64,000 bases of DNA from Acidobacteriota bacterium (GTDB lineage: Bacteria > Acidobacteriota > Terriglobia > UBA7540): contig JAKCCV010000009.1 of NCBI GenBank assembly GCA_021838785.1, positions 1 to 64,000 on the forward strand, read 5' to 3'. Below are positions 1 through 64,000 of this stretch, in pieces (the stretch's first letter is position 1; each line of letters starts with the position of its first letter). The position numbers and the translations under genes are program-made. The notes below the pieces were generated by a model that was not told the DNA's origin, searched no databases, and worked only from the letters and a program-made list of their open reading frames with translations.

Positions 1-2
1 CC

Positions 3-1781
3 GACCTGAAGGTCGCCGCTACGGGTGCCCAGCAAAGCAGTTCGGATTCACAGATGGTGGGCGCGCTCGTCAAGCGCCATAAGAACGCCTTGCTCGCCGC
101 GCTCGCGGCCATCATCGTGGTTGCTGCGGCTCTAGCCTACATCTTCCGGCCAGCACTGCCGCCGCCGACGGTTTCGGCGTACGTCCAGTTGACCAACGAT
201 GCGGTTCCCAAGGTTTTATATGGCACGGACGGCACGCGGCTGTACCTCTCGGACGGCAGCGTTGGGGTAGCGCAGATGTCGGTCAGCGGCGGAAACGTGG
301 CACCGGTCTCTTTCAATTTGCCGGGCGCAATACAAGGAATCATGAGCGTCTCGCCGGACGGGTCGAGGCTGCTCGTCGGGGAAATGAAAGGCTTGAGCGC
401 TGCCCCCGGGCCGCTGTGGGCTGTGCCGACCCTGGGAGGTTCGCCCATCCGCCTGGCGGACACCGAGGGCGCTGGCGGCGCGTGGTCGCCCGACGGTGAG
501 AGGCTGGTGTACGCCAGTGGCAATGCGCTATACCTTGCGAACGGCGACGGCAGCGCGTCCCGGAAGCTGGTCAGTCTGCCGGGTTTGCTTGCACAGGGCG
601 CGCACCTCTCCACATCGCCAACATGGTCGCCCGACGGGCGGGAAATCGCCATCACCCTGACCGACCCCAAGACGCAAATCAACTATCTGTGGGAGGTTTC
701 GGCGGATGGACAAAACCTTCACGAAATGTTCCCCGGCTGGCACGCCCAGAGTGGCGAATGCTGCGGCCAATGGACGCCTGACGGCAAATATTTTGTCTTT
801 GGATCGCAAGGGCAAATTTGGACGGCGCGCGAGGTCGGCAGCTTTTTCGACAAGGTGGATCGCGAACCCGTGCAGCTCACCTCAGGAACGGTTTCCTACA
901 GGTATCCGGTTCCCAGCAGGGACGGCAAGACGCTTTTTGCCGTCGCGGGCTTCCGTCGAGGGGAACTCGAACGTTATGGCGCCAAGGCAAAGGCCTTCAC
1001 GCCTTTTCTCGGAGGGATTTCGGCTCAGGACGTGGCCTTTTCGAGCGATGGGCATTGGGTGGCGTATGTTTCGTTCCCCGGGGGCGTGCTCATGCGGAGC
1101 AAGCTGGACGGAAGCCACAAGCTCCAGCTCAGCTCTCCGCCACTTTACGCCGTGCTGCCGCGCTGGTCGCCGGACGGGAAAGAAATTGCGTTTTACGGTC
1201 AAGAGCAAGGCAAGCCGTCTCGCATTTATGAGGTCCCGCCCGCGGGCGGCACGCCGCAGCCGCTGCTACCCGGCTTTAGCGGCAATCAGGCCGATCCGTC
1301 ATGGTCGCCGGGCGGCGCGTCATTGGCCTTTGGCGGAAGGTCCAACGCAGGTCCAACCGCAATTCACATTTTGAACGTGCAAACGCGGCAGATCGCAGCG
1401 CTGCCGGATTCCGAAGGCTTGTTTTCCCCCCGCTGGTCGCCGGACGGGCGCTATCTCGTCGCCCTGCGCTCGAATTCGAGCGGCCTGATGCTTTTCGACC
1501 TCAAGACCCAAAAGTGGACCGTGCTGGTCAAAGGCATTGTCGGCTACCCGTGTTGGTCGCACGACGGCCGCTATGTCTTCTTCGATAGGTTTGCCGGCAA
1601 CGAGGCGGTGGAGCGGGTCAGCGTCCCCGGCGGAAACGTCGAGCAAGTGGCAAGCTTAAAGGGATTGCAGCAGGCAGGCCTTTATGGATTTTGGTTCGGT
1701 CTTACGCCGGAGGATTCGCCGCTCGTGCTCAAGGACGCCGGCACCGAGGAAATCGTCAGCATGGCGTGGCACGAGCCATAG
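3..1781 (+). CDS. PD40/TolB-like beta-propeller protein, probable C-terminal part of a membrane Ser/Thr protein kinase (5' truncated)
   Basis: The frame is open to the left window edge, so the start is unknown; an internal ATG lies at 54. Just after it comes a basic patch and one membrane segment (about 20 residues, rich in Ala/Ile/Val), then a long exported domain with at least eight PD40 (TolB-like) blades of the type W-S-P-D-G-R-x-x-A. This order, hydrophilic linker, single helix, propeller, is what is known from acidobacterial eukaryotic-like Ser/Thr kinases, whose kinase domain would lie upstream of the window. The kinase half is therefore inference. The propeller should lie outside the cytoplasmic membrane and may sense a ligand or a protein. 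A stand-alone membrane-anchored propeller starting at 54 is the alternative. Confidence 0.65.
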   Translation, partial: DLKVAATGAQQSSSDSQMVGALVKRHKNALLAALAAIIVVAAALAYIFRPALPPPTVSAYVQLTNDAVPKVLYGTDGTRLYLSDGSVGVAQMSVSGGNVAPVSFNLPGAIQGIMSVSPDGSRLLVGEMKGLSAAPGPLWAVPTLGGSPIRLADTEGAGGAWSPDGERLVYASGNALYLANGDGSASRKLVSLPGLLAQGAHLSTSPTWSPDGREIAITLTDPKTQINYLWEVSADGQNLHEMFPGWHAQSGECCGQWTPDGKYFVFGSQGQIWTAREVGSFFDKVDREPVQLTSGTVSYRYPVPSRDGKTLFAVAGFRRGELERYGAKAKAFTPFLGGISAQDVAFSSDGHWVAYVSFPGGVLMRSKLDGSHKLQLSSPPLYAVLPRWSPDGKEIAFYGQEQGKPSRIYEVPPAGGTPQPLLPGFSGNQADPSWSPGGASLAFGGRSNAGPTAIHILNVQTRQIAALPDSEGLFSPRWSPDGRYLVALRSNSSGLMLFDLKTQKWTVLVKGIVGYPCWSHDGRYVFFDRFAGNEAVERVSVPGGNVEQVASLKGLQQAGLYGFWFGLTPEDSPLVLKDAGTEEIVSMAWHEP

Positions 1782-2040
1782 CCCGCCTCGCATTTTCGGG
1801 TTTGGATTTTTGGATTGCGCGCCGATCAGAATGCCATCCCCTCCAGTTGACAGGCTGTCCGACCCAACGGATGCTTAAAATGCATGCTCAAAGGTTGAGC
1901 CTGGGCAGGACGCATGCCCGAAGCGGAGGAGCCATTTACCTCAGCCACATGGGCCTCGGCCAGAATCCCAGTAACCGGCGAAGACGTTAAGGCGTCTGCG
2001 TAGGGTCGAGGACGGGCGCGACAAACCGAGCGGTCGAGAC
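1782..2040. other. Intergenic stretch with no recognisable gene
   Basis: Between the propeller gene and the first gene remnant I see no convincing coding frame, terminator or RNA. Short frames here have no recognisable similarity and no ribosome binding site. Confidence 0.4.
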
Positions 2041-2247
2041 TTATTCGGCCGCGCCGTCGGCTACGTCAACACGGTGAGTGGCGTTTCAAACCTATGGACG
2101 CAGCCGCTCGCGGGCGGCGCGGCAAAACAGGCAACCCAGTTTACTTCCGGTGAAATTTTCAATTTCGCCTGGTCGCCCCAAGGCGACTTGGCGCTCGCCC
2201 GCGGCAGCCAGTCGAGCGACGTGGTGCTCATCAAGAACGCTCAGTGA
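2041..2247 (+). pseudogene. Remnant C-terminus of a second PD40/kinase-type propeller protein
   Basis: One frame ending at the TGA of 2245-2247 reads as the last two blades of a PD40 propeller: a segment with VSNLWTQPLAGG, then TQFTSGEIFNFAWSPQGD and a closing SSDVVLIKN. This pattern is typical of the C-terminus of acidobacterial kinase-propeller proteins. No start codon or upstream domain is present; the frame upstream of 2041 has no similarity. It looks like the tail left after deletion of a paralogue of the gene at 3-1781. Confidence 0.6.
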
Positions 2248-2484
2248 CCGGCGCTGCCGTCCTATGACGGACACGATCTGTTGACGCTGCAAAACAACTT
2301 CAGCGGCGACGGTTCGACTGCGCAGCCGCAGAATTATTTGCTGAGCTACCTGTGGGCCAAAGGCGCGTCCTTTATGGCGGGCTGCGGTGGGATCCGCAGG
2401 CGCCCGAAAAGGAAATCTACGGGCGCATCGAGCAGTTCTTCCCCAACGCCTTCGCGGCGGGCGTCCACTCGACGGAGCGCGCAT

Positions 2485-2646
2485 GAGCATTTTCGCATTC
2501 AAATACGCGGCGAGTTTTTCAATGCCTTGAATCACCCGTGGCTCGGCGATCCGAACCTGAGTCTGGTCGGATCGAACTTCGGCCGAATCACCAGCCAGGC
2601 GAGCACGGAGCGTCAAATCCAGTTGACGATGGAGATCTTTTTCTAG
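2485..2646 (+). pseudogene. Remnant C-terminal strands of a TonB-dependent receptor (Oar-like)
   Basis: The last about 50 codons before the TAG at 2644 read as the end of an outer-membrane beta barrel: RGEFFNALNHPWLGDPN, then SNFGRITSQA and a terminal QIQLTMEIFF with the C-terminal aromatic residue needed for barrel insertion. Acidobacterial carboxypeptidase-regulatory TonB receptors end this way. The rest of the roughly 1000-residue receptor is absent. Just upstream (2272-2484) two other frames look protein-like, one with a segment NYLLSYLWAKG that could be a barrel strand and one with PEKEIYGRIEQFFPNAF of unknown origin, so the stretch is a mosaic of decayed pieces. Confidence 0.6.
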
Positions 2647-2699
2647 AGCCGGAGAACGTAGCCAAACGCACGTCCTCCGCCCCAAGGGCGGAGCGGGGA

Positions 2700-2790
2700 G
2701 TGTGCCGTCCAGGCGGACGGGCGCGATTGAGCGAGTGACCTCTCACCCGGCTCGCACCGCTCGGCACCCTCTCCCCTGGAAGAGGGCTAA
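2700..2790. repeat. Two small inverted repeats in intergenic DNA
   Basis: CCGTCC/GGACGG at 2705-2720 (4-nt loop) and CCCTCT/AGAGGG at 2767-2786 (8-nt loop) lie in a stretch with no coding signal. They resemble dispersed intergenic palindromes; neither is followed by a T-run, so I do not call terminators. Confidence 0.3.
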
Positions 2791-2865
2791 CAAGCTGAAA
2801 AGCGGCAAAGTGGGCGCGTTGCGCTACAATGTGACCGACCGAAGGGTCGAGAGCTAGGAGGGCGA

Positions 2866-4950
2866 ATGAAGGCAAGCTGGCTGGTGGTGATGGCGTGTTT
2901 AGGCGCAGGGGCGACGGCGCGGGCGGCGATTCGCCTGACTTCCCAGACCACTTTGTTTATCAGCAACGACGAGCCGGGGCCGATAGAGCTGGCGGCGCGC
3001 GACCTGGAAAGCGACTGGCAAAAAGTTCTGGGACAGCCGCTCCGCGTGGTTCACGACCCAAAGGATGCGGCGACGACGACGTTGGCAATTACTTTCGACC
3101 ACGACGTGCCGCGCGGCGTGAATCGGCCGACGGGCTGGGAGAAGCTGCACATTCAGGCGATTGCCCATCCGTGGCCCGGGGCGTCCGCGCGCCAGGCCGT
3201 GGTGCTGACCGGCTCGGACGTGCGCGGAACCATTTATGCGATTTACCAGTTCTCCCAGCAGTTCCTGGGCGTGGATCCGCTTTATTGGTGGACCGACCAC
3301 GAGCCGGCGCGACAATCCGCCATCGAGGTGCCGGACCATTTTTCTGAAACGCAAGGGCCGGCGTTCCATTACCGGGGATTCTTCATCAACGACGAAGACT
3401 TGCTGACCGGCTGGCGGCCCGGCATTCGCGACGGCGCCGATATTTCGCTCCAAACGTGGAACCGCGTGTTTGAGGCGATTCTCCGCTTGAAGGGCGACAT
3501 GGTGATTCCCGGAACGTGGATTTTTCCTTTTGAGCCGCAAATCCGGTTGGCCATGAAAAGAGGGTTGATCATCACCCAGCATCACGTGAACGTGCTGGGG
3601 CTCGATACGTATCGCTGGCCCGACAACGTTCCGTATTCGTTCATCAGCCATCCGAAGATTTTTGAATCGGCGCTCGAGCGGTCGGTGGAGGAATATCCCA
3701 AGCGCGCGCAGATTGTTTGGAGCGTGGGCTATCGCGGCAAAAACGATTTTCCGTTTTGGCTGGCGGACCCGGCCGCGCCGAAAAGCATGGCGGCGCGGGC
3801 GCAGGTGATTCAGGACGCGATTGGAAAGGAAATTGAAATTCTGCGGCAGCATCACCCGCACGCTCCCGTCGTGTTCAACGCTTGGGCGGAAGCCGCGGGT
3901 TTCATTCGGCAGGGGTTGCTCAAGGTTCCGCCCGGGGTGACGCTCGTGTGGCCGGACGACGGACACGGAACGCCGCAGGATCGCGGCGAAATCAAGGCCG
4001 GCGAAGGCGAGTATTATCACACGGCCATGATTGACTATCGCTCCAACCACTTCAGCGAACTCGTGCCGCTCGAAAGAATTCGCGAGGAGCTGGGGCGAGC
4101 GGCGAAGGCCGGGGCGACGGAGTATTTGGTGGTGAATACGTCGAACCTGCGCCCCGTCTTGATGACCAGCCGCGCGACGATGGAACTGGCGTGGAATCCC
4201 AAACCCTGGATCGCCTCCCAACCCGACGAGAGCCGGATTTACCTCGACAAGTGGTGCCGGGAGGAATTCGGCCGACGCGCCGCGCCGATGGTTGAAAAAT
4301 ATTATCAAGCGTATTTCGCCGCGCCAGCCAAGTACGGACCGGCGGCGGACGACTCGATGGGCGACCAATTCTACCAAGTGATGTCGCGTTGGCTGTTGGT
4401 GGCGATGGTGAAAGGCACGCTCAACCGGCCGCTGGCGGCGTTTGGGAATCGGCCGCGACGCACGCTGGGGCAAATGGCCGCCTCCATTGAAGCGCAGTGC
4501 CGAGAAGCGCGCGGGCGTTGGGAGCAGGCGCTGCGGTTGGCCGAACAGGCGCGGCCGCTGGTGGCTCGCGGGCGGCGGCGATTTTTCCAGGCCAGCGTGA
4601 TGACGCAGGTGGAAATCAATCTGCACGGCAATCACATGATGGAAGACGTGGCGGCAGCGGCCCAAACGGATTCCGCGGCCGAGCAGAGGCGGTTGATTCG
4701 CTCCGCCGTGCGCGAAGACCGGGCGGTCGAGGCGGCGCTCCATGCGGCGGATTACGGGAAGTGGAAAGGATTTTACACGCGCGGCGATTGGTTGGAAGAC
4801 GTGCCGCTGACCGTGAGCCTGGAGCGGGCTTACCTTCGCCACCTGGCGGGCCACGCGATGGATTTGAACACCATGATTCGCGCCCAGGACGGCGGCTTTG
4901 CCTATCACATGATTACCGCCTACCAAGGGACACAGAAGGTGCAATTCTAA
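2866..4950 (+). CDS. Glycoside hydrolase family 115-like protein (putative alpha-glucuronidase), secreted
   Basis: The 694-residue product begins with a signal peptide (about 20 residues ending ARA-A). Residues 30-150 have the GH115 N-terminal pattern: ALLR-like start, then GSDVRGTIYAIYQFS and YWWTDHEP, followed by YRGFFINDEDLLTGW, the family signature leading into the TIM-barrel. GH115 enzymes remove (4-O-methyl)glucuronic acid from xylan. The protein is shorter than most GH115 members (800-1000), because the C-terminal accessory domain is absent. The start is supported by AGGAGG at 2856-2861. It converges with the propeller gene at 5035. A long frame on the opposite strand (2899-4944) is a GC-bias shadow. 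Confidence 0.75.
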   Translation: MKASWLVVMACLGAGATARAAIRLTSQTTLFISNDEPGPIELAARDLESDWQKVLGQPLRVVHDPKDAATTTLAITFDHDVPRGVNRPTGWEKLHIQAIAHPWPGASARQAVVLTGSDVRGTIYAIYQFSQQFLGVDPLYWWTDHEPARQSAIEVPDHFSETQGPAFHYRGFFINDEDLLTGWRPGIRDGADISLQTWNRVFEAILRLKGDMVIPGTWIFPFEPQIRLAMKRGLIITQHHVNVLGLDTYRWPDNVPYSFISHPKIFESALERSVEEYPKRAQIVWSVGYRGKNDFPFWLADPAAPKSMAARAQVIQDAIGKEIEILRQHHPHAPVVFNAWAEAAGFIRQGLLKVPPGVTLVWPDDGHGTPQDRGEIKAGEGEYYHTAMIDYRSNHFSELVPLERIREELGRAAKAGATEYLVVNTSNLRPVLMTSRATMELAWNPKPWIASQPDESRIYLDKWCREEFGRRAAPMVEKYYQAYFAAPAKYGPAADDSMGDQFYQVMSRWLLVAMVKGTLNRPLAAFGNRPRRTLGQMAASIEAQCREARGRWEQALRLAEQARPLVARGRRRFFQASVMTQVEINLHGNHMMEDVAAAAQTDSAAEQRRLIRSAVREDRAVEAALHAADYGKWKGFYTRGDWLEDVPLTVSLERAYLRHLAGHAMDLNTMIRAQDGGFAYHMITAYQGTQKVQF

Positions 4951-5034
4951 GCAAGGCGCGAAGTTCAGAACGGCGCCCGAACCGAGGGACGGCAGCCCGT
5001 CGGCCCTGGCGCGCGCATCGTGGCCGAGGCGCCC

Positions 5035-8000
5035 TCAGTGGGAGAGTTCAATCGGCGCAAGGCCGGCCGCGCGCAATTGGCGGTTCAGCCGCGGCACTTC
5101 CGTTCGCACCACCTCGCCCCAACGTTGCATCGCCTGAGCAAACTCCTTGGCGACGGAACCCCTGGCTTGCAGCTCGGCGGCGGTGGGCGCGGCGTCGGCG
5201 GCATCCACCGTTTCGTAGAGGTTGCTGGCATCTTCATTCACGCGTCGGAGCGTGAGCGGCGGCGGGGCCGCAGCGCCTGCGGGGCCGCGCGGCGCGACGA
5301 CAAGGGCCGCCACTTTCTTCTCGAGCGCGGCAACCGACGCGCGGAGCGAGCCCGGCGAGCGCGCTTCAAGCTTGTGAAGCCGGCGGCGCAGCGACTGCGC
5401 TTCCGTCAGCGCCCGATCGCTTGAGGTCATCCAGGAGGCCAGTTGGACCTCCAGATGAAACATCTGGCGAAGCGCCGCCTGAGAAACGTGGACGCGCGGA
5501 TCCATTTTGACGACGAGCGGCACCGACAGACTTTTTCCATCCGCCAGCAGCCGCACCGTGTAGTCGCCGGGCAAGGCGCGGGGACCTTCCGGCGTGACCG
5601 GCGTGCGGTGCGGCACGGCAGAAATCGGGTAGCCGCGCAGCAGCGAGAGCGGCGCGGGATAGTGCAGATTCCACACCCAGCGGTGCATTCCGGCGGTTGA
5701 GGGAAGCGCCTTCGGGATGCGAACCCAATAGAGCGGGATTTGCAACTTTTGGAGTTGAGTCTTCGTCAAGCCGGCGCGTTGCGTGCTCGAATAGCGGCGG
5801 ACGAGGCGGCCGCGGGAATCCAGAATTTCGAGCGTGACCGGGCCGGAAGCCGGCCTCGCCAGCCAGTAATCGAGGATGGCGCCCGAGGGAGGGTTTTGGC
5901 CCGTCGGCTCGTCGGGCGGAAGCGGAGTGTCCGTGTTGGTGTCGCGGCGGATGCGATAGGCCGCCTCCGGCTTGAAGAGAAAGACCGGCGCGGCCTCGAC
6001 GGAGCGAGTGCTTTGGCGAAGCGGCGTGATGTCATCGAGCACCCAAAACGACCGGCCGTGCGTGGCGACGATGAGATCGTTATCGTGAATCCACAGGTCG
6101 CGCATCGAGGTGTGGGGCAGATTGAGCTGCAAGGATTGCCAGTGATTACCGTCATCGAAGGAGACCCACACGGAGGTTTCCGTGCCGGCAAAGAGCAAGC
6201 CGGGCCGCACCGGGTCCTCGCGCACCGTATCCACCGGGGCGTTGTCCGGCAGGCCGCGGGTGATGAGTTGCCAGGTTTTGCCGCCGTCGTGCGTGCGGTA
6301 GATGTAAGGCCGCAAATCGTCAATGCGGAAGCGGCTGATGGAAACGTAAGCCGTTTCGTCATCGAAGGGCGAGGCGGCAATTTGCGTCACTTTGCTCCAC
6401 GCGATGACGCCGGGCGGGGTGACGTTCTCCCAATGCCGGCCGCCGTCGCGCGTCACCCAGACGCGGCCGTCATCGGTGCCCGCCCAAAGCGTGTCCACGT
6501 TCTTGAACGAGGGAGCGAGCGCGTAAATCGCGCCGCGCACCGTCTTGGCGTAGGCATCTTTCGCCGCCAGCGTGCCGAGGCTGGCGGGGATGCCGGGATG
6601 CTTGCGCGTCAAATCCGGGCTGATGATTTGCCAGGAATTTCCACCGTCGGTGGTCTTGAACACCACGTTCGCGGCGTAATAAAGAACGTGCGGATCCACC
6701 GGCGAGAAGACGATGGGCTCGGTGCGGTCGGCGCGGTATTGGGGACTGGAAAGGACGAAGGGCGTGACGTTTTGGACTTGCCCCGTCACCCAATTGAATT
6801 TTGAAACCTGATTGCGCCCTGCCCCATAGACGATGTTCGGATGGAGCGGGTCGGGCGCGGCGTAACCGTATTCGATGATGCCGACGGGATGCCAGTCGCG
6901 AAACGTGATTTCGCCGTCGTTGCCGCGACTTTCGATGCCGACCGAGCCGCTCTCCTGCTGGCCGCCGTAAATGCGGTAGGGAAATTGATTATCGGTGATG
7001 ACGTGATAAAGCTGCGCGGTCGGCTGATTGTACCAACTGCTCCAGGTTTTGCCGCCGTTCACCGTGACGAGCGCGCCTTGATCGCCGACCAGCAGGATGA
7101 TGTTGGGATGGTTCGGATTGATCCACATGTTCTGATAATCGTCGCCGCCGGGGGCACCGCGCAGGGCTGTCCAGGTTTTGCCGCCGTCGGTCGAGCGCCA
7201 GGTGGCGATGCTGGTGCTGTAAACGATGTTGGGGTTTTGCGGATCCACCTTCGGCACGGGCAAATCGCCGCCGCCAATGCGCTCGACGGGCCGCGGGTCG
7301 CGCGTCACGCGATACCAATGGGCGCCCGCGTCATCGGAGCGGTAGAACCCGAGACCGTGGCCGGATTGGTACGGACTGGAAACGGTGGTGGCGAGCGTGG
7401 CGTAGAGGCGGCTCGGCTCGCTCGGCGCGATGGCAACGTAAGCTTGAACGATTTTCTTGGGCAGGCCTCCGGTGAGTTCGGTCCACGTGCTGCCGCCGTC
7501 GGTGGATTTGTAGATGCCGCCGCCCGCGCCGCCGTAAGCGTTGTTGTCTTCCCACGGCCCTTGTCGTGCCCGCCAAAGCGTGGCATAAACGACCTGCGGG
7601 TTCGCTGGGTCAATTTCCACATCGTCGCCGCCCGTGTTCTCATCCTTGTAGAGAACCTTTTGCCACGTCTTGCCGCCGTCGGTCGTGCGGAAGATGCCGC
7701 GCTCGGGATTGGGCCCGTAAGGGTGGCCGAGCACGGCGGCAAAGACTCGGTTGGGGTTGCGCGGATCCACCGCGAGCGCTGGGATTTGTTCGCTGTCGCG
7801 CAGGCCCAGATAGGTCCAGGTTTTTCCGGCATCGGTGGATTTGTAGATGCCGTCGCCGACGGAAAGGTCGGGGCGCTGTAAGCCCTCCCCGCTAGCTACA
7901 TAAATGATGTTCGGATTGGACGGCGCCACGGCAATCGCGCCGATGGATTGCGTCGGCTCGTGGTCAAAAATCGGTTTCCAGGTGCGGCCGTAGTCGTTGG

Positions 8001-8217
8001 ATTTCCAGACGCCGCCGTCCACCGCGCCGATGTAGAAAACATTGGGCTCGCTCGGCACGCCGCAGGCGGCGCGCGTCCGTCCGCCGCGAAACGGACCAAC
8101 CAATCGCCAGCGCATCCCTTGGTAAAGGTTAACTTGCTGCGCCTTCAATGAAAAGGCCATGAGCACTGCGAACAAACCTCCGAAAAGCAGAACGAAGCAA
8201 CGGCCACGTCGAATCAT
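5035..8217 (-). CDS. VPS10/sortilin-like BNR-repeat beta-propeller protein, secreted
   Basis: A 1060-residue exported protein with a signal peptide (MIRRGRCFVLLFGGLFAVLM then ...SLKA-Q). It carries many Asp-box/BNR repeats of the form S/T-x-D-x-G-x-T-W (for example KSTDAGKTW, RTTDGGKTW, KSTDGGSTW, RSTDGGKTW, KTTDGGNSW, VTRDGGRHW), spread over residues 35-740 as two large propellers like the sortilin VPS10 domain. A C-terminal region (about 790-1060) holds a beta-rich segment (GPVTLEILDSRGRLVRRY) and a helical tail. Members are common in Acidobacteriota and are often labelled glycosyl hydrolase, but I see no catalytic residue set of a sialidase. Substrate or ligand is unknown. It faces the GH115 gene convergently with an 84-nt gap. 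Confidence 0.8.
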   Translation of the reverse strand: MIRRGRCFVLLFGGLFAVLMAFSLKAQQVNLYQGMRWRLVGPFRGGRTRAACGVPSEPNVFYIGAVDGGVWKSNDYGRTWKPIFDHEPTQSIGAIAVAPSNPNIIYVASGEGLQRPDLSVGDGIYKSTDAGKTWTYLGLRDSEQIPALAVDPRNPNRVFAAVLGHPYGPNPERGIFRTTDGGKTWQKVLYKDENTGGDDVEIDPANPQVVYATLWRARQGPWEDNNAYGGAGGGIYKSTDGGSTWTELTGGLPKKIVQAYVAIAPSEPSRLYATLATTVSSPYQSGHGLGFYRSDDAGAHWYRVTRDPRPVERIGGGDLPVPKVDPQNPNIVYSTSIATWRSTDGGKTWTALRGAPGGDDYQNMWINPNHPNIILLVGDQGALVTVNGGKTWSSWYNQPTAQLYHVITDNQFPYRIYGGQQESGSVGIESRGNDGEITFRDWHPVGIIEYGYAAPDPLHPNIVYGAGRNQVSKFNWVTGQVQNVTPFVLSSPQYRADRTEPIVFSPVDPHVLYYAANVVFKTTDGGNSWQIISPDLTRKHPGIPASLGTLAAKDAYAKTVRGAIYALAPSFKNVDTLWAGTDDGRVWVTRDGGRHWENVTPPGVIAWSKVTQIAASPFDDETAYVSISRFRIDDLRPYIYRTHDGGKTWQLITRGLPDNAPVDTVREDPVRPGLLFAGTETSVWVSFDDGNHWQSLQLNLPHTSMRDLWIHDNDLIVATHGRSFWVLDDITPLRQSTRSVEAAPVFLFKPEAAYRIRRDTNTDTPLPPDEPTGQNPPSGAILDYWLARPASGPVTLEILDSRGRLVRRYSSTQRAGLTKTQLQKLQIPLYWVRIPKALPSTAGMHRWVWNLHYPAPLSLLRGYPISAVPHRTPVTPEGPRALPGDYTVRLLADGKSLSVPLVVKMDPRVHVSQAALRQMFHLEVQLASWMTSSDRALTEAQSLRRRLHKLEARSPGSLRASVAALEKKVAALVVAPRGPAGAAAPPPLTLRRVNEDASNLYETVDAADAAPTAAELQARGSVAKEFAQAMQRWGEVVRTEVPRLNRQLRAAGLAPIELSH

Positions 8218-8279
8218 TCCCTACCTCCCATCGCAGAATTCCGAAGATGCCCAGCATAAACCCAAAGGCAAGCCCCAGG

Positions 8280-8370
8280 GCAAGTTCCGTGAGCGGCAGG
8301 CTCCAAAGGCTGGCGGGGCTTGCACAATTTCAGGGGTAAAGCAAGTTCCGTGAGCGGAAGGCTCCAAAAG
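8280..8370. repeat. Direct repeat pair, 29 bp, 61 bp apart
   Basis: The unit starting GCAAGTTCCGTGAGCGG and ending CTCCAAA occurs at 8280-8309 and again at 8341-8370 with about two mismatches. The pair lies between the propeller start and the MITE-like element. Confidence 0.75.
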
Positions 8371-8403
8371 ATGCCGGGCCCGGCAGCGGGCCACCTTAGT
8401 GCC

Positions 8404-8519
8404 CTGAGTCAGAAGTTCGATGAACAACCAAAAGCCTGCTTCACGCAAAGGCGCAACGACCGCCAAGGACTTGCGGGAGGCCTGGCGGCCCGGCATTATT
8501 CATCCTTCTTACGACTCAG
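8404..8519. repeat. MITE-like dispersed element, copy 1 (116 bp)
   Basis: This copy and that at 15016-15131 are both exactly 116 bp and match at about 104 of 116 positions by manual alignment. The ends are imperfect inverted repeats: CTGAGTCAGAAG at the left, and CTGAGTCGTAAGAAGG when the right end is read on the other strand. There is no transposase frame inside. On the minus strand part of it reads LREAG-x-x-LFIELLTQ, which can create spurious short proteins. Confidence 0.75.
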
Positions 8520-8645
8520 AGCACCGCGTGGTTCGTGGCCGAACCGCGCGAGTCCGCGGGGAACCGAAGCATGATGCGGAAAATCAATCGCGAAAAGTTT
8601 CTGAAGCCATCGGCGCGCAAGGAGCGGCGGCGGGCGTTGAGGCGA

Positions 8646-8651
8646 TATAAT
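8646..8651 (+). promoter_or_regulatory. -10 box of uvrB
   Basis: A perfect TATAAT lies 37 nt before the chosen uvrB start; no good -35 is visible 17 nt upstream. It overlaps the upstream in-frame ATG at 8650, which argues that this ATG is not the translation start. Confidence 0.55.
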
Positions 8652-8688
8652 GGTGATTGAGAGCGGTTTCGTCCAAGCGCGAGAGAGC

Positions 8689-10713
<2,025 letters not shown>

Positions 10714-10732
10714 AGCCCGAAAAGCACGGCGG

Positions 10733-10921
10733 CTAGGAGTGGGCGTCCGAACGCTCCGTGGAGCGAACCCTGCGATGCCGCGCGCGTGCCGGGAACAGCT
10801 TGCGCCATAGCGGCGCTACCCAGGGCTTCAACAGGGCAATGAAAATGGCCGCCGCGACGGCGACGTAGAGCAGAAAAAACAAGACCACAAAGGTTCTGGA
10901 GAGTAATTCGGCCAAGCGCAC
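10733..10921 (-). CDS. Small single-span membrane protein of unknown function
   Basis: Reading from GTG at 10921 gives 62 residues: a short amphipathic start, one strongly hydrophobic helix (FVVLFFLLYVAVAAAIFIAL), then a Trp-containing basic tail (KPWVAPLWRK, then Arg-rich). AAGGAG five nucleotides before the GTG supports this start over the longer upstream frame, whose extra 58 codons look non-coding. It is divergent from the DUF2520 gene and converges with uvrB. I do not recognise a family; function unknown. Confidence 0.5.
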   Translation of the reverse strand: MRLAELLSRTFVVLFFLLYVAVAAAIFIALLKPWVAPLWRKLFPARARHRRVRSTERSDAHS

Positions 10922-10999
10922 TCGGCTCCTTCTTCCCGTCCCGCGAATATAAGATGCGCCGAGGGCACGACTGGATTCTTCAGCGTGAGGAGTTTGAAA

Positions 11000-11872
11000 G
11001 TGAAAAGGCGCGGGTCGCAGCCGACGGCGCCCGGCGGCGTGGCCATCATCGGCCCTGGACGCCTCGGTCAGGCGTTGGGGAAAGTGTTGCGTCAAGCGGG
11101 CGTGCCCGTGCGGCTGGTGGCCGGGCGCGAGCGTCGTCGAGCGGAGCGCGCGGTTCGCTTTATCGGCGGCGGGCGGGCCGTGTCATGGGGCGACCCTGAA
11201 ATCGCCGAGGCCGCCGTCCTGGTGTTGACGGTTGCCGACAGCGCCATCGGCCCGGTGGCGCGTCAGTTGGCCGGGCTTCGATCGGATTGGCGAGGCCGCG
11301 TGGCCCTGCACACGTGCGGCTCGCTCGGCCCGGAAGCGCTCCAGCCGTTGCGGGCGCGAGGCGCGGCGGTGGGCGTGCTCCATCCGTTTCAAACGGTGCC
11401 CCAACCCTCCGCCGGCGCCCGAAGCCTGAGAGGTTGCTATTGGAATGTGGACGGCGACGCGCGAGCCCGCGCCCTGGCGCGCCAGTGGGTCAAGCGGCTC
11501 GACGGCCGGCACTTCCGCATTTTGCCTGGTCGCCAGGCACTCTATCACCTTGCCGCCTTTCTTGTTTGCCCAACCACCCTCACCTTGATGGACCAATCGG
11601 AAAAATGGCTTCGTCGAGCGGGTGTTCCTCGGCGCCTGATTCGCGGGATGCTGGCGCAGTTCGTGTCAGAAACAGCGCGCAATTATGCGACCTTCGGCGG
11701 CGCAGGAGCGCTCACAGGCCCCGTGGTGCGGGGAGATTGGCAGACCGTCCGCAAACACCTCCGGGCGCTCCGCCGGGGCACTCCGGAAACAGTGGGCGCC
11801 TACTCGGCTCTGGTGGGCCTGATGGCGCGGCTGGCCCGCCAACCTCTTCCGAACCTCCATCCCAAGAAGTAA
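11000..11872 (+). CDS. Rossmann-fold / DUF2520 domain protein (putative NAD(P)-dependent oxidoreductase)
   Basis: The 290-residue product begins with a dinucleotide-binding beta-alpha-beta (VAIIGPGRLGQALGKVL), like ProC and F420-dependent NADP oxidoreductases. It continues with a strand pattern ending VLTVADSAIGPVA and GVLHPFQTVPQP, and the C-terminal helical DUF2520 domain (ALYHLAAFLVCPTTLTLMDQ, later FGGAGALTGPVVRGD). This two-domain protein is widespread; it resembles 6-phosphogluconate/ketopantoate-type reductases, but the substrate is not known. GAGGAG at 10987-10992 lies seven nucleotides before GTG 11000, so this is preferred to the GTG at 10985. Confidence 0.8.
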   Translation: MKRRGSQPTAPGGVAIIGPGRLGQALGKVLRQAGVPVRLVAGRERRRAERAVRFIGGGRAVSWGDPEIAEAAVLVLTVADSAIGPVARQLAGLRSDWRGRVALHTCGSLGPEALQPLRARGAAVGVLHPFQTVPQPSAGARSLRGCYWNVDGDARARALARQWVKRLDGRHFRILPGRQALYHLAAFLVCPTTLTLMDQSEKWLRRAGVPRRLIRGMLAQFVSETARNYATFGGAGALTGPVVRGDWQTVRKHLRALRRGTPETVGAYSALVGLMARLARQPLPNLHPKK

Positions 11873-11935
11873 ACCAGGATTGCGAGCCGTGGCAAAGCCC
11901 CGCGCGAGGGTTGTTTAGTTGTGAAGAAGGATTGG

Positions 11936-11969
11936 GTAGCCGCGACGGAAACAGCACCGTCGCGGCTAC
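11936..11969. repeat. Perfect 13-bp inverted repeat
   Basis: GTAGCCGCGACGG at 11936-11948 is repeated inverted at 11957-11969 around an 8-nt loop. No T-run follows on either strand, so it looks like an intergenic palindromic repeat or an attenuating stem rather than an intrinsic terminator. Confidence 0.6.
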
Positions 11970-12043
11970 CGGGTGTGGTAAATTGGCGAATACATCCAAG
12001 GGGCTTGGAGTGAATTCACACTCACCGCGAAGGGGGTTGAGCC

Positions 12044-12379
12044 GTGATTGTCACAACCACGTTTGACGTGCAGGGCTACCGAGTCAAAGAATATCGCGGG
12101 TTGGTGCGCGGGATTATTGTGCGCTCGCCGACGATAGCGCAAGGGATTCTCGGCGGGCTGAAGGGGATTCTTGGAGGAAGCATCGGCGCCTATACGAAGA
12201 TGTGCGAGCAAGCTCGCACGCAGGCGTATGACTTGATGCTGCAGCACGCCAGCGAGATGGGCGCCAATGCCATTCTCGGCGTCCACTATGACACCTCGGA
12301 GGTGGTAGGGCGGGAATCGGCCACCGAGGTGCTCTGTTACGGCACGGCCGTGGTCATTGAACCTTTGCCGCGCAACTGA
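12044..12379 (+). CDS. YbjQ/UPF0145 family protein
   Basis: The 111-residue product matches the small YbjQ (DUF74) family in length and sequence: an initial TTTFDVQGYRVKEYRGLVRG, a Gly-rich helix start (LGGLKGILGGSIGAY), a conserved helix with ARTQAYDLMLQHASEMGANAI and the strand pattern LGVHYDTSE. The fold forms homopentamers; the function is not established, although some members have been named heavy-metal-binding. The start is GTG with a GAAGGGGG-type ribosome site upstream. It stands alone, between DUF2520 and the first YVTN propeller. Confidence 0.85.
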   Translation: MIVTTTFDVQGYRVKEYRGLVRGIIVRSPTIAQGILGGLKGILGGSIGAYTKMCEQARTQAYDLMLQHASEMGANAILGVHYDTSEVVGRESATEVLCYGTAVVIEPLPRN

Positions 12380-12496
12380 GGCGGAGGCGCGGCCAATCCC
12401 CCGGCGTGTAACCCGTTACGGGTTTGCTGCGTCTATCGGAGGGCGAAGTGGTGTTCTTGTCGCGTTTCCTGGATTTTCCAAACTGAGGAGATGAGA

Positions 12497-13534
12497 ATGA
12501 AAAATGCCCTGCGGTTTGTCATGGCGAGCGTCGTGGTGACGGGCTTGCTCGCGGCGGTTCCGGCGCAGGCTGCCGTTCGCTATCACTTAATCAAGAAAGT
12601 GGTGCTCGGCGGGCAAGGTTTTTGGGACTATCTCAAATGCGACAGTGCCGACCATCGCCTGTTTATTTCGCGAGGCACCCACGTCGTCGTGGTGGATACC
12701 CGCACCCTCAAGGTAGTCGGCGACATTCCGGACACGTTGGGCGTCCACGGCATTGCGCTCGCGCCCGAATTCAATCGCGGCTTTACGAGCGACGGCGCCG
12801 CCAATCAGGCGACCATTTTCAATTTGAAAACGCTCAAGGTCATCGGGACGACAAAGACGACGGGGCGAGGTCCCGACTGCATTGTCTATGACCCGGCCAG
12901 CCGGCGCGTCTTCACGTTCAATGGAGGCAGCGACAATTCGACGGCGATTGACGCGGCCACGGGAAAGGTGGTGGGAACGATTGAGCTCGGCGGTCGGCCG
13001 GAATTCGCCGTGGCCGACGGCGAGGGGCATATCTATAACAACCTCGAAGACAAGAGCGAGGAACTGGAAATTGACACGCATTCGCTCAAAATCCTGCACC
13101 GCTGGCCGCTTGCGCCCGGCGAGCACCCTTCCGGCATCGCCATGGACCCCAAAACGCGGCGCCTGTTCATCGGCTGCCACAACCAGCTCATGGTGATTAT
13201 GGACGCCAACAACGGCCGCATTGTCGCCACCGAGCCGATTGGCCGTGGCGTGGACGCCTGCCGGTTTGACCCCGGCACCCGTCTCGCTTTCAGCTCCAAT
13301 GGCATGGATGGCACGCTCACCGTGGTCCATGAAGATTCACCCAATAAGTTTCATGTGGTCGCTCAAGTGCCGACTGAGCGCGGCGCGCGCACGATGGCGG
13401 TGGACCCTCGAACCCATCGCGTGTATTTGGTGACGGCCAAGTTTGGGCCGTTCCAACCGCCTCGGCCGGGCGAACGCTTCCGCCGGCCGACGCTCATTCC
13501 CGGCAGCTTCACGCTGTTGGTGTTGGCCCCTTAG
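12497..13534 (+). CDS. Secreted YVTN/YncE-like seven-bladed propeller protein
   Basis: A signal peptide (MKNALRFVMASVVVTGLLAA, cleavage near AQA-A) precedes about seven blades, each ending in VDTRTLKVVGDI-, FNLKTLKVIGTT- or IDAATGKVVGTIE-type strands. This is the surface or periplasmic YncE-like fold; ligand unknown. ATG 12497 is chosen because GAGGAG lies seven nucleotides upstream; the ATG at 12491 directly abuts the same GAGGAG. Gene 16806-17837 is a second, diverged protein of the same kind. No enzyme motif is visible. Confidence 0.8.
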   Translation: MKNALRFVMASVVVTGLLAAVPAQAAVRYHLIKKVVLGGQGFWDYLKCDSADHRLFISRGTHVVVVDTRTLKVVGDIPDTLGVHGIALAPEFNRGFTSDGAANQATIFNLKTLKVIGTTKTTGRGPDCIVYDPASRRVFTFNGGSDNSTAIDAATGKVVGTIELGGRPEFAVADGEGHIYNNLEDKSEELEIDTHSLKILHRWPLAPGEHPSGIAMDPKTRRLFIGCHNQLMVIMDANNGRIVATEPIGRGVDACRFDPGTRLAFSSNGMDGTLTVVHEDSPNKFHVVAQVPTERGARTMAVDPRTHRVYLVTAKFGPFQPPRPGERFRRPTLIPGSFTLLVLAP

Positions 13535-13586
13535 CGTGGCTTTCAGGTTCCTTCCACCGATGCCTGCGCGGGCGGCGAGGCTGAGT

Positions 13587-13592
13587 TATAAT
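13587..13592 (+). promoter_or_regulatory. -10 box of the cystathionine beta-synthase gene
   Basis: TATAAT overlaps the first in-frame ATG (13591) of the gene downstream, as at uvrB. The -35 region 17 nt upstream is poor. The box implies initiation at about 13599 and so supports the ATG at 13624. Confidence 0.5.
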
Positions 13593-13623
13593 GCCTTGTC
13601 CCAAACGGGCGCGGGCAACGCCA

Positions 13624-15012
13624 ATGCGCTACGACAACATTTTGGAGGCCATTGGCCGCACACCCCTGGTGCGGCTGCATCGGCTGACACGCGACGCCAA
13701 GGCCGCCGTCTATGCCAAATGCGATTACCTGAATCCCGGCGGCAGCGTGAAGGATCGCATCGGCATTGCCATGGTGGCCGACGCCGAACGGCGCGGTCTG
13801 CTGAAGCCCGGCGGCACCATTGTGGAAGCGACCTCCGGCAACACCGGCGTGGGGCTGGCGCTGGTGGCGGCGGTGAAGGGTTACAAAGCCATCTTCACCA
13901 TGACCGACAAACAGTCCAAAGAGAAAGTGGACCTTCTCAAGGCCATGGGCGCGGAAGTGATTGTTTGTCCGACCGCCGTGCCGCCGGACGACCCGCGGAG
14001 TTACCACGCCGTGGCGCGCAAGCTCGCTCAGGACATTCCGAACGCGTTCTACCCCAATCAATACGATAATCCCGCCAATCCCGAGGTTCACTACCGCACC
14101 ACCGGCCCGGAAATTTGGGAGGATTCGGAAGGGCGCGTCACGCATTTTGTCGCCGGCATGGGCACCGGCGGCACCCTCACCGGCATCGGTCGGTATTTGA
14201 AGGAGAAGAATCCCGCGATTCAGATTATCGGCGCCGATCCGGTAGGCTCGATTCTGTACGAATTTTTCCATCACGGAACGGTGGGCAAAGCCGAGACGTA
14301 CAAAGTGGAGGGCATCGGCGAGGATTTTTTTCCGCGCTCCCTCGACTTCAGCGTGCTGGACGACGTGCTGCAAGTGAGCGACAAGGATTCCTTCCTGTGG
14401 GCGCGACGCCTGGCCCGCGCCGAAGGAATCTTCGCGGGCGGCTCGGCGGGCACGGCCCTGGCAGCGGCGATGCGCATCCTGCCGCGCCTCGGCGAGAACG
14501 ATTTTTTGGTCGTTCTGATTCCCGACACCGGCATGCGTTATCTGAGCAAGGTCTATAACACCGAGTGGATGAAAGATAACCGTTATCTGGAGGCGGCATT
14601 GCCGTTGACGGCGCTGGAGATTGTTCGGGCCAAGCGTGGGCTGTCGCCTGCGCGCGAACTGGTGCAGGTGGGGCCGGCCGACGCGCTGGCCCGAGCGCTT
14701 GAACAGATGCAAGCCCATGATTTTTCGCAGTTGCCCGTCTTTGAGAACGGCCAACCCGTCGGTTCGCTTTATGAAGATTCGGTGCTCGGCTTGGCGCTCG
14801 AAGGCAAGGATCTGCGCAAGCTCATTGTCCGCGAAGTCATGAGTGAACCGTTTCCCGTTCTCCCGCCGACGGCCGGCATCGAGCAGATTACCGCCTGCAT
14901 CACGCGGGATTGTCCCGCCGTGTTTGTTCATCTGGAGGAAGGGGATTACGAAATTCTGACCAAGTACGATTTGCTGCACGCGATTATACGGTCGGTAGAG
15001 TCGCGCGCTTAG
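13624..15012 (+). CDS. Pyridoxal-phosphate cystathionine beta-synthase / cysteine synthase with CBS-domain pair
   Basis: Fold-type II PLP enzyme of about 462 residues. The PLP lysine lies in NPGGSVKDRI, the substrate loop in EATSGNTGVGLA, and the phosphate loop in GMGTGGTLTG. The stretch PNQYDNPANPEVHYRTTGPE resembles cystathionine beta-synthases more than CysK. The C-terminal 120 residues form a CBS-domain pair (VGPADALARALEQMQAHDFSQLPVF), which in related enzymes binds adenosyl ligands or confers control. It would condense serine (or O-acetylserine) with homocysteine or sulfide in transsulfuration. No cystathionine lyase is adjacent. The start is ATG 13624, since the upstream ATG lies in the promoter. 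The 511-residue opposite-strand frame is a shadow. Confidence 0.9.
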   Translation: MRYDNILEAIGRTPLVRLHRLTRDAKAAVYAKCDYLNPGGSVKDRIGIAMVADAERRGLLKPGGTIVEATSGNTGVGLALVAAVKGYKAIFTMTDKQSKEKVDLLKAMGAEVIVCPTAVPPDDPRSYHAVARKLAQDIPNAFYPNQYDNPANPEVHYRTTGPEIWEDSEGRVTHFVAGMGTGGTLTGIGRYLKEKNPAIQIIGADPVGSILYEFFHHGTVGKAETYKVEGIGEDFFPRSLDFSVLDDVLQVSDKDSFLWARRLARAEGIFAGGSAGTALAAAMRILPRLGENDFLVVLIPDTGMRYLSKVYNTEWMKDNRYLEAALPLTALEIVRAKRGLSPARELVQVGPADALARALEQMQAHDFSQLPVFENGQPVGSLYEDSVLGLALEGKDLRKLIVREVMSEPFPVLPPTAGIEQITACITRDCPAVFVHLEEGDYEILTKYDLLHAIIRSVESRA

Positions 15013-15015
15013 GGC

Positions 15016-15131
15016 CTGAGTCAGAAGTTCGATGAACAACTCAACGCCAGCTTCACGCCAAGGCGCAAAGATCGCCAAGGACTCGCGAGAGGCCTGACGG
15101 CCCGGAATTTTTCATCCTTCTTACGACTCAG
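15016..15131. repeat. MITE-like dispersed element, copy 2 (116 bp)
   Basis: The second copy of the element described at 8404-8519, in the same orientation, begins four nucleotides after the synthase stop codon. Right-terminal sequence and length are identical to copy 1; about 12 internal mismatches. Confidence 0.75.
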
Positions 15132-15204
15132 GACACTCGTGATGTGCGTCTAAGGCTTCGTTACCATGCGGCAGCGTGGCGCGGGCGTCGCGCCCATGTC
15201 CAAA

Positions 15205-15223
15205 CACGGCCAGGATGGCCGTG
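15205..15223. repeat. 8-bp palindrome CACGGCCA-GGA-TGGCCGTG
   Basis: A tight inverted repeat (8-bp arms, 3-nt loop) between the MITE-like element and mrp. It is the type of REP-like palindrome scattered through intergenic DNA of related genomes; that relationship is recollection, not tested here. Confidence 0.5.
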
Positions 15224-15309
15224 CCACGAGCGCGCCGACCTAAGTCGCACCGCTCAGGCGACCGGATGATGTATGCTGGTCAGAGAAGAATTCGGTTCAA
15301 GGAGCCTCG

Positions 15310-16368
15310 ATGGGCGAACGCGTGACACCTCAAGACGTGATGCAAGCGCTCCGCGCGGTGCAAGATCCGGCGGCGCGGCGCGACATTGTTGCGCTGGGCT
15401 ATGTGAAGGACGTGGAAGTGGCGACGGGCCGCGTCACCGTGACGGTGCAATGGCCGGGCGCGGCGGCCTGGGCGCAGACGGCGATGCGGGCGGCCGCTCA
15501 GCAGGCCGTTCAATCGCTGGGCGTGGCGGAGGTTGAGATTCGCGCGGTCACGCCGCCCCAGGCCGAGCGCGGCTCCCGGCTGATTCCCGGCGTCAAGCAT
15601 ACGTTGGCGGTGGCCAGCGGCAAAGGCGGCGTGGGCAAATCCACGGTGGCCGCCAATTTGGCCATTGCGCTGAAGGAGCAGGGCGCCGCCGTCGGGCTGA
15701 TGGACACGGACGTTTACGGCCCCAGCATTCCGGTCTTGCTCGGCGGCAAAGAAGAGCCCCACGTGGTCGAAGGCAAGCTGGCGGCGCCCGTGGAGTACGG
15801 CATCAAGGTCATGTCCATGGCCTATTTTCTGCCCAAGGATGAAGCCGTCATCTGGCGCGGCCCGATGTTGCACAAGACCATCCAGCAATTTTTGGGCGAC
15901 GTGCGCTGGGGCGAGCTGGACTATTTGGTGATTGACCTGCCACCGGGGACCGGCGACATTCAATTGAGTCTATCGCAGACCATTCCGCTGACCGGCGCCG
16001 TGATTGTTTCCACCCCCCAGGATCTGGCGCTCGCCGTGGCGTGGAAGGCCATCGCCATGTTTCACAAGATGAATGTTCCAATTCTCGGCATTGTGGAAAA
16101 CATGAGTTATTTTGTTTGCCCGCATTGCGGGGAGCGAACGGAAATCTTTGGGCACGGCGGGGCGCGACAAGCGGCCGAGCGACTGGGCTTGGCGTTTTTG
16201 GGAGAAATTCCGCTCGATGCGGCAATTCGCGTGCAGAGCGACGCTGGCCGGCCCGTGGCGCTCGATCCGCAGTCGCCCCACTACGCGGCGTATCAAAGCG
16301 TGGCGCGCGCGGTGCGCGAACAAGTCGAGCGCGTGAGCCGGGAAGCTCCGCCCATCACCCTCGAATAG
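15310..16368 (+). CDS. mrp: Mrp/ApbC/NBP35-type iron-sulfur cluster carrier ATPase
   Basis: The 352-residue protein has an N-terminal DUF59/MIP18 domain (1-85) and a P-loop domain: deviant Walker A SGKGGVGKST near 100, the VYGPSIP segment, Walker B VIDLPPGTGD, and the CxxC of VCPHCGE that binds a bridging 4Fe-4S cluster in the dimer. It transfers clusters to apo-proteins in the cytoplasm. AAGGAG six nucleotides before ATG supports the start. The DUF971 gene follows after 8 nt; the order DUF59-ATPase-DUF971 is that of the fused plastid protein HCF101. Confidence 0.95.
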   Translation: MGERVTPQDVMQALRAVQDPAARRDIVALGYVKDVEVATGRVTVTVQWPGAAAWAQTAMRAAAQQAVQSLGVAEVEIRAVTPPQAERGSRLIPGVKHTLAVASGKGGVGKSTVAANLAIALKEQGAAVGLMDTDVYGPSIPVLLGGKEEPHVVEGKLAAPVEYGIKVMSMAYFLPKDEAVIWRGPMLHKTIQQFLGDVRWGELDYLVIDLPPGTGDIQLSLSQTIPLTGAVIVSTPQDLALAVAWKAIAMFHKMNVPILGIVENMSYFVCPHCGERTEIFGHGGARQAAERLGLAFLGEIPLDAAIRVQSDAGRPVALDPQSPHYAAYQSVARAVREQVERVSREAPPITLE

Positions 16369-16376
16369 CCGGCGCC

Positions 16377-16730
16377 ATGTCACCCCAAAGAATCCAACTT
16401 CACGGGCCTGAAGGGACGTTGGTCATCGAGTGGTCCGACGGCCACCGAAGCACCTATCCTTATCGGTATTTGCGCGACCGCTGCCCGTGCGCCACGTGTA
16501 CGGGTCCGGATGCCGCGCAGGCGGAGAAGCACGGCGAGCCGCTTGGCGCCCCTGCCCTGCCGATCTTTGGTACAGAGGCGCTCAAGCCGCGACGGGCGGA
16601 GCTGGTGGGGCGCTACGCGCTGCAAATTTTTTGGAGTGACGGACACTCCTCCGGGATTTATACTTTCGATTACCTACGCAGCCTTTGTCCGTGCGAGCGC
16701 TGCACGGCGGGCCGCAACGCCGCCGAGTGA
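16377..16730 (+). CDS. DUF971 (gamma-butyrobetaine hydroxylase N-terminal-like) protein
   Basis: The 117-residue product has the DUF971 pattern: IEWSDGHRSTYPYRYLRDRCPCATCTG near the start and a second half with LQIFWSDGHSSGIYTFDYLRSLCPCERC, so that Cys-x-x-Cys pairs occur twice. Family members carry metal or Fe-S at such cysteines. It begins 8 nt after mrp and is surely cotranscribed. Given HCF101-type fusions, it probably assists Mrp in Fe-S delivery. The ATG at 16377 is the only sensible start; a longer frame running into mrp is not real. Confidence 0.88.
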   Translation: MSPQRIQLHGPEGTLVIEWSDGHRSTYPYRYLRDRCPCATCTGPDAAQAEKHGEPLGAPALPIFGTEALKPRRAELVGRYALQIFWSDGHSSGIYTFDYLRSLCPCERCTAGRNAAE

Positions 16731-16805
16731 GCGAGGCCGCGCGCGGGGCGCGAGGCAAGCGCCGCGGGACGAAGGGTGGCGCGTTTTTGCGGCAAGGAGG
16801 ATGGG

Positions 16806-17837
16806 ATGATGATGCGCGCTCGGTGGCTCTCCCTGAGTTGGCCGATGTTCTTCATGGTGCCGATGATGAGCCTGGCTGCGGCGCCGCGCGGAGGCGGCGG
16901 GTCAGCGCGGGGCCTGCTGCTGGTGGCCAACAAAGGCGATCAAACGGTGGGCATCATTGATCCGGCCGCTGGCCGCGAAATTGCCACCATCAAGGAAACC
17001 GGTTTTACCGTACACGAGTTGGTGGTTTTGCCGGGTGGCCGCATCGCCTACGCGCCCATCTACGGCAATTCCGGCGTGGGCAGTCCGGGCAGCAACGGTC
17101 GGGCGATTGACGTCATCAACATTCCCGAGCGGCGCATCGTCCACGTGATTGACCTTGGGCGCGGCGAGCGGCCGCACTGCATTCGCTATAATCCCCGCGA
17201 CGGATTGCTCTACGTCACCACGGAAATCACCGATTCCGTGACCGTCATTGACCCGAAAACCAACCGCGTGGTCGGCTCGATTCCGACGGGCCAGCCGCAA
17301 TCCCACATGCTAGCGCTGGCGCCCGACGGCCGGCGAGGTTACACGGCCAACGTCGGCCCAGGGACGGTCTCCGTGTTGGACTTGCGGCGCCGAAAAGAAA
17401 TTGCCGTGATTCCCGTGGCAAGCGAGATTCAGCGCATTTCCGTTTCAATGGACGGCCGCTGGGCTTTCACCTCCGACCAGCATCACCCGCGCTTGGCCGT
17501 GATTGACACCCGCACCAATAAAATCGCCCGCTGGGTCCGGCTGCCGGGCATCGGCTACGGAACCACGCCCACCTTCAATGGCCGCACTTTGCTCATCACC
17601 ATCATCAACAAGGATGAAGTGGTGGCGCTCGATTTGAAGACCATGAAAATCGTTCACACGGTTGCGGTGCCTCGTTCTCCGCAAGAAATCGTGATTCGCC
17701 CGGATGACCGCGTGGCTTACGTTTCGTGCAGCCAAACCCACAAGATCGCCGCCATCAATCTCAAGACCTGGAAAGTGGACCAACTCATCCCCGCCGGCCG
17801 GAACGTGGACGGCATGGCCTGGGCGGCCACACCGTGA
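16806..17837 (+). CDS. Secreted YVTN-type propeller protein
   Basis: The product (about 343 residues) starts with MMMRARWLSLSW and a hydrophobic export signal ending AAA. It contains repeated YVTN/lactonase-like blades: VGIIDPAAGREIATI, VTVIDPKTNRVVGSI, VSVLDLRRRKEIAVI, LAVIDTRTNKIARW. It is likely a periplasmic or surface protein of unknown ligand. AAGGAGG at 16794-16800 gives good spacing to ATG 16806 or 16809. It follows DUF971 by 75 nt and may be cotranscribed, though no functional link is evident. Confidence 0.8.
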   Translation: MMMRARWLSLSWPMFFMVPMMSLAAAPRGGGGSARGLLLVANKGDQTVGIIDPAAGREIATIKETGFTVHELVVLPGGRIAYAPIYGNSGVGSPGSNGRAIDVINIPERRIVHVIDLGRGERPHCIRYNPRDGLLYVTTEITDSVTVIDPKTNRVVGSIPTGQPQSHMLALAPDGRRGYTANVGPGTVSVLDLRRRKEIAVIPVASEIQRISVSMDGRWAFTSDQHHPRLAVIDTRTNKIARWVRLPGIGYGTTPTFNGRTLLITIINKDEVVALDLKTMKIVHTVAVPRSPQEIVIRPDDRVAYVSCSQTHKIAAINLKTWKVDQLIPAGRNVDGMAWAATP

Positions 17838-17839
17838 TT

Positions 17840-17861
17840 CGCCGCGGCGAGCTCCGCGGCG
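17840..17861. repeat. GC-rich 8-bp hairpin between convergent genes
   Basis: CGCCGCGG-cgagct-CCGCGGCG just after the propeller stop and before the response-regulator stop. It lacks a T-run; it may act as a weak bidirectional terminator or be a dispersed palindrome. Confidence 0.35.
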
Positions 17862-17972
17862 GGCAGGTCATGCTCCCGAGAGCGCTTCCGAACTCGCCAT
17901 CGGTGCTCGTTGTGCGAGGGGCCGACGCTCCGCCGGAGACCGAACGGAACGTGGCGACACGGCCATGCGGGC

Positions 17973-18641
17973 TCAGGAGGGTGGAACGAGGCCGCGCTGA
18001 ACCGCGTAAAGGACCAGTTCTGCTGTGCGGTGCAGACCCAGCGTTTCCATCAGATGGGCGCGGTGGACCGCGACGGTATTCACGCTGATGTCGAGCAACG
18101 TGGCGATTTCCTTATTCGATTTCCCCTGGGCAATGAGCTGCAAGACTTCTTTTTCGCGCAAAGTCAAGCGGTCGTAAGGGTCATCGGCCGTGCCGCTCGG
18201 CCCGCCGCTTTTCATGCTCTCCATGACCACGCTGGAAATGGCCGGGCTGAGGTAAGCTTCGCCTTCCGCGACCGCCATGACGGCGCGGATGAGGTCCACC
18301 TGAATGGCGTTTTTGAGGATGTAGCCTTTGGCGCCTACTTGAATAGCTTTGCGAACATAGGCCGGGTTGGCGTGCATGGACAAAATGACGACGCGGGCTT
18401 CGGGATAAGCTTTCAGAATCTCCGCCGTCGCCTCAATGCCGCCGATTTCGGGCATGGAGACGTCCATGACGGTCACGTCAGGTTTCAAGCGCAAGCATTC
18501 TTTGATGGCCTCAAGGCCGGTGCTCGCTTCCCCCACCACATCGAGGCGCGGATCATCCTCCAGCAAACGGCGAAAGCCGAGGCGGACCAAGGTGTGGTCG
18601 TCGGCCAGAAGCACTCGAATTTTCTTGTTGGGTTCGCTCAC
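17973..18641 (-). CDS. NarL/FixJ-family response regulator
   Basis: The 222-residue protein has an N-terminal receiver (1-125) with acidic pair DD at 14-15, phospho-acceptor Asp60 in VMDVSMPEIGG, Ser/Thr-type switch residue in VVILSMH and Lys in YILKNA. A LuxR-type HTH (about 158-220) follows: LTLREKEVLQLIAQGKSNKEIA and VHRAHLMETLGLH. It binds DNA when phosphorylated by the kinase at 18645-20048, whose stop is 3 nt upstream of this GTG start. The third gene of the operon with the ASPIC/UnbV protein. Targets unknown. Confidence 0.93.
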   Translation of the reverse strand: MSEPNKKIRVLLADDHTLVRLGFRRLLEDDPRLDVVGEASTGLEAIKECLRLKPDVTVMDVSMPEIGGIEATAEILKAYPEARVVILSMHANPAYVRKAIQVGAKGYILKNAIQVDLIRAVMAVAEGEAYLSPAISSVVMESMKSGGPSGTADDPYDRLTLREKEVLQLIAQGKSNKEIATLLDISVNTVAVHRAHLMETLGLHRTAELVLYAVQRGLVPPS

Positions 18642-18644
18642 GGT

Positions 18645-20048
18645 TCACCCCACTTTCGCGGCCACCGGCGCGGCGGCCGATTGAGGAAGCGGCACCGTCA
18701 CGCGCACCGTGGTGCCGCGTCCTGGCGCCGATTCGACGGTCAACGTTCCTTTCAAATGCTCGGCCCGCTCGCGCATGGCGATGAGGCCAAGACCTTCGCG
18801 CATGGGGCGCTCGGCCAACCGCCGCGGGTCAAATCCCGAACCGTCGTCGGCAATCTCGATGACCAACTCCTCGCCGGCGGCGCGGAGGAGCACGGCGGCG
18901 CGGGACGCCCGCGCGTGGCGGACGACGTTGTTGAGGGCCTCCTGCACGATGCGGTAGAGGTGAATGGCCTCTTCCGGCGGAAAGCCCGACTCGCGCCCCT
19001 CGGCGCGATAAGTGACGGGGATGCCCGCTTGGCGGGAGAATTGTCGCACAAACCATACGAGCGTCTGCTCCAGGCCAAAATCATCGAGGACGGCAGGGCG
19101 GAACATTTGTGATTGGTCGCGCACCTTTTGCAACGTTTCCTGCACCACGCTCTGGGCCGTCTCCAGGTCCTGCCGCAAAGCGGGGCTCGCGCCCAAGCGC
19201 TCGGCGCGCGTCAGAAGCAGGCCGATGGCGGTCAGGATTTGGCCAAACTCGTCGTGCAGGTCGCGCGCCACTTGGCGCAGGGTCTGCTCCTGCAAGTCAA
19301 TCAATTTCCAGGAGAGTTCCCGCAAGCGCATGGATTGATGGTCAAGCTGCTCCGCCAAGCGCTGCATGCGGCCAAAGGCATGGCGACTGGCTTCGAAAAC
19401 ATAAAGCCCTGTGGCCAAGCTTAGGAGAAACAGCAGGCCAGTGACCAGCAAAATGTCCCTCCGCACGCTGGCATAGACGCGGTTGATGCGCCGCGCGACT
19501 TGCGCCTGGGCCTGGTCGTTCATCACCAGCAGGCGGGTGACGATGGCGGTCAAGGAGGCGCGCTGGTTTTCGAGCGTGGTTTCCACCATGGCGCGGGCCT
19601 GGGCGGAGTGGCCGCTCGCGGCCAGACGAAACACGCGGTCGGCGGTGGCGCTGAGCGCCGCTAAATCGCCGTGCAGGCGGGCGCGCAGGCCGCTCGTGCC
19701 GGTGGCGGAAACGGCATAGCGACCTTCCAACTGAACCGCATTTTCCATGTCATTGCGCAGCCGCGTGAACACCGGCTTCCAATCGCGCAACGGGTAGTTC
19801 CCGTGGCCGAGCGCCATATCACGGATGGAAATCGCCAAAAGGTAAGTGTCGTTATCGAGCCGCTCCAATTGCAGCGACGACTTGCGGTTGCGCTCCACGA
19901 CGTTCGCTTCCACGTTTTCCAGCCACTCAATTTTCCGCGCCGTGTACACGGCAAACACGCCGAAGGTCGAAAGGATGACGCAGAGTCCCAGCCACAGCCG
20001 TCGCGCCGGCGACGGAATCTGGCGAACCGGATCGGTGGGGGGTTTCAT
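18645..20048 (-). CDS. Membrane sensor histidine kinase (HisKA_3 type)
   Basis: About 467 residues. TM1 (18-36) and TM2 (198-218) flank a periplasmic four-helix-like sensor region of about 160 residues (Leu/Ala/Arg-rich, like 4HB/CHASE3 domains). The dimerisation domain has the phospho-accepting His265 in RDLHDEFGQIL, followed by a HATPase with IVQEALNNVVRHA (N box), ADDGSGFDP (G1) and EGLGLIAMRERA (G2). ATG 20048 overlaps the TGA of the upstream ASPIC gene (ATGA), so the two are translationally coupled. It phosphorylates the NarL-type partner downstream. Confidence 0.92.
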   Translation of the reverse strand: MKPPTDPVRQIPSPARRLWLGLCVILSTFGVFAVYTARKIEWLENVEANVVERNRKSSLQLERLDNDTYLLAISIRDMALGHGNYPLRDWKPVFTRLRNDMENAVQLEGRYAVSATGTSGLRARLHGDLAALSATADRVFRLAASGHSAQARAMVETTLENQRASLTAIVTRLLVMNDQAQAQVARRINRVYASVRRDILLVTGLLFLLSLATGLYVFEASRHAFGRMQRLAEQLDHQSMRLRELSWKLIDLQEQTLRQVARDLHDEFGQILTAIGLLLTRAERLGASPALRQDLETAQSVVQETLQKVRDQSQMFRPAVLDDFGLEQTLVWFVRQFSRQAGIPVTYRAEGRESGFPPEEAIHLYRIVQEALNNVVRHARASRAAVLLRAAGEELVIEIADDGSGFDPRRLAERPMREGLGLIAMRERAEHLKGTLTVESAPGRGTTVRVTVPLPQSAAAPVAAKVG

Positions 20049-21796
20049 GGGCAGGGCCTCGGATGCTCCGGATGGTCCGCAATAATGCCTTTGCCTTCCT
20101 GGACCGTGTAGGTGCGACCGGCGACCAGGGCTCCCAGCTCCTGGTGCAATCCGCTCGGCCACTCGATGCGGGCGCGCTCGACGCCGGTGAAATCACCCAG
20201 CCCAAACGTCACGGCATGTTCGGAGGAGGACAGATAGCTCGACCCGCTTTTCACCATCAACCAGCGCATGCCCTGCGGAGTCCAAATGCGCACCACCGCG
20301 CCGATGCCGTCCCGATTTGAACGCACTCCCACGGTGCGAAAGCGAATGCTGTGGTTCTTCTCGCAATCATTGCGGTAAAGATACGCCGGGCCGCCGTTGG
20401 TGGTCATCAGCACGTCGAGCGCCCCGTCGTTATCAAAATCGCCGTAGGCCGCGCCGCGCGCCACCTTGGGCGCGGCAAAGGATTTGCCGACTTCTTTGGC
20501 GATGTCGTGGAAGCGGTCGTGGCCCTCGTTGTGAAACAGGCGCGGCGGCTCGGCGTAAGTAATATCCATGTCCACGCGCGAGATGGTGGAATCAATGTGG
20601 CCGTTGGCCACCAAGAGGTCCAGCAAGCCGTCCAAGTCCACGTCGAAAAAGAAGCAGCCAAAACCCAGCGTGAGCCGGGTGGATTGCCCCACCGCCGAGC
20701 GCGGCGCCTCATCAATAAAAAAGCCGTGTCCCTCGTTGCGGTACAGTCCCACCATCTGGTCGGAGAAGTTGGTGACCACGATACTCGGCAGGCCGGAGTT
20801 GTCAAAGTCGGCAGCGTCGGTGCCCATGCCGGAGCGCGCCACGCCGTCCTCGCTAAACGCCACGCCCGCCTCCACGCCGACCTCGGTGAAGGTGCCGTTA
20901 CCGTTGTTGCGATAGAGCTTGTTCGGTTGCGTGTCGTTGGCGACAAACAGGTCCGGCCAGCCGTCCAGATTGTAATCGAGCATGGTCACGCCGAGCGATT
21001 TGGAGGTGGGATCGTACAGGCCCGCCGGACCGGTCACGTTCTTGAAAGTGCCGTTGCCTTGATTATGAAACAGCCAGCAGGTGGTTCCGGGGTAAGCCTC
21101 CGGCGTGCAGTAGGATTTGGTGCGGCCGTCCAGACTGCAAAAGATATCCGTCGCCGGCGACCACTTGACGTAGTTGCAGACAAACAGGTCCAAATAGCCA
21201 TCGCGGTCATAATCGAACCACAACGCGGAAGTGCTCAGGCTCGAATAGCCGCCCAAGCCGGCCGCCTCTGTCACATCAGTGAACCCACCGTGCCCGTCAT
21301 TGTGAAACAGCCGGTTCTGGCCGTAGGTGGTGACGTAAATATCTTCAAAACCGTCGTTATCGTAGTCGCCCGCCGTCACCCCAATGCCGTAAAGTTCCAC
21401 ATCCAGCCGAGCCTCATGGGTGACGTCGGTAAAGGAGTCGCCACGATTGTTGCGGTAAAGCTTCATGGTGGTGGGCGGCCCCGGATGGCCCGGCCAGTTC
21501 ATGCCGTTGATGAGCAACACATCCAGCCAGCCGTCGCCGTTGTAATCGAAAAAGGCGCAGCCGGGACCCAAGGTTTCCGGCAAGTATTTGGCCCCAAAGG
21601 CCCCGTTGTTGTGAATAAAGTGGATGCCGGTCGGTTGCGTGACGTCCTTCAGATGGAGCGAGAGCTTCTGCCACGAGTATCGGGTGGCGGCTCGGCGGCC
21701 GGCATCGCTCAGGCGAAGATAGTGGTGGAGGATCTCCGCTCCCGCGCCGACCGCGCCGACTCCCGCCAAACCCTTGAGAACGTCTCTTCGTTTCAC
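20045..21796 (-). CDS. ASPIC/UnbV and VCBS (FG-GAP) repeat protein, exported
   Basis: The 583-residue product starts (GTG) with a twin-arginine-like export signal (MKRRDVLKGLAGVGAVGAGA). It has many calcium-binding FG-GAP/VCBS repeats with D-x-D/N-x-D-G (DYNGDGWLDVLL, DYDNDGFEDIYV, DYDRDGYLDLFV, DYNLDGWPDLFV, DVDLDGLLDLLV, DFDNDGALDVLM), forming a propeller, and a C-terminal ASPIC/UnbV domain (SYLSSSEHAVTFGLGD, then IEWPSG). It is CRTAC1-like; function unknown. Its stop overlaps the kinase start, suggesting that the exported protein works with the sensor. The 564-residue frame opposite is a shadow. Confidence 0.9.
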   Translation of the reverse strand: MKRRDVLKGLAGVGAVGAGAEILHHYLRLSDAGRRAATRYSWQKLSLHLKDVTQPTGIHFIHNNGAFGAKYLPETLGPGCAFFDYNGDGWLDVLLINGMNWPGHPGPPTTMKLYRNNRGDSFTDVTHEARLDVELYGIGVTAGDYDNDGFEDIYVTTYGQNRLFHNDGHGGFTDVTEAAGLGGYSSLSTSALWFDYDRDGYLDLFVCNYVKWSPATDIFCSLDGRTKSYCTPEAYPGTTCWLFHNQGNGTFKNVTGPAGLYDPTSKSLGVTMLDYNLDGWPDLFVANDTQPNKLYRNNGNGTFTEVGVEAGVAFSEDGVARSGMGTDAADFDNSGLPSIVVTNFSDQMVGLYRNEGHGFFIDEAPRSAVGQSTRLTLGFGCFFFDVDLDGLLDLLVANGHIDSTISRVDMDITYAEPPRLFHNEGHDRFHDIAKEVGKSFAAPKVARGAAYGDFDNDGALDVLMTTNGGPAYLYRNDCEKNHSIRFRTVGVRSNRDGIGAVVRIWTPQGMRWLMVKSGSSYLSSSEHAVTFGLGDFTGVERARIEWPSGLHQELGALVAGRTYTVQEGKGIIADHPEHPRPCP

Positions 21797-21808
21797 CGCT
21801 CGATTTCC

Positions 21809-21837
21809 ACGGTAGCGCAGGAGTCGCGCCGCGTCAA
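21809..21837 (-). promoter_or_regulatory. Promoter of the ASPIC-kinase-regulator operon
   Basis: On the minus strand TTGACG (21837-21832), 17 nt, TACCGT (21814-21809). Initiation would be about 6 nt before the GTG start at 21796, so the message is nearly leaderless. Confidence 0.55.
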
Positions 21838-21889
21838 CCCAGACGAGCGCGGCGGCGGCGCGGCCATCGGCGGCTCGCCGGACTTTCCT

Positions 21890-21918
21890 TTGACTAACGG
21901 CTCCAAGACTTTTATATT
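21890..21918 (+). promoter_or_regulatory. Promoter of the glycosyltransferase gene
   Basis: TTGACT (21890-21895), 17 nt, TATATT (21913-21918). The expected start of transcription (about 21925) is only some 3 nt before the GTG start codon. Confidence 0.65.
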
Positions 21919-21927
21919 CAGGGCGGA

Positions 21928-22680
21928 GTGGCCGAAACCTATCTCAGCATCGTGGTGCCCGCTTATAATGAGGCCGAGCGCATTCCCCGCTCGCTCGACG
22001 CCATCTGCCGCTACGCTCAATCGAAGCCTCTACCGGTGGAGGTGATTCTGGTGGATGACGGTTCTACCGACGCCACGCCCGTCATCTTGGGCGATTACGC
22101 GCGCCGTTACCCTTTTATTTCCGTCTTGCGGCACCAGCCGAACCGCGGAAAAGGTTACTCCGTCCGAGAAGGGGTGCTGGCAGCACAGGGGGAGTTTGTA
22201 GCCTTTGCGGATGCCGACCTTTCAGCCCCAGTGGAAGAATTGGACAAGCTGCTGGCCGCGCTCGAGGCTTCTGGCGCCGACGCGGCCATCGGCTCGCGGG
22301 CGCTCGACCGCAGCCTGATTGGCGTCCGCCAGCCCTGGCTCCGCCGCGCGGCCGGACGCGCTTTCAACCTGATGGTCCGCGCGTTGACCGGCCTCAAGCT
22401 CAGTGACACTCAATGCGGGTTGAAGCTCTTTCGCCGCGCCACCACTCGGCGCGCCTTCGAGTTGCAACGCGTCGAAGGCTTTGGTTTTGACCCGGAACTG
22501 CTCTTCTTGATTGCCCGATTCGGCGGTTCAATTGTGGAAACCCCGGTGCGTTGGAACGACCATCCGGCAACCAAAATCCGCCTGTGGCGCGACGCCTCGC
22601 ACATGTTCCTGGACTTGATTGGCCTCCGCTGGCGCGCCCTGACCGGCGCTTATTCCCCTGAACGGTCGCCCGCCCCTTAG
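21928..22680 (+). CDS. Family 2 glycosyltransferase (dolichyl/polyprenyl-phosphate hexose synthase-like)
   Basis: The 250-residue protein has the GT-A fold of family 2: SIVVPAYNEAERIPRSL at the start, VILVDDGSTDAT, NRGKGYSVREG, the metal-binding FADADLSAP, and TQCGLKLFRR. These resemble ALG5/DPM1-like enzymes, which move a hexose from a nucleotide sugar to a polyprenyl phosphate. There is no C-terminal membrane anchor, so it should be cytoplasmic or peripheral. The start is GTG, close behind a good promoter; a GGCGGAG lies just before it. It is divergent from the ASPIC operon. Confidence 0.88.
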   Translation: MAETYLSIVVPAYNEAERIPRSLDAICRYAQSKPLPVEVILVDDGSTDATPVILGDYARRYPFISVLRHQPNRGKGYSVREGVLAAQGEFVAFADADLSAPVEELDKLLAALEASGADAAIGSRALDRSLIGVRQPWLRRAAGRAFNLMVRALTGLKLSDTQCGLKLFRRATTRRAFELQRVEGFGFDPELLFLIARFGGSIVETPVRWNDHPATKIRLWRDASHMFLDLIGLRWRALTGAYSPERSPAP

Positions 22681-22817
22681 CGCCGTGCTTCGAGCGGTCA
22701 AGTCCGAGCCTCCCGAGCCCGCTTCCCGCCGCCTCATGTTTTGGAGCCGGTCCACTATCGCTCGGCGGCGTTCCACGGATTCGCCCCCCCGGAAGAAAAA
22801 AATCTTGACGAATTTTC

Positions 22818-22847
22818 TTGACTCCGGCGGCTCCACAATTTTAATAT
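22818..22847 (+). promoter_or_regulatory. Promoter of the small structured transcript
   Basis: TTGACT (22818-22823) is followed by TTTAAT (22840-22845, 16-nt spacer) or TAATAT (22842-22847, 18-nt spacer). Initiation is expected near 22853, seven nucleotides before the 16S-complementary stretch. Confidence 0.6.
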
Positions 22848-22858
22848 CGCGGCAACGC

Positions 22859-22875
22859 TAGAAAGGAGGTGATCC
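22859..22875 (+). promoter_or_regulatory. Extreme Shine-Dalgarno: 17 nt complementary to the 16S rRNA 3' end
   Basis: TAGAAAGGAGGTGATCC is the exact complement of the conserved 16S end GGATCACCTCCTTTCTA. The AGGAGG core (22864-22869) is six nucleotides before ATG 22876. Ordinary sites in this window pair over 4-7 nt only. Confidence 0.75.
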
Positions 22876-22917
22876 ATGTCAGACGGAAGTAATCTTAGCG
22901 AGGGTGCTGAGGCTTAG
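22876..22917 (+). CDS. 13-residue small ORF behind the extreme ribosome-binding site
   Basis: ATG at 22876 to TAG at 22915-22917 encodes MSDGSNLSEGAEA, an acidic peptide without Cys, Trp or hydrophobic segment. Position relative to the strong ribosome site is ideal. It could be a tiny functional peptide, a leader peptide, or incidental. The downstream terminator ends the transcript without another gene. Conservation across related genomes would decide; not tested. Confidence 0.4.
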   Translation: MSDGSNLSEGAEA

Positions 22918-23021
22918 GCGCTCGCACGCGCTGGGAAGTATCCCCTCTCTCTAGCGAGGAGAGGGAAGGAAGTGGCGCTGGCTGGCGCCGACCCCTGAAC
23001 TTGGGGGAAAGCCAATCCCAA

Positions 23022-23531
23022 TCAGTATCCGGCCCCTGGCCTTTGCGGTCGGCGCAAAGCCAGGGGCTTTTTGTTGATGACAGGCCCGGCGCGCCGAGGG
23101 CGGGCTTTGTGAAAAAACGCCCGACCTTCCTCAATCACCCGGAGTGCTTTGGGGCTGAGGCGGTAACGCGGTAAATCCTGCGGTCGCACCCAGCGTGCCT
23201 CGCGCACATCGCTCGCCGGGCGCAGCCTTCCGCCTCGCTTGCGACATGCGTAATCCACAATGACGTAATGGTAGCGGACACGACCCTTGCGGCGGACAAT
23301 CCGGTCGAAAACTTCCAGGACGGCGACTGGCTGAATCTCCAACCCCGTCTCCTCGCGCAACTCGCGGCGCACCGCCGCGCCAAGGCTTTCACCCAGCTCC
23401 ACCACCCCGCCCGGGATGGACCATTCCCCTTTCATCGGCTCGCGCCCGCGCCGAATCAACAGCACGCGCCCGCGATCCACTACCACGCCGCCTACACCCA
23501 CAATTGGCCGAGCGGGATATTCGCGCTTCAT
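23022..23531 (-). CDS. NUDIX hydrolase
   Basis: About 169 residues. The Nudix box is intact: GGVVELGESLGAAVRRELREETGLEI (GX5EX7REUXEEXGU), and the N-terminal core reads VGVGGVVVDRGRVLLIRRG. It resembles ADP-ribose pyrophosphatase and MutT-like members; the substrate is not predictable. ATG 23531 has GAGGAA upstream; the longer frame (to 23624) has no support. The last 15 codons run opposite the terminator hairpin of the small transcript (23032-23072), so the C-terminal tail KKPLALRRPQRPG is shaped by that hairpin. Confidence 0.9.
   Translation of the reverse strand: MKREYPARPIVGVGGVVVDRGRVLLIRRGREPMKGEWSIPGGVVELGESLGAAVRRELREETGLEIQPVAVLEVFDRIVRRKGRVRYHYVIVDYACRKRGGRLRPASDVREARWVRPQDLPRYRLSPKALRVIEEGRAFFHKARPRRAGPVINKKPLALRRPQRPGAGY
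23032..23072 (+). terminator. Rho-independent terminator of the small transcript
   Basis: Stem GCCCCTGGC-c-TTTGC (23032-23046) pairs with GCAAAGCCAGGGGC (23054-23067) around a 7-nt loop, with one bulged C, and five T follow (23068-23072). It is the best intrinsic terminator in the window and lies inside the 3' end of the NUDIX gene on the other strand. Confidence 0.88.
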
Positions 23532-23761
23532 CGGGCTTCCTCGGTTTTGCCGCGGCGCGCGCCACGCCCTCCGAGCGGCGAGGCGTCGAGCGCTGATTGA
23601 CTGCCCCGTCTCCGGCCCGCGCACGCCTGACCGCCGACGGCTTCCGCAATGCTCATTTTTCCGCCTCCGGGCACATCCTGAGTGGGCGGATTATATACCG
23701 CTTGGACGGCCGGCGGCTGAAGTTTGAACGAAAACGACCGCTTCTCGCGGGAGAAAACGCA

Positions 23762-23790
23762 TTGAGGGCGGCGGGGGATTATCCTAGAAT
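23762..23790 (+). promoter_or_regulatory. Promoter of the CDF exporter gene
   Basis: TTGAGG (23762-23767), 17 nt, TAGAAT (23785-23790); transcription would start some 12 nt before ATG 23809. Confidence 0.6.
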
Positions 23791-23808
23791 GGCAGCGGAG
23801 ATTGGCGG

Positions 23809-24726
23809 ATGCACTCTCATTCCTCCTCCAACGGAAGTTGGGTCATTCGGGCGGCGCTTGGGGCGACGCTTCTCCTAGTGGTCACCGAGTTCGTTGCGGG
23901 CACGCTGGGCCACAGCTTGGCGCTGGTGGGCGATGCTTGGCACAACCTGGCCGACGTGCCCGCCCTGGTTTTTTCGGCCATTGCGCTCTACCTTGAAAAA
24001 AAGCCGCCCAACGAGCGCCGCACCTACGGCTACCAACGCGCCGGCGTGCTGACGGGATTTGTGAATTCGTTGCTGTTGGTGGCGGTGGCGGTGTATCTGT
24101 GCGTGGAGGGTTACGAGCGGATTGCGCATCCGCAGCCCGTGGCTTCGGGCATGATGCTAGTCGTGGGCGCCGTGGCGCTAGCCATTAACGGCGGCGTTTC
24201 GCTCGGCTTGGCACGGCAGCAAAGTGATTTGAACCTGCGCGCCGTCTTCCTTCATTACGTTGGCGATGCGCTTTCCGACCTCGGCATCATGGCGGGCGGG
24301 GCGCTCATCCGGCTGACCGGCCAGCGCCTTTTCGATCCCATCCTGGCATTTCTGATTGCCGGGATGATTGTTTGGGGCGCCGTCGGCGTCATCGTCGAAA
24401 GCGGCAATATTCTCCTGGAAGGCTTGCCGGGCGGCATGGATTTGGAGCAGGTAGCACGCGCCATGCTCAATGTGCCGGGCGTGCGCGAAGTACACGACGT
24501 TCACATTTGGAGCCTCAGCTCGAACTCTCACGCGCTCTCCTGCCACATCCATATTCTCGACATGCCCACCTCGGAAACCGAACGCATTGCGCATCGGATT
24601 CGTCAGGTCTTGGCGAGCGAGTTCGGCATCACCCACACGACCCTCCAGTTCGAGCATACCCACGAGCCGGGGACATTCCACGCCTATATGCCCGAACCCG
24701 CGAAGAAATCCGCGTCGCGACGGTAG
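23809..24726 (+). CDS. Cation diffusion facilitator (CDF, CzcD-like) metal exporter
   Basis: The 305-residue protein has six predicted membrane helices and the CDF metal site: GHSLALVGDAWHNLADV in TM2 and HYVGDALSDLG in TM5, giving His/Asp ligands as in Zn(II)/Co(II) exporters (H-x3-D and the D-x3-D/H pattern). A His/Ser-rich N-terminus (MHSHSSS) and a cytoplasmic C-terminal ferredoxin-like domain (LNVPGVREVHDVHIWSL, then HTTLQFEH) complete the family plan. It exchanges divalent metal for protons across the inner membrane. It converges with DUF3108 (20-nt gap). Confidence 0.92.
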   Translation: MHSHSSSNGSWVIRAALGATLLLVVTEFVAGTLGHSLALVGDAWHNLADVPALVFSAIALYLEKKPPNERRTYGYQRAGVLTGFVNSLLLVAVAVYLCVEGYERIAHPQPVASGMMLVVGAVALAINGGVSLGLARQQSDLNLRAVFLHYVGDALSDLGIMAGGALIRLTGQRLFDPILAFLIAGMIVWGAVGVIVESGNILLEGLPGGMDLEQVARAMLNVPGVREVHDVHIWSLSSNSHALSCHIHILDMPTSETERIAHRIRQVLASEFGITHTTLQFEHTHEPGTFHAYMPEPAKKSASRR

Positions 24727-24746
24727 AACGGCCGGTCCGCACCGAG

Positions 24747-25625
24747 TTAGGGCTGACCGGGCCGCTTTCGGGCCGCGCGACGGGGTGGCGTTTTTTCAGT
24801 GGAACCAGGCGCGCCAGGCTTCTGAGTTTGAGGGAAGCCAGCCGTGCCCGGCGTATAGGCGCTCAACGTGCCCGTGATAGCCCCGACGGAGATGGTGGCT
24901 CGGATTCGCAACGGCAGATGCCGCGGATCTTGGCTCAACCATATGACCATATGTCCCTTGCGCTTGTAGAGGTCGCCAAAAACCGTCGGCTCGACGCGAA
25001 ACGCCTGGAAGGTGCCGAGCGGCGTGGTTACCGGCTCGATGCCTTGGACGTTGGCGGTGACCAGCTTGGTTTTGGAGCCGTCGTTAATCGCGAGCTGAAT
25101 CTTTTTCCCCACTTGCAGCGGTTGGGCGCGCAGATAGTAAAAGGCGGAGACGACATCTTCCACGCAAGCGGGGATGGCCTCGGCTTTGTGCGACACCGGG
25201 TCTTGCGGGTTATTGAGGTTGCGCTCACGAAGCAGCGCCAGGTGGCGCGAGGCATCAAAAACAATGTGAGTGATTTTGTGGCGGCGACCTTCATTGATGG
25301 TCTTGGAGATGCGCTGGGAGCAGAGGGTGCGAGCATTGAACACCGAGCGATAAACATCCTGCACCTTGTAAAGCAGAGAAACGAAACCGGTAGAAACCGC
25401 CGTTGCCTGGACAACAAAGTTTTGAGGCGATTGCGGCTCCCCCTGCTCGACTTTTGCCACCACTTGCCCGGCAGGGAAGATGGACCAGGTCACGTTGTAG
25501 GTGAGTGTTTCTCCGCGGGCAAAGGGAAACGGAGCCGGAGACCCGAGCGAGAGGGCCGATGGAATCGCCAGCGCCAGCCACAGGGCCGCCGTCGCCCCCA
25601 GGGCGAAGGGAACCATTCGCTTCAT
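24747..25625 (-). CDS. DUF3108 domain protein, exported
   Basis: About 292 residues, with a signal peptide (MKRMVPFALGATAALW then LALAIPSALS) and the DUF3108 pattern GETLTYNVTWSIFPAGQV, followed by the strands and the closing FRVEPTVFGDLYKRKGHMVIWLSQDPRHLPLRI. A Pro/Arg/Lys-rich tail closes the protein. DUF3108 proteins are beta-rich envelope proteins; function unsettled, several lie near LPS or cell-wall genes. It follows the ICMT gene on the same strand with a gap of about 48 nt, so it may be the last gene of the LPS operon. An alternative ATG at 25649 would add eight residues. Confidence 0.8.
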   Translation of the reverse strand: MKRMVPFALGATAALWLALAIPSALSLGSPAPFPFARGETLTYNVTWSIFPAGQVVAKVEQGEPQSPQNFVVQATAVSTGFVSLLYKVQDVYRSVFNARTLCSQRISKTINEGRRHKITHIVFDASRHLALLRERNLNNPQDPVSHKAEAIPACVEDVVSAFYYLRAQPLQVGKKIQLAINDGSKTKLVTANVQGIEPVTTPLGTFQAFRVEPTVFGDLYKRKGHMVIWLSQDPRHLPLRIRATISVGAITGTLSAYTPGTAGFPQTQKPGAPGSTEKTPPRRAARKRPGQP

Positions 25626-25673
25626 AATTGACTCGATGCGCCCGGTCATCTTCAGGCTGTCCCAGATTTCAAT

Positions 25674-26219
25674 TTAGCGCAGCTTCATCTTAATCGCCAA
25701 AAACAATAACGCCCCCAGGTATCCCAGGGCTGCCTCGTATTCACGGTTCTTCACATAGCGAGACCAACGGAAGCGCTCAGCTTCCGACTGCCGGCGACGG
25801 CTGGCCGGCAACCACAGAGGCACGCGCGCGGCATATTCCTGATACACGCTCCCAAAACGGCGTTGGAGGTCTCCCGCCTCGCGACGCATCACAGGAACGT
25901 AAACCCCCACGAAAAATAGGAGGAAAACAATCCCTAGCAACCAGGTTCGCCCGGCGAGAATCATGCCAATGCCAATGAAGAAGCTGCCCAAGTAAAGAGG
26001 GTTGCGGCAATAGGCATAAGGCCCCGCGACCGCCAAGCGCACGTTCTTTTCAAGATAGCCGGAGGCGTAGGCGCGCCAGGCAAGACCGGCGAGCGAGATG
26101 AAGGCTCCTACGGCCAGGTAGCCCGGCGTCGGCTGAGCAAAAATCATATAGAGCACGCCGAGTCCCAGCCCCAAGGGGACGCGCCAGCGCGCCAACCGCG
26201 CGTGGTCAGCCTCATCCAT
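25674..26219 (-). CDS. Isoprenylcysteine/phospholipid-type methyltransferase (ICMT family), membrane
   Basis: The 181-residue protein has four or five hydrophobic helices and the ICMT/PEMT signature: GPYAYCRNPLYLGSFFIGIG (SAM-binding), then RREAGDLQRRFGSVYQEYAARVP with the EEx-like E-x-x-L and Y-x-x-Y motifs. It would methylate a lipid or membrane-bound acceptor using S-adenosylmethionine. The start overlaps the end of waaC by 8 nt, so translation is coupled. Its place in the LPS operon hints at an envelope lipid acceptor; this is inference. Confidence 0.85.
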   Translation of the reverse strand: MDEADHARLARWRVPLGLGLGVLYMIFAQPTPGYLAVGAFISLAGLAWRAYASGYLEKNVRLAVAGPYAYCRNPLYLGSFFIGIGMILAGRTWLLGIVFLLFFVGVYVPVMRREAGDLQRRFGSVYQEYAARVPLWLPASRRRQSEAERFRWSRYVKNREYEAALGYLGALLFLAIKMKLR

Positions 26220-27258
26220 AGGCTCTTTTCCATCGCTCGCGGATGGCCGCCAGCACCGAATCTACCGTCACGCCGCGGAGATAATCCCGGTGCTTATGGC
26301 GACGCGCCCCGTCGGTTGGCGGCGGGCCGGCGAGCGTGATGTCGTCAGGATGAAAAGGACCATTGCGCTCCACGGTATTTAGCGGATCGGCGGAATCAAA
26401 CAGCGCCACGATGGGCGTGCCGACGGCGGCCGCCAGATGCATGGGGCCGGTGTCGCCTCCAACGAACAACCTCCCGCGACGCGCCAGGGCGATGAATTGC
26501 CGAAGCGTACACGGGAAATATTCCGCCTGCGTGCCGGGCGCGGCAGCCAAGATTTGGTTGATCAGCGGAGCTTCGTCAGGCGAACCGGTCAAAAAGATTT
26601 TGACCGCTAGCTCCGCCTCCAAGCGTTGAATCAGACCGGCATAAGATTCCGGCGGCCAGCGCTTGGCCTTCCAACCTGCGCCGGGATGAAGAATCATAAA
26701 ACCGGAGGGGGGCACGTTCCCCGTTCGCTCTTCGATCCATCGCTCATCCTCTGCGGCTTGCGGCAAAGGAAACTCCCACCGCTCCATTTTCGCGCCCAAC
26801 CTTTCCGCGAGCGCCAAGTTGAGATCCACCACATGACGGCGACCGACCGGCGCCACCTGATCGGAATAAAAGAGCGCCGCTGCCGGCTCGCGTAGCCAGG
26901 CCTTGGCAAAACCAATCCTCACGCGCGTCGAGGCCAGCCGGGCGAGAAAGGCCGTTTTCATCAGACCCTGAAAATCGAGCACGGCGTCGTAAACAAACTC
27001 CTGGGTTTGCCGGACGGAGCGGATGAAGCCTATCACGTTTTGGCCCCACGCGGCTTCCTTCGACGGCTGGAGCGTCTGAAGCTCAATGCGACGCCGGACG
27101 TAGGGATTGCCGTCGAGAAGCTCGCCAAATCGGCGTTCGACGGCCCAATGAATTTCAGTTTCGGGAAAGCTTCGGCCCAAGGCGGCGACGGCCGGCAGCG
27201 TGTGGACGATATCGCCGATGGAGCTTAAGCGGAGGATTAACAGGCGGCGCAGGTTCAC
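26212..27258 (-). CDS. waaC: Lipopolysaccharide heptosyltransferase I (GT9)
   Basis: The 348-residue protein starts MNLRRLLILRLSSIGDIVHTLPA, the GT9 N-terminus with the S-x-x-G-D motif. The C-terminal half has HPGAGWKAKRWPPESYA and FVGGDTGPMHLAAAVGTPIVALF, the nucleotide-sugar binding and D-T-G-P-x-H signature of the family. It adds the first L,D-heptose to Kdo2-lipid A on the cytoplasmic face. Assignment to heptosyltransferase I rather than II follows similarity to the WaaC pattern and the presence of a WaaF-like gene at 28817; the split is moderately certain. Sits 15 nt after rfaE2. Confidence 0.85.
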   Translation of the reverse strand: MNLRRLLILRLSSIGDIVHTLPAVAALGRSFPETEIHWAVERRFGELLDGNPYVRRRIELQTLQPSKEAAWGQNVIGFIRSVRQTQEFVYDAVLDFQGLMKTAFLARLASTRVRIGFAKAWLREPAAALFYSDQVAPVGRRHVVDLNLALAERLGAKMERWEFPLPQAAEDERWIEERTGNVPPSGFMILHPGAGWKAKRWPPESYAGLIQRLEAELAVKIFLTGSPDEAPLINQILAAAPGTQAEYFPCTLRQFIALARRGRLFVGGDTGPMHLAAAVGTPIVALFDSADPLNTVERNGPFHPDDITLAGPPPTDGARRHKHRDYLRGVTVDSVLAAIRERWKRAYG

Positions 27259-27273
27259 GGTGGTTTTCAGAGG

Positions 27274-27759
27274 TCAGAGGTCCACGGTTTTTCGGGCGAT
27301 GCGGGCAATGAGATCCCGCGTGGAGTGCGATTTGGGATCGCCGACAATCATGGTCTTCCCGCCCCAGGCTTGGACAACTTCGCGCTCCGGGACACTCCCT
27401 TCGGAGTAGTCGGTTCCTTTACAGTGAATGTGGGGTCGCAGTTCGCGGAGCAAGGGTTCGGCCGTCAACTCCTCAAAAACGATGACATAAGACACGGAAC
27501 GAAGCGCGGCCACCAACTCGGCTCTCGCGGCGACCGGCAAAATTGGCCGACCCTCCCCTTTCAGTTGGCGCACGGCTGCATCGCCATTGACCCCGACCAC
27601 CAAAACGTCGCCCTGCCGGCGAGCGGCCTCGAGATAGCGGACGTGGCCCACGTGCAGCAGGTCAAAGCAACCGTTGGCAAAGACAATCTGGCGCCCTTCG
27701 CGTCGCAGGCGTTCTCCGAGGCTGCGCGCTTCCGCCCGCGGGATGATCTTGCCGCTCAT
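27274..27759 (-). CDS. rfaE2: D-glycero-beta-D-manno-heptose 1-phosphate adenylyltransferase (RfaE2)
   Basis: The 161-residue nucleotidyltransferase has the HIGH-type motif in [20 protein letters not shown] and the conserved [22 protein letters not shown]. It activates heptose-1-phosphate to ADP-heptose. In many bacteria it is fused to the kinase (HldE); here it is a separate gene whose start overlaps the kinase stop by 4 nt (ATGA), so stoichiometry is kept by translational coupling. Confidence 0.93.
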
Positions 27760-28829
27760 GCGTTCTTCACCGCTTCCTTCAGTTCTTCCGCGGTGACGGT
27801 GGCCGTCCCGCGTTTCATGACGACGAGACCGGCGGCGCAGTTGGCGAGCATGGCGGCGCGGAGAAAATCGGCGCCCGCGGCCAGCGCGGCGGTAAACGCC
27901 GCAATGACGGTATCCCCGGCGCCCGTCACGTCCACCGCCTGATCCGAGCCGAAGATGGGAAGGAGGCGCGCGGCGCGGCGCGGCTCAAGAAGCATCATGC
28001 CATCGCGTCCGCGGGTCACCAGAAGCGCTTCGAAGCGTTGGCGGCGCAAAATCCTTCTTCCTAAAAGTTCAAGACGTTGCAGATCGTTGTCCACCGACCG
28101 ATGGGCCATCGCCTCAATTTCCGGCTCATTGGGCGTGGCGCCGGTCAACTCGCGGTAAGCTCCAAGGTCAAAGCGAGAATCCACGGTCACGGGCCGAGCT
28201 TGTCGGCGGGCCGAGCGGTGCAACCGCGCCGCCGCGGCCGGGCTCGCCGTGCCGTATCCGTAATCGGAAATCAGCGCCCCGGTGGCCGAGGAAGCCGCTT
28301 CAGCGGCAAGCCGAGCCAAGCGGCGTCGCACGGCGAGCGGCGGGAGCGTGGCCGGCTCATGGTCCAAGCGGACAATTTGTTGCCTCTGCCAGTGCGCCAG
28401 CCCCCCCAGAATACGCGACTTCGTGGGCGTGCGATAGCCCGGAACACGCAGCACCCGGCTTGTGGACATTCCCTTTTGTCGAAAATACCTCAACAGAGCG
28501 TCGCCGGGTTCGTCTTCCCCGACCAGCCCCACCACGAGCGTTTGAACGCCGAGATCCTTCAGGTTGTTGGCGGCATTGCCGCCGCCGCCGGGAACGATTT
28601 CCCGCTCCCGCTGCTTTAAGATCAGCACCGGGGCCTCGCGCGACACGCGCGCAATCTCGCCGTAAATGAATTCGTCGGCCACCAAGTCTCCGAACATGAC
28701 GATGCGCTGGCGAGCCAAGCGCTCGATCAGCGCCAGCAATTGAGCACGATTCTGCGCGTCTATTTGCACGGTCACCCCAGGGGCACGAGCAACGGTCGCG
28801 GCCCCATTTGGCGCGTTCAGCTTTCCCAC
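27756..28829 (-). CDS. rfaE1: D-glycero-beta-D-manno-heptose-7-phosphate kinase (RfaE1)
   Basis: PfkB-family kinase of about 357 residues: [21 protein letters not shown] near the start, [14 protein letters not shown], and the C-terminal [17 protein letters not shown] with the catalytic Asp and anion hole. It phosphorylates D-sedoheptulose-derived heptose-7-phosphate in the ADP-heptose pathway. GTG 28829 overlaps the end of waaF and is preferred to the more upstream start at 28913, which would add residues of Arg/Gly-rich shadow sequence; V47 (GTG 28775) is another possibility. Confidence 0.88.
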
Positions 28830-29908
28830 TCCCTGTGATGCGTGATCTGGAGTTCCTTGACAAGCTGGAGCGCGGCCCGATGCGCGCTCTCCACGGTCAA
28901 TCCGTTCATGCATCGAAAATCAATGGGGCAAACGCGGTGTCCGCACGGGCTGCACGCGACGTGATGTTGAAGCACGCGGGCGTGCGCGCCGAGCGGGCCG
29001 GTGGCGAAGGCATCGGTTGAGCCAAACAGCGCCACCACCGGCACCCCCAGCGCCGCCGCCAAGTGCATGGATCCCGAATCGTTGCTCATCAGCAGACTCA
29101 ACTGAGAAAGCAGCGCCATCCACTGGCGCAGCGACGTTTCTCCGGCCAGGATGATGGGGGTATGCCGCATCGCTTGGGCGATCGCTTCGGCGAGCGGACG
29201 CTCTGCCGGCAGGCCCAAGATGAGCACGTCGGCGTGGAGCGCTCCAATCAGGCGGTCCGCCAGGTCGGCAAAACGCGACGGCAGCCACCGCTTGGCCGGC
29301 CCGAAAGAAGCTCCGGGGCTTAAGCCCACGAGAAACCTCGGACCGCCAAGGCCCAGGCCCTTCAGATACCTTGCCGCCCAGTTTTTTTCACTCGGCCTTA
29401 GCGACAAGTGAATCTGCTCAATCAACGAGGGCTTCTCGGCAAGGCCGGCGCGGTAGAGCAGTTGCCAATAGTAATAGCTTTGATGGAGGTAATGCGTTGG
29501 CGGGGGGACGGGGATGGGATGCGTCAGCCAAAACCCACGACCGTCCGTGGCGTAGCCGACTCGAACCGGAATGCGCGCCCGGTACGCCATCCATGCGGCG
29601 TGGAAAGCGTTTTGGAACAGCACCGCCAAATCAAATTCCTCGGAACGAAGCTCCGCCGTTAACTTGCGGAAACCCTGCCAGCCGCGATGGTCCTTTTTGG
29701 GGTCGTAAACCTTCACCCGATGGAGAGCCGGATGCTGCCAATAGAGTTCGCTGACGGACGGCTTGGCCAGCACCACAATTTCGGCGGCGGGGAAGCGGCG
29801 GTGCAAGGCTTCGAGCGCGGGAAGGGAAAGCACGGCGTCGCCGACCCAATTGGTGGCCCGCACAAGAATCTTTCGCGGCGGCGGCAGTTGGTCGGCATGA
29901 AGGATCAC
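28817..29908 (-). CDS. waaF: Lipopolysaccharide heptosyltransferase II (GT9)
   Basis: The 363-residue protein shows the WaaF pattern: ILVRATNWVGDAVLSLPAL near the start (R-x-x-N-W-x-G-D), GFARYATDGRG-like segment, LSPGASFGPAKRWLPSRFA, and SNDSGSMHLAAALGVPVVALFGSTDAFATGP. A Cys-rich end (HHVACSPCGHRVCPIDFRCM) is also typical. It adds the second heptose of the inner core. It overlaps lpxK by 4 nt and is followed by rfaE1. Confidence 0.9.
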   Translation of the reverse strand: MILHADQLPPPRKILVRATNWVGDAVLSLPALEALHRRFPAAEIVVLAKPSVSELYWQHPALHRVKVYDPKKDHRGWQGFRKLTAELRSEEFDLAVLFQNAFHAAWMAYRARIPVRVGYATDGRGFWLTHPIPVPPPTHYLHQSYYYWQLLYRAGLAEKPSLIEQIHLSLRPSEKNWAARYLKGLGLGGPRFLVGLSPGASFGPAKRWLPSRFADLADRLIGALHADVLILGLPAERPLAEAIAQAMRHTPIILAGETSLRQWMALLSQLSLLMSNDSGSMHLAAALGVPVVALFGSTDAFATGPLGAHARVLQHHVACSPCGHRVCPIDFRCMNGLTVESAHRAALQLVKELQITHHREWES

Positions 29909-30954
29909 GCGTTTTTCTCCTCGCGGTGGTGTAGCGCGCGCCCCAGCATAGCCTCAAAAGCCGCGGCTTCGTTCACCTGAACGCGAATGGCGCACTCCAG
30001 AAGCGGCGGCGAGATGGCCGCCGCGAGGCCGCGCGGAAAGTTCATGCCGTCTTTTTCCGTCGTCAAGCAGGCTTCCGCCCCGCGCGCGCGGGCTTGCCGG
30101 GCCATCTCCATGAGTTCGCCGGGGGAATAACGATGATGGTCGGCAAATGCTTTTTCGCCGACCACGTTGAACCCCCAGCGCCGGACCGCTTGAAAAAAAC
30201 CCTGGGGATTGCCCAGGCCGGCGAAGACCATCACGGGTTTGTTCTGAAAACGGCAAGGCGCATGGAACTCTCCGGTCCGCATGTCCACCAGGTGCGTGAG
30301 TTCCGTTGTGGAGTGAAAAACAGGAGGGCGCGGATTCACGGCGCGAACCAACATTTCATTCGCCTGGGGATTCGCCAACTCCGCCCGGGTCAACATCAGG
30401 GCATCCGCTCGTCGCAGGGCAGCGAGCGGCTCACGCAGGCGTCCCGCTGGAACGAGCGCCTCTTCGGCCAAAGCTTGGGTGGAATCCAATAAGACCAAGT
30501 CGAGGTCACGGGCAAGCCGCCAGTGCTGAAAACCGTCATCCAGAATATGCACGTCCACTCCGAATCGCTTTTCGGCTTCCCGGCCGGCGCGACAGCGGTC
30601 GCGGGAAACCAGAATCGGGACCGTAGGCAGCTTCCGAGCCATCAGCGCCGGCTCATCGCCCACGTGGCGGGGGTCCACCGCTCGTGGCGCGCCCGGTTCG
30701 ATGACGAGCGGCACCTGAGTTGAGCGACCATAACCCCGCGTCAGAATGGCGGGTCGCAGCTCATTTTTGAGCAGCCATTCGGCAATGAAGATAACGACCG
30801 GGGTCTTTCCGGTTCCCCCCACGGTCAGGTTGCCCACGCTGATGACGGGTCGCTCGAGCCGCCCGGGCCGAATCCAGCCTCGGTGATAGAGCTGCTCCCG
30901 AATCTTGACCGCGCAGCCAAACCCGCGGGCGAGCGGCGTCAACCATCGGCGCAT
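29905..30954 (-). CDS. lpxK: Tetraacyldisaccharide 4'-kinase (LpxK)
   Basis: LpxK phosphorylates the 4' position of tetraacyldisaccharide-1-phosphate to give lipid IVA. About 349 residues; an amphipathic N-terminus leads into the P-loop SVGNLTVGGTGKTPV (39-53), then RGYGRSTQ and DDGFQHWRLARDLD with the catalytic Asp. ATG 30954 has AGGAG five nucleotides upstream; the longer frame (31038) lacks support. It is 13 nt from the waaA stop and its end overlaps waaF (ATGA), inside the LPS operon. Confidence 0.93.
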   Translation of the reverse strand: MRRWLTPLARGFGCAVKIREQLYHRGWIRPGRLERPVISVGNLTVGGTGKTPVVIFIAEWLLKNELRPAILTRGYGRSTQVPLVIEPGAPRAVDPRHVGDEPALMARKLPTVPILVSRDRCRAGREAEKRFGVDVHILDDGFQHWRLARDLDLVLLDSTQALAEEALVPAGRLREPLAALRRADALMLTRAELANPQANEMLVRAVNPRPPVFHSTTELTHLVDMRTGEFHAPCRFQNKPVMVFAGLGNPQGFFQAVRRWGFNVVGEKAFADHHRYSPGELMEMARQARARGAEACLTTEKDGMNFPRGLAAAISPPLLECAIRVQVNEAAAFEAMLGRALHHREEKNA

Positions 30955-30967
30955 GGAGGCTCCTGGG

Positions 30968-32299
30968 TCAGAAGGTTGGCCTCTCCAGCCAAGTCTTGAG
31001 CTGGCCAAGCGTCCGTGCCGTCGCGCCCCGCTGCTCATTCAACACCTGCCGGGCCCGCGCGCCGAGTTGGTCACGGGCTGAAGCGTCGCCGAGCAGATGC
31101 AGCAGAGTGGGCGCAACCGCCGCGCCGTCGGGCACCTGGAGAACGGCTCCCGCGCCGAGAAAGTGCGTCGCCACATCGCGGAAGTTTTCCATGTGGGGAC
31201 CGATCAAGATCGCCTTGCCAGCCAGCGCCGGCTCGATGAGGTTGTGGCCTCCAGTCGGCGCGAGTGTCCCCCCCATAAAAACCACATCGGCCAAATCGAA
31301 GCTGGCCGCCAATTCCCCCATCGTATCGAGCAACAGGGCTTCGGCAGATTCCAACGCGCTGCGCGACTCCTCGCCGGTTCCATCGAGCCGAGTCCGACGC
31401 ACGGTGCGCAGGCCCGAATCTTTCAGCAACTGCTCCACCTCGTCAAAACGCGACGGATGGCGCGGGGCCACCATCCATAAGGCCCGCGGAAATCGTTCCC
31501 GAACGGCGCGCGCAACCGGGAACAAGAGGCGCTCTTCGCCCGGCATGGTGCTGGCCGCCAACCACACCGGCGCACGGCGCATGTCCGCCAACCTTTGCTT
31601 GGTTTCTGCGACCCACGAGTTAGGGTTGGCAGGCTCAATGTCATACTTGAGGTTGCCCGTGACCGTAACTCTCTCCGGCGGGACGCCGATCTGGCGCAAT
31701 CGCTCGGCGTCGGCTTCCGATTGGGCGTAGAAATGGTCCACGTTTTGGAGAACTCGCCGCATGAAGGGTCGGGCGCGGCGGTAACGACGAAAGGAGCGGT
31801 CCGAAATCCGAGCATTCACGATAGCCACTCGGCATTGGGCCTGTTGGGCGGCTCGCAGAAGATTCGGCCAAATTTCTGTCTCCATGATGAGCAGCACCGC
31901 GGGGCGAATGATTTTCAGGGCGCGGCGCACCGTCCAGGCCCAGTCAAGCGGCAAATAGAAACGCGCGGCGACGTTCGGCAGTCGTTGCTCGCCCACTTTG
32001 CGGCCCGCCGGGGTCACGTGGCTGATGACGATGGGGCGGGCCGGATCAGCGCCGCTCAAGGCTTGAATCAACGGGACGGCGCTCAAGGTCTCGCCGACCG
32101 AAACGGCGTGGACCCAAATTCCTCCGGCCTGGAAGGAACGTCCGTCAAGCGGAAGAAAGCCCAGGCGCTCCCGCCAAGCGCCGCTTCCCAATTCGCCCCG
32201 ATGCCGCCAGAGATAGTACGGGGCCGTGACCAGCACCCCCGCGCTAAACAGTAAGCTGTAAAGCAGATACATGCCGGACCGAAGGGCGCGCGTTGCCAC
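30968..32299 (-). CDS. waaA: 3-deoxy-D-manno-octulosonic acid transferase (WaaA/KdtA)
   Basis: WaaA transfers Kdo from CMP-Kdo to lipid IVA. About 440 residues: an N-terminal membrane anchor (MYLLYSLLFSAGVLVTAP), the WVHAVSVGETLSAVPLI motif, METEIWPNLL, SEADAERLRQIGVPPERV and the CDP-binding GGTLAPTGGHNLIEPA. GTG 32299 lies 11 nt downstream of a good -10 box, so the message is nearly leaderless; ATG 32272 (nine codons later) is an alternative start and gives the usual N-terminus. First gene of the LPS operon. Confidence 0.93.
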   Translation of the reverse strand: MATRALRSGMYLLYSLLFSAGVLVTAPYYLWRHRGELGSGAWRERLGFLPLDGRSFQAGGIWVHAVSVGETLSAVPLIQALSGADPARPIVISHVTPAGRKVGEQRLPNVAARFYLPLDWAWTVRRALKIIRPAVLLIMETEIWPNLLRAAQQAQCRVAIVNARISDRSFRRYRRARPFMRRVLQNVDHFYAQSEADAERLRQIGVPPERVTVTGNLKYDIEPANPNSWVAETKQRLADMRRAPVWLAASTMPGEERLLFPVARAVRERFPRALWMVAPRHPSRFDEVEQLLKDSGLRTVRRTRLDGTGEESRSALESAEALLLDTMGELAASFDLADVVFMGGTLAPTGGHNLIEPALAGKAILIGPHMENFRDVATHFLGAGAVLQVPDGAAVAPTLLHLLGDASARDQLGARARQVLNEQRGATARTLGQLKTWLERPTF

Positions 32300-32310
32300 C
32301 TACCCAAACG

Positions 32311-32339
32311 ATTATAGGGGGAAACGTGCCATCCGGCAA
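32311..32339 (-). promoter_or_regulatory. Promoter of the LPS inner-core operon
   Basis: Minus strand: TTGCCG (32339-32334), 17 nt, TATAAT (32316-32311). The start site falls about 5 nt before the GTG of waaA. It is the only visible promoter for the eight genes on this strand. Confidence 0.65.
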
Positions 32340-32468
32340 CGACAGCAACCTTGAGCCGACGCGGGCGGGGCAAGGGAAGACCGTGCTTCGTGACGTTGCC
32401 GGCTCGGTGGCTGCGAAAACCCTCTCGTCCTCACGGGCTAAGACGAAGACTCCGTGCCTCCTGATGTC

Positions 32469-34586
32469 TTATGGCGAGGTGCTGCGCGTTTGTCCTTCCA
32501 GTTCGTTGGCCAGCGCATCGGCATGATAGACGTGGCGCAGAGCTTCAATGATGGCCGTCGTATCCACGGCAACGGCGCGGTTTTGCTTCTCATCATACAC
32601 AAAGTCGCCCGGCAGGCTCTCAATGTCCCCGTCAAAAATCAGTCCCACGAGATTGCCCCGCCGATTGATGACCGGCGAGCCGGAATTGCCGCCAATGATG
32701 TCGCAGGTGCTCACGAAGTCGTAAGGGGTTGAGAGTTTCAGGCTGTGTTTTGCCTGAAGAAATCGCTGCGGAAGGTTAAAGGGGTGCTTCAGTCCAAAGC
32801 TGTAGGCGCGGTCATAGAGGCCGTAGAAGGTGGTAAAGGGAGGGGCGATCGTGCCGTTCATGGGATAGCCTTTCACCGTCCCGTAGGCCAGGCGAAGGGT
32901 GAAGGTCGCATCCGGGTAAACGCTTTTCCCATACACGGCAAATCGAGCCTGGCCGAGCTTTTGTCCCGCGGCCCTCACAATGCTGTCCACGTGGTCGTCA
33001 TACCATTTTTGTTCTTGTAGAACGAAGGGCACCAGCCGACGAACGAGCACGATGAGCGGGTCTTTGGAGGCAGCGACGGCGGCCTCGCCGCCTGAAAGCA
33101 GAGATTTTCGGAAGGCCACGCTGGCGAGTTGGGTTCCTTGGATGGCGTGTTTTGCAGCCTCTTCGGGCGATTGGCCTTGGAGAGCCGCTCGGACAAAAGG
33201 ATCGTTGGGGCCAAGCTCGGCCAGCGATTCCGACAGCGTATCCGCCAACAGCGCCTCCTCCATTTTCGGATAAACGGGCGCCGGCGACAAAAGCCGGAAC
33301 CGCAGGGACGGAAGCTGGGCGTCATGAAAGCCGGGCAGCCGGTCGGCGTCCGGCTTGCGGATTTGTTGGACATACAAGGCGATGGTCAGGGCTTGCTCGG
33401 CCAAAGGTGAAAATTCCAAGGAGCGGAATCGAAGCTGTTTCAAATGGGTGGCATATTCCTTTTCGGCTTGCGCAATCTGGGCCCAAGCGTTTCCGTAGGC
33501 TGCCTCCCAGGCAGGATCGGCCGCTACGCGAGCCTTGAACGCCGCTTCCTGCCGCTCCTTGAGCGCCATCAACTCCGGGTCTTTTAATCCCGCCTCCATG
33601 CCGGTCAGCGCTTTAATAGAGTTGTCAATGAAAAAGATCATCTCGCTCGCCTCGCGGGCTTGCTCCGGACCCGCGGCGGAATAGTGTTCCAGCGCCGCTC
33701 GATAGCTTTTAAGCGATTTAAGGTCCAGCGGAAAGATTTGGTCGCGCAGCAACTTGAGTTGCGCCACCGTATCTTCGCGGTCCGTCCGGCCCGGATTGCC
33801 GGAGACAAAAACCAACTGGCCCGGCTGGGCGCCTCGGCGGCTCCAATGGAAGTAATCGGCGCTGCTATCCACCGGCTTGCCGTGCTCGTAGAGGCGGAAA
33901 ACGGCAAAGTCGAGGTCGTAACGCGGGTAGGTGAAGTTGTCCCAACTGCCGCCGAAAAAGGCAATCTGCTGGCCGGGATCGAACACCAAGCGAATGTCCG
34001 TATATTTTTTGTAGCGGTAGAGCCAGTATTCGCCTCCGTCGTAAAGCGTGACCACATCGGAGCGCAACCCCGTCGCTTTCAAACTTTGGCGCTCGATGGC
34101 GGCAATTTCAGCGCGCCGGGCTTGGAGGGCTTGCACATCGCTCATGCCCGGCTTGACGGCCCCCTGAACCTTCGCGGTCACATTCTCCATCGAAACCAAT
34201 TGGTCCACCTCCAAGCCCGGGCACTTCAACTCTTGAGCTTCGGTGGGTGCGTAAAACCCTTCCTGAACGTAGTTGTGCTGGGCCGTCGAAAGCTTCTGCA
34301 ACTCGCTCAGCGCAATATGGTGGTTGGTCAAGACCAGTCCGTGCGGGCTCACAAAGGAACCCGAGCCGCCATTATTAAAGCGCAGACTCGAAAGACGGAC
34401 ATGATTCAGCCAGGCCTGGGTCGGCACAAAATCATACCGGGCTTTCCATTGTTGGAGCGGCGGATTATCAAACGTCCACATCCCTTCAGCGGCCCATAGC
34501 CGGCTTCGCCACACGACCAGCCCGGCGCCCATGACGGCCAACAATCCGCCCAGGACCGCCCATCGTCGCCACCGATTCTTCTTCAT
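32469..34586 (-). CDS. S46-family serine dipeptidyl-peptidase (DPP7/DPP11 type), exported
   Basis: The product (705 residues) has an N-terminal membrane or signal segment (WAVLGGLLAVMGAGLVVW) and the S46 chymotrypsin-like fold: catalytic His in LVLTNHHIALSELQ (about 89-90), catalytic Ser about 635 in GGNSGSPV, and LIFDGDIESLPGDFVYD near the C-terminus. S46 peptidases release dipeptides from oligopeptides in the periplasm. The Gly in FDG, where DPP11 carries Arg, fits a preference for hydrophobic rather than acidic P1 residues (inferred from the P. gingivalis enzymes). ATG 34586 has GGGAGGTGA upstream; the track-like longer frame is not supported. It is divergent from the radical SAM gene. Confidence 0.92.
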   Translation of the reverse strand: MKKNRWRRWAVLGGLLAVMGAGLVVWRSRLWAAEGMWTFDNPPLQQWKARYDFVPTQAWLNHVRLSSLRFNNGGSGSFVSPHGLVLTNHHIALSELQKLSTAQHNYVQEGFYAPTEAQELKCPGLEVDQLVSMENVTAKVQGAVKPGMSDVQALQARRAEIAAIERQSLKATGLRSDVVTLYDGGEYWLYRYKKYTDIRLVFDPGQQIAFFGGSWDNFTYPRYDLDFAVFRLYEHGKPVDSSADYFHWSRRGAQPGQLVFVSGNPGRTDREDTVAQLKLLRDQIFPLDLKSLKSYRAALEHYSAAGPEQAREASEMIFFIDNSIKALTGMEAGLKDPELMALKERQEAAFKARVAADPAWEAAYGNAWAQIAQAEKEYATHLKQLRFRSLEFSPLAEQALTIALYVQQIRKPDADRLPGFHDAQLPSLRFRLLSPAPVYPKMEEALLADTLSESLAELGPNDPFVRAALQGQSPEEAAKHAIQGTQLASVAFRKSLLSGGEAAVAASKDPLIVLVRRLVPFVLQEQKWYDDHVDSIVRAAGQKLGQARFAVYGKSVYPDATFTLRLAYGTVKGYPMNGTIAPPFTTFYGLYDRAYSFGLKHPFNLPQRFLQAKHSLKLSTPYDFVSTCDIIGGNSGSPVINRRGNLVGLIFDGDIESLPGDFVYDEKQNRAVAVDTTAIIEALRHVYHADALANELEGQTRSTSP

Positions 34587-34759
34587 GCTCACCTCCCAAT
34601 ATCTTGGCATTTGCTCGACGTGCTCCATGAGCCTAGCGAGGCGGCTTTCCGTTGTCAATGACGGCAACACGCCTTTCTGCGACGGCGGTCGAGCTCGGAA
34701 GAGCTTCGCTTTGAGCTTAGCCCCAGAGACTCCTTTCGAGGGCCAAACCGCCGGTCTGT

Positions 34760-34765
34760 TATGAT
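34760..34765 (+). promoter_or_regulatory. Possible -10 box of the radical SAM/ATP-grasp operon
   Basis: TATGAT 34 nt before ATG 34799; the -35 region is weak. A GGAGG at 34779-34783 is the likely ribosome site, at an unusually long 15-nt spacing. Confidence 0.35.
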
Positions 34766-34798
34766 AGATAAACGAGTGGGAGGAAACGAACGCCTATC

Positions 34799-36232
34799 AT
34801 GGAATCGAGGCCAATAAAGGCTCTTCTCATTTCGACCTATGAGCTGGGGCGACAGCCGTTGGGCTTAGCCTCGCCACGGGCGTGGCTGACCCGAGCGGGA
34901 GCGTCGGTTACCTGCCTCGATCTTTCGCGCCAGCCTTTGCCCGAGCAAGCTGTGGCGTGCGCTGACTTCATTGCCTTTTACATTCCCATGCACACCGCCA
35001 CGCGGCTGGCGCTGGAGGTGTTGCCGCGCATTCGCAAGCTGAATCCCCGCGCCCACCTCTGCTTTTATGGCCTCTATGCGCCCGTCAACGAGGCGTATCT
35101 GCGCCGGCTGGGGGCGGAAATCATATTGGGCGGCGAGTTTGAAGCGGGCTTGCTCTCCGCGGTCGAGCGGTTGGCCGGCAGCGAACCCTCCCATCAGAGG
35201 GAGCCGGTGATTTCTCTTGCGCGTCAAGCCTTCCTGCCGCCAGACCGCCAAGACCTTCCGCCGCTTGCCCAATACGCCCGCCTGATTCATCCCGACGGCT
35301 CATCCCGCATCACCGGTTACACCGAGGCGAGTCGAGGCTGCAAGCATCTTTGCCGCCATTGTCCGATTGTGCCCGTCTATCACGGCGTGTTTCGAATCAT
35401 CCAGCCCGAGGTGGTGTTAGAAGATATCCGCCGGCAGGTCGCCGTCGGCGCCGAGCACATTACTTTTGGCGATCCCGATTTCTTTAATGGAATTCGTCAT
35501 GCCATCCGATTGGTCCAGTCGCTGCACCAGGAGTTCCCGGAACTAACTTACGACGTCACCATCAAAATCGAGCATTTGCTCCGCCATGCCGAACATCTTC
35601 GAACATTGCGCGAAACCGGCTGCGTGCTCATCACCAGCGCGGCCGAGTCCGTGGAGGATGAAGTTCTCCGCAAGCTTGCGAAAGGCCATACCTACGCCGA
35701 CTTTGCCGCCGCCGTGAGTCTGTGCCGAGAGGCCGGCTTGACGTTGGCACCGACCTTTGTGGCCTTCAGCCCATGGACCACCTTGGACGGTTACCGAACC
35801 TTGCTCGCGCGCCTCGCCGAGCTGGGTCTCATCGAGCAAGTGGCGCCCATTCAATTGGCGATTCGGCTGCTGATTCCTGCCGGTTCGCGCCTGTTGGAGC
35901 TTGAAGAGATTCGCAACGTCGTCGGGCCTTTCGATGAGTCTGCGCTCGTCTATCCGTGGGCGCATCCCGACCCGCGGGTGGACGCCTTGGGCCAGGAGGT
36001 GCTCGAGACCGTGCTCAGAGGAGTGGAGCGAAATCTCAGCCGAGGGGAGATTTTCGAGCAAGCGTGGCGGTGTGCCCATCGCGCCATCGGCCTCTTCGCG
36101 CCGCCCTTGCCCGACACCCGCGATCGCGTGGCGCTGGCCGCCGTCCCGTACTTAACCGAGCCGTGGTACTGCTGAGCGGAACCGACCGGGAGCCAGTTGG
36201 CTCCCTCACAACCAGCGGAAGCCCAGGTCTAA
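34799..36232 (+). CDS. Radical SAM selenoprotein with CUAEP tail (TGA at 36173-36175 read as selenocysteine)
   Basis: The product (477 residues by readthrough) has an N-terminal B12-binding-like domain (about 5-125) that lacks the D-x-H-x-x-G cobalamin motif, then a radical SAM core with CxxxCxxC at Cys181, Cys185 and Cys188 (EASRGCKHLCRHCP) and later radical SAM strands (AEHITFGDPDF, CVLITSAAESVEDEVLRKLAKGH). The ordinary frame ends at residue 458 after EPWYC at TGA. Beyond it the frame reads Ala-Glu-Pro-Thr and continues to TAA at 36230, 4 nt before the ATP-grasp start. Cys-Sec-Ala-Glu-Pro is the tail for which a family of radical SAM (seleno)proteins is named (CUAEP/CCAEP; recalled, not searched). 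A SECIS-type hairpin follows at 36188-36205. Substrate unknown. Confidence 0.85.
36188..36205 (+). promoter_or_regulatory. Candidate bacterial SECIS hairpin
   Basis: GGGAGCC (36188-36194), loop AGTT (36195-36198), GGCTCCC (36199-36205): a perfect 7-bp stem, 12 nt behind the TGA. The loop has a G at position two and starts 19 nt after TGA, within the 16-37 nt range and the G-in-loop rule of bacterial SECIS elements (known from bSECIS surveys). It lies inside the readthrough coding region, as bacterial SECIS elements do. Confidence 0.7.
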
Positions 36233-36236
36233 GCCG

Positions 36237-37565
36237 ATGACGCAGGTAAGAGAAGGAATCTCGTTCGGAGTCTCTGAGCGGCAGAAGCGCGGCAGCTTGC
36301 TGCTGCTCACCACCACCACCGGCTACCAAACCCGTCAATTTGTGGAAGCGGCCCAAAAGATCGGCGTGAGTGTGGTTTTGGGGTCGGATCGTTGTCATCG
36401 CTTGGCGGATCCCTGGCGCGATGGCGCGCTACCGCTCAAATTTGAAAATCCTGACGAATCGGCCGCCAAAATTGTGGACTTCGCCCGGGGCGTTCCCCTG
36501 GCGGGCATCGTGGCCCTGGGCGATTGCACGCCGCCGACCGCGGCTCGTGCCGCCCGCGCCCTAGGATTGCCGTTCCATTCGCCGCAAGCTGCCGACACCT
36601 GCCGGGACAAATACCTCTCTCGCCGCCGACTCGCCGAAGCCGGATTGAAGATTCCGGCTTTTATCCGATACCCAGGAGATGCCAACCCGCGCGACCTCCT
36701 GCCATCGGGTTCTCCGCCCGTCGGTTTCCCCTGCGTGCTGAAGCCGTTGGCGCTTTCGGCCAGCCGCGGAGTGATTCGCGCCAATAATCCCGAACAATTC
36801 ATCAGGGCGTTCGACCGCATCGGCAAGCTCCTTAGCTCGCCTGAAGTGCGGGTTTCACGGCAACCAGCGCACCGCTTTATCCAAGTTGAGGAATATATTG
36901 AGGGTGAAGAGTTCGCCATCGAGGCTGTGGTTGAGCACGGGCGGTTGCGGCTTTTGGCGATTTTTGACAAACCCGACCCGCTGGAGGGCCCCACCTTTGC
37001 AGAAACCATCTACGTGACCCCGTCGCATCTGAGCTTGGCCGCGCAGCAGAAGATAGCAGAAACGCTGGCGGGCGCCGTGCGGGTGCTCGGCCTCGACCAT
37101 GGTCCGGTTCACGCGGAAGTTCGGCTGAACGCGCGGGGCGTCTGGATCCTCGAAGTCGCGGCGCGGCCGATTGGCGGTCTTTGCGCCCGCGCCTTGCGCT
37201 TGCAGTCGCCAAAGTTCGGCCGCTCCCTGACGCTGGAAGAATTGCTCATCCGCCTGGCGCTCGACGAAGACGTTCACGACGCCGAGCGCGAAGCCGCCGC
37301 CGCCGGCGTGATGATGATTCCGGTGTTGGAAGAGGGAATTCTGGAACGCGTGGACGGAGTCGAGGAAGCCAAGCGCATTGCGGGAATCGAGGAAATCGTT
37401 CTCACCTCGCGCCCCGCCGACAAGCTGGTGCCGTGGCCGGAAGGCTCCAGCTATCCGGGGTTCATTTTTGCGCGCGGCGATTCACCGGAATTCGTTGAGC
37501 AGGCGCTTCGCCAGGCTCAGGCCCAACTTCGCTTCGTCGTAACGCCCGCCCTCGCGGTCATTTGA
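36237..37565 (+). CDS. ATP-grasp enzyme with LAL_C2-like C-terminus (amino-acid-ligase type)
   Basis: The 442-residue product has an N-terminal Rossmann-like domain (SLLLLTTTTGYQTRQFVEAAQ), an ATP-grasp core (FPCVLKPLALSASRGVI with the Lys of the ATP site, QVEEYIEGEEFAIEAVVEHG, and GPVHAEVRLNARGVWILEVAARPIGG with the metal-binding E-x-N/A), and a C-terminal segment (GVMMIPVLEEGILERVDGVEEA, then EGSSYPGFIFARG) like that of BacD/L-amino-acid ligases. It would join a carboxylate to an amine via an acyl phosphate. It starts 4 nt after the readthrough stop of the radical SAM gene, so the two form a unit. Substrates unknown. Confidence 0.85.
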   Translation: MTQVREGISFGVSERQKRGSLLLLTTTTGYQTRQFVEAAQKIGVSVVLGSDRCHRLADPWRDGALPLKFENPDESAAKIVDFARGVPLAGIVALGDCTPPTAARAARALGLPFHSPQAADTCRDKYLSRRRLAEAGLKIPAFIRYPGDANPRDLLPSGSPPVGFPCVLKPLALSASRGVIRANNPEQFIRAFDRIGKLLSSPEVRVSRQPAHRFIQVEEYIEGEEFAIEAVVEHGRLRLLAIFDKPDPLEGPTFAETIYVTPSHLSLAAQQKIAETLAGAVRVLGLDHGPVHAEVRLNARGVWILEVAARPIGGLCARALRLQSPKFGRSLTLEELLIRLALDEDVHDAEREAAAAGVMMIPVLEEGILERVDGVEEAKRIAGIEEIVLTSRPADKLVPWPEGSSYPGFIFARGDSPEFVEQALRQAQAQLRFVVTPALAVI

Positions 37566-37681
37566 AGCGGTGCGTTCACGGCAGAGAGGGCTGCACCCTC
37601 GCTCCGCCGCGCGACGAGGCGGTTCGCACCGTCTTGCCCAAGCGGCCGGGCTGCGCGGAGGACCCTGGCGGGCCGCATCGT

Positions 37682-37963
37682 TCAGCCTTTTTTCCGTTGG
37701 GGAACGTAACCGGGGGGAAGCGCGGCGCCCTCACCAAAGAAAAACTGCTCCATTTGGCTGGCGATCAGTTCTTGCGCCTCTTTGGTGGAAGGATTGAGGC
37801 GATACTCGTTAATAATCATCTTGAGGTGTTCGAGCCACAACTTCCAGGCTTCTTGCGAGACGTTTTGATAAATCCGCTCGCCCAGCTCGCCCGGCCAGGG
37901 AGGCTCCTCGAGCCCGGGAAGTTCCCGACCAAATTTCACGCATTGCACCATTCGCACAGCCAC
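37682..37963 (-). CDS. yggX: YggX family Fe(II) trafficking / oxidative-damage protection protein
   Basis: The 93-residue protein matches Ygg[37 protein letters not shown] and [28 protein letters not shown], with the conserved Cys near residue 8. YggX helps protect Fe-S proteins from oxidative damage; its exact chemistry is unsettled. The start GTG 37963 is supported by AGGGAGG six nucleotides upstream; ATG 37951 is inside it. A TATAAT (38044-38039) lies about 70 nt upstream. Confidence 0.9.
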
Positions 37964-38038
37964 GGAGGACCTCCCTCTCTCTTGGAACCCATCGCTTGCC
38001 GAAACAGGGCGGGCAGCTTCGCCGAACCTTCACCCGCC

Positions 38039-38044
38039 ATTATA
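38039..38044 (-). promoter_or_regulatory. -10 box of yggX
   Basis: TATAAT on the minus strand, about 75 nt upstream of the GTG start; a weak GTGAAG -35 (18-nt spacer) precedes it. Confidence 0.4.
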
Positions 38045-38101
38045 TCGTAAAACGAGAAGCCGCTTCACTGCCGTTCGAGCGTCCGGGTCAGTTCGATGGG
38101 A

Positions 38102-39634
38102 TTACGCCCAATAATTTCGGTCGAGCGAACGGTACTGAATGGCTTCCGAAATGTGCTCGGCGGATATTTCTTCCGCCCCCGCCAGGTCGGCGATGGTTCG
38201 CGAAACCTTGAGAATGCGGTCGTGAGCGCGCGCCGAAAGCCCCAGGCGCGTCATGGCGCTCTCCAGCAAGCGCTCGCATTCGGCCGAGAGATTGCCGTAG
38301 CGCCGAAGCTGTCGCGGACTCATTTGGGCGTTGCAGAAAATCTTTTCGCCTTGGAAGCGCTCCAGTTGCCGTTCTCTTGCCTTGATGACCCGCTCGCGGA
38401 TTTCGGCCGAGCCTTCCCCGCCGCTGCCTTGCCGCAATTCCGAATACCTCACCGCGGGCATGTCAATATGAATGTCAATGCGGTCGAGCAACGGCCCGGA
38501 GATGCGAGAGACATACCGTTGAATCATCGGGGGCGTGCAGGTGCACTCCCGCGAAGGGTCGTTCAAGAATCCGCAGGGGCAAGGATTCATGGCCGCGGCC
38601 AGCATGAAGCGCGAAGGAAACGTGATGGACATGGCGGCGCGGGAAATCGTGACCAGGCCATCCTCCAGGGGCTGTCGCAAGACCTCAAGCACGTTGCGGG
38701 CAAACTCCGGAAGCTCATCCAAAAACAGAATCCCGTTGTGCGCCAAACTCACCTCGCCCGGCCGTGGCACGGCGCCGCCGCCAATCAGCCCGGCGTCGGA
38801 AACGGTGTGGTGCGGAGCGCGGAACGGCCGAGTTCCCACCAGACCAGCGCCGGGTTCAAGCAGCCCGGCCACGCTGTGAATCTTGGTGGTTTGAATCGCT
38901 TCTTCAAACGTGAGCGGCGGCAGAATGGTGGGAATGCGCTTGGCCAGCATCGTCTTGCCGGCGCCGGGCGGGCCAATCATCAGGATGTTGTGGCCGCCCG
39001 CGGTCGCCACCTCGATGGCTCGCTTGGCGTGGAGTTGTCCTTTGACGTCGCGGAAATCCACATTGTATTGGCTGGCGCGGTCCAGCATCTCCGAGGCGTT
39101 CACCTGAACAGGAGCAAAGCCGCGCGTCTCGTTGACAAAATCGAGAACCTCCGGCAGCGTCCGCAGGCCGTAAACCTCCACCCCCTGCACTACAGCCGCT
39201 TCGGGAGCGTTCTCCGCCGGCACCACCAGGCGACGAATCCCTTTATGCCGCGCCATCCCCGCAATCGAGAGCGCCCCCTTGATGGGTCGCAAGCCGCCGT
39301 CCAGCGAAAGCTCGCCCAAAAATAGATGCTGCTTGAGTTCGTTTTTTAGAACCACCCCGGTTGTCCCCAAGATGCCGAGCGCAATGGGCAGGTCAAAACC
39401 GGAACCTTCCTTCTTGACGTCCGCGGGGGCCAGATTGACGGTGATGTTCTGAAAAGGAAAGTCAAGGCCGCAATTTTTAATGGCGGACCTAATGCGCTCG
39501 CGACTCTCGCGCACCGCGGCGTCCGGCAGACCGACCGTGGTAAAAATGCCGTTGCCCGCTGAGACGTCCACTTCCACCTCAACCAGGTAAGCATCAATTC
39601 CATACGTCGCGGCACTGAAGGTTTTGAAAAGCAT
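38102..39634 (-). CDS. YifB/ComM-like Mg-chelatase-family AAA ATPase
   Basis: About 510 residues. The N-terminal Lon-like S16 fold ([27 protein letters not shown]) is followed by a Mg-chelatase AAA module: Walker [18 protein letters not shown], Walker [16 protein letters not shown], and a sensor region ([18 protein letters not shown]) with the Cys cluster C-P-C-G...C-x-C typical of the family. A C-terminal winged helix ([21 protein letters not shown]) closes it. ComM promotes branch migration during integration of taken-up DNA in naturally competent bacteria; here the role is inferred. Start ATG 39634 rather than the upstream TTG. Confidence 0.93.
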
Positions 39635-39711
39635 CAGACAGTGTTCCAACCAACCGGTAGCGCGAGGACTCGCTAAACTTCCCTGTTGTCACGCAACTCG
39701 CGCGCGGGCGA

Positions 39712-39717
39712 ATTATA
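39712..39717 (-). promoter_or_regulatory. -10 box of the ComM-like gene
   Basis: TATAAT on the minus strand, about 78 nt upstream of ATG 39634; no clear -35. Confidence 0.4.
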
Positions 39718-39817
39718 ACAGATATGCTGGAGGAGTGTTGGAGATCGGCTTAGAACGCGACAGGCCAGCAGGCCCGCCAGCCGAATCTCCCTCTGAGCCC
39801 GTGTCGCACCCGCGCAT

Positions 39818-40687
39818 TCAGGCGGCGTGGCGGGGCTGGGTCGGTTGAGCGGGGTGGCGCGGGCGCGGCTGGCAGCGCGGGCAGTAATGGCTGCTTCGTC
39901 CGGCTACCGTCAGGCGGCGAATCGCTCGGCGGCAGCGGCGGCAGGGCTTCCCCTCGCGCCCGTAAACGTTGAGGCGCCGCTGATAACTTCCAGGCCGGCC
40001 TTCGATATCAAGGTAGTCGCGGAAACTTGTGCCTTGGAGTTCCACGGCACGCCGCAGCACCTTTTGGATTGCCTGATGGAGCCGCAAAAGGCTTTGGCGC
40101 GAGAGTCGGCCCGGCCGGGCGAGCGGATGAATCCGCGCCGCGTACAATGCCTCATCCGCATAAATATTGCCCACGCCGGCCAGCCATCGTTGATTGAGGA
40201 GCCAGCTTTTGACGGCTCCGCGGCGGCCTTGGGCGGCGCGCCAAAATGCTTCCGGCGCGATCTGTTCCGCATCCGGTCCCAGCTTGGCGAGCACCGCGTC
40301 CAGTTCGGCGCGCGTGCAGAGGCGAAGTCGGCCGAAGCGCCGGGCGTCTCGGAAGCGAATTTCCTTGTCCGCGCCATCAAGCCCCAATCGAACGTGGGTG
40401 TGGGCTTCGAGCGGCTCCGCACGGTCGCGGACGGTGACCTGACCCGTCATGCCGAGCCTCAACATCAAAAAGAGGAGGTCGCCGTCGCGGCGCTCAAGCC
40501 CCAGCGCCAAGACCTTTCCCTTCCGCTCAATTGAGCAAATGCGCCGACCACAGATTCGTCCTTCAAAAACCGCCGGCGGAGTCAGCAGAACCCCCGGGTG
40601 AAGCACTTCAACGCGCGTGATGGAGCGCCCCAGCGCGCGCTCGCGCAAGCCGCGCGCCACCGTTTCAACTTCAGGAAGTTCAGGCAT
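39818..40687 (-). CDS. mutM: Formamidopyrimidine-DNA glycosylase (Fpg/MutM)
   Basis: The 289-residue enzyme starts MPELPEVETVARGL, so the catalytic Pro (after Met removal) and Glu are present. Later come the conserved Lys-bearing RKGKVLALGL, the H2TH region NQRWLAGVGNIYADEALYAA and the zinc finger CRRCRRAIRRLTVAGRSSHYCPRC (C-x-x-C...C-x-x-C). It excises oxidised purines such as 8-oxoguanine and cleaves the AP site. Slightly longer than the usual about 270 because of a Pro/Arg-rich C-terminal tail. Gap of 53 nt to the Rieske gene on the same strand. Confidence 0.95.
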   Translation of the reverse strand: MPELPEVETVARGLRERALGRSITRVEVLHPGVLLTPPAVFEGRICGRRICSIERKGKVLALGLERRDGDLLFLMLRLGMTGQVTVRDRAEPLEAHTHVRLGLDGADKEIRFRDARRFGRLRLCTRAELDAVLAKLGPDAEQIAPEAFWRAAQGRRGAVKSWLLNQRWLAGVGNIYADEALYAARIHPLARPGRLSRQSLLRLHQAIQKVLRRAVELQGTSFRDYLDIEGRPGSYQRRLNVYGREGKPCRRCRRAIRRLTVAGRSSHYCPRCQPRPRHPAQPTQPRHAA

Positions 40688-40740
40688 GTTGGCGAGGGTA
40701 AGGAGATGCCGTTCGAGAAATTTCCGGCAGGGCCTCGGGA

Positions 40741-41046
40741 TTACACAGCCACCTTAATTTCATCGCCCTCCACTTGCACGGGGTAGGTGGCGAGTTTCAA
40801 TGTTTTGTCATCCAGATTCTCTCCCGTGCGGACGTCATATTCCCACATATGCCAGGGGCAGGTGATGACGTAGCCTTGCAGGGTCCCTTCACCGAGCGGC
40901 CCGCCCTGGTGGAGGCAGGTGTTATCGGTAGCGTAAATCTTACCGTCCACGTTATAGAGGGCAATCTCCTTCCCGTTAACCTCGACCGTCTTGGCGGTTC
41001 CAACGGCTAATTCGTTAAGCTTCGCCACCGTCACAAATTCAGCCAT
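40741..41046 (-). CDS. Rieske-type [2Fe-2S] ferredoxin
   Basis: The 101-residue protein has the Rieske ligands C-x-H and C-x-x-H: TCLHQGGPLGEG and ITCPWHMWEYDVRTG. This single-domain, soluble form (BphF/NirD small-subunit-like) transfers electrons in the cytoplasm, usually to an oxygenase or reductase; no partner lies beside it. It is followed by mutM and preceded by nuoB, same strand, 84 nt gap. The start is ATG 41046 with GGAG-type site upstream. Confidence 0.92.
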   Translation of the reverse strand: MAEFVTVAKLNELAVGTAKTVEVNGKEIALYNVDGKIYATDNTCLHQGGPLGEGTLQGYVITCPWHMWEYDVRTGENLDDKTLKLATYPVQVEGDEIKVAV

Positions 41047-41130
41047 CGTTGCTCCTCCACGCCCACTTGGCCGGTGCCGTCCGACACGTCGCGGCCGCTA
41101 CCGTTCCTTCCGGCTGTCAAAAGTTAAAGG

Positions 41131-41715
41131 CTACCCAAGCCGAACCAGTTCCGGTGTTCCCGCCTTGCCGATTCGAACCGATCGTTTGAACTCTTCGAGC
41201 ATGGATTCATCCAGGCGGACGTCCGTCGGCCGCTTAAAGCGAGGGTCCACGCTCATCCGGTCAATCTTCTCTTGGAGCTTGAGCAGGCCGTAAAACAGAT
41301 TTTCCGGGCGGGGCGGGCAGCCCACCACATAGACGTCAACCGGAACGATCTTGTCCACGCCCTGCAAAACCGCGTAAGTATTGAACGGCCCCCCGACGCT
41401 CGAGCAGGCGCCCATGGAAATGCACCACTTGGGCTCAGGCATCTGCTCCCAAATGCGCTTCAACACCGGAGCCATCTTCAGCGTCACGGTGCCGGCCACA
41501 ATCATCAAGTCCGCCTGCCGAGGGCTTGGGCGGAACACTTCCGCTCCAAATCGCGCCATGTCAAAGCGCGAGGTGGTCGAGGCAATCATCTCAATGGCGC
41601 AGCACGCCAAGCCAAACGTCAGCGGCCAGAGCGCCGACTTCCGCGCCCAGTTGAAAACATGATCCACCGTCGAGATGACAAAGTTCTTGTCGTGACGACT
41701 TTCGCTCAAATCCAT
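41131..41715 (-). CDS. nuoB: NADH-quinone oxidoreductase subunit B-like protein (NuoB)
   Basis: The 194-residue protein has the N2 cluster ligands: tandem Cys in [12 protein letters not shown], Cys in [11 protein letters not shown] and Cys in [16 protein letters not shown], so complex-I type 4Fe-4S binding should work. The segment [18 protein letters not shown] is also conserved. NuoB joins the peripheral and membrane arms of complex I, at the quinone site. No other nuo gene lies in the window; it stands alone between the Rieske gene and a divergent gluconate-dehydrogenase-like pair, behind its own TATAAT box (41754-41749). Confidence 0.93.
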
Positions 41716-41748
41716 GACGGAGCCTCAACCGGAATCACGATGCCTTTC

Positions 41749-41754
41749 ATTATA
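41749..41754 (-). promoter_or_regulatory. -10 box of nuoB
   Basis: TATAAT on the minus strand, about 34 nt before ATG 41715, with the same flank GCGATATAATG as at uvrB. The -35 is not clear. Confidence 0.45.
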
Positions 41755-41849
41755 TCGCGGCCACGCGCGCTCGGCTCGATGAATTTCCCGCCCCCCGCGA
41801 CCCCGCGCGGGCGCACAGTCGCCGACGACGCGGGCGCAGATTTGTTTGC

Positions 41850-41878
41850 TTGATTTCCTGCGTGGGAATGATTAGTAT
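41850..41878 (+). promoter_or_regulatory. Promoter of the gluconate-dehydrogenase-subunit-3-like gene
   Basis: TTGATT (41850-41855), 17 nt, TAGTAT (41873-41878); start codon 36 nt downstream. Confidence 0.55.
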
Positions 41879-41914
41879 GACGCTTTCCAGGGTGGTGCCC
41901 ACAAGCCAACGGCG

Positions 41915-42541
41915 ATGAAGACTCAACCCGACCAACGGCCTCAGCCGACCCGCCGCGCCGCGCTCAAAACCATGGCCGCGAGCGCCGGAGCTGCGGTGGG
42001 CCTGCCGGTGATTCAGCCCCACGCTGCACCTCTGAACGCTGCGACTCCTCCGCATCCGGTCAGCGCCAGCCATCCGATTCACAGCCCGAACTGGAAACCC
42101 AAATTCTTCGACGACCATCAGAATCAGATGGTGGAGATGCTGACCGAGTTGATTATCCCGACAACCGATTCCCCCGGCGCCAAGGCCGCTCAGGTGAACC
42201 GCTTCATTGATCTTTGGATGAATGATGAAGACGCGGACAAACAGCGAGAGTTTTTGGAAGGCTTAAGTTGGTTGGACGGTCGGAGCCTTCAACTCCACCG
42301 CAAGCCTTTTACCGATCTCACCGCCGACGAGCAGACGAACATTCTGCGTCCGCTCGCCGACCCTGACGGCCAAAATCCCAAAGACGCTATCGGCATTCGC
42401 TTTTTCCAAACCCTAAAAGACATGACCATTTTCGGTTACTACACCTCCGAAATCGGCCTGGAGCAGGACTTGCATTACGTGGGGGACGAATATCACAACG
42501 AATTCCCCGGCGCTTGCACTCACTCTGAACATCAAAGCTGA
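41915..42541 (+). CDS. Gluconate 2-dehydrogenase subunit 3-like protein, Tat-exported
   Basis: The 208-residue product has a twin-arginine signal (PTRRAALKTMAASAGAAVGL). The mature part has the family pattern MVEMLTELIIPTTDSPGAKAAQVNRFIDLWM, then LDGRSLQLHRKPFTDLTADEQ and FFQTLKDMTIFGYYTSEIG. Known subunit 3 proteins assist a GMC-type catalytic subunit and a cytochrome c. Here the small cytochrome follows 7 nt later but no GMC oxidoreductase is present; the next gene is a Gfo/Idh/MocA oxidoreductase. The partner of this protein is therefore unknown. Confidence 0.9.
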   Translation: MKTQPDQRPQPTRRAALKTMAASAGAAVGLPVIQPHAAPLNAATPPHPVSASHPIHSPNWKPKFFDDHQNQMVEMLTELIIPTTDSPGAKAAQVNRFIDLWMNDEDADKQREFLEGLSWLDGRSLQLHRKPFTDLTADEQTNILRPLADPDGQNPKDAIGIRFFQTLKDMTIFGYYTSEIGLEQDLHYVGDEYHNEFPGACTHSEHQS

Positions 42542-42548
42542 GGTTGCC

Positions 42549-42908
42549 ATGCACTCAAAAGGTCTCAAGGTAATTTTTGCATTCCTCGCGCTGCCGGCAT
42601 TGGCCGCGCTTTCTTTTGGAGCGGGCGCCAAGCCCAACGGCGAGGCCATCTTCCATGAAAAATGCGCCATGTGCCACGGTATGGACGGCAAAGGCTATGC
42701 GGCCATCCACACGCCCAACTTCACCGATCCCAAATGGCAGGCCGCTCATCCCGAAAAGGAGCGCCTGGAGGCTCTCGAAAACGGCGTCAAGGGGACGGCC
42801 ATGCTGTCCTTCAAAGGCAAACTCAGCCCGGCGGAGATGCACGCGGTTCTCGATTACATCCGCTCCCTCGGTGCCAAGCCCGCTAAAAGCTCAGCCAAGA
42901 AAAAGTAG
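42549..42908 (+). CDS. Small class I cytochrome c, exported
   Basis: The 119-residue protein has a signal peptide (MHSKGLKVIFAFLALPALAA) and one haem site CAMCHG (Cys-x-x-Cys-His); a Met in the C-terminal part (AMLSFKGKLSPAEMHAVLDYIRSL) may be the distal ligand. It carries electrons in the periplasm. Cotranscribed with the subunit-3-like gene (gap 7 nt), so the two likely work together. Confidence 0.92.
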   Translation: MHSKGLKVIFAFLALPALAALSFGAGAKPNGEAIFHEKCAMCHGMDGKGYAAIHTPNFTDPKWQAAHPEKERLEALENGVKGTAMLSFKGKLSPAEMHAVLDYIRSLGAKPAKSSAKKK

Positions 42909-43008
42909 TCGGCGTGCCGCGCGTCATCGGTGATTGAGCGAGGAAGAGACGGGCGGCATGGGTTTCACAACTTTCTCGCTCATCTGTCATCGTCGGGGGG
43001 AAAAGTTC

Positions 43009-44094
43009 ATGGATCAGGTTCGAGTGGGAATTATCGGCTCAGCGTTCTCCTCCAATCTTCACGCCGAGGCCCTGCAGGAGGTGCCCGAAGCACGCGTCGT
43101 CGCCGTCTGCTCGTCCCACCGCGCTCACGCGGAGGCCTTCGCGAGCCGATGGAAGATTCCTCGCGTCTTCACCGATGTCCGCGAGCTGCTCGATTCAAAG
43201 GAAGTGGATGCCGTGGTCGTCGGTGTTCCCAACGATTTGCATCGCGCCGTGGTGGTGGCGGCGGCGGAAGCCGGCAAGCACGTGATTATTGAAAAGCCGC
43301 TGGCTCACACGCTGGCCGATGCCGATGCCATGGTGGACGCCGCCCGCAAGCATCACACTCAGTTGTTATATGCCGAGACCATTGTCTTTTCGCCCAAATA
43401 CGTTCGCGCCAAAACCTTGGTCGAGGAAGGCGCCATTGGCAAGCTCTACATGGTGAAGCAAGGGGAAAAGCATTCCGGCCCGCACTCCGACTGGTTCTAC
43501 GATGTTCGCCGTTCGGGCGGTGGCGCGCTCATGGACATGGGATGTCACGGCATCGAGTGGGCGCGTTGGATGTACGGCAAGCCCCAACCGAAAAGCGTCT
43601 ATGCCCATTGCCAGCGTGTTGTGCACACGCAGCGGACTCAAGGCGAGGATAATTCCGTGGTCATCCTCGAATGGGAGGGAGGCGGCATTGCCGTCATTGA
43701 AGACAGTTGGGCCAAGCACGGTGGCATGGACGATCGCATTGAGCTTTACGGCACGGGCGGCGTGGTCCTGTGCGATCTGCTCCACGGCAGCTCCATGGAA
43801 ACTTACAGCACCGAGGGTTACGGCTATGCCGTCGAGAAGGCGGGTGAAACCAAAGGGTGGACCTTCACCGTCTTCGAGGAAGCTCACCTTTATGGCTTCC
43901 CGCACGAAATGCGCCACTTCATCCGCTGCATTCTCAATAAGGAGAAACCCATCGAAACCGGCGACGACGGCCGCGCTACGCTCGAAATCATTTACGCCGC
44001 TTACGAATCGGCCGCTAGCGGGCGCAAGATCACTTGGCCGTACAAACCCGCCCACCCTGACCAAATTCCCATCGCACCTTGGCTCAACCGCTAA
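43009..44094 (+). CDS. Gfo/Idh/MocA family oxidoreductase
   Basis: About 361 residues from ATG 43009 (GGGGGGA upstream; the upstream frame to 42934 is not supported). N-terminal Rossmann fold: VRVGIIGSAFSSNLHAEAL, then VVGVPNDLHRAVVVAAAEAGKHVIIEKPLAHTLADADAM with the EKP motif. The C-terminal domain has VRRSGGGALMDMGCHGIEWARWMYG, the family's Asp/His region. It would oxidise or reduce a sugar or cyclitol with NAD(P). No signal peptide, so cytoplasmic. A 100-nt gap separates it from the cytochrome; a shared pathway is possible but unproved. Confidence 0.9.
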   Translation: MDQVRVGIIGSAFSSNLHAEALQEVPEARVVAVCSSHRAHAEAFASRWKIPRVFTDVRELLDSKEVDAVVVGVPNDLHRAVVVAAAEAGKHVIIEKPLAHTLADADAMVDAARKHHTQLLYAETIVFSPKYVRAKTLVEEGAIGKLYMVKQGEKHSGPHSDWFYDVRRSGGGALMDMGCHGIEWARWMYGKPQPKSVYAHCQRVVHTQRTQGEDNSVVILEWEGGGIAVIEDSWAKHGGMDDRIELYGTGGVVLCDLLHGSSMETYSTEGYGYAVEKAGETKGWTFTVFEEAHLYGFPHEMRHFIRCILNKEKPIETGDDGRATLEIIYAAYESAASGRKITWPYKPAHPDQIPIAPWLNR

Positions 44095-44418
44095 TCGTAA
44101 CCTCGCGCGCTCGGGCCAAGAGGAGTGTTGAACCAACTGCGACCTTTTTCCCGCCGCCTTCAGCCTCACCCTTGAGGCGAAAAAAGGGGCCAATCAGGCA
44201 GGCCGCCAATGCCCGGCTCGGCGCGCCGCTATGCGATAGGGAAACAGGCAGCGCGAATCCCACGTCAACCACCGCAAAGGGAGCCAAACCCACGGCTACC
44301 TTTCCGCTACGCGGCTACTGCACGGTCAGCGTGAGCGTGGTGGAGTGCGTGAGATTCCCGGACGTGCCCGTCACCCTCAAGGTATAAGTCCACGCCGGCG
44401 TGCCGGGCGAGGGCGGCG
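44095..44418. other. Intergenic region containing a decayed Ig-like domain
   Basis: No complete gene. The part next to the GH31 stop holds a remnant Ig-like C-terminus on the minus strand (44315-44417); the remainder (44095-44300) has no coding signal I can support. Confidence 0.5.
44315..44417 (-). pseudogene. Remnant Ig-like beta-sandwich C-terminus downstream of the GH31 gene
   Basis: In a frame shifted relative to the GH31 gene, directly beyond its stop, the minus strand reads APPSPGTPAWTYTLRVTGT, then SGNLTHSTTLTLTVQ and TAG at 44317-44315. Such TPAGTYTLTVTGTSG-type endings belong to Ig-like domains of acidobacterial secreted proteins. It has no start; it could be the lost C-terminal domain of the GH31 enzyme or the tail of a deleted gene. 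Confidence 0.5.
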
Positions 44419-46752
44419 CTAGCGAGTGACGGTGACGGGTTTTCCGGAATACTGCACGATCTTATCGGGTTGCGCGGTGGGCGCGACGCCCACGCCATGG
44501 CCCGGGGCGACAAAGACCACGTCAAAGGTGCGGGTCGGCAACATGCCCGGAAACTTGCCGTGGCGCGCGCCGATGGTCAAGGTTTGGCGAGCGTTGTCCC
44601 AATGAAAGGGGATGGTGGCGTAAACGCCTTTTTCGTAATCGTAATTGTCGCCCTCGTCCTCATAGAGGGTGAAGCGGCCGTCCGCGCCGGGATAAACGCG
44701 CAGCTCGATGGGATTGGCGGGTTTTTGGCCCGCGTACTGAATCTCCGGCCCGAGCGGAAGCACGGAGCCGGCGCGCACGTAAAGCGGAATGCGGCTCAGC
44801 GGCGCGGAGGCGGTGATGCGGCGGCCGCCCGGCTCGGAGGCTCCGGTCCAAAAATCGTACCATTCGGTTCGCGGCAGGTAGAGGCGGCGCGAGGTAGCTC
44901 CGGGCCTGGTGACCGGATTCACCAGCAGATCGGGCCCGTACATAAATTGATTCCCGATATTCATCGCCTGGCGATCATCGCGGAAATCCATGACGAGGGG
45001 GCGCATGGGCGTGTAAGCGTCGTGGGTGGTCATCCAGGCGAGGGAATAGATGTAGGGCAAAAGGCGGTAACGGAGGCGATCAAACTTGACCAGAATCTTT
45101 TGCGCCCTCGCGCCGTACGACCACAATTCATTGTGATTGGTGGTGCGGGTGCCGTGAGTGCGGAAAATCGGACAGAAAGCGCCGTACTCGAACCAGCGGA
45201 CGAAAAGTTCGCGGTAGCGCGAATCATTGGGATTGCCGATAAAGAAGCCGCCGATGTCCGTGGTCCAGTAGGGCATGCCGGAAAGCGCGTAGTTGAGGCC
45301 GGCTGGGATTTGGCGCTTGAAGCTGAGCCAGTCCGAAAGAACATCACCCGACCACACCGCGGCAGCGTAGCGTTGACTGCCTGCGAACGCCGACCGCGAG
45401 AGAATGAACACGCGCTTGTTGCGGGTCGCTCGGCGCTGCCCTTCGTAAACCCCCTTGGCGTGAAACAGCGGATAGAGATTGGCGTAGCGCGCTCCGTTGC
45501 CGATGTAAATCCGGTGGCTCAGCAGGATGTTGCGCTCGCGGCCTTCGGTTTCCGGCTCGTCGGTGTCCAGCCACCAGGCATCCACGCCGATGGAGAGCAG
45601 AGATTTATCCAGCAGGCTCCAATAAGTGGCGCGCGCCGCGGGGTTGGTGGCGTCATAGAGCGCCATGCCGACAGGGTGGAAGGAGGGAGCAATCGTCTTG
45701 GCGATGAACCAACCATGCCGCTCAAAGTAGCGGTAGTTTGCCGTGCCGGGCTCGAAGAAAGGCCAAACAGAAATCATCAGGTGGAAATGTAGGCGGTGAA
45801 GCTCCTGCACCATGGCCTTGGGGTGAGGATAATTCCGGTTAAACTTGAATTCGCCCATTTTCGTCCACCAGAACCAGTCTTGGACGAGGTTGTCAACCGG
45901 GATGCCAAGGGCGCGGTAGCGATGAGCGATACTCAGCAACTCGGCTTGCGACTGGTAACGATTTTTTGATTGCCAAAAGCCGTAAGCCCACTCGCCGTAG
46001 AGAGGCGGCGTGCCGGTGAGCTCGCGGTAGTCGGCGATGAGGCGGTCAAAGCTGGGGCCGTAAAAGAAATAGTAATCCACGGTGCGCGCCACTTCGGAAA
46101 TGATGTAGAGGGAGTGCACAAAGCGGTTGTCAAAGCGGGTGCGCGAGGCATTGTCCCAAAAGACGCCGTAACCCAGGCTCGAAAGCAGGAGCGGCACGGC
46201 GATCTCCGTGTTCTGCTGGGCCAACTCAACCTGCTCGCCGCGATAGTTCCAAACGCCCGCTTGGTGCTGGCCCAGCCCGTAAAGCCCTTGCCGCGACCCG
46301 TACATGGCGATGTCATCCTCGGCGCGATACACCCGTTCGCCGTTGACGGTCGTCGGCGTGAGAAATCTCGAAGCATCGTCATAAAGTTTTTTCCCCGTCG
46401 AGTTAAAGAAATTGATGGCGCCGCTGGCGCGAGTGACGGCCACCGTGAGGCGAGCGGTCTTGAGCGTAACGTGCTTGGCCCCCGATGTGAACGTCCACGG
46501 GACCCTGGGCCATTGAGTCTTGATGACAACATAATGCGGGCGCTTGGGAAATTCTGAAGTCGGCGAATAGGTCACACGAATCATAGATTCCGAACAAACG
46601 AGAAGGCGGAGGGTTCCGCGCTGCATCGTCAGAAGCAGTCCGGCCGATTGTTTTTCAACACCTTCCACCGGATTCAACGGTTCCCATTGGGCGAGCGCGC
46701 GGGTCGCCGAAAACAAAATCAGAGCCATCATGACAACGCCTTGTCGTCTCAT
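44419..46752 (-). CDS. Glycoside hydrolase family 31 (alpha-xylosidase/alpha-glucosidase-like), secreted
   Basis: About 777 residues with a signal peptide (MRRQGVVMMALILFSATRAL). The N-terminal beta-sandwich (to about 270) precedes the (beta/alpha)8 barrel: DWFWWTKMGEFKFN, the nucleophile region WWLDTDEPETEG, and the acid/base region LSRSAFAGSQRYAAAVWSGD. C-terminal beta domains end at VTVTR. GH31 enzymes hydrolyse alpha-linked glucose or xylose. The start is ATG 46752, with GGGAGG eight nucleotides upstream; the longer frame to 46971 has no support. Divergent from the symporter gene, suggesting uptake of the released sugar. Confidence 0.93.
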   Translation of the reverse strand: MRRQGVVMMALILFSATRALAQWEPLNPVEGVEKQSAGLLLTMQRGTLRLLVCSESMIRVTYSPTSEFPKRPHYVVIKTQWPRVPWTFTSGAKHVTLKTARLTVAVTRASGAINFFNSTGKKLYDDASRFLTPTTVNGERVYRAEDDIAMYGSRQGLYGLGQHQAGVWNYRGEQVELAQQNTEIAVPLLLSSLGYGVFWDNASRTRFDNRFVHSLYIISEVARTVDYYFFYGPSFDRLIADYRELTGTPPLYGEWAYGFWQSKNRYQSQAELLSIAHRYRALGIPVDNLVQDWFWWTKMGEFKFNRNYPHPKAMVQELHRLHFHLMISVWPFFEPGTANYRYFERHGWFIAKTIAPSFHPVGMALYDATNPAARATYWSLLDKSLLSIGVDAWWLDTDEPETEGRERNILLSHRIYIGNGARYANLYPLFHAKGVYEGQRRATRNKRVFILSRSAFAGSQRYAAAVWSGDVLSDWLSFKRQIPAGLNYALSGMPYWTTDIGGFFIGNPNDSRYRELFVRWFEYGAFCPIFRTHGTRTTNHNELWSYGARAQKILVKFDRLRYRLLPYIYSLAWMTTHDAYTPMRPLVMDFRDDRQAMNIGNQFMYGPDLLVNPVTRPGATSRRLYLPRTEWYDFWTGASEPGGRRITASAPLSRIPLYVRAGSVLPLGPEIQYAGQKPANPIELRVYPGADGRFTLYEDEGDNYDYEKGVYATIPFHWDNARQTLTIGARHGKFPGMLPTRTFDVVFVAPGHGVGVAPTAQPDKIVQYSGKPVTVTR

Positions 46753-47029
46753 GCAGAGGTCCTCCCGGTTTGTTTTTCCCGGCGCAAAGTCTGGCACGTT
46801 TCGCGGAGGCGTGCAAGCGATGGTTGACCTTGGCGACCCGACCCGCTCATCTTTCGGCGCACGGATTTGCCCAAGCGTATTGGTCCATTCATGCGCTGCC
46901 GTCGTTGCCGGCCGCTCCGCTTGTAGCCGCATTTGGATCTGAATTACTCCTAACAGCGGGCATCGTGTCATTGTGAAACGTCAATGTGCTTCGCCGGCAA
47001 TGAGTCCTTCTCCGTCGCGGTTCGGCTGC
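46753..47029. other. Divergent intergenic region between GH31 and the symporter
   Basis: About 280 nt without a gene I can support; it holds the symporter promoter at its right end and presumably the GH31 promoter, for which no good match is visible. Small frames here are shadows. Confidence 0.4.
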
Positions 47030-47058
47030 TTGACACTCCCGGAGGCGTTCGCTACACT
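47030..47058 (+). promoter_or_regulatory. Promoter of the sodium:solute symporter gene
   Basis: TTGACA (47030-47035), 17 nt, TACACT (47053-47058): one of the best sigma-70-type promoters in the window; the start codon is 32 nt downstream. Confidence 0.75.
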
Positions 47059-47090
47059 GCGGCACCGCCGATGGGCACTGAGGAAATTCA

Positions 47091-48572
47091 TTGGGAATTA
47101 GCTGGCTCGACCTCGTGGTGGTGATTGCGTACCTGGGAGGCGTCACCGCGCTGGGGGCGAGGTTCGGTAAGCGCCAGCGGAATCTCCATGATTACTTCCT
47201 GGGAGGCCGTCGGCTTCCCTGGTGGGCCATCGCCCTTTCCATCGTTTCTGCTGAGACCAGCATCCTGACCATCATCAGCACGCCGGGCATTGCCTACTCC
47301 ACGAACATGGCCTTTTTGCAACTTGTGTTCGGCTATTTGGTGGCGCGGGTGGTGGTCAGCTTTATTTTAATACCCAAGTACTTCGCGGGAGAGCTTTATA
47401 CGGCCTACCAGTTAATCGAGCGGCGTTTCGGCCGCACGCTCAAAGTGTTTACGGCGGGACTATTTCTATTGACACGGGCGCTGGCGGAAGGGGTGCGGGT
47501 TTTTGCCCTCTCGATTGTGATTGAAATCCTTTTCAAGACGGGCGTGTTTCCGGCTGTGCTCCTCATCACGGTGCTGACGGTTTTCTATACCTTTGAAGGC
47601 GGGTTGACGGGGGTCATCTGGACGGACGTCGCGCAATTGAGTATTTACCTCTGCGGAACCATTTTTGCGCTCGGCCTCGCCGTTCATGCGATCCCCGGCG
47701 GCTGGGCGGAAGTAATTCATTTGGCGCGCATCTCCGGTCACAAATTCCGGGTCTTCGATTTCCACTTCAACTGGCATCAGCCGTATCTGTTTTGGTCGGG
47801 GCTGATTGGCGGAACGTTCCTGACCAGCGCCAGCGACGGCACGGACCAACTGATTGTGCAACGACTGCTGGCGGCGCGGAACCGGCGTCAAAGCCAAGCG
47901 GCGCTGTTGTCCAGTGGGATCATCATTCTGTTTCAATTCGCCCTCTTTCTGTGCGTGGGAGTGGTCCTTTTCGCCTACTACCACTTCTTTCCGCCGGCGC
48001 ATCCCTTCAGCCGCGCGGACAAAATCTTTCCGACGTTTGTGATGACCGAGCTTCCAAAGGGTCTTTCCGGCTTGCTGATTGCGGCCATCATTGCCTCCGC
48101 CATGGCCAACCTGAGTGCAGCCTTCAATTCGCTCGCGTCAAGCTCGATGGTGGATTTTTACAAGCCCTTCGTCCGGCCCAACGCGGATGAAAAACATTAC
48201 CTGCGAGTCTCACGGGGCATGACGCTGGCATGGGGAGCGATTTTGCTGGGAATTGCGCTGGTCTCCCAATATCTTCATGAAAGCGTGCTCGAACTGGCGT
48301 TGACGATTGCCTCCATACCTTACGGAAGCTTGCTCGGGATCTTTATGCTCGGAGCGCTCACCCGGCGAGCGACCAGCCGAGGCACGCTGATCGGTGCCGT
48401 GGCCGGGTTGACGACGCTGATGGCCGTGGTTCTTGCGGACGCCCTCGGTCTCGTCAACATCGCCTGGACGTGGTACGTTGTGATTGGGACCCTCGTGACA
48501 TTTGTGGTAGGATGGCTGGCGAGCGCGGTCGCGCCGCAAGTTGCCATTCCGCCCGTAACCCCAGGTTGCTGA
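47091..48572 (+). CDS. Sodium:solute symporter (SSS family)
   Basis: The 493-residue protein has about 13 hydrophobic helices and the SSS pattern: YFLGGRRLPWWAIALSIVSAETS (N-terminal sodium-site region), GGLTGVIWTDVAQ, TSASDGTDQLIVQRLLAAR, and SALSAAFNSLASSS-like helix AMANLSAAFNSLASSSMVDFYKPF. Members import sugars, amino acids or similar solutes with Na+. Start codon TTG at 47091 has TGAGGAAA upstream. Divergent GH31 suggests a sugar as substrate (inference). Confidence 0.92.
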   Translation: MGISWLDLVVVIAYLGGVTALGARFGKRQRNLHDYFLGGRRLPWWAIALSIVSAETSILTIISTPGIAYSTNMAFLQLVFGYLVARVVVSFILIPKYFAGELYTAYQLIERRFGRTLKVFTAGLFLLTRALAEGVRVFALSIVIEILFKTGVFPAVLLITVLTVFYTFEGGLTGVIWTDVAQLSIYLCGTIFALGLAVHAIPGGWAEVIHLARISGHKFRVFDFHFNWHQPYLFWSGLIGGTFLTSASDGTDQLIVQRLLAARNRRQSQAALLSSGIIILFQFALFLCVGVVLFAYYHFFPPAHPFSRADKIFPTFVMTELPKGLSGLLIAAIIASAMANLSAAFNSLASSSMVDFYKPFVRPNADEKHYLRVSRGMTLAWGAILLGIALVSQYLHESVLELALTIASIPYGSLLGIFMLGALTRRATSRGTLIGAVAGLTTLMAVVLADALGLVNIAWTWYVVIGTLVTFVVGWLASAVAPQVAIPPVTPGC

Positions 48573-48602
48573 GTTCGAGGGAAGGGTGAGCTGAGTTTCG
48601 AG

Positions 48603-49184
48603 ATGCGCGGAGCGTTGTCATCCCTGGCGCTATTGGCGGCGGTCGCGGTTGCCATGACCGTCGGATACTGGGGGAAGCACGTCCGTCCGTCTTCACCCCG
48701 AGAAGCCGCCGCTCCGGCCGCGCCGCCAGCGTCGAACGGCATCCAAGGGCCGTACTTTTCCGACCGCGACCGCATCGCAGCTCCGATTCTCACGGCCTTG
48801 GACCAGACAACGCAATCCCTGGATATTGCGATGTATAGCATGACCGACCGCCGGATAGAGGCGGCCATCGTCGCCGCCGCGCGGCGCGGCGTGCGAGTGC
48901 GCATGGTGGCCGACGCAGGCCAGGCCTACGAGCAGCACTCGGAGATACCGTACCTCCGCTCGGCGGGAATTGAGGTGCGGCTGAGCGGCGGCTACCGCGG
49001 GCAGCATTCGATTATGCACGACAAATTCGCGGTGTTTGACGACCGACTCGTAGAAACAGGAAGCTTCAACTGGACCATCAGCGGTGAAGACTATAACTAT
49101 GAAAACGCGATCTTTTTGGCCGACCCCACCGTCGTGGTCCGCTACGAACATGAATTCAATCGAATTTGGTCGCGGGCGCAATGA
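48603..49184 (+). CDS. Single-HKD phospholipase D / nuclease family protein, exported or anchored
   Basis: The 193-residue product has an N-terminal hydrophobic segment (ALLAAVAVAMTVGYW), then a PLD domain with one HKD motif: HSIMHDKFAVFDDRLVETGSFNW (H-x-K-x4-D plus G-S-x-N). Single-HKD members such as Nuc work as dimers, on DNA or phosphodiesters. The N-terminal segment places it at the membrane or in the periplasm. It starts 30 nt after the symporter stop and may be cotranscribed, but a link is not evident. Confidence 0.88.
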   Translation: MRGALSSLALLAAVAVAMTVGYWGKHVRPSSPREAAAPAAPPASNGIQGPYFSDRDRIAAPILTALDQTTQSLDIAMYSMTDRRIEAAIVAAARRGVRVRMVADAGQAYEQHSEIPYLRSAGIEVRLSGGYRGQHSIMHDKFAVFDDRLVETGSFNWTISGEDYNYENAIFLADPTVVVRYEHEFNRIWSRAQ

Positions 49185-49389
49185 AGGTGCCTCAAGCGCC
49201 CCCTCAGCAAGCGTCGCATGGTTAGGGCGCTCGAAGGAAGGGAAGTCCTGGCCTGCTCGCCGAGCCATCGTTGCCTTTTCGGATCGGAATGGCCGGGCGC
49301 CAAATGACGACCGCGGATGCTAACATAACGCCTTGGGCGCAGAAAGGGCACGCCGCTTTGTAACGCGACTGTCAAAAGCTTTTCATACG

Positions 49390-50541
49390 ATGGTCCTTCC
49401 GCTAACCACGCTCACCGACGAAGAACGGCTGTTCCAAGCAGCGGCGCGGGAGTTTGCCGAAAAGGAAATTCGGCCCCATGTCTCCGCCATGGACCGCGAA
49501 GGGATTTTCCGCCGCGATTTAATCGGGAAATTCTTTGAACAGGGTTTTATGGGAATTGAAATCCCCGAAGCTTACGGCGGCAGTGGCGGCTCGTTTTTCA
49601 TGGCCATCACGGCGGTGGAGGAATTTTCCCGCGTGGACGCTTCTGCCGGCGTCGTGATTGATGTGCAGAACACGCTGGTCGCCAACGCTTTGTTGCGTTG
49701 GGGAAATGAGGCGCAGAAGAGAACGTTTCTTCCCCGCTTGGCGCGCGACACCGTCGGCGCCTATGCCCTTTCAGAAGCCGGCTCGGGCAGTGACGCTTTT
49801 GCGCTTCAAACCCAGGCCCGTGAGGATGGAAACGACTACGTGCTGAACGGCCGCAAACTCTGGATCACCAATGCCCAGGAAGCAGGCCTATTTATTATTT
49901 TTGCAACCGTTGACCGCGGCCTTGGTTACAAAGGAATTACAGCTTTTCTTGTGGATCGCGCCACGCCGGGCTTTACCGTTGGGAAGAAGGAAGACAAACT
50001 CGGCATCCGCGCGTCTTCGACCTGCGAGCTGATTCTCGACGGTTGCCGCGTGCCCCGCGACAACATCTTGGGAGAAATCGGAAAGGGTTACAAAGTGGCC
50101 ATCGAGACGCTCAACGAAGGCCGCATCGGGATCGCCGCGCAGATGACCGGCCTGGCGACCGGCGCGCTCGAACAGGCTCTTCGTTACGCGAAAGAGCGAA
50201 AGCAATTTGGGAAGCCCATTGCCGAGTTCCAAGCGATCCAGTTCCAACTGGCGCGGCTCGCGACCGACGTCGAGGCGGCGCGGCTGATGACCTATAACGC
50301 CGCGCGGCTGAAGGACGCGGGAAAGCCGTTTCTCAAGGAGGCGGCGATGGCCAAGTATTTCTGCTCCCAGGTCGCGGAGCGGGTGGCCTCTGAGTGCGTG
50401 GAAGTTTTTGGCGGTTATGGGTTCACCAAGGATTATCCGGCGGAAAAATACCTCCGCGACGCCAAAATCGGAAAGATTTACGAAGGCACGTCTTTTATGC
50501 AGCTTCAAACGATCGCCAAGCTTCTTCTCGGGTCATCGTGA
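49390..50541 (+). CDS. Acyl-CoA dehydrogenase
   Basis: The protein (about 383 residues) has the three-domain ACAD fold: N-terminal helices (LTDEERLFQAAAREFAEKEIRPHV), middle strand signature AYALSEAGSGSDAFALQT and LWITNAQEAGLFI, and C-terminal helices with ECVEVFGGYGFTKDYPAEKYLRDAKIGKIYEGTSFMQLQTIAKLL, where the catalytic Glu of short/branched-chain acyl-CoA dehydrogenases lies. FAD enzyme that introduces a 2,3-double bond in acyl-CoA. The upstream TTG frame (49333) adds unlikely sequence; ATG 49390 gives family length. No beta-oxidation partner lies adjacent. Confidence 0.94.
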   Translation: MVLPLTTLTDEERLFQAAAREFAEKEIRPHVSAMDREGIFRRDLIGKFFEQGFMGIEIPEAYGGSGGSFFMAITAVEEFSRVDASAGVVIDVQNTLVANALLRWGNEAQKRTFLPRLARDTVGAYALSEAGSGSDAFALQTQAREDGNDYVLNGRKLWITNAQEAGLFIIFATVDRGLGYKGITAFLVDRATPGFTVGKKEDKLGIRASSTCELILDGCRVPRDNILGEIGKGYKVAIETLNEGRIGIAAQMTGLATGALEQALRYAKERKQFGKPIAEFQAIQFQLARLATDVEAARLMTYNAARLKDAGKPFLKEAAMAKYFCSQVAERVASECVEVFGGYGFTKDYPAEKYLRDAKIGKIYEGTSFMQLQTIAKLLLGSS

Positions 50542-50655
50542 CGGAAATTTCCGGGCCGTCGGTGTGTCGCGCGGGCGGTCACCGATTGCCCTTGGCCGTC
50601 TGTCCTCGCCACCCCCAAGCAAACCACGCCTTTTCGTATTGTCGAGATGGCCATG

Positions 50656-53055
50656 TCATCGCCCCGCCCCGTGTCCCAGCTTGAGGAGCCGAGCGCGAAC
50701 CTGCTTCGCGTCAGGCGCGTTGGGAGCAAGCTGAAGATATCGTTCATATTCTTGGCGAGCGGGGGCGGGTTGACCGGCGAGCTCAAGCATCTCGGCCAAT
50801 TCGTAATGCGCTGCCGGATCGTTCGGCGCGAGCGAGACCGCCTTGCGGCACTGCGCGACGGCATCCTTCACGTCCTTCCAATCCCGCAGGGCTTTGGCCA
50901 AGTTTAAGCGTGCCGCCACATCCCCCGGGTTCAACCGGAGGTACTCTTTGTAATCCCCGATCGCTTCATAGAGGTGGCCGCTTTCCCGCAGCGCGTTCGA
51001 CAGAGCCAGCCGCGCCGCGCTGTAGTTGGCGTTGTCGCGCAAGGCTTCGCGGAGCTGGTTCAGGCCTTGATTCACCTTGCCCTCTCCGAGCAACGCCAAT
51101 CCGAGTCGGTACCGACCCTCGGGAGAATTGGGCGTGATATTCAAGGCCGCGCGAGCCTGAGCTTCAGCTCGGGAATATTCCTGCAGATGATTGAACGCGT
51201 TCGCCAACGCAATGTGCGGTGCTGGCGCATGGGGCGCGTCGCGTACAGCCTGTTCGAGGGCGTCGGCCGAGCCTTGCCAGTCTCCGCTTTTCGCCAGCGC
51301 CATGCCCAGCCCCAAGGTCGAGGCGAGATCCTTGGGCATCAATTTGAGCGCCGCGCGATACGCCTTGGCCGCACCCCGGTAATGGCCGGAGCGAAGGAGA
51401 GAATCGCCCAGTTGGCGTTCGTAATGCGGATCGAGCGAGGCCGCTTTTTGCATGGCCGCCGCCGCGCCGGGCTGGTCGCCGTTGAGGGCCAGCGCTTTCG
51501 CCAGCCGCTGATAGAGGGCCGGGTCGGTTGGGCGGGCGCTAATCGCGTCACGATAAGTCGGCACGGCAAGGGCATAGTTTTTCTGAGCGACCAGCAGATC
51601 GCCGAGGGCCTCGAGGGCTTCAGGATAGTTGGGCCGGAGTTTGACGGCTTGATTGAGCTGCGATTCCGCTTGTTGGTTTTTCCCGAGCGCCTTCAAAACC
51701 AGGGCCAGCCGGTAGTGCAACTCCGGGCTTTGCGGGCGGAGATAAACGGCCACTTGATACTCTCGCAAAGCGTTGCGAAGCTGGTGCGCGGTCTCGTAGG
51801 CATTCGCCAAGTGGATTCGAGCGTCCACATTGTCGGGGCTGAGCCGAACTTCTTGGCGATACGCTCGAATAAAACCCGCGATGTCGCCCTTCGCTTCGAG
51901 GGCCTCCGCCAGGTTGCGATGATATCCGGGTGTGTCGGGAGCCAATCGGACAGCCTCCTGGAGCTCGGCGACGGCGCCTTGAAGATCGCCGGTTTTTCTC
52001 AGAAGCAAACCGAGTTGCTCATGCAGGCGCGCCTTGCGAGGCTCGAGACCGACGGCCTCCCGGTATTCGCTGATGGCCGCCAAATGGTTGCCCATCGAGA
52101 GATAGGCCGCCGCTAGATCGGCGTGGCCGGTGGCATTCTGCGGTTGGAGTCGCACCAATCCCTGCAACTCTTTAGCCTCGTCGGCGTAGTCGCCCACGCT
52201 TCGATACGTCATAGCCAAGGCAAGCCGGTCATCGGTCTGCTCGGGCCGCAGCGCCACGGCTTGGCGATATTCCGAAATCGCCTCCATCGGCTTACCGTCG
52301 GCGCTGAGCGCGTTGCCCAATTTCATGCGGAGGTCGGCGTCATTCGGCGCCAGGCGAACCGCCGCTTCATATTCTGCGATGCTCTCCTCAAACTGTCCGG
52401 CCTCGTTGAGGGCGGCGGCGAGGCCGGCATGAAGGTTGGAACCCTGAGGATCTTGCCGCAGAGCCCGCCGATACTCCTGAATAGCCTCCTGGGTTTTTCC
52501 GGCCTGGAGCAAGGTGGAGGCGAGCAGGCCCAAAATGTTCGGATTGCGCGGCTCGGCCGCCAGTGCCTGCTGAAGCTCAGCTTGCGCCGCCTTGAAGTTT
52601 CGTTCGCCGGCCAGCGCCGAAGCCAGGTCAGCATGAGCTTGCGCGCTCGCGGGATGCAGCTTCAATTCCGCCTGATACTGCTGAATCGCTTCCGGCAACT
52701 TGCCCTCCATCTCCAACAGTTCGCCGAGATTGTGGTGCGCCCCGGTAAGATTCGGGTCCAAGCGGAGAGCCTCCTGATATTCCAGAATGGCCGGGCCATA
52801 GTGCCGAAGCGCAGCGAGCGCGCTGGCGAGGCCGGCATGGGCGGCGGCAAGGCCCGGCGCGCGTCGCACGGCCAGCCGATACCATTGTTCGGCACTCTCC
52901 CACTGTCCTCGGCGCGCCGCCCGATCGGCCTCCCGCATGATTTGCGTTACGGTCTGGGGTTTCTGGGCAGCCGCCCAACAAGGGCTTCCGACGGCCAAGG
53001 TCACCATCATCGCCGCTGCCATGCACAGCGCACACCCGTTCTGCGGCCTTCTCAT
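50656..53055 (-). CDS. Large TPR-repeat protein, exported
   Basis: About 799 residues with a signal peptide (MAAAMMVTLAVGSPCWAAAQ) and roughly 20 tetratricopeptide repeats of the canonical 34-residue type (A-x-x-x-Y-x-x-A-L-x-L-x-P-x), such as ALRHYGPAILEYQEALRLDP and YAEALRL-like blocks. The repeat array covers almost the entire protein; no catalytic domain is seen. Such solenoids scaffold protein complexes in the periplasm or envelope. Start ATG 53055 (upstream TTG frame rejected). It is divergent from the pot genes. Repeat number is a rough count by eye. Confidence 0.85.
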   Translation of the reverse strand: MRRPQNGCALCMAAAMMVTLAVGSPCWAAAQKPQTVTQIMREADRAARRGQWESAEQWYRLAVRRAPGLAAAHAGLASALAALRHYGPAILEYQEALRLDPNLTGAHHNLGELLEMEGKLPEAIQQYQAELKLHPASAQAHADLASALAGERNFKAAQAELQQALAAEPRNPNILGLLASTLLQAGKTQEAIQEYRRALRQDPQGSNLHAGLAAALNEAGQFEESIAEYEAAVRLAPNDADLRMKLGNALSADGKPMEAISEYRQAVALRPEQTDDRLALAMTYRSVGDYADEAKELQGLVRLQPQNATGHADLAAAYLSMGNHLAAISEYREAVGLEPRKARLHEQLGLLLRKTGDLQGAVAELQEAVRLAPDTPGYHRNLAEALEAKGDIAGFIRAYRQEVRLSPDNVDARIHLANAYETAHQLRNALREYQVAVYLRPQSPELHYRLALVLKALGKNQQAESQLNQAVKLRPNYPEALEALGDLLVAQKNYALAVPTYRDAISARPTDPALYQRLAKALALNGDQPGAAAAMQKAASLDPHYERQLGDSLLRSGHYRGAAKAYRAALKLMPKDLASTLGLGMALAKSGDWQGSADALEQAVRDAPHAPAPHIALANAFNHLQEYSRAEAQARAALNITPNSPEGRYRLGLALLGEGKVNQGLNQLREALRDNANYSAARLALSNALRESGHLYEAIGDYKEYLRLNPGDVAARLNLAKALRDWKDVKDAVAQCRKAVSLAPNDPAAHYELAEMLELAGQPAPARQEYERYLQLAPNAPDAKQVRARLLKLGHGAGR

Positions 53056-53146
53056 CCCTGCCGACCTCTCTGGTTTTAGAATACACCGAAGCAAGAAAGG
53101 CTGGCTGGCTGGAGTGGGAATCCGACGGGCGGCGCGGCAGCCCGGT

Positions 53147-53176
53147 TTGACACGCGCGGGCGCCCTCCGTTATCTT
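53147..53176 (+). promoter_or_regulatory. Promoter of the pot genes
   Basis: TTGACA (53147-53152), 18 nt, TATCTT (53171-53176); start of transcription about 53183, inside an inverted repeat (53161-53193). Confidence 0.6.
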
Positions 53177-53193
53177 CTCCGAGCGGAGGGGCG
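53161..53193. promoter_or_regulatory. Inverted repeat around the -10 box (possible operator)
   Basis: CGCCCTCCG (53161-53169) and CGGAGGGGCG (53184-53193) are inverted copies with one extra base, and frame the -10 box and the predicted start. A repressor site is one reading; a hairpin at the RNA start is the other. Confidence 0.35.
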
Positions 53194-53231
53194 CCGTCGA
53201 GGGGCGCGCTTCGCTCCGCAGGCTGAACACG

Positions 53232-54110
53232 ATGGAAAAGGTGCTTCAGTGGTTTCGTTGCCGACCGAAATGGCGGGTGACAGTACTCGTGGCGGGCAGT
53301 CTGGTTTTCCTTGTCGGCCTCATGCTGCTGCCTTTGATGTATCTGTTTGCCGTCAGCCTGGCCGAGCGCGCCCGCTACGGCACGATTCGTTGGCATTTTA
53401 GCCTGCAAAATTACCTTCAGGCCTTTCATCCTCTCTATTTGGAAATCTACTGGCGGTCGTTCTGGATCGCGCTCACCACCACGATGCTTTGCGCCGTCTT
53501 GGGCTACGTGGTCGCCTACACCATCGCGCTGCGGGTTTCGGGCGGTTGGAAATCCGTCCTCCTAATGTTGGTGGTCATCCCATTTTGGACCAGCTACCTG
53601 ATCCGCACTTACGCCTGGATGCTCATCTTCCGGGCGCAAGGCGTGTTGAATAACGCCCTCCTCTGGCTCGGGGTCATTCATCAGCCTTTGCAGTTGCTTT
53701 ACACCACCCCGGCCGTCTTCGTGGGCTTGGTGTATGCGCAATTGCCGTTCATGATTCTGCCGCTTTACGCGGTCCTACAAAAACTGGATCCGGCGCTGCT
53801 CGAAGCGGCACAGGACCTGGGCGCAAGCCGTTGGAAAACCTTCTTTCGGGTGACCTTGCCCCTGTCGTCCCAGGGCCTGGCAGCCGGGTCGGCCCTGGTG
53901 TTTATTTCCGCCGCGGGCGCTTTTATCACTCCCGATCTTTTGGGAGGCGCGCGGAGCATGATGGTCGGCAATGTGATTGAGGATCAGTTTGCCGTGGCGC
54001 GCAATCAACCGTTCGGCTCCGCCGTCGCCTTTTTATTAACGTTCGTGGTTCTGGGGATCCTGCTGGCCAGCCTTCGCAGCACGCAGCGTGGCGCTCGGGA
54101 GCTGCTCTGA
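53232..54110 (+). CDS. potB: ABC transporter permease, spermidine/putrescine PotB-like
   Basis: The 292-residue permease has six predicted helices and the EAA loop EAAQDLGASRWKTFFRVTLPLS. It resembles PotB: a first helix, a large periplasmic part, and the coupling loop. It would form the membrane channel with the PotC part of the next gene. The start has weak ribosome-site support; the stop overlaps the ATG of the PotC-PotD gene (TGATG), so both are translated together. No PotA ATPase is present in the window. Confidence 0.88.
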   Translation: MEKVLQWFRCRPKWRVTVLVAGSLVFLVGLMLLPLMYLFAVSLAERARYGTIRWHFSLQNYLQAFHPLYLEIYWRSFWIALTTTMLCAVLGYVVAYTIALRVSGGWKSVLLMLVVIPFWTSYLIRTYAWMLIFRAQGVLNNALLWLGVIHQPLQLLYTTPAVFVGLVYAQLPFMILPLYAVLQKLDPALLEAAQDLGASRWKTFFRVTLPLSSQGLAAGSALVFISAAGAFITPDLLGGARSMMVGNVIEDQFAVARNQPFGSAVAFLLTFVVLGILLASLRSTQRGARELL

Positions 54111-55942
54111 TGCGCGCCGGCCGTTCGAGTCCCGGACTGAGCCTGGCATCGGCGCTGGTTTACCTTTTTCTGTACGCGCCCATTGCGGTTCTGGTGATTT
54201 TTTCCTTTAACCAATCTCGCCTCACGGCTCGATGGCGAGGCTTCACGCTGCTCTGGTACACCACGCTGTGGCGTGACCATCGCATTTTTCATTCCCTGAT
54301 GAACAGCTTGGTGGTGGCCACGGCGACCACGCTCATCTGCGTGGTGCTGGGAACAATGGCAGCACTGGCATGGACGGCCGTGGGCGGTAAATGGAGGTCG
54401 GCGGGCGAGGCGGTCATTTATCTTCCGCTCATTATTCCGGAAATCGTCATTGCGGTAGCCTTAGTTATCTTTTTCAGTTTTATTCACTTGGAGCTGGGAC
54501 TGACGAGCCTGATTCTGGCCCATGTTGCCTTCTGCATTTCCTACGTCATCGTCGTCACCGGAGCCAGGCTGGCGTCGAGCGACCGGTCGCACGTCGAAGC
54601 GGCGATGGATCTGGGGGCCGACGAATGGCGGGCCTTCTTTCGCGTCACCCTCCCGTTGGCGGCTCCGGCCATTTTATCCGGAGCCCTGCTGGTGTTCACG
54701 GCTTCGTTCGATGATTATCTGATCAGTTCCTTCGTGGCCGGCGTCGGCTCAACCACGCTGCCCCTGCAAATCTACTCGATGCTCAAGCGTGGCATTACCC
54801 CGGAAATCAACGCGGTGTCGGCCGCCATCTTGGCGGCCACCATTCCGCTGGTCTATATCGCCCAGCGCCTGGAGCGCGGCTCTTTGTCCTTGCGCCGGGC
54901 AATGGCGTCGCTGGCAGGCATCTTCGCGTTCATGGCGATTCCGGTGCTCGTGCGAACTTGGCCGAGCTCCCCGAACGTGCCGCAACTCAACCTTTATGTG
55001 TGGTCGGACTATCTTTCCCCGCGCCTCATTCACGGTTTTGAGCAGGCTTATCACTGCCACATCAACTACGACTACTACGATTCGAACGAGGCGCTATTGG
55101 CCAAGCTTCAAGCCGGAAACGTTGCCTACGACGTCGTCACCCCCAGCGACTATATGGTCCAGATCATGATTCATCAGGGGCTCTTGGCGCGTCTCGATAA
55201 ATCCAAACTGCCCAACGTTTGGGCGCACGCGGACCCACGCTTCCTCCATCTTCCCTTCGACCCCCACAATGACTATTCCGTTCCCTATGCTTGGGGGACA
55301 ACGGGCCTGGCCTATCGCGCCGACTTGGTGAAAGGGAAGGTGGACAGTTGGAGCGTGATGTTCAATCCGCGCTACGCCGGACACATTCTGCTGCTGGATG
55401 ATATGCGGGAGGTCTTTGCAATGGCGCTCAAGGAGCTGGGCTATTCGCTCAATTCCACCAACCCCGCCCAGATTCGCCAGGCGCGCGATTTGCTGTTGCG
55501 CGAAAAGCCTCTCGTGAAAGGTTACAACAGCTCCAATTTCCAGCAAGACCTCGCCGCCGGTGATGCGTGGATCGTCCAAGCCTACAACGGCAACATGACC
55601 TTCGTGATGCACGAGAACCCCAACATCCGCTACGTTATCCCGAAAGAAGGTTGCACCATCTCCGTGGATTGCGCTTGTATTCCCCGCAACGCCCCCCATA
55701 AGAAGCTGGCCCTCGAATTTATCAATTGGTTTTATCGGCCCCGCGTAGCGGCCTTGTTCATCAACGACTGCGGATTCAACACGCCCAACTTGCTGGCGCC
55801 GCGTTATGTTCGTCCGTGGCTGTTGAGGAACACGGCGGTTTTCCCGAATCCAGCGTCGTTGACCCGTTGCCAGTTCATGCATAGCCTGGGCCGAGCCATG
55901 CTGCTCTACGACCGTTATTGGACTGAGATTAAGGCGGATTGA
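54110..55942 (+). CDS. PotC-PotD fusion: spermidine/putrescine permease joined to its binding protein
   Basis: The 610-residue product has an N-terminal permease (about 1-270, six helices, EAA loop EAAMDLGADEWRAFFRVTLPLA), a further membrane helix (SLAGIFAFMAIPVLVRTW) that tethers the C-terminal part, and a PotD-like polyamine-binding domain (about 290-610) with LNLYVWSDYLSPRLIHGF, AYDVVTPSDYMV, VPYAWGTTGLAYRADLV and DAWIVQAYNGN. In E. coli these are two proteins. The binding protein should sit in the periplasm facing the permease. Overlaps potB by one base. Confidence 0.9.
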   Translation: MRAGRSSPGLSLASALVYLFLYAPIAVLVIFSFNQSRLTARWRGFTLLWYTTLWRDHRIFHSLMNSLVVATATTLICVVLGTMAALAWTAVGGKWRSAGEAVIYLPLIIPEIVIAVALVIFFSFIHLELGLTSLILAHVAFCISYVIVVTGARLASSDRSHVEAAMDLGADEWRAFFRVTLPLAAPAILSGALLVFTASFDDYLISSFVAGVGSTTLPLQIYSMLKRGITPEINAVSAAILAATIPLVYIAQRLERGSLSLRRAMASLAGIFAFMAIPVLVRTWPSSPNVPQLNLYVWSDYLSPRLIHGFEQAYHCHINYDYYDSNEALLAKLQAGNVAYDVVTPSDYMVQIMIHQGLLARLDKSKLPNVWAHADPRFLHLPFDPHNDYSVPYAWGTTGLAYRADLVKGKVDSWSVMFNPRYAGHILLLDDMREVFAMALKELGYSLNSTNPAQIRQARDLLLREKPLVKGYNSSNFQQDLAAGDAWIVQAYNGNMTFVMHENPNIRYVIPKEGCTISVDCACIPRNAPHKKLALEFINWFYRPRVAALFINDCGFNTPNLLAPRYVRPWLLRNTAVFPNPASLTRCQFMHSLGRAMLLYDRYWTEIKAD

Positions 55943-56019
55943 CCCTGCCTGCGACTGTCCGCGGCGCCCGCGGCTATCCATGCTCAAGAACCGAAGTCGT
56001 GCATGCACCGAGGAAAGGG

Positions 56020-56634
56020 CTATTTCGCCAGGTAAGCCCGGATGAGGTAGGAGATGCCCAAGAGCAGCAAAAGGACGTTGGCAACGGTAAATAATCGGCG
56101 CTTGAAAGCTCGGTGCAAACCGGCACCCCACGCCATCAGCCACAAAGCCACCACGGCGGCCCCGTAGTAGCCCAAAAGGCTCCCGACAAAAAACGGCACG
56201 ATGTGCCCATACCCGCGCGTTCGGCCTTCGGCGAGGATGGGGCCGGCAATCGTGAGCCAGTAAATCCAGGTTCCTGGAGCGGCGACCTCTGCCAACGCCG
56301 CGGCGGAGACGCTGGTATAAGTCAACCGAGAGGATTCGGCCGCCTCCTCCGGCTTTTTACCTCGGCTTTCGATCAGTGCGTACACCGCAAATGAAATCAC
56401 GACAACCCCTCCAACGTAGGCAACGTCGTGAGCCCACGCGAGCGGGACTTGCTGGTAAAAGAAAAAAGTGAGCAAAAGCAACGCGGCATCCACCAGCAAC
56501 GGAACTCCAATCAGAATCATCAGAGCGCGCAGCCAGCGATGCAGCGCCACCTGAGAAAGAGCAATCAAGTGAAGCGGACTCGGAAATAATCCCCCCACCA
56601 CCCCCATCCCCGCGCCGAGTAAGAAAAGTTCCAT
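56020..56634 (-). CDS. LysE-family translocator-like membrane protein
   Basis: The product (about 204 residues) has six predicted helices and resembles LysE/RhtB exporters: MELFLLGAGMGVVGGLFPSPLHLIALSQVAL at the N-terminus (the motif region G-x3-G-P-x-P), and a C-terminal segment FFVGSLLGYYGAAVVALWL. Members export amino acids such as lysine or homoserine lactones. The long frame begins with an upstream TTG; ATG 56634 fits the family length. Substrate unknown. Divergent from the aldehyde dehydrogenase. Confidence 0.75.
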   Translation of the reverse strand: MELFLLGAGMGVVGGLFPSPLHLIALSQVALHRWLRALMILIGVPLLVDAALLLLTFFFYQQVPLAWAHDVAYVGGVVVISFAVYALIESRGKKPEEAAESSRLTYTSVSAAALAEVAAPGTWIYWLTIAGPILAEGRTRGYGHIVPFFVGSLLGYYGAAVVALWLMAWGAGLHRAFKRRLFTVANVLLLLLGISYLIRAYLAK

Positions 56635-56780
56635 GGCTCGTCGAACGTGCCTTGCGATATTAAGCAAGCCGGGTTGAAAAGAAAAGGACTCCTTCGATGC
56701 CGTGGGAGATGCAACTGGGGTGCGTCAACCGACCGCGGTGACTGCTCTCTTTTGTCGCCCTCCGGCCTTCGCACCCGGAA

Positions 56781-56809
56781 TTGAAGCTGCATGGGTCCCC
56801 TGTTATAGT
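56781..56809 (+). promoter_or_regulatory. Promoter of the aldehyde dehydrogenase gene
   Basis: TTGAAG (56781-56786), 17 nt, TATAGT (56804-56809); transcript leader about 60 nt. Confidence 0.6.
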
Positions 56810-56874
56810 CGGTTCTTCGACGGACGGAATGGGATGGAGCGTGATACCGGCGCTGCTCGTTGGAGGCTGCCAGC

Positions 56875-58356
56875 ATGGAAATCTATAAGAACTTCATTGA
56901 TGGAGAGTGGGTTGATTCGCTAGGAAAAGATGTTTTCGAGAATATCAATCCTGCCGATACGCGGGAACCTCTGGGAGCGTTTCCGAGGTCCAGGGCCGAG
57001 GACGTCGAAGCGGCGGTGTCCGCTGCGGCCAAAGCCTACGCCCGTTGGCGGTTGGTCCCGCCGCCCAAGCGCGGAGAAATTCTGTGGCGTGCCGCCGAAC
57101 TGCTGCGGGCTCGAAAGGAAGAACTGGCGCGCGAGATGACGCGCGAGATGGGCAAAGTTCTGGAAGAGGCTCGAGGGGATGTCCAGGAAGCCGTGGATAT
57201 GGCCTTCTACATGGCCGGTGAAGGCCGCCGCCTGTTTGGGCAAACGACCACCTCCGAGCTTCCCAACAAATTTTGCATGTGCGTCAGAGCGCCTCTCGGA
57301 CCGTGCGGACTGATTACGCCGTGGAACTTCCCCATGGCGATTCCCGCTTGGAAGATGATGCCCGCGCTCATTTGCGGGAACACGATGGTGCTCAAGCCGG
57401 CCGAAGACGCGCCGCTGTCCGCCTGGCATTTGGTCAGGATCCTCGAAGAGGTGGGTGTTCCCCGCGGAGTTGTCAACTTGGTCCACGGGTACGGCGAGGA
57501 AGCGGGAGCGCCGCTGGTGCGGGCGGAGGGTGTAAAGGCCGTTTCCTTTACCGGCTCGGTGCCGGTCGGCCGCGAGGTGGCGCAAGCCTGCGCCGGGTCG
57601 TTCAAGCGGCTGTGCCTCGAAATGGGTGGGAAAAATGTTATCGTGGTGATGGACGATGCCCGCCTGAATTTGGCAGTGGAAGGAGCGGTCTGGGGCGCCT
57701 TCGGGACCACCGGCCAGCGGTGCACGGCTTCCAGCCGCATCGTGGTCCACAAGGCCGTCTATCGAGAGTTCTCCGAGCGTTTGGTGGAGCAGGCCCAAAG
57801 GTTGAAGCTGGGCAACGGATTAGACCCGACCGTGCAGGTTGGTCCCCTTATCAACGAAGCCCAGCTTCGAACCGTGGAGCGCTATGTCGAGATGGGGCGG
57901 GCAGAAGGCGCGCGGTTGCTTTGCGGCGGTCATCGGGTGAGCGATGGCGAAAAGGCGCACGGATGGTTCTTTGCTCCGACGGCCTTTGGAGACTGCCAGC
58001 CCTCCATGCGCATTGCCCAAGAAGAAATCTTTGGCCCTGTGGTCACTTTGATTCCGTGCGACGATTTCGATCAGGCGCTGGAAATCGCCAACCAAGTTGT
58101 TTATGGCTTGTCGTCAGCGATTTACACGCGGGATGTCAACAAGGCTTTTCGCGCCTTGCGTGATATGGAAACGGGAATCTGCTACGTCAACGCGCCTACC
58201 ATTGGCGCGGAAACTCATTTGCCCTTCGGCGGCACCAAGCAGAGTGGCAACGGCCACCGAGAAGCTTCCACTGCCGCGCTCGACTTCTACTGCGAATGGA
58301 AATCCATCTATATTGATTACAGCGACCGATTGCAGCGCGCTCAGATTGACACTTAG
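56875..58356 (+). CDS. NAD(P)-dependent aldehyde dehydrogenase
   Basis: 493 residues from ATG 56875 (GGAGG eight nucleotides upstream). Signature blocks: [36 protein letters not shown] (cofactor binding), [21 protein letters not shown] with the general-base Glu, and [16 protein letters not shown] with the catalytic Cys. It oxidises an aldehyde to an acid; the closest family type looks like semialdehyde dehydrogenases acting on polar aldehydes, but substrate is not settled. The polyamine transporter genes upstream may hint at aminoaldehydes; this is speculative. Confidence 0.93.
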
Positions 58357-58621
58357 CCGGGAACCGGCGACTGCCCACAGACGCGCACACCCCAACGGCC
58401 GCTGTGACTTTCTCCAGCAGCGATCGAACGGATCGCGGCCCTACACCGTGTCTTCGATTGCGCCTCCAATTTTGCTCTCCCGAGACACTGAAGAATCCGG
58501 CCTCGCGTTTAGGGGTCACCCCGAGAGCCAATGTCCCGTGAGTTGAAAACACGCACCGTAATTGCTCACTGGACATGGCAGGCCCGGGGAGGTTTGCACA
58601 GCCTCCGATTTCACGGGCAAC
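58357..58621. other. Intergenic region upstream of guaB
   Basis: About 335 nt separate the aldehyde dehydrogenase and guaB; apart from the guaB promoter at its right end I see no gene, RNA or clear repeat. A minus-strand frame across this region is not protein-like. Confidence 0.4.
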
Positions 58622-58650
58622 TTGACGGTACAGGGTGCGCCCCTTAAAAT
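58622..58650 (+). promoter_or_regulatory. Promoter of guaB
   Basis: TTGACG (58622-58627), 17 nt, TAAAAT (58645-58650); start codon about 41 nt downstream. Confidence 0.65.
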
Positions 58651-58685
58651 GGAGCATGGTTGCTTCCGCTGCCGAAGTGCTCTGA

Positions 58686-60149
<1,464 letters not shown>

Positions 60150-60225
60150 CCATTTTCCCTCCGCCTCCCCTCCTCATCGAAGCGCCGCGCTGAAATGGTG
60201 GGGCATCACCTTCGCGTGGGCGGCC

Positions 60226-60654
60226 TTGATCTTTTACCTTTCCACGCGAACTTTTTCCTCCACGTTTTCGATCTGGCTTGAGGCGCAAATCCTCGCTTTA
60301 TTGCACCTACACGTCGGCGCCGCCACGTTTAATCTGTTGCAATACTTGATGCGACGAAGCGCCCACTTGACCGTCTATGGCATCTTCGCCGTTTTTATTT
60401 ATCACTCGCTAGCGGGAGAGAAGCGGCCGGCGTGGAGCTTCCGCCGAGCCGTGCTGAGCGTGCTGATCGCGGGGCTGTACTCGCTGACGGACGAATTCCA
60501 TCAGAGCTTCGTCCCGGGGCGCAGCGCCTCCTTGCTCGATTGCGGGGTGGACACCGTGGGGGCGATCTTGGGCACCATCCTCGTGTATTTAAGCCGCGGC
60601 CTGTTGGTGCCCAAAGGTCCGTCGCCCAGCCCGGCTCCTGCAGAAATCAAGTAG
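60226..60654 (+). CDS. VanZ family membrane protein (start uncertain)
   Basis: The product (at least 142 residues) has four helices and the VanZ signature SLTDEFHQSFVPGRSASLLDCGVDTVGAILG. VanZ in enterococci lowers teicoplanin susceptibility; most homologues have unknown roles in the envelope. TTG 60226 cuts the first membrane helix (WWGITFAWAALIFYLSTR), and the same frame stays open upstream into the end of guaB, without ATG or GTG there. A CTG at 60190 would restore the helix. Convergent with rplQ (14-nt gap). Confidence 0.75.
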   Translation: MIFYLSTRTFSSTFSIWLEAQILALLHLHVGAATFNLLQYLMRRSAHLTVYGIFAVFIYHSLAGEKRPAWSFRRAVLSVLIAGLYSLTDEFHQSFVPGRSASLLDCGVDTVGAILGTILVYLSRGLLVPKGPSPSPAPAEIK

Positions 60655-60668
60655 ATGAAAGCCGAAGG

Positions 60669-61145
60669 CTAAGATTCCTTTTCGTCTGAGGGCGGGCCGC
60701 CGGGTTCCGGTTGCGGCGCGGCCTGCTCGGCAGCCTTCTGACGGGCCTCCGCGCGCCGGGCACGGATTTCCGCGCGCTTCTGCAGAACGCCGGTTCCGAC
60801 CAGCTCAAGAACGGCCACATCGGCACCGTCGCCCTTGCGCCATCCGGCGCGCGTGATGCGAGTGTAACCGCCGGGGCGGGTTGCATAGCGCGGCGCAATG
60901 TCTCCGAACAGCTTTTGCACGGCGGCCGGCGTCATGCAATAAGCGGCGGCCAGGCGTCGCGCATGCAGGTCGCCGCGCTTGCCCAGCGTGATGATCCGCT
61001 CGGCCAGGCGTCGCGCTTCTTTGGCCTTGGGAACGGTGGTCTCGATTCTCTCTTCGAGAATCAGCGAGGTCACCAAATTCCGCAACAGCGCCCGCCGATG
61101 CTCCGTATTGCGACTTAGCTTTCTTCCTTGATTTCGGTGGCGCAT
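60669..61145 (-). CDS. rplQ: 50S ribosomal protein L17
   Basis: 158 residues: [29 protein letters not shown] at the start and [25 protein letters not shown], the L17 core. The tail (about 115-158) is a long Ala/Arg/Glu/Pro-rich extension beyond the E. coli length. L17 sits in the large subunit near the exit tunnel. Last gene of the alpha operon; only 3 nt after rpoA. Confidence 0.97.
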
Positions 61146-61148
61146 CGC

Positions 61149-62171
61149 TCAACCTTCACTCACGGCATTTCCGGACGGCGGAGGGGGAGGGGAGGGCGGA
61201 AGAGGATTCCCATGTTCATCGAACCTCATTCCCAAACTCAAGCCCATCGCCGTGAGGATTTCCTTGATCTCATTCAGCGACTTTCGACCGAAATTCTTGG
61301 TTTTCAGCATCTCTTGTTCGGTTTTCTGAACCAATTCGCGGATCGTCGTAATGTTGGCGTTTTTGAGACAATTGTACGACCGCACGGAAAGCTCGAGCTC
61401 CTCCACCGAGCGATCCAGATTCTCATTCCGTGCGGATGAAGGCCGTTCCTCCTGCGCGACCTCGGCGAGCGGCCCTTCGTCGAAGTTAACGAAAATCGTC
61501 AGATGATCCTTGAGAAGCTTGGCGGCCAGACCCACGGCATCCTGCGGCGTGACCGCCCCGTTGGTCCACACGTCCAAGGTCAGCTTGTCGTAGTCGGTCA
61601 TTTGGCCCAACCGCGCAGCTTCCACGGTGTAATTCACTTTGCGGATCGGAGAGTGGACCGAATCCACGGGGATATAACCGATCGGCAAGTCCTCGTCAAA
61701 ATTCTTTTCTGCGGAGACGTAACCGCGTCCATGCTTGACTCGCATCTCGACACGCAGCTTGCCGCCTTCACTCACCGTGGCGATGTAAGCATCCTTGTCG
61801 AGGATTTCAATGTCCGCATCTTCTTGAATCATGCGGGAGGTCACTTCGCCCGGCTGCTCCACTTCCAACACCAGCGTCTTCGGCCCCTCGTGATTCATCT
61901 TCAGCGGAATCTGTTTCAAATTGAGAATGATGTCCGTCGCGTCCTCGACCACTCCCGGGATGGGAGAGAATTCGTGCAGCACACCCTCGATTTTGACGGC
62001 GGTGACCGCAGCCCCCTCAATCGAGGACAGCAGAACCCGCCGAAGCGCGTTGCCGATGGTCGTGCCGAAACCGCGCTCGAACGGTTGAGCGACAAATTGG
62101 CCGTACTTATCGGTCAAGGTTTCGGTGTTAGGTGCCAGACGTTTGGGTTTTTGAAAGCCCTTCCACAGCAT
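61149..62171 (-). CDS. rpoA: DNA-directed RNA polymerase subunit alpha
   Basis: 340 residues. N-terminal domain: [35 protein letters not shown], then [16 protein letters not shown]-terminal DNA-binding domain: [48 protein letters not shown]. The alpha dimer nucleates core assembly and its CTD binds UP elements and activators. A Pro-rich tail ([10 protein letters not shown]) is added. The start follows GGGAGGT, just beyond a hairpin (62186-62210). In the alpha operon between rpsD and rplQ. Confidence 0.98.
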
Positions 62172-62185
62172 CGTGTTCTACCTCC

Positions 62186-62210
62186 CGAAGGCCCGATCGG
62201 GGGGCCTTCG
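62186..62210 (-). promoter_or_regulatory. Hairpin in the rpoA leader
   Basis: CGAAGGCCC (62186-62194) and GGGCCTTCG (62202-62210) form a perfect 9-bp stem with a 7-nt loop in the 50-nt gap between rpsD and rpoA. On the transcript its end abuts and slightly overlaps the GGGAGG ribosome site of rpoA. It could tune rpoA translation relative to the ribosomal genes; no T-run, so not a terminator. Confidence 0.55.
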
Positions 62211-62221
62211 CAGTTTACCGA

Positions 62222-62851
62222 TTATTTCGAATAAAGCTCCACAATCATTTGTTCTTGAATGGGGAAGCCGATGTCTTCCCGTTTGGGAAGCGAAAGCACC
62301 TGGGCTTTGAGCGCGGCGCGGTCAAAGTTAAGCCAGGGGGGAACGCCGCGGTTGCCGGCCAAGTCCAGGGCCCGCAGAATCGTCGCGTTCTCGCGGCTGC
62401 CTTCCCGAACCATAATCTCCTCACCCACGGAAACTTGGAAGGAAGGAATGCTGACCTTCTTCCCGTTCACGGCGACGTGGCCATGGCGGACCAACTGCCG
62501 CGCCTCGGCACGAGAGGTGGCCCAGCCGAGCCGATAGACAACGTTGTCCAGCCGCCGCTCCAGCATCAGCAGCAGGTTCTCACCGGTCACTCCCTTCATC
62601 CGGCTGGCTTTTTCAAAATAATTCCGAAACTGATCCTCCAGGATCTGATAGAGCCGACGAACCTTTTGCTTTTCGCGCAGTTGCACTCCATAGCCGACGG
62701 GCTTCGGCCGCCGAGATTTCCCATGCTGGCCGGGAGGGAAGTTACGCTTTTCAATGGCGCATTTATCCGTCAAGCACCGCTGCCCCTTCAGGAACAGCTT
62801 CTGACCTTCCCGACGGCACAGCCGACAAACTGCTTCTCGATACCTTGCCAA
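62222..62851 (-). CDS. rpsD: 30S ribosomal protein S4
   Basis: 209 residues: zinc-type Cys9, Cys12, Cys26 and Cys31 (CRLC...C...C), and the S4 RNA-binding domain [38 protein letters not shown]4 starts assembly of the small subunit body; in E. coli it also represses the alpha operon translationally. Start codon is TTG, with GGGGAGG six nucleotides upstream. Follows rpsK after 117 nt. Confidence 0.97.
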
Positions 62852-62968
62852 ACGATCCTCCCCGCACTCAGTCTAAAATTGAGGAAGCGAGAGCGCTCAT
62901 GCTCGTTGACCACCCTGCTCTCCCACTCCGTTTCTTGTCATCAGATGACCCTTTGAGAACCCTCAACC

Positions 62969-63376
62969 TCACACGCGGCGTCGCTTGGGTGGGCGGCAAC
63001 CATTGTGGGGAATGGGGGTCACATCCTTGATGCTGCGCACTTCCAGGCCCGCCGACGCCAACGCGCGAATGGCGGATTCGCGTCCAGCCCCCGGGCCTTT
63101 GACGCGCACCTCTACTGAGCGCATGCCGTGGTCGCGCGCCAGGCTGGCCGCCCGCGCCGATGCCTGCTGAGCCGCAAACGGTGTTCCCTTCCGCGAACCC
63201 TTAAAGCCCAGCGAGCCGGCGCTTGTCCAGCAGACAATGCGGCCTTCCGGATCGGTAATGCTCACCATCGTGTTATTAAACGTTGCGCGAATATGAACGG
63301 TCCCGTGCGGAATAACGCGCCGCTCTTTCTTCTTGAATGTCTTCTTTTTGCCTGGTTTGGCTGTTCCCTTCGCCAT
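62969..63376 (-). CDS. rpsK: 30S ribosomal protein S11
   Basis: 135 residues: a basic N-terminus ([14 protein letters not shown]), then [46 protein letters not shown] and [22 protein letters not shown], and the C-terminal [18 protein letters not shown]. It forms the platform near the mRNA exit. Alpha operon, 52 nt after rpsM. Confidence 0.97.
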
Positions 63377-63428
63377 ATCCCTCCGTCATGGGCGCGACCG
63401 TCGTGGGGTCGCTTCACTTTTTGTTCCG

Positions 63429-63815
63429 TTAGGTTTTCGCCGTGGCTCGCTTCTTATTGGCAATGGTTCCTTTGCGAGGTCCCTTCCGAGTTCGGGCGTT
63501 GGTGTGGGTGCGCTGGCCTCTCACGGGGAGGTTACGCCGATGCCGCATCCCTCGATAGGAGCCAATTTCAATCAGACGCCGGACGTTGAGCCCAATCTCC
63601 TTGCGTAAATCTCCTTCCACCCCGCCTTCTTCCTCGATAATCCGGCGGATGTGATTGATCTCCTCATCCGTCAAGTCTTGCACCTTTTTGTTCGGGTCCA
63701 CGCCGGCGCGCGCCAGGATCGAAAGCGACCTGGCCCGACCGATACCGTAAATGTACGTTAAGCCAATTTCGGCACGCTTCTTGATGGGTAAGTCCACGCC
63801 GGCTATTCTCGCCAT
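63429..63815 (-). CDS. rpsM: 30S ribosomal protein S13
   Basis: 128 residues: [30 protein letters not shown], the family helix-turn-helix start, then [17 protein letters not shown] and [29 protein letters not shown], with a lysine-rich tail that contacts P-site tRNA. GGAGGTGGAAGC precedes the ATG. Second gene of the alpha-operon run seen here, behind rpmJ. Confidence 0.97.
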
Positions 63816-63897
63816 GCTTCCACCTCCTGACCGCCGCAGCCTGCGCCAGAACTCTGTTATCGGTTCGGCAGGCCGGCGTTCCGCTGAGCTTTTCCGT

Positions 63898-64000
63898 CTA
63901 TCCTTGCCGCTGCTTGTGTTTCGGGTTCTCGCAAATCACCCGCACCACACCCGCCCGGCGGACAATCTTGCACTTGGCGCAAATCTTTCGTACTGAGGAG
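63898..64000 (-). CDS. rpmJ: 50S ribosomal protein L36 (5' end outside the window)
   Basis: Reading on the minus strand from the right edge gives [15 protein letters not shown], then [18 protein letters not shown] and TAG at 63900-63898. This is L36 with its zinc ligands C-x-x-C...C...H. Only the first few residues (about MKVR) are missing beyond the window. It belongs upstream of rpsM in the alpha operon. The gene is too short to appear in a long-ORF scan. Confidence 0.93.

Follow-up and report, generated by a model that had tools for sequence, protein, structure and literature searches.

The TGA codon at position 36173 of the window, which is the whole 64,000-nucleotide stretch analysed here (contig JAKCCV010000009.1 of an Acidobacteriota bacterium), is almost certainly read as selenocysteine (Sec) within a radical SAM gene, as far as sequence evidence can tell. 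We hold with high confidence that the UGA of this gene, a member of the NCBI family NF040546 (rSAM_CUAEP), would be decoded by SelB and tRNA-Sec under the guidance of a hairpin, with SelA and SelD making the Sec-tRNA. The initial annotation had claimed an in-frame TGA, a CUAEP tail, termination at TAA 36230 and a 4-nt gap to the next gene, and all these coordinates are correct. The features considered are the following.

34799-36232, plus strand: predicted CUAEP-tail radical SAM selenoprotein gene, 477 amino acids with Sec as residue 459, stop codon TAA at 36230-36232 (NF040546, Pfam Radical_SAM).
34799-35188, plus strand: N-terminal Rossmann-like domain, about residues 1-130, with a cobalamin-binding-domain fold (AlphaFold, VIA-align).
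35339-35362, plus strand: CX3CX2C motif for the radical SAM [4Fe-4S] cluster (Cys181, Cys185 and Cys188), invariant in 33 homologues.
36158-36184, plus strand: tail motif E-P-W-Y-C-U-A-E-P (33 aligned homologues; tail in 128 loci).
36173-36175, plus strand: TGA as predicted Sec codon, residue 459 (homologue tails, tree and synonymous-codon test).
36173-36210, plus strand: predicted bacterial SECIS (bSECIS) element, 7-bp stem 36188-36194/36199-36205 and loop AGUU 36195-36198.
36237-37565, plus strand: ATP-grasp ligase of the L-amino-acid-ligase type, probable operon partner (Pfam ATP-grasp_4, LAL_C2, ATPgrasp_N).

The segment 36158-36184 reads GAG CCG TGG TAC TGC TGA GCG GAA CCG, that is E-P-W-Y-C-[TGA]-A-E-P. 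Readthrough of the TGA adds 19 residues, Sec followed by 18 others (AEPTGSQLAPSQPAEAQV), up to the TAA codon, so that the protein ends in EPWYC-U-AEPTGSQLAPSQPAEAQV, and only four nucleotides (GCCG) separate this TAA from the ATG at 36237 of the ATP-grasp gene. The CUAEP sequence occupies residues 458-462 and corresponds to the C-(U/C)-A-E-P tail by which the family is recognised. Among the 33 aligned homologues, E454, P455, W456, Y457, C458, C/U459, E461 and P462 are invariant and A460 is nearly so. TGA closes 24 of the 38 open reading frames of at least 200 amino acids in the window and is the commonest stop codon there; it is thus an ordinary stop in this DNA, the recoding at 36173 is local, and a reassigned genetic code was rejected on this ground.

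The existence of a family of radical SAM (seleno)proteins with such a tail, to which the initial annotation had pointed, is borne out by NF040546. In hmmscan searches (curated cut-off 500), the protein scored 614.4 bits when ended at the TGA, a value that rose to 634.5 bits once the tail was included, the alignment covering positions 2-467 of the 468 of the profile, and Radical_SAM was the only Pfam domain detected. The increase in score with the tail indicates that the frame is conserved past the TGA and that the Ala-Glu-Pro triplet is not there by chance. The full-length match, the same tail and the same alternation of Sec and Cys make the protein a member of NF040546, from which it does not differ in kind, and the stretch that follows the motif (TGSQLAPSQPAEAQV) varies among members. 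The family and its Sec form have thus already been named by NCBI, and what is new here is a further member. No paper naming NF040546, CUAEP or CCAEP as a family was found in the open-access literature searched, and a term search of a 2026 review that covers over 110 families of prokaryotic selenoproteins showed radical SAM rows for other families only (PMC13188914). Two of these, the TIGR04167 family and TrsS (NF045646), are likewise radical SAM proteins with Sec, but the families and their Sec motifs differ from the present one. Sec coding is secured here for a radical SAM family that NCBIfam names and that is undescribed in the open literature searched.

To this may be added the Thermomicrobium roseum member (L131:8947-10383), whose RefSeq coding sequence ends at the TGA although AEP comes next, so that the public protein lacks the predicted Sec tail. 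The expectation that automatic annotation would miss the tail holds in this one case, in which standard gene calling cuts a member off right before its key residue.

The occurrence of the tail in relatives was followed in 80 homologous loci fetched by a scan of the GTDB genome collection, from Acidobacteriota, Methylomirabilota, Chloroflexota, Tectimicrobiota, Latescibacterota, Pseudomonadota, Actinomycetota and other phyla. The tail C-[TGA/Cys]-[A/S]-E-P was present in all 80. When these were combined with loci from further Acidobacteriota genomes and one plasmid, 128 tails could be read, all of the form C-[TGA/Cys]-(A/S)-E-P, with TGA in 101 and Cys in 27 (22 TGC and 5 TGT); three further loci carried no tail within the stretch examined. 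Homologues thus do not all stop at this position, and the CCAEP or CUAEP continuation on which the initial annotation had made its reading depend is found in relatives. On a tree of 94 members, built without the tail and with two ArsL proteins as outgroups, the Sec/Cys label changed 13 times, at least 7 of these changes being forced by well-supported branches, a pattern that on these sequences is that of classic Sec/Cys exchange. With so many natural Cys forms, Sec and Cys can be compared directly within one radical SAM enzyme.

Regarding the capacity to insert Sec, the genome (3.42 Mb, 98.5% complete, 38 contigs) encodes one SelA (569.6 bits), one full-length SelB above the cut-off (352.4 bits), a tRNA-Sec (74.9 bits; called SeC with anticodon tca by ARAGORN) and a SelD (374.4 bits), so that the selA, selB, selC and selD genes, the absence of which would have spoken against Sec, are all present. 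It should be noted that selD (L018, G000 contig C36:63703-64629) is itself a selenoprotein gene, its own frame containing one TGA (AAGUAAK) at the UxxK site of selenophosphate synthetase. The association was also considered at the level of genomes, with the family cut-off and a selA threshold of E 1e-60, in 297 Acidobacteriota genomes, 48 of which have a family match above cut-off and 192 of which have selA. All 38 genomes with a TGA form carry selA, compared to 192 of 297 overall (hypergeometric 1.5e-8, a value that treats genomes as independent, which they are not), whereas selA is absent from 3 of the 8 genomes with a Cys form (Fisher p 0.004 versus TGA forms).

The hairpin of the window has a minimum free energy (MFE) of -17.2 kcal/mol (z -2.2), and its 7-bp stem begins 12 nt downstream of the UGA, with a UGA-to-loop spacing of 19 nt. 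The bSECIS model calls for an upper stem of 4-16 bp, a loop of 3-9 nt with a G in its first two positions, a distance of 16-37 nt between loop and UGA, and an MFE of at most -7.5 kcal/mol (PMC13188914), and the 7 bp, the AGUU loop, the 19 nt and the -17.2 kcal/mol lie within these limits. Real tails were then set against versions with synonymous codons randomised according to the codon usage of the gene concerned, for 96 distinct TGA forms and 27 Cys forms. In the TGA forms, 6.23 of the 7 stem positions were paired compared to 4.27 expected, and the mean MFE of the segment was -10.7 compared to -5.5 after randomisation. By contrast, 3.78 of 7 positions were paired in the Cys forms (3.45 expected), with a mean MFE of -3.4 (-3.8 randomised), and the hairpin was absent in most of them. 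The same result for pairing was obtained on a smaller set (Wilcoxon p about 2e-13 for TGA forms and 0.04 for Cys forms), in which the Gln codon that gives the loop G was CAG in 69 of 70 TGA forms versus 12 of 21 Cys forms. Pairing and stability beyond those of synonymous randomisation argue for an RNA element selected in addition to the protein, essentially only where the TGA is present. Rfam returned no match for the hairpin at the gathering score or with E-values up to 10, bacterial SECIS elements being too diverse for one model. A recognisable SECIS-like hairpin persists in two Chloroflexota Cys (TGT) forms (L041:1595-1640 and L053:9919-9964); this suggests a recent Sec-to-Cys conversion, of which these hairpins, going by their sequences, are probably relics.

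That translation really ends at TGA 36173, with the AEP after it a fossil or a chance occurrence, is extremely improbable since, even though TGA is the most frequent stop codon of the window, AEP is kept after it across phyla, Cys repeatedly substitutes for it, the hairpin is retained beyond protein constraint in TGA forms only and the genome possesses the complete Sec machinery.

The nearest characterised family to the CUAEP protein is ArsL, an enzyme in the biosynthesis of the arsenic antibiotic arsinothricin, with 30-35% identity across about 410 residues. ArsL transfers the 3-amino-3-carboxypropyl group of SAM to As(III) (PMC8552651). Its model (NF040542) was the second best in NCBIfam, with 278.3 bits by hmmscan, and an identity as ArsL was rejected since this score is below the curated cut-off of 450 and the RCCLKC tail is absent, the tail being WYCUAEP plus an extension. 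The two proteins have in common conserved core motifs, C-terminal vicinal thiols (CC or CU) and, on annotated plasmids, an ATP-grasp gene that is often nearby. The CUAEP protein differs from ArsL by some 50 residues inserted ahead of the tail, by Sec in place of Cys and by the lack of a surrounding ars operon. Indeed, phmmer searches with ArsM, ArsN, ArsQ, ArsH, ArsC, ArsB and ArsR from the plasmid clusters revealed no ars genes as regular neighbours, either in the homologous loci or in the flanks of the window, only scattered weak methyltransferase matches and one ArsC-like match being obtained. An arsenite methyltransferase gene (366 bits) is found elsewhere in the genome, far from the radical SAM gene (G000 contig C28:94234-95052, L135).

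Of 81 loci searched by tblastn, 57 have an ATP-grasp gene near the CUAEP gene, with Sec and Cys forms both represented, and in 41 of those 57 it lies immediately downstream on the same strand; none was found in 16 of the 81 loci despite adequate flanks. The best solved relative of the ATP-grasp protein of the window is the L-amino acid ligase BL00235 (PDB 3vot; E 2.4e-39, 138.7 bits over residues 59-434), with which, as with BacD, it shares a fold family, but it scores below every curated NCBIfam equivalog cut-off. Annotated ATP-grasp genes also adjoin RCCLKC-tail, ArsL-type genes on Priestia, Alicyclobacillus, Klebsiella and Pantoea plasmids (L132, L133, L137, L138 and L139), a hint that in those plasmid clusters amino acids of the arsinothricin type may go on to be built into peptides by ligation; no annotated ATP-grasp gene lies beside the Pseudomonas amygdali RCCLKC-tail gene. 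The top match of the Alicyclobacillus ATP-grasp protein in the genome is that of the window (78.5 bits, the next reaching 24.4). The CUAEP-associated and ArsL-associated ATP-grasp groups are 26-27% identical, and both score higher against the broader subfamily PRK02186, so that the shared ATP-grasp neighbour could be convergent.

The candidate reaction that we prefer is drawn by analogy with ArsL: the [4Fe-4S] cluster would cleave SAM, and a 3-amino-3-carboxypropyl group or related radical would be attached to a soft element, which could be arsenite or a different thiophilic centre. The Cys-Sec pair at the C-terminus would hold this element, a task that may fall to the CC of RCCLKC in ArsL, and the neighbouring ATP-grasp ligase would then join the amino acid so formed to another one. 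Such an ArsL-like transfer followed by peptide ligation is put forward tentatively, its probability being kept low because arsenic genes are lacking beside the pair and the identity between the two ATP-grasp groups is no more than 26-27%. Should the parallel hold, the product of this gene pair, common in soil bacteria, would be a metalloid amino acid or dipeptide yet to be characterised. The broader proposal, that the family is a Sec-using counterpart of ArsL which forms carbon-arsenic or other carbon-metalloid bonds and, together with ATP-grasp, yields a new class of metalloid dipeptides that occurs widely, in bacteria from many phyla living in soil and sediment, is rather doubtful.

About as likely as this ArsL-like pathway is a redox role of the Cys-Sec pair, which the initial annotation had offered as a guess. 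The tail would then act as a swinging selenenylsulfide, able during turnover to reduce the enzyme itself, a substrate or an intermediate, and the radical chemistry would not be ArsL-like. This is a serious possibility, if short of an even chance. The AlphaFold model, built with 33 sequences and with a mean pLDDT of 90.3, has values of about 75 for residues 451-460 and below 50 for residues 464-477, which would fit a mobile C-terminal tail, and the vicinal Cys-Sec at such an end recalls the C-terminal Cys-Sec reductases. Moreover, a redox-active Sec is presumed for most prokaryotic selenoproteins (PMC9312934). On the other hand, ArsL, the radical SAM relative with a CC tail, acts on arsenite, several other CU-motif selenoproteins are tied to metal or metalloid handling (PMC13188914), and no reductase partner gene is present among the commonest neighbour clusters. 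The kinship with ArsL makes the role of a soft-metal or metalloid ligand at least as plausible for the Cys-Sec pair as a redox role.

In the predicted structure, the architecture is a cobalamin-domain-like Rossmann fold, then the radical SAM barrel, then the vicinal Cys-Sec end. Residues 2-129 of this predicted fold align to cobalamin-binding domains with a Z of about 13 (VIA-align), and the nearest solved folds are AprD4 (Z 26.9), OxsB (25.7), MgmA (25.6) and TsrM (24.3). These folds, the N-terminal domain and the presence of B12-radical SAM models among the more distant NCBIfam matches would be compatible with a cobalamin-dependent radical SAM methyltransferase or ring-forming enzyme, in which the tail would serve as a lid or as a ligand of an auxiliary cluster or of cobalamin. 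We consider this unlikely, as the B12-radical SAM matches reach at most 48 bits compared to 278 for the ArsL family, and AprD4 illustrates that a protein of the same fold need not use B12.

Other genes recur near the CUAEP pair. A Fe(2+)-trafficking (YggX-type) gene is found at 37682-37963 on the minus strand of the window and in about 21 homologous loci, an aconitase gene in 19 loci and an NfuA-like Fe-S scaffold gene in 9. They possibly reflect local synteny or iron-sulfur supply, and were not accepted as functional partners since they resemble local synteny. A DUF169 (COG2043) gene lies downstream of the CUAEP gene in seven loci (L026, L032, L033, L037, L056, L062 and L070), in several of which it sits between the CUAEP and ATP-grasp genes, and one of them (L062) also carries a gene for a corrinoid protein-associated methyltransferase (CpaM).
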